Part shown: piece after piece, positions 1 through 39,135 of the stretch
How positions within the stretch are numbered: position 1 is the first letter of the stretch
How the letters are laid out: every line of letters starts with the position of its first letter
NCBI GenBank assembly: GCA_020345765.1
Contig: CP070770.1
Location: 3,362,347-3,401,481, forward strand
Length of the DNA stretch: 39,135 nucleotides
Source of the DNA: Deltaproteobacteria bacterium
Lineage (GTDB): Bacteria; Desulfobacterota; G020345765
Direction: 5' to 3'
Translations under genes and position numbers: made by a program
Notes under the pieces: model-generated
Seen by the model: the letters and a program-made list of their open reading frames with translations, nothing else
Databases searched by the model: none
Told to the model about the DNA's origin: nothing

Positions 1-450
1 ATGCTGGATATGTACCGAAGGACTAAAACCGAGGGTTTCGGTCCTGAGGTAAAGAGAAGGATCATGCTGGGAACTTATGCCCTATCAGCAGGGTATTATG
101 ATGCCTATTATCTGAAGGCGCAGAAAGTAAGGACACTGATCAGGAGGGATTTCGAGGAGGTCTTTCATGAGTGTGATGTTGTGATCACGCCAACTGCTCC
201 GACCCCGGCCTTTAAGCTGGGGGAGAAGACCGAGGATCCTCTCCAGATGTATCTATCTGATATTTTTACCATTTCCTGTAATCTGGCAGGGATACCGGGG
301 CTCTCTCTTCCCTGCGGGTTCAATAAGGAAGGGTTGCCTATCGGACTCCAGATCCTGGGGGGGTTTCTCAAGGAAGAAACGATCATACGGGTGGCTTATA
401 CCTATGAGCAAAGTACTGATTGGCACAAGAAAAGACCGGAAGTGATCTAA
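1..450 (+). CDS. gatA: Glu-tRNA(Gln)/Asp-tRNA(Asn) amidotransferase subunit A, C-terminal part (5' end outside window)
   Basis: This is the last 149 codons of GatA, the amidase subunit of the GatCAB complex. GatA releases ammonia from glutamine so that mischarged Glu-tRNA(Gln) or Asp-tRNA(Asn) can be amidated in the cytoplasm. The visible part carries the C-terminal hallmarks of the amidase-signature family: a [12 protein letters not shown] stretch near residue 60, then [12 protein letters not shown] and [11 protein letters not shown]. GatA is usually about 480 residues, so roughly the first two thirds, including the Ser-cisSer-Lys triad, lie upstream. The ATG at base 1 is almost certainly an internal Met codon, not the start. 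gatB follows after a 128-bp gap holding a strong inverted repeat. The identification is firm; only the start is missing. Confidence 0.95.
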
Positions 451-505
451 CCCCTTGTAATTTAAAATGAAAAATGCAAAGCGCAAAGTGAAGAATTAAG
501 TGCAT

Positions 506-548
506 AGTACATAGTTCAAAGTTCATAATGCACTTTGAACTATGTACT
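506..548. repeat. Perfect 17-bp inverted repeat with 9-nt loop between gatA and gatB
   Basis: AGTACATAGTTCAAAGT (506-522) is the exact reverse complement of ACTTTGAACTATGTACT (532-548), separated by 9 nt. In RNA it would form a 17-bp AU-rich hairpin. No T-run follows, so it does not look like a normal intrinsic terminator. The sequence before it (about 465-505) is made of related short words such as aaaatg, gcaaag and caaagtg, which gives the gap a degenerate simple-repeat character. It lies inside what should be a gatA-gatB transcript and ends 30 nt before the gatB start. Confidence 0.9.
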
Positions 549-578
549 GTTTACCATGAACTATAATGAGGACCAGGG

Positions 579-2015
579 ATGCAACTTGAGGCGGTTATCG
601 GGCTTGAGGTTCATGCCCAACTTTTGACCGATTCTAAGATATTTTGCGGATGCTCTACCCGGTTCGGGGCCGAGCCCAACCATAATACCTGCCCGGTATG
701 TTTGGGGATGCCCGGGGTTCTACCGGTATTGAATAAGAAGGTCGTGGATTATGCCCTAAGAACGGCCTTAGCTACGAATTGTCAGATCGCCCCTTATAGT
801 ATCTTTGCCCGTAAGAACTATTTCTACCCGGACCTACCGAAAGGTTATCAGATCTCACAGTACGAAAAGCCGTTAGCGGAGAAAGGCTGGGTTGATATTG
901 AGGTAGAAGAGGGGGAAAGAAGGATCGGGATCACCCGGATTCATCTGGAAGAGGATGCCGGTAAGCTTATCCATGAAGAAGGAGCAAGGGGTGCTTTTAG
1001 TTATGTTGATTTCAATCGAACCGGGGTTCCCCTGATAGAGATTGTCAGCGAGCCGGATATCCGAAGCCCTGAGGAAGCCAGCGAGTATTTGAGGAGCCTG
1101 CGGGATATTCTCCGCTATCTTGAGGTATGTGACGGGAATATGGAGGAGGGCAGTTTTCGCTGTGATGCCAATGTCTCTATTCGTCAGAGGGGAGAAAAGG
1201 GGATGGGGGTGAAGGCTGAGGTTAAGAATATGAATTCTTTTCGGTTTGTCCAGAGGGCGCTCGAGTATGAGATTTCCCGCCAGAAGGGGGTTCTGGAAGA
1301 AGGAGGTAAAATAATTCAGGAGACCCGGCTCTGGGAGGAAAGCCGCGGGGTCACTATTTCGATGCGGGGTAAAGAAGAGGCACATGACTATCGATATTTT
1401 CCTGAGCCGGACCTGATTCCCCTGAAGATTGACCCTTCCTGGATCGAACGAATAAAGGAAACCTTGCCGGAGCTACCCGGGGAGAGAAAAGAACGGTTTA
1501 TCCGCGAGTATCAACTTCCCCCTGATGATGCCGGTTTGCTTACCGGCAACAAGGCCCTGGCGGATTACTACGAAAAGTGTGTTAAGCTTTATAACAAGAC
1601 GAAAATAGTGAGTAACTGGATTATGGGAGAGGTTTCAGCTAAGTTAAAAAGTAAAGAACTCGAGATTGAACAATGCCCGGTAACGCCTGAGATGCTGACC
1701 GGTATGCTGAAGTTAGTCGATAAAGGAACGATCAGTGGTAAAATAGCCAAGGATGTCTTCAATCAGATCTGGGAAAGTGGCAAGAGCGCGGAGGAAATCG
1801 TTGAGGAGAAAGGTTTGGTCCAGGTCTCCGATGCGGCAGAGATTGAGCAGATAGTAGATAAAGTCCTGGCCGATAACCCGGCCGAGATCGAGCAGTATCG
1901 GGCGGGTAAGGATAAGCTCCTTGGATTCTTTGTCGGTCAAGTAATGAAGGCCTCTGAGGGTAAGGCCAATCCCCGAATAGTTAATGAGATTGTCAGGAAA
2001 AAGCTCGGAAGGTAA
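579..2015 (+). CDS. gatB: Glu-tRNA(Gln)/Asp-tRNA(Asn) amidotransferase subunit B
   Basis: GatB is the kinase/transamidase subunit of GatCAB: it phosphorylates the Glu or Asp on the mischarged tRNA and receives ammonia from GatA. The 478 residues match the usual length. The N-terminus [13 protein letters not shown], the zinc-site cysteines in FCGCSTRF and [11 protein letters not shown], and the catalytic-domain motif [16 protein letters not shown] are all present. The C-terminal ~150 residues form the YqeY-like tRNA-binding domain and end in NEIVRKKLG. The ATG at 579 is preceded by a purine-rich AGGACCAGGG. gatC is not in the window. The stop codon TAA abuts the ATG of the next gene with no gap, which suggests co-transcription. 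Confidence 0.97.
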
Positions 2016-4424
2016 ATGTCGGGTGTGATGCGTAAATTCTTAATTGCTTTAATTATATTTTTATCCTTGATTTTTCTTGTTGCTCTTTTCCTACCCAGGG
2101 TAATAAACCTTGATCAATACAAACCTGCCCTAATTTCGATGGTAGAAAAAAGGATCAACGGCAAGGTAAACATGAGTCATATCGAGCTGACAATTTTGGA
2201 TGGATTGGGGGCAAGGTTGCACGAATTCGAGATTTTAAATACCGATCGATTCAATAACTCACCCTTCCTGCGGGCTAAGCGATTGGAGATGAAGGTAGGG
2301 GTCCTTCCTCTGTTAGCCGGCAAAATTAACGCTAAACTGATTATTGAAGCCCCTCAGATCCTTCTGGAGAAGGATAGGGAGGGGGTCTTCAGCTTTAAAG
2401 AGCTGATTAAGGGGCCGGAGTCTACGGTGTCCCCGAAAGAATCACTGCCGCCGAGCGAAATCCTTCCTGCGACGAACAGGTTCTCAATTACTGCTCTGAA
2501 CGTCAAAAATGGCAGGGTTGCCTATATTGATCATACCCCACATACCACCGAGCCAAAGGCTTTAATCCTGGACGATTTTCACCTGAAATTAGATAACCTC
2601 TCGCTTGCCAAACCGGTAAGATTCGAGCTTGCCCTCGGAAAGGAAGAATCTGCCTCAGACGGAGTTAGACTCGAGGGTAAGGCCCGGGTTGATACGGAGA
2701 ATCGGCGGATAGATTTACAGGATACATTTCTTAATACCGGGTCGCTTATCCTGGAGTTAGGCGGTAAGGTCGATGATTACAGGGTGCACCCCATCTTTGA
2801 TCTGGGTTTTTCCAGCAATCAATTTGATCCGGCACAGGTGCTCAGCTTATATTCCCCCGTTGCCAATAAGGTTCCTCCGGGGCTGAGCTTTTCCGGCTTA
2901 AGCTCCTTAAAGGGTAGTATCTACGGGGGACTCGGCAACTTGCTGATAAAAAGTAGGATAGAATGCAGCGAAAATACCATTAATTACGGAAAAATCTTTA
3001 AAAAAGCGAAGGGGGTACCTGCCAATTTTGCTCTTTCCCTGATGATGAGTAAGGGCTCAATAATCGTAAATGAAATGGAACTAAACCTTGTTACCCTCAG
3101 GCTTAAGGGAACAGGGAGTGTGAATAACCTGCGGGATCCAAAGATCGATTTGAGGGCAGCTACTAACGGAATTGAGCTTAAGGGTTGGGAGGGAATGTTT
3201 CCTTTTCTGAAATTATCGAAGCTAACGGGATCGGTGAAGCTCGATATTGCGGCGGAGATAGGGATTAAAGAGGAAGAAAAGCTCAGCTGTAAGGGGAATA
3301 TTTTCCTGAATGAGATTGGTGCCTCAGTTCCCTGGCTGGCTCAGGATATTGAGGGGCTCAATGGTGAGCTGGGTTTTTCCTCAGATTCAGTGTTCTCTCA
3401 GGCTCTGTCATTAAAGCTGGGTAACTCGGATATAAATCTGGACTTTGAGGTGAATGATTTTGAAAACCCAGTGGTTTCCTTCGATTTAAGCTCAGGTCGG
3501 TTAGATCTGGACGAGCTTCTACCGAAATCTTTGGGGAAGGAGATTGGGGGAGAGAGGGAAGCACCCCCCGAGACCAAAAGTAGTAAAGGTATGGATCTAC
3601 TGGATAGGGCTGAGGTCCGAGGCAAAATGAGGGTTGGGCAGGGCAAATTCAGGAATTTATCCTTTGAGAACCTCTTCCTTACCCTCATGAAAAGTAAGAA
3701 GTTAGTTAACCTGTCAAATCTATCATTTGACCTTTATGAGGGAACATACCAGGGAACGGGAAAATTGGATATGGGAGAGCAGGAGCCGACATATATCTTC
3801 CAGTCTCAGATGCATGAGGTTAAGATCCATGAGATGCTTTCCCTATTCCCATCCCTGGAGGGTCTCATAAGTGGTTTCCTCTCCGCTGAGTTATCTCTCT
3901 CAGGCAAGGGAGTGAATTTTGAGAGTTTTAGCAAGAGTCTTTCGGGAACAGGGAAGATCAGTTTAAGCGGGGGAATGATTTCCAATATCTCTTTAGAAAA
4001 AAGCCTTTCTAACCTATCCAGACTGAAGGGATGGAAGAATGAATCTGATGGCACCCACTTCGATACCCTGGAAAGTCAGGTTGCTATTAGTGAGGGTAGG
4101 GTTAATGCCAGCGATCTAAAATTAAACACCAGTGATATGAGCGTAATAGCCAATGGCTACTTTGATCGCAACCGCCGGTTAAACTATCAGGCTCAGGCAG
4201 TTCTCTCCCGGCAACTCTCACAGAGACTGGAGGGAGGTAATGGGGGTGAGTTTTTCAAGGACGAAAGTGATAGGATAATCATTCCATTCCGTCTTGAGGG
4301 AACTGTTGATGATCCCGGATTCAGTCTGAACCGGGAGGATCTGGAGAAGGGAAAGAAGGAACGGGCTCTCAGGAAGACGGAAGAAGAATTAAATCGGGCC
4401 ATAAATAAAGACCTGAATCAGTAG
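2016..4424 (+). CDS. AsmA-family envelope protein
   Basis: An 802-residue protein with one N-terminal membrane helix (about residues 6-28, FLIALIIFLSLIFLVALFLP) followed by a typical AsmA start: INLDQYKPALISMVEKRINGKV, then HIELTILDGLGARLHEFEI. The rest is a long periplasmic, beta-rich region with the repeated VNNLRDP / LKLNTSDMSVIANGYFD style seen in AsmA and TamB-like bridge proteins. Proteins of this group act between the inner and outer membranes, in lipid transport or outer-membrane assembly; the exact role here is inferred only from the family. The C-terminal 30 residues are highly charged. The ATG directly follows the gatB stop; an ATG at 2028 is an alternative start that keeps the helix. 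It ends in TAG. Confidence 0.85.
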   Translation: MSGVMRKFLIALIIFLSLIFLVALFLPRVINLDQYKPALISMVEKRINGKVNMSHIELTILDGLGARLHEFEILNTDRFNNSPFLRAKRLEMKVGVLPLLAGKINAKLIIEAPQILLEKDREGVFSFKELIKGPESTVSPKESLPPSEILPATNRFSITALNVKNGRVAYIDHTPHTTEPKALILDDFHLKLDNLSLAKPVRFELALGKEESASDGVRLEGKARVDTENRRIDLQDTFLNTGSLILELGGKVDDYRVHPIFDLGFSSNQFDPAQVLSLYSPVANKVPPGLSFSGLSSLKGSIYGGLGNLLIKSRIECSENTINYGKIFKKAKGVPANFALSLMMSKGSIIVNEMELNLVTLRLKGTGSVNNLRDPKIDLRAATNGIELKGWEGMFPFLKLSKLTGSVKLDIAAEIGIKEEEKLSCKGNIFLNEIGASVPWLAQDIEGLNGELGFSSDSVFSQALSLKLGNSDINLDFEVNDFENPVVSFDLSSGRLDLDELLPKSLGKEIGGEREAPPETKSSKGMDLLDRAEVRGKMRVGQGKFRNLSFENLFLTLMKSKKLVNLSNLSFDLYEGTYQGTGKLDMGEQEPTYIFQSQMHEVKIHEMLSLFPSLEGLISGFLSAELSLSGKGVNFESFSKSLSGTGKISLSGGMISNISLEKSLSNLSRLKGWKNESDGTHFDTLESQVAISEGRVNASDLKLNTSDMSVIANGYFDRNRRLNYQAQAVLSRQLSQRLEGGNGGEFFKDESDRIIIPFRLEGTVDDPGFSLNREDLEKGKKERALRKTEEELNRAINKDLNQ

Positions 4425-4439
4425 CAGAGGGAGAGGAAA

Positions 4440-5480
4440 TTGTCGTTTAAGACGATTGAATGGATTGATGATCGGGTAATAATGATCGACCAGAGAAAGC
4501 TTCCTTTGGAGGAGAGTTATGTCGAATGTAACGACCACATCTCGGTAGCCGAAGCAATACGGACGATGGTAATCCGGGGGGCTCCGGCAATTGGAGTGGC
4601 AGCGGCAATGGGCATCGCCCTGGGGGGACAACAGATAAAGAGCAAAGATTTCCCCGGGTTTTTTAAAGAACTAGAAGAAATATGCGAGGTTATGAGGCAG
4701 ACCCGACCGACCGCGGTGAATCTGTTTTGGGCGATTGAGAGGATGAAAAAGCTCTGCAGGAATAACCGAAAAGCTAAAATTGGTAAAATAAAGGAGCTGC
4801 TGAAGGAGGAGGCACTCAAGATATTAGAGGAGGATGAACAGATCAATCGCCAGATCGGAATTAAAGGCCGGGAGCTGATTGAGGACGGTGATACAATCTT
4901 GACTCACTGTAATGCCGGTGCTCTAGCTACCGCAGGCTACGGAACCGCTCTGGGAGTTATCCGGGCTGCTTACGAACAGGGTAAGAGGATTGAGGTTTAT
5001 GCCGATGAAACCAGACCCGTGCTCCAGGGGGCGAGGCTCACTACCTGGGAATTGAATAAGATCGGGATACCGGTAATCCTGATAACGGATAGTATGGCTG
5101 CCTACTTCATGAAGAAAGGGAAGATCAAGCTGGTAATCGTCGGAGCAGATCGGATCACCAGAAATGGCGATGTGGCTAACAAGATTGGGACTTACGGGGT
5201 AGCAGTATTAGCCCGGCATCATAAAATTCCCTTCTATGTGGCAGCCCCCGTCTCTACTTTTGACTTCTCCATGACCTCGGGTGAGAAGATTCCTATCGAA
5301 GAGAGAGAGGGGAGGGAGGTCATCCAGATTTTCGACCAGCAGATAGCTCCCGATGGGGTAAGGGTAATGAACCCTGCTTTCGATGTCACCTCGAACCGGT
5401 ATATAACGGCAATTATTACCGAGAAGGGAATTGCCCGGCCACCATACGGTAAGAGCTTACGGAAGTTACTGAAAGATTGA
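4440..5480 (+). CDS. mtnA: S-methyl-5-thioribose-1-phosphate isomerase
   Basis: MtnA converts methylthioribose-1-phosphate to methylthioribulose-1-phosphate in salvage of methylthioadenosine. The 346 residues match the family. Visible motifs are [10 protein letters not shown] and IDQRKLP at the N-terminus, [27 protein letters not shown], the catalytic Cys in [35 protein letters not shown], and the catalytic Asp in [20 protein letters not shown]. The start is TTG at 4440, chosen because it gives the conserved family N-terminus and has GAGAGGAAA immediately upstream. The gene lies 15 bp after the AsmA gene. No other methionine-salvage gene (mtnK, mtnB, mtnP) is visible, so the rest of the pathway must lie elsewhere or differ. 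eIF2B-like relatives are excluded by the two catalytic motifs. Confidence 0.95.
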
Positions 5481-5489
5481 CTAAAAGAC

Positions 5490-5519
5490 TTGAAAAAGAT
5501 GGTAGTGATTTGATACAAT
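5490..5519 (+). promoter_or_regulatory. Candidate sigma70-type promoter for the DUF4388-DnaJ-TPR gene
   Basis: TTGAAA (5490-5495) and TACAAT (5514-5519) are separated by 18 nt. Both boxes are close to consensus, and they sit 35 nt upstream of the ATG at 5554. Pattern match by eye only. Confidence 0.45.
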
Positions 5520-5553
5520 TATATCCGTCGAAGGTTTTAAGGATAAAGTAGAA

Positions 5554-7188
5554 ATGGAAACACAGAAGGAGGTTCCCCTCAGCGGAGATCTCAAGGAAAT
5601 TCCCTTTCCGGAGATAATGCACTCCCTTTATATCCGAAAGCGGACCGGAGTTTTGAGGCTGGAAAACGACCGGATCAACAAAGAGATCTTTTTTCGGGAT
5701 GGATACCCGGTATTCGTAAGATCCAATATTCTTAATGAGACCCTCGGAAGGCTGCTGCTAAAACAGGGGAAGATCAGCCAGGAGGTCTATGAAACGACTT
5801 TGAAGAAGATGGCAATCGGCAAGAAAAAGCAGGGGTCAATTCTTTTGGAGATGGGACATCTTACCCCTCAAGAGCTCTATGATGCGATTCAATTCCAGGT
5901 AAAATACAGGATCTTCGACTGTTTCGGCTGGGATCAGGGGAAATATAACTTTACGGAACGAAACGACTTTTTTGAAGAGATTACTATCTACGAGTTCAAT
6001 CCGGCCTGGATCATCAATCAGGGGATCCAGCAGAAGTTCAACCAGAAACGCCTTCAGGAAATAATGAAGAGTCAATTAAATAAATATCTGGTAAAAAGTC
6101 CGGATCCTCCTTATCGTCTTCAGGATATGGGTATAGGGCCGGCGGAGCTACAGTTAGTATCTCTGGTCAATGGGAGTAGGACATTGAGGGATGTCGTTGC
6201 CGCAAGCAAAATGGAACACTCCCGGAAAGTTCAGATTCTTTATGCTCTGCTTACTACCGAGATGATCATTTCCCGTTCTCAAGCCGAAACTGTAGAGAGG
6301 GTAGAGACGCCCCCGGCTCCCAGTCAAGTGGAGAAACCCCCAGCTCCCAGGCAAGTAGAGAAACCTCAGGTTCCCAGGCAAGTAGAAAAACCCCCGGTTA
6401 CAAAGAAGGAGGAGCAGGTAGCGAAGAAGAAGCCTCCCAAGAAAGAGTTAACCGAGGAGAAGAAAAAGCTTCAAGATGAGTTAGTCAGGCGTTACCTTAA
6501 GATAAAGGAGATGAACTATTTTGAGATCTTGGGGGTTAAACAGGAGGCCAGTAAGGATGAGATAAGGAAGGTATATTTCAGATTAGCCAAAAAGTATCAT
6601 CCGGATAAATATTTCGACGCTGCCGATAGCGAGATCAGGAAAACCACGGAAGAGATCTTCCGAATAATCTCCCGGGCATACGATGTTCTCAGTCACGATG
6701 AAGAACGGGCAAAATACGAGAAATTCCTCCGCACCGGCAAAACCGAGGAGGAGACATCCCGGGAAGTTGATAAGATCGTGAATGCAGAGATCCAGTTTCA
6801 AAAGGGGGAGGTTCTTCTTAGAAAGAAGGACTATGATGGTGCCCTGGGGGCGTTTAAGCAGGCGATCGATTTAAATCCAAAGGAAGGGGAGTATTATGTC
6901 TATTTAGGGTGGACGATGTTCAAAAAGACTCCCCCCGGGCAAAAATTGGGGGTAAATGAAGCGGAAGAGTATATCATGAAGGGATTATCCATGAATCCCC
7001 GGATACATGATGCCTATATCTTCTTGGGGAATATCTTCAAGCTGGATGGGAGAGAGACAGAGGCGGAGAATCAGTTTAAGAAGGCTCTGGAGTATAACCC
7101 TAACAGTACCGAGGCACTGCGCGAGCTGCGCTTAATTAATATGCGAAGGGAGAAAAGTAAGGGAGTTTTTAAAAAAATATTCAAATAG
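5554..7188 (+). CDS. DUF4388 (PATAN-like) - DnaJ domain - TPR fusion protein
   Basis: A 544-residue, apparently cytoplasmic multidomain protein. Residues ~5-110 match the DUF4388/PATAN type (LSGDLKEIPFPEIMHSLYIR, GVLRLENDRINKEIFFRDG), found in bacterial signalling proteins. Residues ~110-245 are a helical, probably winged-helix-like stretch. A Pro/Val/Lys-rich linker (~245-300) contains three 9-residue repeats. Residues ~318-388 form a J domain with an intact HPD motif in KKYHPDKYF, so contact with a DnaK-type Hsp70 is possible. Residues ~410-538 contain TPR repeats (FQKGEVLLRKKDYDGALGAF, AYIFLGNIFKLDGRETEAE). No signal peptide or membrane helix is present. The role is inferred: an adaptor linking signalling, chaperone and protein-protein contacts. 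No kinase or phosphotransfer domain is seen. Confidence 0.88.
   Translation: METQKEVPLSGDLKEIPFPEIMHSLYIRKRTGVLRLENDRINKEIFFRDGYPVFVRSNILNETLGRLLLKQGKISQEVYETTLKKMAIGKKKQGSILLEMGHLTPQELYDAIQFQVKYRIFDCFGWDQGKYNFTERNDFFEEITIYEFNPAWIINQGIQQKFNQKRLQEIMKSQLNKYLVKSPDPPYRLQDMGIGPAELQLVSLVNGSRTLRDVVAASKMEHSRKVQILYALLTTEMIISRSQAETVERVETPPAPSQVEKPPAPRQVEKPQVPRQVEKPPVTKKEEQVAKKKPPKKELTEEKKKLQDELVRRYLKIKEMNYFEILGVKQEASKDEIRKVYFRLAKKYHPDKYFDAADSEIRKTTEEIFRIISRAYDVLSHDEERAKYEKFLRTGKTEEETSREVDKIVNAEIQFQKGEVLLRKKDYDGALGAFKQAIDLNPKEGEYYVYLGWTMFKKTPPGQKLGVNEAEEYIMKGLSMNPRIHDAYIFLGNIFKLDGRETEAENQFKKALEYNPNSTEALRELRLINMRREKSKGVFKKIFK
6310..6390 (+). repeat. Three 27-bp in-frame tandem repeats (PPAPxQVEK linker)
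   Basis: Three consecutive 27-bp units (6310-6336, 6337-6363, 6364-6390) encode PPAPSQVEK, PPAPRQVEK and PQVPRQVEK in the linker before the J domain. A partial fourth copy (PPV) follows. The high nucleotide identity suggests recent slippage expansion; copy number could vary between strains. Confidence 0.85.
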
Positions 7189-7269
7189 CAGGGAATGTCA
7201 AGGATTATCAGAAATAGCTAGAGTGTTTTTTTAAGAAATTTTAAGGTAAAATGATTTTGAGGTGAGGAA

Positions 7270-8187
7270 ATGATTGAGAAAACGAAGAAAATCTGGTTTG
7301 ACGGGAAGCTCGTGGATTGGGATAAAGCCAATGTGCATATCTTGACCCATACCCTTCACTACGGTTTGGGGGTTTTTGAGGGGATTCGATGTTACCGCTG
7401 CTCCGATGGTTCTTCCGCGGTTTTTCGATTAAAGGAGCATGTCGATCGGCTTTATGAGTCAGCCAAGATTGTTCTGATAGACATACCCTTTAAAAATGAG
7501 GATGTTTTTCAGGCCATTCTGGAAACCCTGCGGGTAAATGGCCTGAAGGAGGGCTATATCCGTCCGATAGTCTTTGTTGGTGATGGTGACATGGGGGTCT
7601 ATGTTAAAGAGAACCCTATCCGGGTAGCGATTGCTACCTGGCCCTGGGGGGCCTACCTGGGAGAAGAGGGGCTCAAGAAGGGGATCCGAATAAAGATATC
7701 CTCGTTTACCCGCTATCAGGTTAATACCGGTATGACGAAGGCAAAAATATGTGGATTGTATGTCAATTCGATCCTGGCCAAAAAGGAGGTAATCAAGGCT
7801 GGTTATGATGAAGCCTTACTGCTGGATCCCGAGGGTTATATCTCCGAAGCCAGTGGTGAGAATATCTTTATCGCCAAAGGTGGCTGCCTGAAGACTACCC
7901 CCCTGACCTCAATCCTTCCCGGGGTCACCCGGAATACGATTATTAAGATCGCAGAGGATGAGGGAATAAAGCTGACGGAGCAGAGATTTACCCGGGATGA
8001 GCTTTACAGCGCTGATGAGGTTTTCCTTTGTGGCACGGCAGCCGAGATCACACCGGTCCGGGAGGTTGACGATCGGGTTATAGGTGAGGGCAAGCCCGGC
8101 CCGATTACTTCCAAGCTCCAGGAGATCTTTTTCAGAGTTGTCAAAGGGGAAGAAAAGAAATATAAAGATTGGCTGGCCTATCTTTAA
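7270..8187 (+). CDS. ilvE: Branched-chain amino acid aminotransferase
   Basis: A PLP-dependent class IV aminotransferase of 305 residues. It catalyses reversible transfer of the amino group between Val, Leu or Ile and 2-oxoglutarate. Features seen are the N-terminal [32 protein letters not shown], the arginine/lysine motif [15 protein letters not shown], the probable PLP-binding Lys159 in [40 protein letters not shown], and [18 protein letters not shown] near the end. The set fits IlvE better than D-amino-acid aminotransferase or 4-amino-4-deoxychorismate lyase. The ATG has GAGGTGAGG upstream. A candidate -10 (TAAAAT, 7247-7252) lies in a 19-bp stretch that recurs exactly at the start of the second aminotransferase gene (25129-25147). 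No other ilv genes are nearby. Confidence 0.95.
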
Positions 8188-8202
8188 AGGACTTTGATCC
8201 AA

Positions 8203-8231
8203 TTGCATTAAATTTAGAAAGATGTTAAAAT
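8203..8231 (+). promoter_or_regulatory. Candidate promoter just upstream of the response-regulator gene
   Basis: TTGCAT (8203-8208), a 17-nt spacer and TAAAAT (8226-8231). The -10 box ends only 9 nt before the ATG at 8241, so transcription from it would give a very short or leaderless message. A purine run (AGGAACAG) fills the space. The -35 is weak. Confidence 0.35.
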
Positions 8232-8240
8232 AGGAACAGT

Positions 8241-8627
8241 ATGGAGAAGACAAAGATCCTGATAGTTGATGATAGTGAGCTGATCTTAGCCAAGATCTCG
8301 GATGTTCTCGAAGCAGAAGGATATACAGTTTTTTCTACCTCCACGGCTGGAGATGCCTTTGGAGAAGTTATGCGTAAAAAACCAGATGTCCTGCTATTGG
8401 ACATCATGATGCCCGGGATTGACGGGATCGAGATCTGTTCAAAACTTAAGAAAAACTCTCTGACAAAGGATATTGCTATAGTTATTTACTCGGGTAAAAA
8501 AGATGTGGAGTTGATGGACCTCTGCTTTGCCGCCGGTGCCGATAATTATGTCTTAAAATCCTCGGATACCAGCCTTTTAACCAAGACAATAAAGGATATT
8601 GTAAAACAGAAATCGATCCTTTACTAA
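8241..8627 (+). CDS. Single-domain response regulator (CheY-like receiver)
   Basis: A 128-residue stand-alone receiver domain. The acidic pair is D10/D11 (LIVDDSE), the phospho-acceptor is D54 in LLLDIMMPGIDG, the switch Ser is S84 (VIYSGKK) and the conserved Lys is K106 (YVLKSSD). The usual Pro after that Lys is replaced by Ser. No output domain follows, so it should act by phosphorylation-dependent protein contact, as CheY or Spo0F do. No histidine kinase is visible in the window; its partner is unknown. The DUF4388 gene two positions upstream and the polarity genes at 28-36 kb are plausible functional relatives, but this is inference from context only. Confidence 0.93.
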   Translation: MEKTKILIVDDSELILAKISDVLEAEGYTVFSTSTAGDAFGEVMRKKPDVLLLDIMMPGIDGIEICSKLKKNSLTKDIAIVIYSGKKDVELMDLCFAAGADNYVLKSSDTSLLTKTIKDIVKQKSILY

Positions 8628-8935
8628 ATAGAGATGCTGTTTATAATTGCCGGGCGTAATCTAATAGTTGTTTGCCTGTGATAAATGAGCTTATTCTTGG
8701 TTGAACTACTGCACTCCTATCATCTGATCTCGGAATATCTGGCTCGATTGCACGTCCGGTTTATATAAAGCTTTTAATCGAGAATAAATAATCTTTTATA
8801 TCCGCGAAATAAAAAGGTGTTTAACTGTTATGGTTAATAGTTGGCAAAGGTAGCCATAATTACTTATTGATATTTTTAACACCAATTATAGTTGTTAGTA
8901 GAGTTCTTAATTCTTAATTAACCAAGAGGTGAGAG
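8628..8935. other. 308-bp AT-rich intergenic region before the giant S8 gene
   Basis: No gene or RNA gene is recognised here. The region is AT-rich and probably holds the promoter and 5' leader of the giant gene. A TATAGT -10-like box lies at 8887-8892 without a convincing -35, and GAGGTGAGAG directly precedes the ATG at 8936. A nested inverted repeat is visible at 8816-8883 and described separately. No match to the conserved core of c-di-GMP or other common riboswitches was seen by eye. Confidence 0.6.
8816..8883 (+). repeat. Nested imperfect inverted repeat in the leader of the giant gene
   Basis: An inner stem pairs TTATGGTTA (8828-8836) with TAGCCATAA (8851-8859), nine pairs with one G-U. 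An outer stem pairs GGTGTT (8816-8821) with AACACC (8878-8883). Together they enclose most of the segment 50 nt upstream of the ATG at 8936. It could be an RNA leader structure or a DNA-binding palindrome; the sequence does not decide. Confidence 0.45.
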
Positions 8936-11900
8936 ATGAGAAAGTTTTTTACCTTTGGTTTTTTTCTTCTATTTCTTGCTGGATTTATCAGTTCCAGCGC
9001 CGGACAGAAGCTTCCCAATAAAGGCAATTTCATTCGCCTCCGCACAGTTCAATTCGACCCCCAGAAAGGGAAGCCGGCTTTACCTAAAGGTTTACAGGTA
9101 GTGGAGTCTGAAATAAAAAAGAAAGGTTTTTATATCCTTCAATTTAAGGCTCCGGTTCGAAATGGCTGGAAGGAGAAATTGAAGATTCTGAAAGTAAAAT
9201 ATTTTAGCTATATACCTGAAAATGCTTATATCGTCAAGATGACTCCCGAAGAGAAACTCAAGGTAGAGAAACTTCCCGAAGTGCGTTGGGTCGGAATCTA
9301 CCAACCAGCTTATAAGATTCAGCCAGAGATATTGGAAGGCAAGTTTCATGAAGAGAAGGAAGATAGAATCAAGCTCATTATCCAGGTTTTTGCCGATGAA
9401 GACTACCAGTCAGTAGCTCAGAAAGCACGTAAGATCGGGTTTGATGTTCTTGAAACAACTGACGGTGTTTTCCATGAGGTTTTACGGTTGGAGGTTGCAA
9501 AATCAGGTCTTCGAGAGAAACTGAACTCATTGGCCAAAATCTCCGAAGTAGAATGGATCGAAGAATATGTTCCTCCTGAGTTTCACAACGACAGTGCCCG
9601 CTGGATTATTCAGTCATACGTTGCCGGAAACACTCCCTTATGGGATCGGGGCCTGACAGGTGGTGGGCAGATTGTAGGAACGGGAGATACCGGAGTGGAT
9701 GTGGATGCGTGTTTTTTTTATGATTCCAGTGAAGGAATTCCTGGTGAAATTCTAAACCCTAACCAGCGAAAGATTCTCGTTTACCATGACCTGGCAGGAG
9801 ATGGTGGTTATGATAGCTGTTTCTTTGCCCACGGAACCCACACTGCCGGTACCATTGCCGGGGATAACTTTGCTAACCTGGGGGCTTATGACCTTAATGA
9901 TGGGATGGCTTTCGATGCAAAATTGGTGATTCAGGACATTGGTTGGGGCTGCTCACTTACCGGGATTCCTGGTGATCTAAATTTTTATTTTCAGCAATCA
10001 TATGATGATGGTGCCCGGATCCATTCCAATAGCTGGGGGGCTTCCGTTGGAGGTGCCTACACGACTGCCTCTCAAAATTGTGATGAGTTTATGTGGTCAC
10101 ATAAGGATTTTCTGATTCTCTTTTCTGCCGGAAATGATGGGGCATTTGGAATTGGCTCTCCTGCTACCGCCAAGGATTTAATTTCAGTAGGGGCAACCGA
10201 GAATGATCATCCCGGATATGACCCGGAAAACGTGGCTGATTTCAGCAGTCAGGGACCCACAGATGATGGAAGATATAAACCCACTATTGGAGCCCCGGGA
10301 GACTATTTGAATTCAGCCTACGGAGATAACAATATATCAACCTTCAACTGTAATTATCAGCAGATGAGTGGAACCAGTATGGCCTGCCCTGCCACTGCCG
10401 GAGCGGCAGCTTTAATCCGTCAATACTTTACAGACGGTTACTATCCCAGTGGCACCCCAGACCCGGGAGACGCCTTTTCCCCAAGTGCGGCTTTGATAAA
10501 AGCTATCCTGGTCAACAGCGGTAAGAATATGTCGGGATCCTATATTGGAGGAGCAATACCCGGGACCGGACAGGGATGGGGGAGGATACTACTTGACGAT
10601 ACCCTTTTCTTCCCGGGAGATACAAAGGGTTTGGTAGTTATTGACGAGACTTCTGGATTGAATACCGGGGAGACTGCCGTTTATACATATTATGTTGACG
10701 GGAATAACCCCTTGGAAATTAGTCTGGTCTGGACGGATTATCCCTCCACTCCCTCAGCAATGATAAATTTGGTCAATGATCTTAATCTGGTAGTAACCGG
10801 GCCCAGTGGGACTTATCTGGGAAATAATTATTCTGGTGGTGAGTCAGTGCCCGGTGGAAGTGCTGACTACCTCAATGTAGTGGAAAATGTTCAGATCAAC
10901 TCTCCACTGGCCGGGTCTTACACCATTATGATCTCGGCTTTAAATGTCCCCCAGGGTCCTCAGCCTTATGCTCTGGTGGTTACCGGAGCCGCTGCCTGCA
11001 GCAGTAAGGGGATAGTCAGGTTCGATGCCGAGAAATACAACGGCACGGCTACCGTAAATATTACCCTGGCAGACTGTGACCTTAACCTTGATCCGGGAGT
11101 AATTGACAGTGCTACTGTTGGGATGACCAGCAATACCGAACCTACTCCCGAAATAGTTAGCGTATTGGAAACCGACCTGGATTCAGGGGTGTTTGCCGGT
11201 TCTATTTCCTTAAGCATTGGCACCCCCTCACCGGACGGAATCCTTCAGGTTTCTGACGGCGATGTAATTACCGTATCTTACGACGATGCTGATGATGGGA
11301 CTGGTAGCCTGGCGACGGATACCGATACTGCCTTGATCGATTCCTCCCCCCCGGTTATCACTAATGTTGATGCCCATCCTGACGCTTCGGGAACATTTGC
11401 CACGATTACCTGGAATACCGATGAGGAGAGTAACAGTGTGGTCTACTACGGGCTTACTCCTTCGCTGGGTCAGAACGAATCAGTGGCTATATTAAGTACA
11501 GATCACTCGGTAGTTCTTAACGGATTGGTTCCAATGAGTACTTATTACTTTGATGTGGAATCTACAGACTCGGTGGGTAACACCACCCGGGATGATAACA
11601 GTGGAGCCCATTATCAGTTCGGCACTACTCCACCGGAAATAGAAGTTTTTCCAACGAACCTGAATGTCACTATTCCCGAAGGAGTATGGACCGACCAGAT
11701 CATTACTATTTCTAATCTTGGAGTTGATGCTGATTTAACCTTTGATATTGTTGAAGAAGAATTAGGAATTGGTTTCATAGACGATATGGAAAGTGGAATT
11801 AATGGATGGGTAGCCAGTGGCCTCTGGCATCAAGTTGATGATTTTACCAGTCCTTGCCCTAACAGCCACAGCCCCACCCATAGCTGGTGGTATGGGCAAG

Positions 11901-14900
11901 ACTTTGCTTGCGATTATGACACTGGAATGTCCAATAGTGGCACTTTGGTATCGCCTTCATTTATTGCTCCTGAAAATCCAAACTTGACTTTCTGGAGCTG
12001 GGAGCAGACAGAGTGTGGTGGCGTTTGTTTTTATGATAAGCGCTATGTTGATATTTCAGTAAATGGAGGTGGTTTTATCAACATACTTGATTTAGGTACA
12101 GAAAATACCTGGTATCAAGTCAGTCAGGATCTCTCACCCTGGGTTAGTACCGGGGATACAGTTCAGTTACGTTTCCGGTTTGAAACGGGTGATGGGATTT
12201 TAAACAATTTTGACGGTTGGTATATTGATGATGTAATGATTGGCGGGGATATCCCCTGGCTTTCGGAGTTCCCTACCTCAGGTGCAGTATTCCCTCAAAG
12301 CTCTATTGATATTCTTGTTACTTTTGATTCAAGAGGATTAACTCCGGGAACCTACGAGGGTAATTTGGTTATCAATAATGATGACCCGGATGAAAATCCG
12401 GTAACAGTCCCGGTAACGCTAACGGTAACTCCTTCTCCGGCAATTGCCTATTTTAGCCATGTTATTGATGATGACTCTTCCGGGGAAAGCAATGGCAGTG
12501 GCAATGGAATAGCGGAGCCCGGAGAGATCGTGGAGGTTCCAGTTACCCTGATTAATAATGGAAGTGTTGATGGTTTTGGCATTACCGCCGCTCTCTCCAC
12601 TGATGATCCTTACATCACTATAAATGATAACTTTGAGGATTTCGGGGATATTCCGGTAGGTATTAATGTTACCAGCCCCGATGATTTCGATTTTATAGTA
12701 GATCCGTCTACTCCCTGCGACTACAATGTAACTTTTAACCTGGAGATATTTGATACGGGAAGCGGCTACTGGTCAGATAGCTTTGAGATTACCATTATGT
12801 GTGTTCCGGACATCGAAATCTCCCCTCCGGCTATGGCTGCTACCATTCTTGAGGGGGCAACGCTTGACCAGATCCTGAACATCTCCAACTTGGGAATTGC
12901 AGATTTGGACTTCGATATTACCGAACTCGGGGATGGAGGGATAACATTCTACATGCAGGCCTCCGATTATGACTCCGACCTCGTCAAGAGTATAGACGGC
13001 TCAGGGGCTGTTACGAGTTTTTATTCTATGACAGATCCCTGGGGTATAGACTTCAATGCAGGTTATATGTATGTTTGCTCAGGCGGTGGATATATCCATA
13101 AGGTTGACCCATCAGGCTCTGGCTCCGTATTCTTTACCGGAATGGGCAATTGCCGTGGGCTTGCATTCGACTCATCGGGAATGCTCTACGCTTCTGATGG
13201 GGCGGCTGGTGTTATTTACGCGATTGCCCCTGATGGTTCGGGAAGTATTTTTGCCTCTGGTCTAAACAACCCTATTGGGGTGGCTTTCGATACGGCGGGT
13301 AACTTATATGTTTCCGAATGGTCCGCCAATCAAATCACCAAGATTGATCCTACGGGCACTCCGTCGGTATTTGCGAGCCCCGTCCCTGATCCATATGATT
13401 TGGATTTTGACTCGGCGGGATACTTATATGCAGCAACAGGGTATAGTGGCATGGACATTAAGAAGATTTCTCCCGATGGCTTAACTATTGTCTCCTTTGC
13501 CACACTACCCGGCTGCTCATGGGTAACAGGTCTGGAAGTAGACAAAGGCACCGATCTGGTCTATGGGAGCTGTTCGGATGACGGGAATGTGTACTCGATC
13601 GACTCGACCGGAACGCCGACTTTGCTGGCCAACATCGTTGGGCCGCGGGTGTTCAACCTAACCCTCCCGATAGGGGGCTTCGGGGATGTCCTCTGGCTGA
13701 GTGAATCTCCAACCACCGGGACGGTAACTCCCGGGGGCTCGGAGGATATAACAGTAACCTATACTGCTACCGACCTCTCACCGGGAACCTATAGTGCGTC
13801 ACTGATCGTTAACAACAATGATCCAAATGATAATCCGGTAGCAGTCCCGGTAACTCTCACAGTAACGCCCTCACCGGCAATTGCCTATTTAAGCCATATT
13901 ATTGATGATGATTTTAGTGGTGGAAGCGAGGGTAATGGTAATGGAATAGTGGAACCCGGAGAGATGATAGAAATCCCGGTTACCTTAATAAATAATGGTA
14001 GTATGGATGGTTTCGGTATTACGGCTACCCTTACCACCGATGATCCTTACATCAGTATTGAAGGAGGCTTTGGATGGTTTGGGGATATTCCGGTAGGATC
14101 TACGGCTACCTGCCTTCCTGATGACTTCTTTTTTGATGTTAATGCATCTGCCCCCTGTGACCACATTGCAACTTTCAACCTGGAGATCTTTGATACGGGA
14201 AGCGGCTACTGGACTGATAGCTTTGAGATAACTATTATATGCCTCCCTGATATCGAAGTATCGCCTTCGGCCATGGCTGCCACAATTCCCGAAGGGACTA
14301 CAATTGACCAGATCCTGAACATCTCTAATACGGGTCTGGTTGATCTGGACTTCAACATCGTAGAAGTTGGGCCGGGCGGCAGTATCACGTTCCTCGATGA
14401 TACCTTTCCTGCCACAACCCTGGATCCCACGAAGTGGACTAACAATGGGGCTGAAGTCAACACCCTGGGCATCAATCCTCCAAGTCCGCCCTATGTGCTG
14501 GATCTAAAGGCCGGAGACTCCGTTACCTCGATGACATTCGATGCCTCCTTTGGGCCAGTAGATTATTCATATTGGTGGGAGCGACAGGGAGCAGGAGAAT
14601 CTCCTGATCCAAATGAGTATCTGCAATTTGAGTGGTGGGATGGAACTTCCTGGATCATGGAGCAACAGCATGCCTATAATGAGGGATCCACGACCAATTT
14701 CACCCAGGTAACCGGAACACTACCCCCTGGGGCTAGTTTTGATGGACTTCAAATCCGCTTCCGGAACACCAGCATATCCGGTTCCACCTTCGATGATTAC
14801 CTGGTAGATGATGTAACCATAGGGGCGATAGACGCAATTCTGTGGTTAGTTGAGAATCCCGAATCAGGCACCATTATACCAGCAAACTCCCAGCCGGTTG

Positions 14901-17900
14901 ATCTGACCTATTCGTCGGTTGACTTAGCTCCGGGAACATATACTGGTGACCTCAATATACACAGCAACGATCCCGATGAGGATCCAGTAACAGTTCCGGT
15001 AACTCTCACAGTAACTCCGTCCCCGGTAATTGCCTATTTAAGTTGTACTATTAATGATGACACTGCGGGGGAAAGCAGTGGTAACGGAAATGGTATGGCG
15101 GAGCCCGGAGAAATAATAGAGATAACGGTTACCCTGATTAATAATGGGAGTTTGGAAGGCTTTGGTATTACAGCTACCCTTTCTACCGATGATCCATTGA
15201 TCGTAATAAATGACAACTATGAAAGTTTCGGGAATATTCCGGCAGGTGCTAATGCTCCCAGTCTCGATGATTTCGATTTAATGGTAGATCCGGCTACTCC
15301 CTGTGATCATAATGTAACTTTAAACCTGGAGATTTTAGACTCGGGAAGCGGTTCCTGGACAGATAGCTTTGAAATAATCATTACTTGCGAGCCGGACATC
15401 GAAGTATCTCCTCCGGCCATGGCTGCTACTATTCCTGAATGGACTACACTTGACCAACTCCTGACCATCTCCAACTTTGGCATAGCGGATTTAAATTTCA
15501 ATATTACCGAAATAGGGGATATTCCTTGGCTAAGTGAATCTCCTACAACCGGAATTGTAATACCCGGCGATACAGATGAAATAATAATAACTTATGATGC
15601 CGGCAGCCTCCTGCCGGGAACCTACAGTGCGTCATTTAATATTAACAATAACGACCCAAATGATAATCCGGTGACAATCCCAATAACTCTTACAGTAACA
15701 GCCTCACCGGCGATTGCCTATTTAGGCCATATTATTGACGATGACTCTAATGGGGAAAGCGATGGTAGTGGCAATGGAATAGCAGAGCCCGGGGAGATCG
15801 TGGAGGTTCCAGTTACCCTGTTTAATAATGGAAGTGTCAATGGTTTTGGCGTTACGGCTACCCTTTCCACCGACGATCCCTACATCATCATAAATGACAA
15901 TTTTGAGGATTTCGGGGATATTCCGTCAGATACTGCAGTTACCAGTCCCGACGATTTCGATTTTTTAGTAGATCCTTCTACTCCCTGTAACTACACGGCA
16001 ACTTTAGACCTGGAGATTTTTGATTCGGGAAGTGGCTATTGGGTAGATAGCTTTGAGATAACTATTATGTGCGTGCCGGAGATTGAAGTCTCTCCCCCAG
16101 CTCTGGCTGCCACCATCCCCGTAGGGAGCACACTTGACCAGAACCTGACCATCTCAAATCTTGGAGCTGTTGTTGATTTAGACTTCAGTATTATAGAAGA
16201 AGAAGTTTCAACTTTAGCTAAAATAACAAGAAACTCTTCAAGTGCCTCGCCCGTTTTAACTGGATCTGGAGGGCCGGACGGATATGGTTATCGCTGGATA
16301 GATAGTGATGAGCCAGGAGGACCAGTTTATGATTTTATTGACATTGTCCCAATCGGGACGCAGATAACGGGAATATATGATGATACTAATGTTGGCCCTT
16401 TTAACATCGGCTTTGATTTCCCCTTTTATGGAAATACCTACAATAGCTTCCGCTTTTGTACCAATGGATTTATCAGCTTCACAAGCACATCAGCCCAATA
16501 CTCTAATACATCCATTCCCAGTAGCGGTGCTCCCTACAATCTAATTGCTCCTTTTTGGGACGATCTAAATTTCTCTTCCGGAGGGAGTGCCTATTATTAT
16601 TCAAACGGGGTAGATACCCTAATAATTTCTTACCTTGGTGTTCCCCATTATGGGTCAGGAGGGCCTTACACCTTTCAGATAATCCTCAAAGCGTCCGGCA
16701 CTATTACCTATCAATATGAATCAATGGGAATTCCAGACAACAGCGCCACTCTTGGTATTCAAAACAGCGATGGAAGCGATGGGCTTCAAGTTGTATATAA
16801 TAGCAGTTATGTCCACGATCTGCTGGCAGTTAGGATATCAAAAGGCGTGGACTGGTTGGAAGAGAACCCGGAATCTGGCATTGTGCCTCCAGCCAGTTCC
16901 CAAGATATCATTGTAACTTACGATGCAAGTAATTTAACTCCAGGCGTTTATAATGCCAATTTAATTATCAATAATAACGACCCGGATGAAAATCCGGTTA
17001 CAGTCCCGGTAACCCTCACAGTTATTGACTCGCCGGCAATTGCTTATCTGAACCATTTTGTTGATGATGATAACTTAGGGTCGAGTATTGGCAATGGTAA
17101 TGGAATAATAGAGCCCGGGGAGACAGTAGAGATTCCGGTTGCCTTGATTAATAATGGAAGTATGGATGGTTTTGGTATTACTGCCACCCTTTCAACCGAT
17201 GATCCCTACATTACTATAATTGATAACCTTGAGGATTTCGGTGATATTCCGATAGGTGTTAGTGTTACCAGCCCCGATGATTTCGATTTTTTGGTAGATC
17301 CGTCTACTCCCTGCGACCACAGTGTGATTTTCAACCTTGAGATTTTTGACTCCGGAAGCGGGCACTGGACGGATAGCTTTGAGATGAATGTTATGTGCGT
17401 ACCAGAGATTGAAGTCTCTCCACCAGCCATGGCTGCCACCATTCCTGAGGGGACTACACTTGACCAGATATTGACCATCTCCAATATAGGCAGCGAAGAT
17501 TTAGACTTCGAAATTATCGAAGGTGGTGGACCGGGAACTATTAGTGTGGCAATTTTCGACCACGACGCAACCGGCGATATTTCGTATTGGATTGGCGGTA
17601 ATATGAACTCATGGGCAGCCTATCAAACAGTTCTAAATGGTGATCCGGAAGGAAGGTTTAATGTAAGCATTATTACCGATCTTACAGACACCACTCTGGC
17701 TGGATTTGATGTTCTTATGCTTCCCGATAATGCGGTGCCTGATATCTATCTGGCTGATGTTGATTCATGGTTCCTTGAGGGAAAGAATATCATTGCCATT
17801 GATAGTGCTGCTTGTTACGCTCATTTCTCAGGCTATTTTCAACCTCTCAGTGCCGGGTCAAATGGTTACGGAACTTACTGGAACTATAATTCATCCCTTA

Positions 17901-20900
17901 ACGACCAGGAAGTTATCACCATTGATTTTATCACCAGGGCATATACAGTAGGGGATGTTATAGGCTCGTTGGTGGGAGATGCTCAACTTTTTGCCAGCAG
18001 CTTTTCCACAGAAGTAGTCGCCCTGACTGCAAAGGCATCTAATCCCAACATGACCTATGCTGCTTACAGAGATGTTCCGGGCAAGGGAAGAATAATCGTA
18101 TTGGGCCCTTATCAGACGCCACCTGCAGCAAATACTTATCCTCTAATTCAGGACGCCGCAGCATCCTTGGGCTTATATGGTGATATTCCCTGGCTGAGTG
18201 AATCCCCCATTATCGGAACTGTGATTCCTGGCAATACTGCTGGGATAACGGTCACCTATAACTCAACCGGTATGGCTCCCGGAACATATACCGGAAATTT
18301 AATCGTAAATAATAACGATCCGGATGAGAACCCAATAACTGTTCCGGTGACTCTCACGGTTGCTGCCTCTCCCCCAGCAATTGACTATTTAAGTCATGTT
18401 ATTGATGATGACTCTGCTGGGGAAAGCGGCGGCAACGCTAATGGAATTGCGGAGCCCGGGGAGATCGTGGAGGTTCCAGTTACCCTGATCAATAATGGGA
18501 GTGGTAATGGCTTAGGCATTACAGCCACTCTTTCTACCGATGACCTCTACATCACCATTAATGATAACTTTGAGGATTTCGGGGATATACCAGCAGGTAC
18601 TAATGTTGCCAGTCCTGATGATTTTGATTTTGTGGTAGATCCATCTGCTCCCTGCAACCATAATGTAACTTTTAATCTGGAGATATTTGATTCGGGAAGT
18701 GGCTACTGGACAGATAGCTTTGAGATAACTATTATGTGCGTGCCGGAGATAGAAGTTTCTCCTCCAGCAATGGCTGATACTTTGCCCGAGACGACTACGG
18801 GGTATCAGACTCTGACCATATCCAATATTGGCAGCGAAACCTTAATCTTCTTTATCGGCGAAGATCCTTCGGTAGACTGGCTTAGTGAAGATCCAGCCTT
18901 CGATGCAGTTGCACCAGGTGATTCTTCTGAAATTACCGTTACTTTTGATGCCACTAATTTGGCTGTGGGGAATTATTATGTTGATCTCACTATTTTAACC
19001 AATGACCCGAATGATCTTGTAGTTACCGTTCCGGTGAGCTTAACCGTCTTTCCCGGCCCCATTATGGCTTTTGAGAGTTTTACCATTGATGACGATAACA
19101 TGGGTGAGAGCCTGGGAGATGGTGATGGTTCTCCCGAGCCAGGAGAGAAGATCGAATTGGTGGTTACATTGATAAATGAAGGTATCTTAACGGGCTCAGG
19201 GATCATTGCTACTCTTTCTACCGCTGACCCGCTGATTAAGATTACCGATAACCAGGAGAATTTTGGCGATATTGCTGCGGGAGCCACTGGTGTCTGTCTC
19301 GATGACTTCGACTTTGTCGTTGATTCAAGCACCCCGGACGGACACATAGTGAGCTTTGCCCTTGATATTTCCTATTCCGGCAGCGGAACCTGGGTTGATA
19401 GCTTTGAGGTAGAGATTATCTTATTAAGCTCAATTTCCGGATGGGTAACCGAACTAAACTCCGGGGTAGGGATACCCGGAGCCACCGTTTCTTACGCGGG
19501 ATTAATAACCGGTTCGGTAGGCACCGATCCCGAGGGGTATTATCAAATTAACGGCCTATCGGGTGGCTCGTATACCCTTTCTGCCAGTGCTTCCGGTTAT
19601 CAGGACTCATCCACTCCTCAGGAGGTAGTAGTGCCACCGGATGCCACCGAAGTTAATTTTACCTTCATAGGACCTGAGATCGAGGTAGAGCCTGATGAGC
19701 TTCAGGCAGTAATAAATATTGGTCAGGGGATTTCTACAACGCAAAACTTATATATTTATAACCAAGGTAGCTGGGAGCTTACTTTTGAAATCCTGGAATT
19801 ACCCACGGGCCCGATTACTATCGGTGGGGGTCCTGATGAGGCGGGCTACCAGTGGATCGATAGTGATGATCCGGATGGTCCGGTTTTCAACTGGGTTGAT
19901 ATTTCTGCAATAGGGACGGAGATTACCGGTTTGGGTGATGATAGTAACATTGGACCATTTGGTATCGGTTTTGATTTCCCTTTCTATGGGAACCTCTTTA
20001 ATACCTTCCGTTTTTGCAGCAACGGCTGGATTAGCTTTGACAGTACTCTTACCAGCTTCGCCAATCAGCCCATCCCCAATGTTCTTGCCCCTACTAACCT
20101 GATAGCCTCCTTCTGGGATGACCTTGACTTCACTCAGGGAGGAAGGGCCTATTACTACTCGAACGGAGAAGATCTCCTCATAGTCGCGTTCCATGACGTC
20201 ATGAATATTAACAACGAGGGCCCATACACTTTTGAGATCGTCCTTACTCCCTCTGGTAATATTACCTTACAGTATCAAGAATTGGGCGGGCCAACTGATA
20301 ATGCTACCGTGGGCATCCAAAATAATGATGGGACCGTGGGACTGGAGATTGTTTACAACACAGCTTATCTGCACGATGCATTGGCAGTCCAGATCTTTCA
20401 AGGTCTATCCTGGCTTGCCGAGTCTCCTGACTCGGGTAGTATTTCCCCGGGAGGCTCAACCAATATTGAAGTAGTCTTCGATGCGAATGGGCTAAATGCT
20501 GGGACCTACACCGCCAGCCTCCTTATCTCCAACAACGATCCGGAGGAAGGCCAGCTCACAATTCCGGTTACTCTGAAGGTAAATAATCTCCCGGTTATTA
20601 CTTCAGTGGCACCAACTACGGCAACGGAGGGCTCTCTCTATAATTATGATGTTGAGGCCTTTGATGTAGATGATGATCCTCTAACTTATAATTTGACTCT
20701 TTCCCCTCTCGGGATGAGCATTGATCCATTAAATGGGCTAATCGAATGGACCCCAGTATACTCTCAGGTCGGAGGCAATCCTGTTAGTATTGAGGTTTCT
20801 GACGGTAATGGTGGAGTCGACACCCAGAGCTATATTATCGAGGTTGCCTTCATGGATAACGATGGCGACGGACTCCCTGATACCTGGGAAGAAAGCTATG

Positions 20901-22843
20901 GATTAGACCCGGATGATCCAACGGGTGATAATGGGGCCGATGGGGACCCAGATAACGATGGAATTACTAATTTTGAAGAGTACCTGGGAGGAACCAATCC
21001 CATGGTTAGTAATGCCCCCACAGCGCCTTCCCTGAATTTCCCGGAAATGAACTCAGAGGTAGAGACCCTCTACCCGACACTATCGATTAATAACTCCTCA
21101 GACCCTGATGGCGACCCGGTAAGCTATGAGTTTGAACTCTACCAGGATGCTTCCCTACTTAATCTGGTGTGGGGCGTTACCGGTATCCCCGAGGGCGATA
21201 ATACCACTGAACAAAACGTTGATTTGGAACTTCAGGATAATACCTATTACTGGTGGCGGGCGCGGGCCTTTGATGGTAAAGGCTACAGCGACTGGATGAT
21301 GGTAGGGGGACCACTCAGTGGCGTAGTGGCATGTTTCTTTGTCAATACCGCAAATGATCCCCCAACTGCTCCTAATCTCAGTGCTCCCCCGGAGGGTAGT
21401 GCGGTAAGTGTGTTCAGTCCCACCCTGCAGGTAAATAACTCTATTGATGTCGATAATGACCAGTTAACCTACTTCTTTGAGATTGACATAGTCCCTGCCT
21501 TTAACAGCTTTGAGTTACAGCAATCTTCTGCCCAGACCGAAGGGGAAGCGGGGACGACTTCCTGGGCTCCTTTAGTAGCTCTGAGTGATAATACCCTTTA
21601 TTATTGGCGAGCCCGCTCAGAGGATGAACATGGCAGTAGTTCCATTTGGATGTCGACTGCTACCTTCTTCGTCAATACTGCCAACGATGCTCCCAGCGAT
21701 CCCGAAATAGCGGAACCCCAACAAGAAGCAGAAGTTACCACCCTGAAACCTTTACTCATAGTTGAAAACTCCTATGACCTGGACATGGATAGCCTCGTGT
21801 ATTACTTCGAGATTAGTGAGACCCAAAATTTCTCTGATCCTACCAGCAGATCTCCGGCAATAGTCGAGGGAACGGATACTACTGCCTGGCAGACGCCGAC
21901 CCTGCAGGATAATGTTCATTATTACTGGAGGGTGAGGGCCTACGATGGCCAGGCAAGTAGTAACTGGGTAAACGGTCGTTTCTTTGCCAATTGCTTTAAC
22001 GACCCTCCCTCAGTACCGGTTCCGGTTAATCCTTCCGATGGGGGTGAGGTTACAATAGCGACACCGCTATTAATCATAGCCAATTCTATTGACCTCGATT
22101 TAGATGAGCTAAGCTATCTATTCGAGGTTTACCAGGATCCTCAATTAACTATTCTAATTTCCCTTTCGAGCCCCGTGGCCGAGGATCAGCTGAGAAATGT
22201 AACCGCATGGACCGTTGGCGCAGTGTTAACTGAAAACGCCACCTATTACTGGATTGCTGAAGCCGTGGATGAGCATGGGGAGGAAAGTGGTTGGTCTAAC
22301 GCAAGTTCCTTTATGGTTAATACTGTCAATGATATTCCCACCGGGGTCACTATTAACTCACCCAGAGCTGGGGAGATAATTAATAATAATACTCCCACAT
22401 TAGTTTTGAATAAGGGTTTCGATGCCGATGGTGATGAGTTAACCTATGAATTTGAGGTGTTCAGTGACAGACAGCTTTATGATATGGTAGCAACAATAGT
22501 TGGTATCAAGGAAGATGAGGTTACCGTTTCCTGGGTAGTGGAGCCAGAACTTGGAGGTGACAAGACCTACTACTGGCGGGGGAGGGCCTTTGATGGTCAG
22601 GCTTACAGCAGTTGGACCGAGACTGCCAGTTTCAAAATAGGAGACGCGGAGGTCACAACTGTGGTAGAAAGTACGGGATGTAGCTGTAAAACTATCGGCG
22701 GACATTCACGGTTTGGAACGAGCCAGTTTGGAATAGTTGTGCTTATCTACCTGATTCCCCTATCGGCTTTGAGAATCTTGAAGGCCCACTATATCTGGAA
22801 AAGGAAAAGGTTAAAAGCTAAAGGAGTAGGTAATTTAAAATAA
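8936..22843 (+). CDS. Giant secreted subtilisin-like (S8) protease with seven-fold repeat mosaic and MYXO-CTERM-like tail
   Basis: A 4635-residue protein with an N-terminal signal peptide (residues 1-23) and a pro-region to ~220. The S8 catalytic domain has Asp251 (GTGDTGVD), His299 (AHGTHTAG) and Ser481 (SGTSMACPATAG), followed by a P-domain-like beta region and a fibronectin-like domain (~805-900). Then come seven copies of a 125-residue module (residues 1167-3497), each linked by an Asp/Hydin-like module (EVSPPAMAATIPEG...ISN) and a WLSESPTTG...NNDPDENPVTVPVTLTV module. Inserted between them are two jelly-roll domains, an NHL-like propeller (~1337-1585), two GYxWIDSD domains (~2444-2637, ~3629-3822), a GATase-like domain (~2864-3082) and a carboxypeptidase-regulatory-like domain. 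A cadherin-like domain, an Asp-rich calcium-type stretch (DNDGDGLPDTWEE) and five fibronectin-like repeats follow. The C-terminus has C4582-S-C4584, a membrane helix and a basic end, so the protein is probably anchored or processed at the surface. Start chosen from GAGGTGAG and the signal peptide. Confidence 0.93.
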   Translation: MRKFFTFGFFLLFLAGFISSSAGQKLPNKGNFIRLRTVQFDPQKGKPALPKGLQVVESEIKKKGFYILQFKAPVRNGWKEKLKILKVKYFSYIPENAYIVKMTPEEKLKVEKLPEVRWVGIYQPAYKIQPEILEGKFHEEKEDRIKLIIQVFADEDYQSVAQKARKIGFDVLETTDGVFHEVLRLEVAKSGLREKLNSLAKISEVEWIEEYVPPEFHNDSARWIIQSYVAGNTPLWDRGLTGGGQIVGTGDTGVDVDACFFYDSSEGIPGEILNPNQRKILVYHDLAGDGGYDSCFFAHGTHTAGTIAGDNFANLGAYDLNDGMAFDAKLVIQDIGWGCSLTGIPGDLNFYFQQSYDDGARIHSNSWGASVGGAYTTASQNCDEFMWSHKDFLILFSAGNDGAFGIGSPATAKDLISVGATENDHPGYDPENVADFSSQGPTDDGRYKPTIGAPGDYLNSAYGDNNISTFNCNYQQMSGTSMACPATAGAAALIRQYFTDGYYPSGTPDPGDAFSPSAALIKAILVNSGKNMSGSYIGGAIPGTGQGWGRILLDDTLFFPGDTKGLVVIDETSGLNTGETAVYTYYVDGNNPLEISLVWTDYPSTPSAMINLVNDLNLVVTGPSGTYLGNNYSGGESVPGGSADYLNVVENVQINSPLAGSYTIMISALNVPQGPQPYALVVTGAAACSSKGIVRFDAEKYNGTATVNITLADCDLNLDPGVIDSATVGMTSNTEPTPEIVSVLETDLDSGVFAGSISLSIGTPSPDGILQVSDGDVITVSYDDADDGTGSLATDTDTALIDSSPPVITNVDAHPDASGTFATITWNTDEESNSVVYYGLTPSLGQNESVAILSTDHSVVLNGLVPMSTYYFDVESTDSVGNTTRDDNSGAHYQFGTTPPEIEVFPTNLNVTIPEGVWTDQIITISNLGVDADLTFDIVEEELGIGFIDDMESGINGWVASGLWHQVDDFTSPCPNSHSPTHSWWYGQDFACDYDTGMSNSGTLVSPSFIAPENPNLTFWSWEQTECGGVCFYDKRYVDISVNGGGFINILDLGTENTWYQVSQDLSPWVSTGDTVQLRFRFETGDGILNNFDGWYIDDVMIGGDIPWLSEFPTSGAVFPQSSIDILVTFDSRGLTPGTYEGNLVINNDDPDENPVTVPVTLTVTPSPAIAYFSHVIDDDSSGESNGSGNGIAEPGEIVEVPVTLINNGSVDGFGITAALSTDDPYITINDNFEDFGDIPVGINVTSPDDFDFIVDPSTPCDYNVTFNLEIFDTGSGYWSDSFEITIMCVPDIEISPPAMAATILEGATLDQILNISNLGIADLDFDITELGDGGITFYMQASDYDSDLVKSIDGSGAVTSFYSMTDPWGIDFNAGYMYVCSGGGYIHKVDPSGSGSVFFTGMGNCRGLAFDSSGMLYASDGAAGVIYAIAPDGSGSIFASGLNNPIGVAFDTAGNLYVSEWSANQITKIDPTGTPSVFASPVPDPYDLDFDSAGYLYAATGYSGMDIKKISPDGLTIVSFATLPGCSWVTGLEVDKGTDLVYGSCSDDGNVYSIDSTGTPTLLANIVGPRVFNLTLPIGGFGDVLWLSESPTTGTVTPGGSEDITVTYTATDLSPGTYSASLIVNNNDPNDNPVAVPVTLTVTPSPAIAYLSHIIDDDFSGGSEGNGNGIVEPGEMIEIPVTLINNGSMDGFGITATLTTDDPYISIEGGFGWFGDIPVGSTATCLPDDFFFDVNASAPCDHIATFNLEIFDTGSGYWTDSFEITIICLPDIEVSPSAMAATIPEGTTIDQILNISNTGLVDLDFNIVEVGPGGSITFLDDTFPATTLDPTKWTNNGAEVNTLGINPPSPPYVLDLKAGDSVTSMTFDASFGPVDYSYWWERQGAGESPDPNEYLQFEWWDGTSWIMEQQHAYNEGSTTNFTQVTGTLPPGASFDGLQIRFRNTSISGSTFDDYLVDDVTIGAIDAILWLVENPESGTIIPANSQPVDLTYSSVDLAPGTYTGDLNIHSNDPDEDPVTVPVTLTVTPSPVIAYLSCTINDDTAGESSGNGNGMAEPGEIIEITVTLINNGSLEGFGITATLSTDDPLIVINDNYESFGNIPAGANAPSLDDFDLMVDPATPCDHNVTLNLEILDSGSGSWTDSFEIIITCEPDIEVSPPAMAATIPEWTTLDQLLTISNFGIADLNFNITEIGDIPWLSESPTTGIVIPGDTDEIIITYDAGSLLPGTYSASFNINNNDPNDNPVTIPITLTVTASPAIAYLGHIIDDDSNGESDGSGNGIAEPGEIVEVPVTLFNNGSVNGFGVTATLSTDDPYIIINDNFEDFGDIPSDTAVTSPDDFDFLVDPSTPCNYTATLDLEIFDSGSGYWVDSFEITIMCVPEIEVSPPALAATIPVGSTLDQNLTISNLGAVVDLDFSIIEEEVSTLAKITRNSSSASPVLTGSGGPDGYGYRWIDSDEPGGPVYDFIDIVPIGTQITGIYDDTNVGPFNIGFDFPFYGNTYNSFRFCTNGFISFTSTSAQYSNTSIPSSGAPYNLIAPFWDDLNFSSGGSAYYYSNGVDTLIISYLGVPHYGSGGPYTFQIILKASGTITYQYESMGIPDNSATLGIQNSDGSDGLQVVYNSSYVHDLLAVRISKGVDWLEENPESGIVPPASSQDIIVTYDASNLTPGVYNANLIINNNDPDENPVTVPVTLTVIDSPAIAYLNHFVDDDNLGSSIGNGNGIIEPGETVEIPVALINNGSMDGFGITATLSTDDPYITIIDNLEDFGDIPIGVSVTSPDDFDFLVDPSTPCDHSVIFNLEIFDSGSGHWTDSFEMNVMCVPEIEVSPPAMAATIPEGTTLDQILTISNIGSEDLDFEIIEGGGPGTISVAIFDHDATGDISYWIGGNMNSWAAYQTVLNGDPEGRFNVSIITDLTDTTLAGFDVLMLPDNAVPDIYLADVDSWFLEGKNIIAIDSAACYAHFSGYFQPLSAGSNGYGTYWNYNSSLNDQEVITIDFITRAYTVGDVIGSLVGDAQLFASSFSTEVVALTAKASNPNMTYAAYRDVPGKGRIIVLGPYQTPPAANTYPLIQDAAASLGLYGDIPWLSESPIIGTVIPGNTAGITVTYNSTGMAPGTYTGNLIVNNNDPDENPITVPVTLTVAASPPAIDYLSHVIDDDSAGESGGNANGIAEPGEIVEVPVTLINNGSGNGLGITATLSTDDLYITINDNFEDFGDIPAGTNVASPDDFDFVVDPSAPCNHNVTFNLEIFDSGSGYWTDSFEITIMCVPEIEVSPPAMADTLPETTTGYQTLTISNIGSETLIFFIGEDPSVDWLSEDPAFDAVAPGDSSEITVTFDATNLAVGNYYVDLTILTNDPNDLVVTVPVSLTVFPGPIMAFESFTIDDDNMGESLGDGDGSPEPGEKIELVVTLINEGILTGSGIIATLSTADPLIKITDNQENFGDIAAGATGVCLDDFDFVVDSSTPDGHIVSFALDISYSGSGTWVDSFEVEIILLSSISGWVTELNSGVGIPGATVSYAGLITGSVGTDPEGYYQINGLSGGSYTLSASASGYQDSSTPQEVVVPPDATEVNFTFIGPEIEVEPDELQAVINIGQGISTTQNLYIYNQGSWELTFEILELPTGPITIGGGPDEAGYQWIDSDDPDGPVFNWVDISAIGTEITGLGDDSNIGPFGIGFDFPFYGNLFNTFRFCSNGWISFDSTLTSFANQPIPNVLAPTNLIASFWDDLDFTQGGRAYYYSNGEDLLIVAFHDVMNINNEGPYTFEIVLTPSGNITLQYQELGGPTDNATVGIQNNDGTVGLEIVYNTAYLHDALAVQIFQGLSWLAESPDSGSISPGGSTNIEVVFDANGLNAGTYTASLLISNNDPEEGQLTIPVTLKVNNLPVITSVAPTTATEGSLYNYDVEAFDVDDDPLTYNLTLSPLGMSIDPLNGLIEWTPVYSQVGGNPVSIEVSDGNGGVDTQSYIIEVAFMDNDGDGLPDTWEESYGLDPDDPTGDNGADGDPDNDGITNFEEYLGGTNPMVSNAPTAPSLNFPEMNSEVETLYPTLSINNSSDPDGDPVSYEFELYQDASLLNLVWGVTGIPEGDNTTEQNVDLELQDNTYYWWRARAFDGKGYSDWMMVGGPLSGVVACFFVNTANDPPTAPNLSAPPEGSAVSVFSPTLQVNNSIDVDNDQLTYFFEIDIVPAFNSFELQQSSAQTEGEAGTTSWAPLVALSDNTLYYWRARSEDEHGSSSIWMSTATFFVNTANDAPSDPEIAEPQQEAEVTTLKPLLIVENSYDLDMDSLVYYFEISETQNFSDPTSRSPAIVEGTDTTAWQTPTLQDNVHYYWRVRAYDGQASSNWVNGRFFANCFNDPPSVPVPVNPSDGGEVTIATPLLIIANSIDLDLDELSYLFEVYQDPQLTILISLSSPVAEDQLRNVTAWTVGAVLTENATYYWIAEAVDEHGEESGWSNASSFMVNTVNDIPTGVTINSPRAGEIINNNTPTLVLNKGFDADGDELTYEFEVFSDRQLYDMVATIVGIKEDEVTVSWVVEPELGGDKTYYWRGRAFDGQAYSSWTETASFKIGDAEVTTVVESTGCSCKTIGGHSRFGTSQFGIVVLIYLIPLSALRILKAHYIWKRKRLKAKGVGNLK
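9611..10612 (+). other. Peptidase S8 catalytic domain within the giant protein (approximate limits)
   Basis: This segment encodes the subtilase fold of the giant protein. The catalytic triad is complete: Asp251, His299 and Ser481, with the oxyanion Asn in ILFSAGNDGAFG. The catalytic Ser motif GTSMACPATAG is canonical. The D-H spacing is close to that of subtilisin while the H-S spacing is longer, as in Kp43-like and other large secreted subtilases. The preceding ~200 residues resemble two I9-like inhibitor/propeptide halves. Boundaries are by eye. Confidence 0.88.
12434..12808 (+). repeat. 125-aa module, copy 1 of 7 (SPAIAY...ITIMCVP)
   Basis: This 375-bp in-frame unit encodes SPAIAYFSHVIDDD, an EPGEIVEVPVTLINNG segment, a DDPYITINDNFEDFGDIP segment and the closing SFEITIMCVP. 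It is the reference copy for the series. The conserved DDD and GNGxxEPGE words suggest a calcium-stabilised beta domain; that is inference. Confidence 0.9.
13871..14248 (+). repeat. 125-aa module, copy 2 of 7
   Basis: A 378-bp unit, one codon longer than most. It begins SPAIAYLSHIIDDD and ends SFEITIICLP. It differs from copy 1 mainly in the central segment (ISIEGGFGWFGDIP). It is followed by a Hydin-like link and an inserted jelly-roll domain. Confidence 0.9.
15020..15394 (+). repeat. 125-aa module, copy 3 of 7
   Basis: A 375-bp unit beginning SPVIAYLSCTINDD and ending SFEIIITCEP. One Asp of the DDD word is replaced by Asn. No domain is inserted between this copy and copy 4; only the short WLSESPTTG link separates them. 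Confidence 0.9.
15704..16078 (+). repeat. 125-aa module, copy 4 of 7
   Basis: A 375-bp unit beginning SPAIAYLGHIIDDD and ending SFEITIMCVP. It is followed by the first GYxWIDSD domain (GGPDGYGYRWIDSDEPGG). Confidence 0.9.
17030..17404 (+). repeat. 125-aa module, copy 5 of 7
   Basis: A 375-bp unit beginning SPAIAYLNHFVDDD and ending SFEMNVMCVP. It is followed by an inserted alpha/beta domain (VAIFDHDATGDISYWIGG...GRIIVLGPYQTPP) resembling GATase1-like folds. Confidence 0.9.
18371..18745 (+). repeat. 125-aa module, copy 6 of 7
   Basis: A 375-bp unit beginning PPAIDYLSHVIDDD and ending SFEITIMCVP. Only a short Hydin-like/WLSE link separates it from copy 7. Confidence 0.9.
19055..19426 (+). repeat. 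125-aa module, copy 7 of 7 (most divergent)
   Basis: A 372-bp unit beginning GPIMAFESFTIDDD, with PEPGEKIELVVTLINEG in the middle and ending SFEVEIILL. It is clearly the most diverged copy and closes the array. A carboxypeptidase-regulatory-like domain (ISGWVTELNSGVGIPGATVS) follows directly. Confidence 0.85.
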
Positions 22844-22872
22844 AGGATATTATAAAAAGTCTATACTTTATT

Positions 22873-22898
22873 AAATAGGGCACTTCCTATTTTTTCTT
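22873..22898 (+). terminator. Probable intrinsic terminator after the giant gene
   Basis: AAATAGG (22873-22879) pairs with CCTATTT (22886-22892) around a 6-nt loop and runs into further T residues (TTT C TT). It lies 30 nt after the stop codon of the giant gene. The stem is short and AU-rich, so strength is moderate. Confidence 0.6.
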
Positions 22899-22967
22899 GT
22901 GTGTGATATAAATATAAAAAATTGGGAGTGTCTTTTTTTATCTGAAAAATAGAAAATTAAGGGCGAT

Positions 22968-23510
22968 ATGGGAGAAAAAGTGTCGACGCAAAAAAGGAGG
23001 AGTTCAGGGATGATAGTTCCGACAGTGATCATGGGAGTGCTTGCAGTTATTCTTCTTTATTTAGGGTACCAAAAGGGACAAGGGCAGCATGTTAGCGGGA
23101 TGAAGTCGGCCCTGAATATGACGGTTGAAGTCCTGCCACTATTAGTATTTGCATTTATCGTGGCCGGAATGGTACAGGTGCTTCTTCCGCGTGAGCTATT
23201 ATCAAGATGGGTAGGTATGGAGTCCGGTATGCGGGGGATACTTCTTGGGACGGTAGCGGGTGGTTTGTCACCAGGAGGCCCTTATGTCAGTTTACCCATC
23301 GTTGCTGGTCTTATACGTTCGGGTGCCAGCGTGGGAACTATGGTAGCGTTCTTAACCGGTTGGTCATTATGGGCGGTTAGTAGAATGCCGATGGATATAG
23401 GGATATTGGGCTGGAAATTTGCCCTCATCCGCTTGGCATGCACATTCTTTTTTCCCCCCATTGCGGGATTAATTGCTCAGGGGCTCTTTGGTGGCATAAA
23501 ATTGGTATAG
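22968..23510 (+). CDS. Half-size permease (DUF318/ArsP_1-like)
   Basis: A 180-residue membrane protein with about four to five helices: residues ~15-35, ~50-72, ~88-112, ~120-138 and ~150-175. The motif pattern NMTVEVLPLLVFAFIVAGMVQVLLP and GTVAGGLSPGGPYVSLPIVAGLIRSGASVGTMVAFLTGW fits the DUF318/ArsP_1 permease family (PF03773), but full members are about 300 residues or longer with two such halves. This could be a genuine half-permease acting as a homo-oligomer. The substrate is unknown; no arsenic genes are nearby. The ATG at 22968 has AAGGG upstream; a GTG at 22980 is an alternative. The HD-domain gene follows after 24 bp, probably in the same operon. Confidence 0.75.
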   Translation: MGEKVSTQKRRSSGMIVPTVIMGVLAVILLYLGYQKGQGQHVSGMKSALNMTVEVLPLLVFAFIVAGMVQVLLPRELLSRWVGMESGMRGILLGTVAGGLSPGGPYVSLPIVAGLIRSGASVGTMVAFLTGWSLWAVSRMPMDIGILGWKFALIRLACTFFFPPIAGLIAQGLFGGIKLV

Positions 23511-23534
23511 ATTATATAACAGGAGGCTGGATTA

Positions 23535-24113
23535 ATGGATACGGATGAGAAATATGGGATAAATCGTGAAGAGGCAATCGAGTTATTGAATACCTATATA
23601 AAGAATCCCAATATGCTGAAACATTGTTATGCCAGCGAGGCAGTTATGGGGGCACTGGCCAAAAAATTCGGTGAGGATGAGGAGAAATGGGCATTGGCCG
23701 GCTTGTTACATGATTTAGATGTAGAAATAGTTAATGCCGATCTCTCGGTACACGGACTTAAAACCGTTGAGATACTAACGGAAAAAGGAGTCGATCCGGA
23801 AATAATAGATGCAATCAAGATGCATAACGAAGAAGCACATGGCGATAAAAGAAACACCCGCTTCCAATATGCATTAGCTTGTGGTGAAACCGTCACCGGA
23901 TTAATTGTTGCAACTACATTGGTTTACCCGGATAAAAAGATAGCCAGTGTCAAGGCCAAATCCGTAGTTAAAAGGATGAAGGAAAAGGCATTTGCCCGAT
24001 CGGTAGACAGAGATATTATTCGGGAATGCGGGAAAATAGGGATGGAGCTTAATGACTTCTGCCAGTTGGCTCTGGATGCTATACAGGAGATTGCGGAGGA
24101 GTTAGGGTTGTAG
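23535..24113 (+). CDS. HD-domain (HDIG-type) putative phosphohydrolase
   Basis: A 192-residue soluble protein with an HD-fold signature: His in LKHCYASEAVM, the HD pair in LAGLLHDLDVEIVN, and a third His in IKMHNEEAHG. These residues normally bind metal in HD phosphohydrolases. The family covers nucleotide and phosphoester hydrolases, and the substrate cannot be read from the sequence. It lies 24 bp after the half-permease gene with a good GGAGG upstream (AACAGGAGGCTGG), and the two are probably co-transcribed. The C-terminal ~60 residues are helical (RDIIRECGKIGMELNDFC). Function is unassigned beyond the fold. Confidence 0.82.
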   Translation: MDTDEKYGINREEAIELLNTYIKNPNMLKHCYASEAVMGALAKKFGEDEEKWALAGLLHDLDVEIVNADLSVHGLKTVEILTEKGVDPEIIDAIKMHNEEAHGDKRNTRFQYALACGETVTGLIVATTLVYPDKKIASVKAKSVVKRMKEKAFARSVDRDIIRECGKIGMELNDFCQLALDAIQEIAEELGL

Positions 24114-24139
24114 AACACGTCTTCCGAATTACATCCTCT

Positions 24140-24925
24140 TTATCTCCCTTTAAATTTAGGTTCTCTTTTTTCCAGAAACGCCTCCACACCTTCAGTATAA
24201 TCCTCAGTCCCCGCAGATAGAATTTGAAATTGACGCTCGTCATCCAACTGGGACTTCAGGGTGTTCACAAATCCTTCGTTGATTAGCTCCTTTGTTCTGC
24301 CGATGGCTAAGGTGGGTCCCTTTGCTAATCTGGCTGCAAGTTCCTGGGTCTCTTTCTCCAGATCTTCATCAGGAACTACCTTATTAACGACGTATATTTT
24401 TTCCGCTTCCTTAACATCAATAATATCGCCGGTAAAGAAGTATTCGCTGGATTTTTTTGCTCCTGCCAGACGGGGTAAGAAGTAGGTTGCCCCGAGATCC
24501 GGAACAAGACCGATCTTTACGAAAGCAAGATTGAATTTGGCATTTTCGGAGGCGATGGCGAGATCGCAAGCCATGACGAGGGAATAACCGGCTCCGCTGG
24601 CATGACCCCTAATTGAGGCAATCACAGGCTTTTTCAAGTTCCTTATTTCTAATACTAACCTGTGCAGGATCTCGGTCATTTTCCCAATACGCTCCTGTGG
24701 TGAACCGGTAGAAGTATCGGACTTCAGATCGGCACCCGAGCAGAAAGCACGTCCCGCGCCATTGATAACTACTGCCCTGACATCATCATCCCTACCGCAA
24801 TCTTCAATTACATCCACCAATTCCTCTGCCATCTGAATGCTTATGGCATTCAAGCGGTCGGGACGATTCAAGGTTATTTTAGCAATCCCTTCCTCTTTCG
24901 CTAAAATAATAGTTTCATAGCTCAT
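24140..24925 (-). CDS. Enoyl-CoA hydratase/isomerase (crotonase family)
   Basis: A crotonase-fold enzyme of 261 residues, acting on acyl-CoA thioesters. Seen are AFCSGADLK and SIRGHASGAGYSLVMACDLAIAS (oxyanion-hole glycine loop) and LAFVKIGLVPDLGATYFLPRLAG. In the last motif an Asp sits where hydratases usually have a catalytic Glu, a pattern shared with PaaG-type isomerases, so isomerase activity is at least as likely as hydratase. The start is the ATG at 24925, with GGAGG five bases upstream (24931-24935 on the plus strand). An upstream in-frame TTG at 24937 would put this RBS inside the coding region and is rejected. The gene is transcribed away from the aminotransferase gene. Confidence 0.9.
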   Translation of the reverse strand: MSYETIILAKEEGIAKITLNRPDRLNAISIQMAEELVDVIEDCGRDDDVRAVVINGAGRAFCSGADLKSDTSTGSPQERIGKMTEILHRLVLEIRNLKKPVIASIRGHASGAGYSLVMACDLAIASENAKFNLAFVKIGLVPDLGATYFLPRLAGAKKSSEYFFTGDIIDVKEAEKIYVVNKVVPDEDLEKETQELAARLAKGPTLAIGRTKELINEGFVNTLKSQLDDERQFQILSAGTEDYTEGVEAFLEKREPKFKGR

Positions 24926-25002
24926 TTTTTCCTCCAATTAGAACTACCTAAAGTCAAAATCTTTATTATTTATATGGATATACTAATCTCAGCCTGATAA
25001 GA

Positions 25003-25030
25003 ACCATATCATCTTGCCAAATAATGTCAA
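25003..25030 (-). promoter_or_regulatory. Candidate promoter for the enoyl-CoA hydratase gene
   Basis: On the minus strand TTGACA (complement of 25025-25030) and TATGGT (complement of 25003-25008) are separated by 16 nt, about 80 nt upstream of the ATG at 24925. The -35 matches consensus exactly. Confidence 0.5.
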
Positions 25031-25079
25031 GGTGTTTTCCCGCCGCGATATCCTCTTTGATGACTGGTTATCGTCTTTC

Positions 25080-25108
25080 TTGACAAAATTCTGCTTAGAG
25101 TATAGAGT
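25080..25108 (+). promoter_or_regulatory. Candidate promoter for the aminotransferase gene
   Basis: TTGACA (25080-25085), a 17-nt spacer, and TAGAGT (25103-25108), ending 32 nt before the ATG at 25141. It is divergent to the promoter at 25003-25030, and the two -35 boxes are about 50 bp apart, so a shared regulator could act on both genes. Confidence 0.5.
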
Positions 25109-25140
25109 TTTATCGAAAAGACGTATATTTTTAAGGTAAA

Positions 25141-26283
25141 ATGATTTCCCGGAAAGCACAAGAGATCCCTCCTTTTATTGTAATGGAGGTTTTGGAGAAA
25201 GCAGGCGAGATGGAGAGGAAAGGGGAGGATATTATCCATCTGGAGATAGGGGAACCCGATTTCGATACCCCCGAGTGCATTAAGGAGGCGGCAAGTAGGG
25301 CGATGCGGGAAGGTAAGACAAAGTATACCCACAGCCTGGGATTAATTGAGCTCAGGGAGGCTATCTGCGAGCATTATCGGGACAAATATGGAGTTGAGAT
25401 TACCCCCGCTCAGGTTCTGATTACCTCCGGTACTTCCCCGGCCATGCTTTTGCTATTCTCTGCCCTCCTCAATCCGGGAGACGAAGTGGTAATTACCGAT
25501 CCTCACTATCCCTGTTATCCGAATTTCGTTAGCCTGGTCGACGGGGTACCAAGCTTCGTAAATGTATACGAAGCGGAAGGGTTTCAATATCGCCCAGAAG
25601 AGATCCGGAAGAAAATTAACCCAAAGACAAAGGGGATCGTAATCAACTCACCTTCAAACCCAACAGGTAATCTGCTTTCCGCCGAAAGAATGAAAGAGAT
25701 CGCTGAGCTGGGACTGATGGTTATTTCCGACGAAATCTACCACGGATTAGTATACGAGGGTAAGGAACACTGTATCCTGGAATTCACCGATAGGGCCTTT
25801 GTGCTTAACGGTTTTTCCAAATTATATGCAATGACCGGATGGAGACTGGGTTATGTCATCGCGCCTCAAGAGTTTGCGCGTCCGATGCAAAAGCTCCAAC
25901 AGAATCTTTTCATCTCCGCCAACTGCTTCGTCCAGTTGGCTGGGATTGCTGCTTTACGGGAGGCTTCCCAGGATGTGGCCCGGATGCGGGAGACCTATGA
26001 TACCCGAAGGAGGTATATGCTCAAAAGATTGCAGGAACTCGGGTTTGGAATATCATCCCCACCCACCGGAGCCTTTTATATTCTGGCTAATGCAAAAAGA
26101 TTCAACCAAGACTCGTACCGTTTTGCCTTTGATATCCTTAAGCAGGCCCGGGTAGCAGTGACTCCCGGGATCGATTTCGGTAGGAACGCCGAGGGTTATC
26201 TGCGGTTCTCCTATGCAGTCTCACTGGAAAAGATTCAGGAAGGAATGGAAAGGCTGGAGAAGTATTTGGCTGATTACCGCTAA
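25141..26283 (+). CDS. Class I/II pyridoxal-phosphate aminotransferase (aspartate aminotransferase-like)
   Basis: A 380-residue fold-type I aminotransferase. The N-terminal SRKAQEIPPFIVMEVLEKA and HLEIGEPDFDTPECI are typical of the aspartate/LL-DAP-type subgroup. Other motifs are the cofactor Tyr/Asn region INSPSNPTGN, the Asp in VISDEIYHGLVYEG, and the PLP-binding Lys in GFSKLYAMTGWRLGYVIAP. The C-terminal Arg that binds the substrate carboxylate is in YLRFSYAVSLEKI. The substrate is probably Asp or a related amino acid, but this group is broad. The ATG at 25141 gives the conserved N-terminus; the Shine-Dalgarno (AAGG) is weak and lies in the 19-bp stretch shared with the ilvE start region. 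engB follows after 49 bp. Confidence 0.93.
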   Translation: MISRKAQEIPPFIVMEVLEKAGEMERKGEDIIHLEIGEPDFDTPECIKEAASRAMREGKTKYTHSLGLIELREAICEHYRDKYGVEITPAQVLITSGTSPAMLLLFSALLNPGDEVVITDPHYPCYPNFVSLVDGVPSFVNVYEAEGFQYRPEEIRKKINPKTKGIVINSPSNPTGNLLSAERMKEIAELGLMVISDEIYHGLVYEGKEHCILEFTDRAFVLNGFSKLYAMTGWRLGYVIAPQEFARPMQKLQQNLFISANCFVQLAGIAALREASQDVARMRETYDTRRRYMLKRLQELGFGISSPPTGAFYILANAKRFNQDSYRFAFDILKQARVAVTPGIDFGRNAEGYLRFSYAVSLEKIQEGMERLEKYLADYR

Positions 26284-26332
26284 CATATTACCGTTCTGAA
26301 CATATATCATTAACTGATAGAGCTATGAATAG

Positions 26333-26920
26333 ATGAAAATTAGCTCGTCCGAGTACGTTAAGAGTGTCTTTAATCCTGCAGACTTACCGAGAGAGAGCCT
26401 CCCGGAGATAGCCTTTGCCGGTCGATCCAATGTGGGGAAATCCTCCCTGATCAATTCTCTGGTAAAACAACGGAAGCTGGCCCGGACCAGCAGTGACCCG
26501 GGTAAAACCCGATCGATTATATTCTATCGGATAAATAACGAGTTCCTTTTTGTGGACCTGCCGGGATATGGTTATGCCCGGGTATCCCGGGAACTCCGGG
26601 AGGCCTGGAGGCCATTGGTGGAGGGATATTTCAGGAACCGAAAGAGTTTGCGAGCGGCAGTCGTTATCCTTGATATCAGAAGGGAGCTTTCATCCGGGGA
26701 CAGAGATTTATTGGATTGGCTGAAAACCCTTAAGATTTCAACGGTTATCGTCTTAACCAAAGTGGATAAGCTTTCCCGGAATCAACGGGAAAAACAGCAA
26801 AAGCTGATTGGGGAGTCACTCGGGGTTGAGAAAGAAAGTTTGATCCTTTTCTCCGGATTGACCGGAGAAGGCAGGGATAGGCTGTGGAAAAGGATTATGG
26901 GCGAGATCCGGGCTATTTAA
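26333..26920 (+). CDS. engB: Ribosome-biogenesis GTPase YihA/YsxC/EngB
   Basis: EngB is a small GTPase needed for assembly of the large ribosomal subunit. The 195 residues match the family. G motifs are intact: G1 AGRSNVGKSSLIN, G2 around DPGKTRSIIFYRI, G3 VDLPGYGYARVS, G4 VLTKVDKLS and G5 ILFSGLTGEG. The ATG at 26333 has no strong Shine-Dalgarno sequence in the 49-bp spacer, but the N-terminus begins as in other EngB (ISSSEYVKSVFNPADLPRESLPEIAFAGRSN, viewed in pieces). The 3' end overlaps the convergent dehydratase gene by 8 bp, and no terminator is visible between them. Confidence 0.95.
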   Translation: MKISSSEYVKSVFNPADLPRESLPEIAFAGRSNVGKSSLINSLVKQRKLARTSSDPGKTRSIIFYRINNEFLFVDLPGYGYARVSRELREAWRPLVEGYFRNRKSLRAAVVILDIRRELSSGDRDLLDWLKTLKISTVIVLTKVDKLSRNQREKQQKLIGESLGVEKESLILFSGLTGEGRDRLWKRIMGEIRAI

Positions 26921-27893
26921 GCATTTCCAGGAAGGACTCGATCCGGAGCCGGGTGCGGGCGTCAAGAAGGAAAGACCGGTCTCCCTCGATGCTGAGAACG
27001 GGAAGCTTGATCTTGCGGCGGATAATGATATCCTCAATCTGACGGTGGCAGAAGGACTGGTAGTAATGGATGAGGGCATCTATCTTTCTTATCTTTATTT
27101 CGTGAATTATATCCTCGATCCTGCCAAAAATATCATAAGGATAGGTGTAACATAAGTACTGATCCAGAAGGGTGGAAGTAGGATAGGGCATACTGAACTG
27201 GCGCTGGATCTCGCTGAATAACACCCGGGCTCCCCGGGATTCCAGGAAACCATAGAACTCCTGAGCGTCATAAATGGGAGGGACGCCGATATAGCCCAAC
27301 CGGAGCCGCTCTTTAAAGGGGGAGCGCATCTTCAACTCATCAAGAAATCGGTCCACCTCCCGCTCGAAAGCCTCCAAATCTCTATTCATATCAGTGGTGC
27401 AGACCTGATAATGATGATTTTCGTAGCCCGTGACAACATTTGCTTTCCAGCTTAGCTCATCAATACGGTGAACCTTGCTCCGGAGGGCATCCAGCCTTCT
27501 CTTGGTGGTAAGGACCTGTTCATCACCTACCCGATAACAGTCCATCAGGCTTTTGAATTGGGCACTCAGGAGCCCGCGATTGCGGTCATAAGGGTAGGCG
27601 AAAGGAACCACTTTTATTGCCAGCAGTTGGAATAGCTCAATCAGAGCGTGGGTGTAGCTGCAATCCCCTTGAGTAACGGCGATGACCTCCTGAATTCCCG
27701 CCTTCAGGGCAGTGGAGTAAATGCCCTTGATCCAACCACAAATATTACGGGGAAACCCCTCGGCCTCTGCCTTGTCAACCAACTCGCTTCGGTGGGGATC
27801 GGTAATGAAAAGATTGTTAAGGTCCACCGGCTGATGGCCGGCCGCCAGGAGAATCTCGATAGGGACGGTGGTAGTAAAACCAATCTGTTTCAT
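26913..27893 (-). CDS. 2-hydroxyacyl-CoA dehydratase D-component family protein
   Basis: A 326-residue member of the HgdB/FldC/BcrC-type family (PF06050 group), which carries a [4Fe-4S] cluster and, with a partner subunit and an ATP-driven activator, performs reductive dehydration or dearomatisation. Seen are FTTTVPIEILLAAGHQPVDLNNL near the N-terminus, the cysteines in NICGWIKG and TQGDCSYTHALIE, YQSFCHRQIEDIII near the C-terminus, and LPVLSIEGDRS, all characteristic of the fold. No second subunit and no activator ATPase (HgdC type) is in the window, so it is an orphan here and its substrate is unknown. A weak promoter pattern (TTGGAA, 17 nt, TAGGAT on the minus strand) lies right before the ATG. 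Confidence 0.87.
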   Translation of the reverse strand: MKQIGFTTTVPIEILLAAGHQPVDLNNLFITDPHRSELVDKAEAEGFPRNICGWIKGIYSTALKAGIQEVIAVTQGDCSYTHALIELFQLLAIKVVPFAYPYDRNRGLLSAQFKSLMDCYRVGDEQVLTTKRRLDALRSKVHRIDELSWKANVVTGYENHHYQVCTTDMNRDLEAFEREVDRFLDELKMRSPFKERLRLGYIGVPPIYDAQEFYGFLESRGARVLFSEIQRQFSMPYPTSTLLDQYLCYTYPYDIFGRIEDIIHEIKIRKIDALIHYYQSFCHRQIEDIIIRRKIKLPVLSIEGDRSFLLDARTRLRIESFLEMLK

Positions 27894-27955
27894 AATAAAA
27901 GATCCTATCAGATATCGGGGAGGATTCCAATGGTAAATAAGGCTTTTGAATTATC

Positions 27956-27984
27956 TTGACAATAACCTGGAACTGGCTTATTTT
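27956..27984 (+). promoter_or_regulatory. Candidate promoter for the GerMN / FrzS-like operon
   Basis: TTGACA (27956-27961), a 17-nt spacer, and TATTTT (27979-27984), 54 nt before the ATG at 28039. The -35 matches consensus. Confidence 0.5.
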
Positions 27985-28038
27985 AAAGGAGAATTAAAAA
28001 GCTGATTGGGAATTTAAAGGATAAAGATAATCGGGGAT

Positions 28039-28680
28039 ATGTCAGCCGCAAAGAGAAGGAAACATAAGGCGATAGTGAAAAAGAACGGAAAGAAAATACT
28101 CCTTATATCTCTCGGGATTCTGATTGTATTGACTGCTACGATCGGGATTGTTTTTTATTATAAGCCTTTCAAAACATTATTGCCGTTAGGAAAAAAATCC
28201 GTCTCTCAAACAACTCGACCTCTTACCGGAAAGACCGAGAAGGAGATTATAGTGTTCTTTTCAGATTATACGAGGGATAAATTATCACCAGAGAGAATAG
28301 AGATTAACCCGAGCAATGATTTGATTGGGCTTTCAAAGCAAGTGATAAATGAGCTGATCAAAGGACCAAAAAGCAACTTAGGTCCTACCATACCTCGGGG
28401 AACCGAGATGAGGGATCTGCATATCGATCAGACGGGAACTGTCTATGTGGATTTCACCCGGGAGCTGGCGGCAAATCATCCCGGGGGGAGTTCGGCGGAA
28501 CTTCACACTATTTATTCGATTGTTAATTCCCTGCTCATGAACTTTCCCGAAATCAAACGGGTTCAGATACTTATTGAAGGGGAAAAGATTAAACAGACCC
28601 TGGCCGGACATATTGACGCCCGCCGACCATTTAACGTTAATCGGGAGATAATCGGAAACCTGAATTTACCGAGGAAGTAG
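28039..28680 (+). CDS. Membrane-anchored GerMN-domain protein
   Basis: A 213-residue protein with a very basic N-terminus (SAAKRRKHKAIVKKNGKK), one membrane helix (~residues 20-42, LLISLGILIVLTATIGIVFYY) and an outside domain. Residues ~70-195 match the GerMN type (sporulation/germination, PF10646): EIIVFFSDYTRDKL, VINELIKGPKSNLGPTIPRGTEMRDLHID, TVYVDFTRELAANHPGG, and VQILIEGEKIKQTLAGHID. GerMN also occurs in many non-sporulating bacteria, and no other sporulation gene is seen here, so sporulation should not be inferred. The FrzS-like gene follows after 6 bp, a clear operon arrangement. Confidence 0.85.
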   Translation: MSAAKRRKHKAIVKKNGKKILLISLGILIVLTATIGIVFYYKPFKTLLPLGKKSVSQTTRPLTGKTEKEIIVFFSDYTRDKLSPERIEINPSNDLIGLSKQVINELIKGPKSNLGPTIPRGTEMRDLHIDQTGTVYVDFTRELAANHPGGSSAELHTIYSIVNSLLMNFPEIKRVQILIEGEKIKQTLAGHIDARRPFNVNREIIGNLNLPRK

Positions 28681-28686
28681 TAAAAA

Positions 28687-30336
28687 ATGGCTCCCAAAGT
28701 ATTGATCATCGATCAAGATAAATCAAACGTTGATCAGCTTACGGTTCTCTTGGAGCGTATGGGATATGAATGCCTGACGGAGAGCAAAGGTGAAGCTGGT
28801 TATACTCGGTTAGAGAGCGAATCCCCGGCGCTGATTGTTCTTTCAGTCGAACTACCGGATGTGAGTGGTTACCTGATCTGTAAAAGGATAAAGGAAGACA
28901 AGAAACTGCGGAAGGTTCCCTTGATTTTGACATCTTCGGAGGCTAAGTTAGAGGACTTCGAAAAGCATCGTAAATTAAAGGTTAAGGCAAATGATTACCT
29001 GAGTAAGCCCTTCAACGAAGCAGATATGAAGAACAAGGTCGAAAACCTGCTTGGTATTCAGGCTACCCCGGAAGAATATGCCGAGTTAGAGGTGAAAGTC
29101 CATGATTTCCTTGAGGAAAAGGTAAATCTCGAGAAGAAGATCGAAGAGCAGAAAACTCGACTTTTGGCTTTAGAGGAAAATCTGAGCAGTATTGAAAAGG
29201 AGAGAAACGAGCTGAAGGAGAGGCTAAAAGAGCAAAAGCGGGTCGAGGAAGAGAAATTTAGCGAAGAAAAAAAGGCGCTTCTGAAGGAAAAAGATAGTCT
29301 GCTTAAGGAAATGGAGCAGATCCGAGAAAATTTAAGGGAGCAACGTAAGAGTGAGTCGGCATTCCAGGATGAAATAAAGAAACTCGAACAGGACAACAAT
29401 CTACTGGAGAGAAGGGTTTCTGAGCTGGAAGGGCTGATAAGGGATATTGAGGTGCTTCAGAAGAGATTGGAGCAGGCAAATGCCGAGAAAGAAAAAATTC
29501 TGAAACAATATGAGGACGAGACAAGGAATAAGAAGCTGATTATAGAGGAGAAGGAGGCCTTGGAGAAGGAGCTGAGGAGTATCAAGAAGGGTCTGGATGA
29601 GAAGGAGGAGAAGTTAAAAAGAGTAGGGGAGCTTGTTGAAAAGACCAGGGAACTTAAGACGGAACTGAAAGAGATTAAAGGTGAAAGAGCACGGTTAAAA
29701 ATTGAATATGAGGCCCGGTTAAACGAGAAAGAGGAGGAGGGGAACACACTGCGCAGCCAGTTAGAATTGCTTCAGGAGGAGAAAGACAGACTGGAGGAGA
29801 TAACCTCTCAATTTGAAGAATTAAAGGCCCAAAGAGAAAAATTAGGAAGTGAGCAGGATCTGTCAGATTACGACAGGGAGGGTTTAATTAAACTTTGTCA
29901 AGTAGAGGTAGCGGAAAAGGAGGCCCTTCTGATAGAGAAAGAAGCTTTAGAAAAGGAAGTCAATAGTCTCAAGCAGAGCCTTCAGAAGAGTGATGAAAAG
30001 CTGAGTAAGGTTGGGGAACTGGTAAAGAAGACCAAGGAGCTAAAATCGAAAATGGATGAGCTCAGAAGTGAAAAGGAGGAAATGGAGAAGGAATATCAAC
30101 TGCAGTTGAAGGATAAGCATGAGGAGGGGGCAGAGATTAAAGAACAGATAAAGACTCTTGAAATAAAATTGACCGAGGCTAACAAAATAATGGAAGAGTT
30201 TAAGATAGTAGGGCCGCAGTTGGAAAAGGAGCGCGAGGACCTCAAGGCAGAAAGGGACCGATTAAAAGAGAAGTTGGAATCAATGTCAACCGGCGGGCTC
30301 AGTAAGGGAATAAAGGGGATCTTTAAAAGAAGTTAA
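28687..30336 (+). CDS. FrzS/AglZ-like protein: pseudo-receiver domain plus long coiled coil
   Basis: A 549-residue protein. Residues 1-121 form a receiver fold with D9/D11 (IIDQDKSN), T82 (LILTSSEA) and K107 (YLSKPF), but the phospho-acceptor position holds Ser53 (VLSVELPD) instead of Asp, so it should not be phosphorylated in the usual way. The segment SGYLICKRIKEDKKLRKVPL and FEKHRKLKVKANDYLSKP follows the same pattern I recall for the FrzS receiver of Myxococcus (GYLICGKLKKDDDLKNVP, HRKLKAHADEYVAKP). Residues ~130-535 are almost continuous Glu/Lys/Leu coiled coil with two similar segments (EKEALEKEL...KVGELVKKTKELK). The end is GLSKGIKGIFKRS. FrzS and AglZ are cell-pole/motility proteins working with MglA; an MglA-type gene lies 4.3 kb downstream. 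Its role here is inferred. Confidence 0.85.
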   Translation: MAPKVLIIDQDKSNVDQLTVLLERMGYECLTESKGEAGYTRLESESPALIVLSVELPDVSGYLICKRIKEDKKLRKVPLILTSSEAKLEDFEKHRKLKVKANDYLSKPFNEADMKNKVENLLGIQATPEEYAELEVKVHDFLEEKVNLEKKIEEQKTRLLALEENLSSIEKERNELKERLKEQKRVEEEKFSEEKKALLKEKDSLLKEMEQIRENLREQRKSESAFQDEIKKLEQDNNLLERRVSELEGLIRDIEVLQKRLEQANAEKEKILKQYEDETRNKKLIIEEKEALEKELRSIKKGLDEKEEKLKRVGELVEKTRELKTELKEIKGERARLKIEYEARLNEKEEEGNTLRSQLELLQEEKDRLEEITSQFEELKAQREKLGSEQDLSDYDREGLIKLCQVEVAEKEALLIEKEALEKEVNSLKQSLQKSDEKLSKVGELVKKTKELKSKMDELRSEKEEMEKEYQLQLKDKHEEGAEIKEQIKTLEIKLTEANKIMEEFKIVGPQLEKEREDLKAERDRLKEKLESMSTGGLSKGIKGIFKRS

Positions 30337-30362
30337 TCCATCCCATTAGCGCATTATTTTAG

Positions 30363-32876
30363 TTAATCCACCGTATACCTCCAGATACCGAATCCCCCGA
30401 ACCATTTGTTATCATTTAAATCTATTACCTTTAATCCACCTTCTTCCGGTGGATAGTAGGTGGTCCAGGCTATCCCGTCATACTTGACTGCCCCACCAGG
30501 GACATTCACCCAGATATTATCCTTGCCATCTATTTTCCAAAACTCACTAAGATACTTGGTGCTCAAGAGGTCGGTATAATCACCTTCTACCGCAGCTATA
30601 ATATCAGGATATATTGTCCATCCACTGCCATTGTATTTTTTATACTCCCCCCCGACTTCAATCCAGACATTATTATTATCCACCGTCCACAGCGTATTCT
30701 CATTTATGGTAGTCATGATCTCGGCATAATTGCCCTCGATTGCCTCCTGGCGGGTTGAGTAGCTCACCCAGCCCGTTACCCCGTCAAACCGGCTGATGCC
30801 GATAGGAGTTAGGAACCATAGATAGTCGGTGGAAACAGCTATATCAAAAACCTCATCGTCTATCAAACCGCTATTGGAAGTATTATAAAAAATAGGTAAG
30901 CCAATATAATCTCCATCTATATACTTTCTAACACCAAGCTTAAGACCAGCGATAGTTCCTAACCAGACGTTACCATTCATATCTACTGCAATTGCGTTCG
31001 CGTTCCCTCCCGCCTCAGCCATGAACCAGTAATCAATCCCGTCAAATACCCATGTAGCTCCCTCCTCAGCGGCAATCCACCAGATACCACTATTATCCCG
31101 GGCAATATCTTGAATTGCCCAATCTCCCAGGCTGCTGTTCCACATAGTGTAGGTCGTCCAATCCGAGCCGTCAAACTCACTCAACCCCCCATCATAAGTG
31201 CCGAACCAGATATTGCCATTAGCTTGAATCTCAACGACCGAGGCCTCATTGCCCCCGAGCTCTTCAGCCCAATAGAGTGTTGAAGTAATACCATCGTATT
31301 TGGCTAGGCCCTCTCGTTGAAAACCAGGCTCAATCCCAAAGATATTCCCACTGCCGAACCAGATATCATCGTTTGAATCTACTGAGATTGTGAAGATTAT
31401 TGACCCACTGGTCGCATGGTTTGTCCAGCTCACCCCGTCAAATTTACAGAGTGTATCCCCGGCACCAAGCCAGGCATTGCCTGCCGTATCAAAGTCAATT
31501 GCGACGACACCATTATCTGACAAATCGCTGTTTTCAGTGGTGTAGGTAGTCCAGCTTGTCCCGCTCAAAACGCTCACTCCCCCGGCAACCAGGTCACCAC
31601 TCGGAATTTCAATTACGGGAACGGCCCCTACCCAGACATTATCGTCAGGATCAATACCCACCGTATAAACCTCCGCCAGTGGCCAGCCGTCGGCATCGGT
31701 ATAAATGGTCCAATTGGTGCCGTCATACTTGGTCAGTCCGTACCTCCCCCCGATCCAGACATTCCCCGGGGAATCCACCGCTATCGAGTTCACCCGGTTG
31801 TGGGGGAGCTCCCCGATACCATAAACGGTCCAGGTCTCTCCATCAAAAACACTTACCCCGGAATTATAGGTCCCAAACCAGAGCCTCCCCTGCTTATCCA
31901 CCGCTACGGCATTTACATTGTCACCCACTAAATCGCCCTTGGAAAAGTTATAGTTTGTCCAGGTGGTGCCGTCATACTTGCATACTCCGTTGCCGTATTT
32001 TGTCTTATCCCCCAGTTCCCAGCGATCCCCACTTCCAAACCATTTGTTCCCCTCACTGTCAATGGCTACCGCTCGGACTACATTATTGCAGAGCCCATCG
32101 GCAGTGGTGTATTTGGTGTAGGTGCCATTCTCGATATCCCATCTGACCACCCCACCCTTGGTCCCTACCCAGATATATTCCCCATCAAAGGTGTTCTCAA
32201 TCGCACTGCCGCCAATGTGATTGGCATAGTTGAACTGTTTCCAGAGGTCATCCCGGATCTCTAAAGTAATGCTTGCTGAGTTCTGGGCACAATTATTATC
32301 AGTGGCAGTAAGGGTAATCGTATGGAGGCCCAGGGATAACTGGCTGGCTATTGCTGTCCCGACTCCAATTTGTCCGTCAATATCAGAGCTCCAGACCAGG
32401 GAGGCTCCGTTGAGCGAGCCTTGCTCAAAATCCTCTGCCTCCCCGGCGAATCCTATCGCAGTTGCGGGATCATAGCGGTTCCCTTCCTGCGGGCTTAAGA
32501 TACTTGCTACATGGGGGGGAACATTAATCGTAATCCTCCAGCTTTTGGTCACAGATAACTCCCCGTCGCTGATGATAACTTTCAGATACTTCATCTTATA
32601 ATCGCCTACTCTCGATGAAAAAAGGTATTCAGTTGTCACAGAAACTTCCTTCACATCAAGTATCCAGCAGTAACTTAGCCCCTCTCCCTCGGGGTCATAC
32701 GCTATTACAGAAAATCTCAAAGAATTTCCTTCATTGATAATTGGAGCCAGGGATTCCGGCAAAAAGGACTCAATAATCGGAGGTTGATTGGGCCTCACCC
32801 CTATCTCCTTCCCACACCCGAAGCTGATCCCCAGAAGCAGAATGAACAGGAGCAAAATTAACCATCTTTTATCCAT
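30363..32876 (-). CDS. Probable lipoprotein with Ig-like region and Reg_prop beta-propeller repeats
   Basis: An 837-residue exported protein. The signal peptide is followed by a lipobox-like SFGC, with Cys21 as the likely lipidated residue; the -3 position is not ideal. Residues ~30-215 contain two Ig/PKD-like segments (FSVIAYDPEGEGLSYCWILD, HTITLTATDNNCAQNSASITLEI). Residues ~220-835 carry many ~40-residue blades of the two-component-regulator-propeller type (WVGTKGGVVRWDIENG, AVAVDKQGRLWFGTYNSGVSVFDG, IAVDSPGNVWIGGRYGLTKYDG). No kinase domain is attached, so it is not a hybrid sensor itself but a surface or periplasmic binding protein. The ATG at 32876 is chosen over an in-frame TTG at 32888 because GAGAGGG (32880-32886 on the plus strand) precedes it. 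It converges on the FrzS-like gene with a 26-bp gap. Confidence 0.85.
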   Translation of the reverse strand: MDKRWLILLLFILLLGISFGCGKEIGVRPNQPPIIESFLPESLAPIINEGNSLRFSVIAYDPEGEGLSYCWILDVKEVSVTTEYLFSSRVGDYKMKYLKVIISDGELSVTKSWRITINVPPHVASILSPQEGNRYDPATAIGFAGEAEDFEQGSLNGASLVWSSDIDGQIGVGTAIASQLSLGLHTITLTATDNNCAQNSASITLEIRDDLWKQFNYANHIGGSAIENTFDGEYIWVGTKGGVVRWDIENGTYTKYTTADGLCNNVVRAVAIDSEGNKWFGSGDRWELGDKTKYGNGVCKYDGTTWTNYNFSKGDLVGDNVNAVAVDKQGRLWFGTYNSGVSVFDGETWTVYGIGELPHNRVNSIAVDSPGNVWIGGRYGLTKYDGTNWTIYTDADGWPLAEVYTVGIDPDDNVWVGAVPVIEIPSGDLVAGGVSVLSGTSWTTYTTENSDLSDNGVVAIDFDTAGNAWLGAGDTLCKFDGVSWTNHATSGSIIFTISVDSNDDIWFGSGNIFGIEPGFQREGLAKYDGITSTLYWAEELGGNEASVVEIQANGNIWFGTYDGGLSEFDGSDWTTYTMWNSSLGDWAIQDIARDNSGIWWIAAEEGATWVFDGIDYWFMAEAGGNANAIAVDMNGNVWLGTIAGLKLGVRKYIDGDYIGLPIFYNTSNSGLIDDEVFDIAVSTDYLWFLTPIGISRFDGVTGWVSYSTRQEAIEGNYAEIMTTINENTLWTVDNNNVWIEVGGEYKKYNGSGWTIYPDIIAAVEGDYTDLLSTKYLSEFWKIDGKDNIWVNVPGGAVKYDGIAWTTYYPPEEGGLKVIDLNDNKWFGGFGIWRYTVD

Positions 32877-32932
32877 TTGCCCTCTCAAAAGGGAGAAAAT
32901 GCTACTTTGTTAACTTATTGGAGTATGTCTTG

Positions 32933-33003
32933 GGTAGAGCAGAAAGAGGAAATTCGGTAGTTGTAAGAATGTTTTTATCAGCAGCAGTAACATCTGCTCT
33001 ACC
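32933..33003. repeat. 11-bp inverted repeat flanking a 49-bp segment
   Basis: GGTAGAGCAGA (32933-32943) and TCTGCTCTACC (32993-33003) are exact reverse complements separated by 49 bp. The 71-bp block lies in the 214-bp gap between the lipoprotein start and the HEPN gene end. It resembles a small palindromic non-coding element; the middle holds no gene. The arm looks like a tRNA D-arm word but no tRNA can be built around it. Confidence 0.6.
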
Positions 33004-33090
33004 GTAAAGCCTATTAATGATAATCTATTAAATCGATATTTATTTGTCGAAATTAAAAGTCAGTATGTTCGCTTATAGCGTATTTTTCCT

Positions 33091-33495
33091 CTACGAATAA
33101 GGTATCATAGATTCTACCCATCGGACAACTCGCTCGGCGAGAGCGAGGGCTTCTGCATAATCCTCTGCGGTGACATCTTCGGACATCCCGGGATACCTCG
33201 TTTCTACTGCATACCCGGTCAGAAAGTCGGCATGGCGAATCTCTTCCGGAACATCCATCCCACTCTGATGGAGTATAGTCAGTAGATCCATGATATCGTG
33301 AGTCTTTGGAAACGGTACATTTCGATAGACCAACAGAGCCTTGAGGGCCTTCTCCGTTGCCTGCTAGGCATCAAAACAAAAATCTTCGTAGAGGACTTCA
33401 GGAAGATTGCGGTCCGCCTTAGCTTTTGCCAGGTTTCTGCGGGCCCTACGAAGCCATTCGGCAGGTTTAGTCGGGTCGCGGTGCTCAGGCGGCAT
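33091..33495 (-). pseudogene. HEPN-domain protein, interrupted by an in-frame TAG
   Basis: Read from the ATG at 33495, the frame encodes a HEPN-type protein of 134 codons: an EWLRRARRNLAKAKAD helix, EDFCFDA, then TAG at codon 44 (33364-33366 on the plus strand), then QATEKALKALLVYRNVPFPKTHDI, DLLTILHQSG, and HADFLTGYAVETRYPG with an EALALAERVVRWV helix. HEPN proteins of this type usually read A-Q-Q-A-x-E-K-A-L-K-A at that point, so the TAG replaces a Gln codon (CAG to TAG, one transition). TAG is a normal stop elsewhere in the window (AsmA and DUF4388 genes), so read-through is unlikely. The start overlaps the end of the nucleotidyltransferase gene by 11 bp, the usual MNT-HEPN arrangement. 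No Rx4-6H RNase motif is visible. A downstream restart (TTG at 33333) would give 80 residues lacking the first helices. Confidence 0.8.
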
Positions 33496-33805
33496 AAATT
33501 ACCTTACCTTCCTGAAGAGCGGGGCCGGTGATTGCGCCTACTTTATCGCCAAAGGCTTTGATGTCTTCAGGGGTGACCACAATGATATCTACTGGTACAC
33601 CCAGTCCGAAAAAATTCATATGGATCTGTTGGGCAAGGCGGCGCCGGTGAGGCACACCAGATTTTACCACAAGCAGATCGATATCGCTGTCTGGCCCTAA
33701 TTGATCGCGGGCGGCAGAGCCGAATAGGATAATCCGCTCAGGCTGCGCCACTTCTACTACTCGGCGGACGATCTCGTCCAAAATAGAATGGTTAATGGTA
33801 CTCAT
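33485..33805 (-). CDS. Minimal nucleotidyltransferase (MNT-type antitoxin family)
   Basis: A small nucleotidyltransferase of 106 residues from the ATG at 33805. It contains the pol-beta signature GSAAR at 29-33 and the metal-binding D41-x-D43 in LGPDSDIDLLVVKSG. In MNT-HEPN toxin-antitoxin systems such proteins (MntA type) modify the HEPN partner, often by adding AMP. The ATG at 33805 gives the usual family N-terminus (INHSILDEIVRRVVEVAQPERIILFGSAAR) and has AAGGTC upstream; an ATG at 33862 in the same frame would add 19 basic residues and cannot be excluded. The 3' end overlaps the HEPN reading frame by 11 bp. With the HEPN gene broken, the protein may have no partner here. Confidence 0.85.
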   Translation of the reverse strand: MSTINHSILDEIVRRVVEVAQPERIILFGSAARDQLGPDSDIDLLVVKSGVPHRRRLAQQIHMNFFGLGVPVDIIVVTPEDIKAFGDKVGAITGPALQEGKVIYAA

Positions 33806-34012
33806 GACCTTGAATGTGCTTATGCGAGGGGTGCTATTATTACCCTTATGTTGCCTCCTCATTTTCTCTCAGATCGAAAGATTAACACAAGAATACTTTG
33901 AAGTAAAGTTTTCCCGGAACTGAATGACTTATTCGAAAGCGGGTGAAAAGAGGTTTTTTTGAGAAAGGATTGTTTACAACCTCGTTATACCTATTTTCGG
34001 AAACAAATAAGT

Positions 34013-34510
34013 CTAATTAGCGCATTCGGAGGGGTCTCCCTTGAGCTTTTCGAGTGCATGAGGGAGGGTCGGGAGGATGAAGGAGAGGCCGGTATTAACC
34101 GCCTGGGGGGATCCGGGTAGGTTGATAATTAGCGTGTAGCCCCGGGTGCCGGCCATTCCCCGGGAGAGCATTGCTCGGGAAGTGGACTTGAGGCCCTCCC
34201 AGCGGATCGCCTCCGCAATGCCGGGGAGTTCCTTTTCCAGAACCTCCCGGGTGGCCTCCGGGGTTAAATCACGAGGGCTTAGACCGGTGCCACCGGTAGT
34301 TAAAATAAGGTCAAGTTTTTTATTATCCACCCAATCAATTAGCTTCTGGCTGATAAGCCCTTGGTCGTCGGGGATTATTTCGTAAGATTTCACATTGATT
34401 CCCGCTTCGGTAAGGAGACGGCGGATCTTCTCTCCGCTCTTATCTTCACGCTCTCCTTTGGCTCCTTTGTCGCTTATCGTTAGAATACCGGCGTTAATCA
34501 TTAATTTCAT
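34013..34510 (-). CDS. MoaB/MogA-family molybdopterin-binding protein
   Basis: A 165-residue member of the MoaB/MogA fold, which adenylylates molybdopterin before molybdenum insertion. Seen are the N-terminal AGILTISDKGAKGEREDKSG, the substrate loop LILTTGGTGLSPRDLTPEAT, the SRAMLSRGMAGTRG segment and NLPGSPQAVNTGL. These are diagnostic for the family; MogA versus MoaB cannot be separated by eye. Its start (34510, or the Met codon three codons later) has no strong Shine-Dalgarno. It is the last gene of the minus-strand run, separated from the MglA-like gene by 81 bp containing 10-bp tandem repeats. No other molybdenum-cofactor gene is in the window. Confidence 0.93.
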   Translation of the reverse strand: MKLMINAGILTISDKGAKGEREDKSGEKIRRLLTEAGINVKSYEIIPDDQGLISQKLIDWVDNKKLDLILTTGGTGLSPRDLTPEATREVLEKELPGIAEAIRWEGLKSTSRAMLSRGMAGTRGYTLIINLPGSPQAVNTGLSFILPTLPHALEKLKGDPSECAN

Positions 34511-34520
34511 TTATCACGAG

Positions 34521-34560
34521 GAATATCAGGGAATAGCAGGGAGTAGCAAGGAATAGCAGG
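34521..34560. repeat. Four 10-bp tandem repeats (gaatagcagg type)
   Basis: Four consecutive units occur: gaatatcagg, gaatagcagg, gagtagcaag, gaatagcagg (34521-34560), followed by a partial copy (ga). They fill half of the gap between the MglA-like gene and mogA and begin 10 bp before the mogA start codon as read on the minus strand. Repeat of this kind may arise by slippage and could alter mogA translation or mRNA structure. Confidence 0.85.
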
Positions 34561-34591
34561 GATTTATTATTTGAATTTTGGGCCTTGGCAT

Positions 34592-35575
34592 TCAAGATTT
34601 AGAGGTTATTCCGGAGACAGCCTTTGCGGTTACAATCCCAAGATTATCAAGTTTTAATGTAAGATCAAGCACAAACTCCTCGGCGGAGCGCTTATTTCTG
34701 ATAACTAAAGGGATATTGAAACAGTTGGAGGAAATTTTTTCTGGCTCTCCCAATTCAATTATTTCCAACTCATCCCGCTTGGGCTGGGTTCGGGTAGAAG
34801 GAGATATCTTCAAAGGAGGTTTTACCTTATCTTCGGTGGGGGAAATGACAGTAGAGGTTTGGTAATCAGGAGAAGGCCTAAGTGACTCCAGGGTTTTCTG
34901 CTCTTGTTGAGGGGTGGGAGAGGGAGGCTTCGGTTCGTCAAAAGACTCATCGGTAGGCTTTTCCCTTTGAGTCTCTAATGTGGTAATTTCGGAAGTGCTT
35001 TTCAGTTTGTTAATTACCATTTTACTTATAGTAGTCAGGCAGTTAAGCACCCCTTCTCCCTGGCTGGCAATGGATTCAAACGAGGGGGAACCGTAGGTAT
35101 TCAGTGCTGCCTGGAGTTCGTCTACCGAAGAGACCCCGGGCATATCCCTCTTGTTGTACTGGAACACCAAGGGAACTTCTTTTAAATCCCGGTGGTAATC
35201 CCGCAGATTCTCATCTAAATTCTTTAGACTCTCAATATTCTCGGGAAGCATTTTTTTCTGAGAGTCGGCAATAAATATTACCCCGTCGACATTTTTGAGC
35301 ACCAGCTTGCGGGTGGCATTATAGAATACCTGGCCGGGCACGGTGTAGATCTGGAGACGTACCTTCATACCCCGAATAACACCCAGTTCTACCGGGAGGA
35401 AGTCAAAGAAAAGGGTCCGATCTCCCTGGGTGGCAAGGGTCATAAGCTTTCCGCGATGATCGGGACGAAGTTTTTTATGGATATACTGAATGTTGGTGGT
35501 CTTGCCCGAAAGGGCGGGACCGTAATAGACAATCTTGGCGTTGATCTCTTTTCTTTTTGAATCTAATATTGCCAT
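34592..35575 (-). CDS. MglA-type small GTPase with C-terminal extension
   Basis: Residues ~1-195 are an MglA-like Ras-family GTPase: P-loop GPALSGKTT (19-27), KLMTLATQGDRTLFFDFLP, the switch-II-like YTVPGQVFYNATRKLVLKNVDG, VIFIADSQKKMLPENIESLKNL, and the NKxD-type base-binding motif QYNKRDMP. In Myxococcus MglA sets the cell pole and drives motility, helped by MglB, FrzS and AglZ. The remaining ~130 residues are unusual: a Pro/Ser/Thr-rich linker with KPPSPTPQQEQK and then a beta-rich piece NCFNIPLVIRNKRSAEEFVLDLTLKLDN. MglA is usually about 195 residues. No MglB/roadblock gene is visible. It lies 15 bp after the HEAT-like gene in a probable operon. Confidence 0.88.
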   Translation of the reverse strand: MAILDSKRKEINAKIVYYGPALSGKTTNIQYIHKKLRPDHRGKLMTLATQGDRTLFFDFLPVELGVIRGMKVRLQIYTVPGQVFYNATRKLVLKNVDGVIFIADSQKKMLPENIESLKNLDENLRDYHRDLKEVPLVFQYNKRDMPGVSSVDELQAALNTYGSPSFESIASQGEGVLNCLTTISKMVINKLKSTSEITTLETQREKPTDESFDEPKPPSPTPQQEQKTLESLRPSPDYQTSTVISPTEDKVKPPLKISPSTRTQPKRDELEIIELGEPEKISSNCFNIPLVIRNKRSAEEFVLDLTLKLDNLGIVTAKAVSGITSKS

Positions 35576-35590
35576 CGTTATTCTAAAAGA

Positions 35591-36667
35591 TTACATCTTT
35601 TTTTGGGATAAGACTCTCCTCGCGGTTGAAGCGAGAGCCTGAGGAATGTTTTTACTACGGGTCAGCATTCTTAAGTCACTATCCCTCAGGGCCCCGATGA
35701 ATTTTATCGCCATCGGCAGTGGGGTCTTGGGATTATTCGTAAGCTCCAGCTTAATCTGATAGTTTCTGGTCCACTCCTTGTTATTAGAAATTATCCTAAG
35801 AACTTCCTCGCTGACATTGCGTGACTGACAGATCTTGAGAACCTCACCATCGGTGATTTTCGGGGACCTGATAACCGATGTTGCTACTATCTTATTGGGG
35901 TCACGCACCAGGAGGTCTCTTGCCTCTTTATTGCCTCTTAAAGCCAATTTAATCTTTTCGGAAACCGGCATTCTCTGGATCTTCTGAAATAGACTCTCTC
36001 TTTGCTCTTCGGTAAGCTCACCGTCCTCATCCTTCGCTTCCGTAGGGAGTACAACCTTAACTGCTTCCTGAGGGAGCTCGTCCTTTTCTTCCATTTTCTC
36101 CGGCAGATCTCTTTCCGCTTCCTCTTTATCTTTGGGGAGATCGGCAATAGGTTGAGACAAGATATAATTTTGATAGAATGAGAGGACGCGGTCTTGATTT
36201 ACCCCATCGAGATTTGGGTTATTTATTAGGACTTCAGCGATCTGGGGAGTGCGGATAATCCTCTCCTGATTATGGGAAATTATTTCCAGCAACTGCCGGT
36301 TGTCTTTGCCCGCCAAGAAGATGATGGTAGCATCGTTGGTACCCCGATTGAGGGCAATGGTCTCAAAATGTTTATGCTCGAGTGAAACTTCCCGGGCAAA
36401 ATAATCAAGGATCTTGGGGTGGAGCTCCGGGTTGGCGAGAAAGGTTTCCAGCATATTTAGTGGTAGGCCGTCAAGGCTTTTCTTGGCATTTTCCCGGACC
36501 TGAGCGTCCTTATCCGAGAGCAGATGATAAAAAAGGGGGATCAGATCACTGGAGGGAAGAGGAATAAGCCCCCCGGCCGCCTTTAAACGGGCTTCCCGGG
36601 GAGCATCTTTCTTAAGATAAGGTGCAATTGCCGGGGAGATCGGAATAGGAGAGGACAGTTCTTTCAT
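35591..36667 (-). CDS. HEAT-repeat-like protein of the MglA cluster
   Basis: A 358-residue soluble helical protein. Residues ~20-190 look like HEAT/leucine-rich-variant repeats (PREARLKAAGGLIPLPSSDLIPLFYHLLSD, DAQVRENAKKSLDG, TPQIAEVLINNPN). A Glu/Lys-rich acidic linker (~195-225, EEAERDLPEKMEEKDELP) follows. Residues ~230-355 (EKIKLALRGNKEARDLLVRDPNKIVATSV, ITDGEVLKICQSRNVSEEVLRII, EWTRNYQIKLELTNNPKTPLP, DLRMLTRSKNIPQALASTARRVL) form a second helical set that I recall as a conserved block in proteins next to polarity genes of deltaproteobacterial-type bacteria. No catalytic site is visible. It is placed 9 bp after the SPOR gene and 15 bp before the MglA gene, which suggests a scaffold in the same pathway; that is inference. 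Confidence 0.65.
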   Translation of the reverse strand: MKELSSPIPISPAIAPYLKKDAPREARLKAAGGLIPLPSSDLIPLFYHLLSDKDAQVRENAKKSLDGLPLNMLETFLANPELHPKILDYFAREVSLEHKHFETIALNRGTNDATIIFLAGKDNRQLLEIISHNQERIIRTPQIAEVLINNPNLDGVNQDRVLSFYQNYILSQPIADLPKDKEEAERDLPEKMEEKDELPQEAVKVVLPTEAKDEDGELTEEQRESLFQKIQRMPVSEKIKLALRGNKEARDLLVRDPNKIVATSVIRSPKITDGEVLKICQSRNVSEEVLRIISNNKEWTRNYQIKLELTNNPKTPLPMAIKFIGALRDSDLRMLTRSKNIPQALASTARRVLSQKKM

Positions 36668-36676
36668 TATCTACGA

Positions 36677-37756
36677 TTACTTCAGGTTTTTTATAACGGG
36701 TGAGAATCCATTCTGCCGTAAGAGGGCCAATGTCTTTTCAGCATCTGATTTGGTAGCGAATTTCCCCACCCGTAATCGGTAGATTACATCAGTAGAAGTG
36801 CTAAAATCTATCCGGGTAGCATAACCCAGTTCAGAGATTTTGTTTTTGATCTCAACGACTTTGCTGAGGGAGTTATAGGGGCCTGCCCGGATTGTATAGC
36901 TACCGTCGTTTTGGGTCAAAACATCATTTTTAATTCCTCCGACAAACTCCACTTTCATTGATGCGGCACGAGCTTCCCCCTCATCAAATCTTTGATCAAC
37001 CACCACATAATTAACTTCGGTGGTTTTCTTCTCGGTGATAGTAAAAGACGAAAGTCCTAACCGGGCAAGTTTTCTGTTATGGGATGCGAGTTCTCCTTTA
37101 TCATAACGGCCGACCTCGAGTGTATATCTGGGTTCCAGGACAGGTGCCGGCTTGGCCACGGGAGGTGGAGGTGCGGGTCTGGCAACGGCGGGCGGTGGTG
37201 CCGGTATTTCTGCTACCTGTTTAGGTGGTGAAGGTGCAGGAGGCTGACTCGGCTCCACCGGTGGGGGTGAAGGCGGAGGAGTTTGATCGGTAGCCAAAGG
37301 TGAAGGGGGAGCGGGTGGCTGAGTCGGAGCAGGGGCTTGGACCAGGGGCTGTGCGACGGGTGCCGGCACAAGGGATTGTTGTTCCTTACCCCCAAAAATT
37401 AAGATAACCCCGACAATGATCAAACCAACTGCGAGGAGTCCTCCCCCGGCAATCAAAGCGATTTTCTTGGGTTCGATTCTCTTTTCTTCTTCTTGAACCG
37501 CAAAAACCTTCACCTGAGGTTCATCTTCGGATGGGAATGAGTCAAATGGCTCATCAAGGGGGCTTATCGGTAGATCTTCCTCTAAAAATGACTTGGTGGA
37601 AGGTGTTTCTATTTCTGGAAAAGGCTCTGAGGTATCCCCCCTATCAGTAGGGTAGATGTCATCGATTGGTGGTTTGAAGAAGTCATCTTTTAGAAGTTCT
37701 TCGCTCAGGCTTTTCTTCTTTGGGGGATTTTTCCCAAAAGGATCCTGTTCCGCCAT
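36677..37756 (-). CDS. SPOR-domain inner-membrane protein with proline-rich linker
   Basis: A 359-residue bitopic protein. The N-terminal ~110 residues are acidic and cytoplasmic (PPIDDIYPTDRGDTSEPFPEIE). One membrane helix lies at ~117-140 (IALIAGGGLLAVGLIIVGVILIF). A Pro/Ala-rich linker (~145-215, with PPPPVAKPAPVLEP) follows, then two SPOR-like segments: YTLEVGRYDKGELASHNRKLARLG and YTIRAGPYNSLSKVVEIKNKISELGY with YRLRVGKFATKSDAEKTLALLRQNG. SPOR domains bind peptidoglycan lacking stem peptides at division sites or poles. Its ATG at 37756 has GGAG upstream. It lies 30 bp after the EF-G2 gene and 9 bp before the HEAT-like gene. Confidence 0.88.
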   Translation of the reverse strand: MAEQDPFGKNPPKKKSLSEELLKDDFFKPPIDDIYPTDRGDTSEPFPEIETPSTKSFLEEDLPISPLDEPFDSFPSEDEPQVKVFAVQEEEKRIEPKKIALIAGGGLLAVGLIIVGVILIFGGKEQQSLVPAPVAQPLVQAPAPTQPPAPPSPLATDQTPPPSPPPVEPSQPPAPSPPKQVAEIPAPPPAVARPAPPPPVAKPAPVLEPRYTLEVGRYDKGELASHNRKLARLGLSSFTITEKKTTEVNYVVVDQRFDEGEARAASMKVEFVGGIKNDVLTQNDGSYTIRAGPYNSLSKVVEIKNKISELGYATRIDFSTSTDVIYRLRVGKFATKSDAEKTLALLRQNGFSPVIKNLK

Positions 37757-37786
37757 TGGTCAAGACTCCGTTGAAATAAATATATT

Positions 37787-39135
37787 TTACTGTTCCTCTT
37801 TGGTTTTACTAGCGGCAATAACCTTTTCACTGATATGGGAGGGGAGCTCTTCATAGTGAGATAATTGCATGGTAAATGCCCCCCTTCCTTGAGTCATTGA
37901 ACGGAGATCTGGCTCATAGCGTAAGACTTCAGACATAGGAACCTGAGATTTAATGATCTGAATGCCTTCCTTGGGTTCAACCCCAATTACCTTGCCGCGA
38001 CGGCTGTTCAGATCTCCGATTACATCTCCAGTGTATTCATCAGGTACAGATATTTCCACCGACATAATTGGTTCTAACAGCACAGGATCGGCTTGATTGA
38101 ATCCCTTTTTAAAGCCCAAAGCTCCTGCAATCTTAAAAGCCATATCCGATGAATCTACATCATGGAAGGTACCGTCGTAAAGGGTAGCCTTTAAGTCAAC
38201 TACCGGATAGCCAGCCAGAATCCCTTCAGCCATCGTTTCCCGAATACCTTTCTCAACCGCCGGTATATACTGTCGTGGTATTACCCCCCCGGTAATTTTA
38301 TTGACAAACTCGAAACCGTTACCTCGAGGTAGAGGTTCGACTTCCGTCCAGGTATCCCCGTATTGCCCCCTTCCTCCGGATTGCTTTTTGTATTTCCCCT
38401 GAGCCTGAGCCTTAGATCGGATGGTTTCCTGATAGGGAACCTTGGGGACGGTCAATTCAACTTCGACTCCGTATTTTCTCTTTAATTTCTCAATAGTTAC
38501 CTCGAGATGACGTTGTCCCAATCCCATGAGGATCACCTCTTTGGTTTGCAGTTCCCGCTGAAGTTTGATCGTCGGGTCTTCCTCCTGAAGTTTGGCTATG
38601 CTGGTAGCAATCTTTTCTTCATCGCTTTTACCTTTAGGTTTAACCGCGAATAAAACTGAAGGGGATGGGAAATTGAAGGAATCAAAAATTATTTGGTCTC
38701 CTTCATCGGAAAGAGTATCGCCAGTAGTAGTCAGGCGAAGTTTGGCTACCGCTGCGATTTCTCCGGCAACTGCGGGATTTATGGCATGCTGTTGTTTTCC
38801 CACAAGCTGGAAGATTTGGCCAATTTTTTCCTTCTCTTTTTGAGAGGAATTAAAAATATTTGAATCAGAATTGAATTCACCGGAAAAGACCCTAAAGATG
38901 GAAAGCCTTCCGGCAAAAGGGTCAACAATGGTTTTGAAAACCAACGCAGAGAGGGGTTCCTTGGAGTCGGGTTTGCGTTCCTTAACCTTATCGGCAGAAG
39001 GTTCAACTCCAAAGACTACGCCCCGATCCAAAGGGGAAGGCAGTAAGTTAACGATTGATTCCAGCAGGGGGGCCATCCCGATATTTTTTTCCGCGGAACC
39101 GCAGTAGACCGGGATTATCTTGCGGGATAGAATGG
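37787..39135 (-). CDS. Elongation factor G-like protein (EF-G2 type), 5' end outside window
   Basis: The C-terminal ~449 residues of a translation-factor GTPase. The frame stays open to the window edge: upstream of the Met at 39076 it reads ILSRKIIPVYCGSAEKNIG, matching the EF-G domain-I end, so this Met is internal. Domain II (KTIVDPFAGRLSIFRVFSGE), domain III (GLGQRHLEVTIEKLKRKYGVE), domain IV (YKKQSGGRGQYGDTWTEVEPLPRG, IPAVEKGIRETMAEGILAGYPVVDLKATL in pieces) and domain V (LEPIMSVEISVPDEYTGDVIGDLNSRRG) are all present. The QSGGRGQYGDTWTEVEPLPRG form fits the EF-G-like EF-G2 group rather than the main fusA. The GTP-binding motifs lie beyond the window. It leads the run SPOR, HEAT-like, MglA, mogA. 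Confidence 0.92.
   Translation of the reverse strand, partial: ILSRKIIPVYCGSAEKNIGMAPLLESIVNLLPSPLDRGVVFGVEPSADKVKERKPDSKEPLSALVFKTIVDPFAGRLSIFRVFSGEFNSDSNIFNSSQKEKEKIGQIFQLVGKQQHAINPAVAGEIAAVAKLRLTTTGDTLSDEGDQIIFDSFNFPSPSVLFAVKPKGKSDEEKIATSIAKLQEEDPTIKLQRELQTKEVILMGLGQRHLEVTIEKLKRKYGVEVELTVPKVPYQETIRSKAQAQGKYKKQSGGRGQYGDTWTEVEPLPRGNGFEFVNKITGGVIPRQYIPAVEKGIRETMAEGILAGYPVVDLKATLYDGTFHDVDSSDMAFKIAGALGFKKGFNQADPVLLEPIMSVEISVPDEYTGDVIGDLNSRRGKVIGVEPKEGIQIIKSQVPMSEVLRYEPDLRSMTQGRGAFTMQLSHYEELPSHISEKVIAASKTKEEQ

What the first reader, a model, noticed from the sequence alone, without database searches (positions are those of the whole stretch)
33091..33805. MNT-HEPN toxin-antitoxin-type pair with the HEPN gene stopped at codon 44
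The reading frame on both sides of the TAG is clearly HEPN, and the TAG sits where the family normally has Gln, needing only one C-to-T change. The antitoxin-type gene looks intact. This could be true decay with a retained antitoxin, strain-level variation, or a sequencing error. TAG is a normal stop in neighbouring genes, which argues against recoding.
Basis: partly seen in the sequence, partly recalled or inferred. Interest (0 to 1): 0.5.

Follow-up and report, generated by a model that had tools for sequence, protein, structure and literature searches.

The report
Broken bacterial toxin beside intact antitoxin
A two-gene bacterial toxin-antitoxin unit in which the toxin gene has been cut short by a stop codon while its antidote gene is whole; similar losses recur in related units, so this case is ordinary decay, and the pattern suggests which of the two genes is the toxin.

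Summary
On the minus strand an intact MNT gene (33485-33805) overlaps the start of a PF05168 HEPN gene (33091-33495) whose codon 44 is TAG (33364-33366). The HEPN profile runs through the stop (98.7 bits), and residue 44 lies in helix 2 of the read-through model.

It is a decayed Class II HEPN/MNT pair (PF05168/PF01909), not HepT/MntA. Recoding is unsupported: no PylS match, no CUA tRNA called, and TAG ends 7 of 22 window genes.

Such breaks are one-sided. In the top 150 listed matches of two phylum samples, HEPN had internal stops in 9 and 7, MNT in 2 and 0. Of 180 joined pairs, 11 had only HEPN stopped and none only MNT. In 80 partly overlapping loci HEPN was broken in 8, MNT in 1 of 79. Toxin-first decay is known in other families; here it supports HEPN as the toxin of Class II pairs.

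No reads were available, so strain variation or a consensus error stays open for this base.

The parts
33091..33495 (-). PF05168 (HEPN) gene, interrupted: ATG at 33495, in-frame TAG at codon 44, original end TAG at 33091
   Evidence: PF05168 98.7 bits through the stop
33364..33366 (-). premature TAG, in the first Gln column of the QQxxEK motif, inside predicted helix 2 (residues 36-57)
33485..33805 (-). MNT nucleotidyltransferase (PF01909), intact, GSX10DXD motif GSAARDQLGPDSDID; possible longer start at 33862
33367..33495 (-). predicted remaining HEPN product of 43 residues: helix 1 and the first 8 residues of helix 2
33091..33333 (-). 80-codon open stretch after the stop starting at a TTG; lacks helix 1 and most of helix 2; not thought to be made
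   Evidence: inference

Best explanation
This is a Class II HEPN/MNT toxin-antitoxin unit, probably an accessory one at a variable site, in which the HEPN (toxin) gene has been inactivated by one nonsense mutation at codon 44 while the upstream, overlapping MNT (antitoxin) gene stays intact. Ribosomes stop inside helix 2, leaving a 43-residue fragment without most of the bundle and without the invariant E48, H66 and R100. Shown: the stop, the MNT with its catalytic motif, the predicted fold of the read-through protein, and the recurrence and one-sidedness of such breaks. Inferred: that HEPN is the toxin, that it is dead here, and that losing the toxin is harmless or favoured while losing the antitoxin first would poison the cell.
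For: Profile match through the stop; Gln in 24 of 24 aligned relatives; one lesion only, with about 12-15 nonsense mutations expected per neutral substitution per site, so the break looks recent (upper bound about 0.20-0.24 substitutions per site). Read-through model pLDDT 89, closest to PF05168-type structures (1ufb Z 17.6, rmsd 2.1, 119 aligned). Top 150 listed matches in 395 genomes of the phylum: HEPN stops 9, MNT stops 2; in 396 genomes of a second phylum 7 and 0; pooled Fisher p 0.0011. Joined pairs: 11 of 180 HEPN-only, 0 MNT-only. 80 loci from named genomes, partly the same: HEPN broken in 8 of 80, MNT in 1 of 79. 24 of 24 MNTs checked beside a broken HEPN have no stop over the matched domain and keep GSX10DXD.
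Against: No reads and no second strain of this species. Set 1 alone is not significant (p 0.061). The HEPN model is longer than the MNT model (about 118 against 93 codons per match in set 1), the lists are capped at the best 150, and loci are related, so p values are rough. Counter-examples: L167 (MNT stop, HEPN intact), L140 (MNT lacks the second Asp of DXD, HEPN intact), and L045, L059 and L060, where both genes look damaged. L196 has a 1-nt deletion near its MNT start. Toxicity was not tested here.
Confidence: 0.82

Rival explanations
1. The TAG is a consensus error or a minority/strain-specific allele; the dominant population encodes a whole HEPN.
For: Single base, no second lesion; the genome looks metagenome-derived (one contig, 85% complete; the origin is my inference).
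Against: Similar stops occur in many other assemblies and hit HEPN more than MNT, which random errors would not do. None of the other 6 HEPN matches in this genome has a stop.
Confidence: 0.13
2. The TAG is read through or recoded, so the full HEPN is made at a low level.
For: Two other loci (L044, L151/L183) have a stop in exactly this column, and four (L038, L041, L184, L193) have one in a conserved Trp column. Without transition bias, three or more stops in this column would be unlikely (P 0.008).
Against: No PylS match, no CUA anticodon among the 34 tRNAs ARAGORN called, TAG ends 7 of 22 window genes, no unusual RNA fold (z 0.13). With a transition bias of 3 or 6 the chance of three or more in this column is 0.053 or 0.12.
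Confidence: 0.02
3. The gene now works in two pieces, a 43-residue N-terminal peptide and a C-terminal piece made by re-initiation.
For: The frame after the stop is open, with a TTG at 33333.
Against: The break is inside helix 2; the TTG lies 31 nt past the stop and I see no well-spaced ribosome site before it (by eye); other broken loci are cut at scattered columns.
Confidence: 0.03

Closest known systems
Class II HEPN/MNT modules (PF05168/PF01909), as named in PMC7641770 section 22 (read in full)
   Same: PF05168 HEPN beside a PF01909 MNT with GSX10DXD; no RX4H in HEPN; a conserved Tyr in the family
   Different: HEPN is interrupted here. The toxicity tests described in that section used Class I pairs only.
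HepT/MntA type VII (Class I) toxin-antitoxin (PMC7641770, PMC11586414, PMC4621449; passages)
   Same: MNT gene upstream of HEPN, MNT catalytic motif, HEPN fold (Z about 10, a level that the tool warns can be mere shared arrangement in helical bundles)
   Different: No RX4HXY motif; MntA_antitoxin model scores 30.4 against a cut-off of 60; different Pfam HEPN family
Toxin-first decay of chromosomal toxin-antitoxin loci (PMC7280312, passages; it cites Mine et al. 2009 on ccdO157, not held)
   Same: Toxin gene truncated or missing beside a retained antitoxin (52% of xre-res, 27% of higBA, 23% of brnTA homologous loci there)
   Different: Other families; the searches listed no paper that I recognised as giving such a count for PF05168/PF01909
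HEPN-T (PF05168) group of Anantharaman et al. 2013 (PMC3710099, passages)
   Same: His of RX4-6H replaced by Asp in several members, with another conserved His before it; compare R100...D107 with H66 here
   Different: This gene is interrupted

Membership tests
Class II HEPN/MNT (PF05168/PF01909) | HEPN domain of PF05168 | tested here: met
   98.7 bits, cut-off 22; model closest to 1ufb, 2hsb, 1wol, 1o3u
Class II HEPN/MNT (PF05168/PF01909) | adjacent MNT of PF01909 | tested here: met
   42.8 bits, cut-off 21; overlapping gene upstream
Class II HEPN/MNT (PF05168/PF01909) | GSX10DXD in MNT | tested here: met
   GSAARDQLGPDSDID
Class II HEPN/MNT (PF05168/PF01909) | no RX4H, but a conserved Tyr in HEPN | tested here: inconclusive
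   No RX4H at R100; Y101 invariant, but whether Y101 is the Tyr meant in the paper was not tested
Class II HEPN/MNT (PF05168/PF01909) | complete HEPN reading frame | tested here: not met
   TAG at codon 44: a decayed member
Class II HEPN/MNT (PF05168/PF01909) | HEPN toxic, MNT neutralises | not testable with these tools
   Needs expression assays
Type VII HepT/MntA (Class I) | RX4HXY motif in HEPN | tested here: not met
   R100-YPGMSE-D107, no such His
Type VII HepT/MntA (Class I) | HEPN of PF01934/PF08780 | tested here: not met
   Only PF05168 reported at E 0.001
Type VII HepT/MntA (Class I) | NCBIfam MntA_antitoxin NF047752 above cut-off | tested here: not met
   30.4 bits, cut-off 60
TAG recoding (pyrrolysine or suppressor tRNA) | PylS in the genome | tested here: not met
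   0 of 1 genome at E 0.001; genome 85% complete
TAG recoding (pyrrolysine or suppressor tRNA) | tRNA with CUA anticodon | tested here: not met
   None among the 34 of 36 tRNA matches that ARAGORN called; 2 weak matches (L099, L100) were not called

The most novel reading that the evidence does not exclude
Across Class II HEPN/MNT pairs the HEPN is the toxin and is knocked out again and again, while the catalytically complete MNT is kept under selection as a stand-alone antidote, for example against related modules. In one near-identical pair of loci from two genomes (L194, L196), both HEPNs are frameshifted, at places 10 nt apart; MNT shows 0 of 299 substitutions against 8 of 394 in HEPN (Fisher p 0.012).
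Probability: 0.3. Interest if true: 0.55.

Novelty: new member of a known kind. Interest (0 to 1): 0.33.

Why it matters
As a single locus it is ordinary. The survey it prompted bears on a question that was reversed once in the literature (MNT first predicted as toxin, HEPN later identified as such; PMC3710099 passages) and that the toxicity tests in PMC7641770 section 22 left open for Class II pairs: the gene lost first is HEPN. It also makes testable whether solo MNT genes act as antidotes. A further lead: the stop falls in the conserved QQxxEK motif of helix 2, the helix in which a Class I HEPN from Legionella has its Mg-binding Gln and Glu needed for RNase activity (PMC11586414 passages). 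Class II HEPNs, lacking RX4H, may use that site; this is inference, and the residues were not superposed.

Tried and rejected
Recoding: searched PylS, tRNAs, RNA fold and stop-column clustering; not supported. Three stops in the same Gln column (L001, L044, L151/L183) looked striking, but this is within reach of a transition-biased null built on 99 intact HEPNs; only the null without transition bias makes it unlikely (P 0.008).

Plasmids: no match to the HEPN. The first scan of genome contigs with the single protein found no relative; the alignment scan kept the best 80 of 447 confirmed loci. PADLOC gave weak MNT matches only. Of the 7 papers listed for HEPN/MNT pseudogenes, I looked at passages in three (PMC4621449, PMC2701414, PMC3710099) and saw no count of HEPN breaks. 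Foldseek alone gave one match at E 0.001 or better (1wol); one search is a second look at its candidates.

Rows dropped before counting: 12 rows were flagged with stops; 5 were dropped after because the stop was terminal, before the start, or the gene was truncated (L181, L185, L189, L190, L191). In the 80-locus sample, L177 MNT was left out because its DNA is masked. Broken HEPNs left out of the 24: L041 and L192 (no MNT found there by the A1 profile), L042 (MNT downstream, domain intact), L044 (only a fragment match at a distance), L045, L059 and L060 (MNT also damaged). The 23 genomes, which brought L193-L196, are in no count except the 24 (and L193 in the column test).

A first alignment of L194/L196 placed no gaps and inflated HEPN differences; the BLAST alignment replaced it.

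Full report
What is there. On the minus strand of the window, an MNT nucleotidyltransferase gene (33805 to 33485, possible earlier start at 33862) is followed, with overlapping ends, by a HEPN gene (33495 to 33091) whose 44th codon is TAG. Read across the stop, the HEPN scores 98.7 bits with PF05168 (cut-off 22); the MNT scores 42.8 with PF01909 (cut-off 21) and carries GSX10DXD. The stop column is Gln in 24 of 24 aligned relatives, chosen among loci with an intact HEPN. The read-through protein is modelled as five helices (11-26, 36-57, 68-77, 84-100, 110-130; mean pLDDT 89). Among Foldseek's candidates its nearest solved structures are PF05168-type proteins: 1ufb (Z 17.6, rmsd 2.1, 119 residues), 2hsb, 1wol and 1o3u, then the HEPN domain of sacsin; HepT toxins follow at Z about 10. 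The stop lies in helix 2, so the 43-residue product cannot form the bundle (inference).

Setting. The window is base 3,362,347-3,401,481 of a single-contig genome of 3.4 Mb, 85% complete. Six other HEPN matches in that genome have no internal stop. In the one other genome of the genus searched, the genes on the mogA side are conserved (75-84% identity) and 99 bases around the mogA end match, but the next 468 bases, where that contig ends, hold no HEPN/MNT pair. Beside mogA that genome has a ribbon-helix-helix/PemK-like pair and an aspartyl-protease-like reading frame (below Pfam's cut-off), with three copies of the mogA 3' end. It does hold a related pair elsewhere (L009, 49% identity). The site is variable, and the pair is probably accessory; that it was acquired here is an inference. 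The name mogA rests on a PF00994 match and recall.

Recoding is not supported. No PylS match was found. ARAGORN called 34 of the 36 tRNA matches and none has a CUA anticodon. TAG ends 7 of the 22 window frames I took as genes (TAA 12, TGA 3). The RNA around the stop folds no better than shuffles (z 0.13).

How common is this? The tool lists the best 150 matches. In 395 genomes of the phylum, 9 of 150 listed HEPN matches had an internal stop, and 2 of 150 listed MNT matches (Fisher p 0.061). In 396 genomes of the phylum of L151's genome the figures were 7 of 150 (after removing 5 false flags) and 0 of 150 (p 0.015). Pooled p is 0.0011. Joining the lists by position gave 65 pairs and 115 pairs (113 distinct HEPNs): 5 and 6 with only HEPN stopped, none with only MNT stopped. 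In the best 80 loci from named genomes, frameshifts and deletions were counted too: HEPN broken in 8 of 80, MNT in 1 of 79. This sample overlaps the others: two of the 8 (L117, L151) are among the 11 above, and further overlap was not checked. The two stopped MNTs of the first set sit beside a degraded or missing HEPN (by eye). In 24 of 24 checked loci with a broken HEPN, the MNT has no stop over the matched domain and keeps its catalytic motif; at 72 loci with intact HEPN, 69 keep it, and of the other three one is masked (L177), one lacks an Asp (L140) and one has a shorter spacing (L146).

Results against. Set 1 alone is not significant. L167 has a stopped MNT with an intact HEPN, L140 an MNT without the second catalytic Asp, and L045, L059 and L060 look damaged in both genes. 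The HEPN model is longer than the MNT model, the lists are capped, and the loci are not independent. L196 has a one-base deletion near its MNT start.

Do the stops cluster? Of 18 loci with an internal stop used in the test, three have it in the column of this TAG and four in a conserved Trp column. With transitions favoured, these two columns are among the three of highest expected weight: P(3 or more in this column) is 0.053 at a bias of 3, 0.12 at 6, but 0.008 at 1. I take this as ordinary mutation, not a programmed stop.

A near-identical pair of loci from two genomes (L194, L196; 98% identity) has HEPN frameshifted at places 10 nt apart, with 8 of 394 substitutions in HEPN, 9 of 444 in the 3' flank and 0 of 299 in MNT. 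This hints that MNT is kept after the toxin is lost, but it is one case.

Reading. The best-supported account is recent loss of the toxin gene by nonsense mutation in a Class II HEPN/MNT pair, with the antitoxin retained. That toxins are lost while antitoxins stay is known for other families (PMC7280312, passages). Makarova et al. 2009 remark, in the printed exchange with a reviewer, that pseudogenes in such small genes are hard to detect (PMC2701414, passages). For Class II pairs, PMC7641770 section 22 (read in full) describes toxicity tests on Class I pairs only, while PMC3710099 (passages) says that HEPN proteins without the motif were found to be toxic in a genome-scale screen. The one-sided decay counted here agrees with HEPN being the toxin.

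Verdict. Observation confirmed, interpretation supported, ordinary as a locus. The family-wide asymmetry is the useful by-product. Read mapping is the missing step for this base.

Noticed in passing
window 34520-34562: Short repeat built of GGAATAGCAGGG-like units; about 20 further matches in the own genome and over 40 in the sister genome.
   Followed up: no
L058 (G001:C444) 529-1985; window 34017-34043: The 3' end of mogA is present three times in the sister genome, flanking an aspartyl-protease-like frame and a ribbon-helix-helix/PemK-like pair; the 27-base tail occurs once in the own genome. Looks like an insertion hotspot.
   Followed up: partly
window 30345-30355 and 34016-34026: The same 11 bases (ATTAGCGCATT) stand at both ends of the segment holding the 841-aa propeller gene and the MNT/HEPN pair; possible trace of insertion (by eye).
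   Followed up: no
L098 (G000:C1:2445750-2445842): tRNA-SeC with UCA anticodon called in the own genome.
   Followed up: no
L181/L120 (probably one locus, contig length 49,629) and L185: Other arrangements of these genes: MNT-HEPN-MNT (L120, L181) and HEPN-MNT-HEPN (L185).
   Followed up: no
L044 (G058:C105): A degraded PF05168 HEPN with a stop in the same Gln column; within 1 kb upstream lie an MNT-like frame and a frame with an RNILVHEY motif that looks like a HepT-type (Class I) toxin (the label is from recall).
   Followed up: no
window 8936-22843: A 4635-residue reading frame that looks like a secreted, repeat-rich surface protein with a protease-like start (label from recall).
   Followed up: no
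L140: MNT with GSX10DXY in place of GSX10DXD beside an intact HEPN: a possible inactive antitoxin.
   Followed up: no
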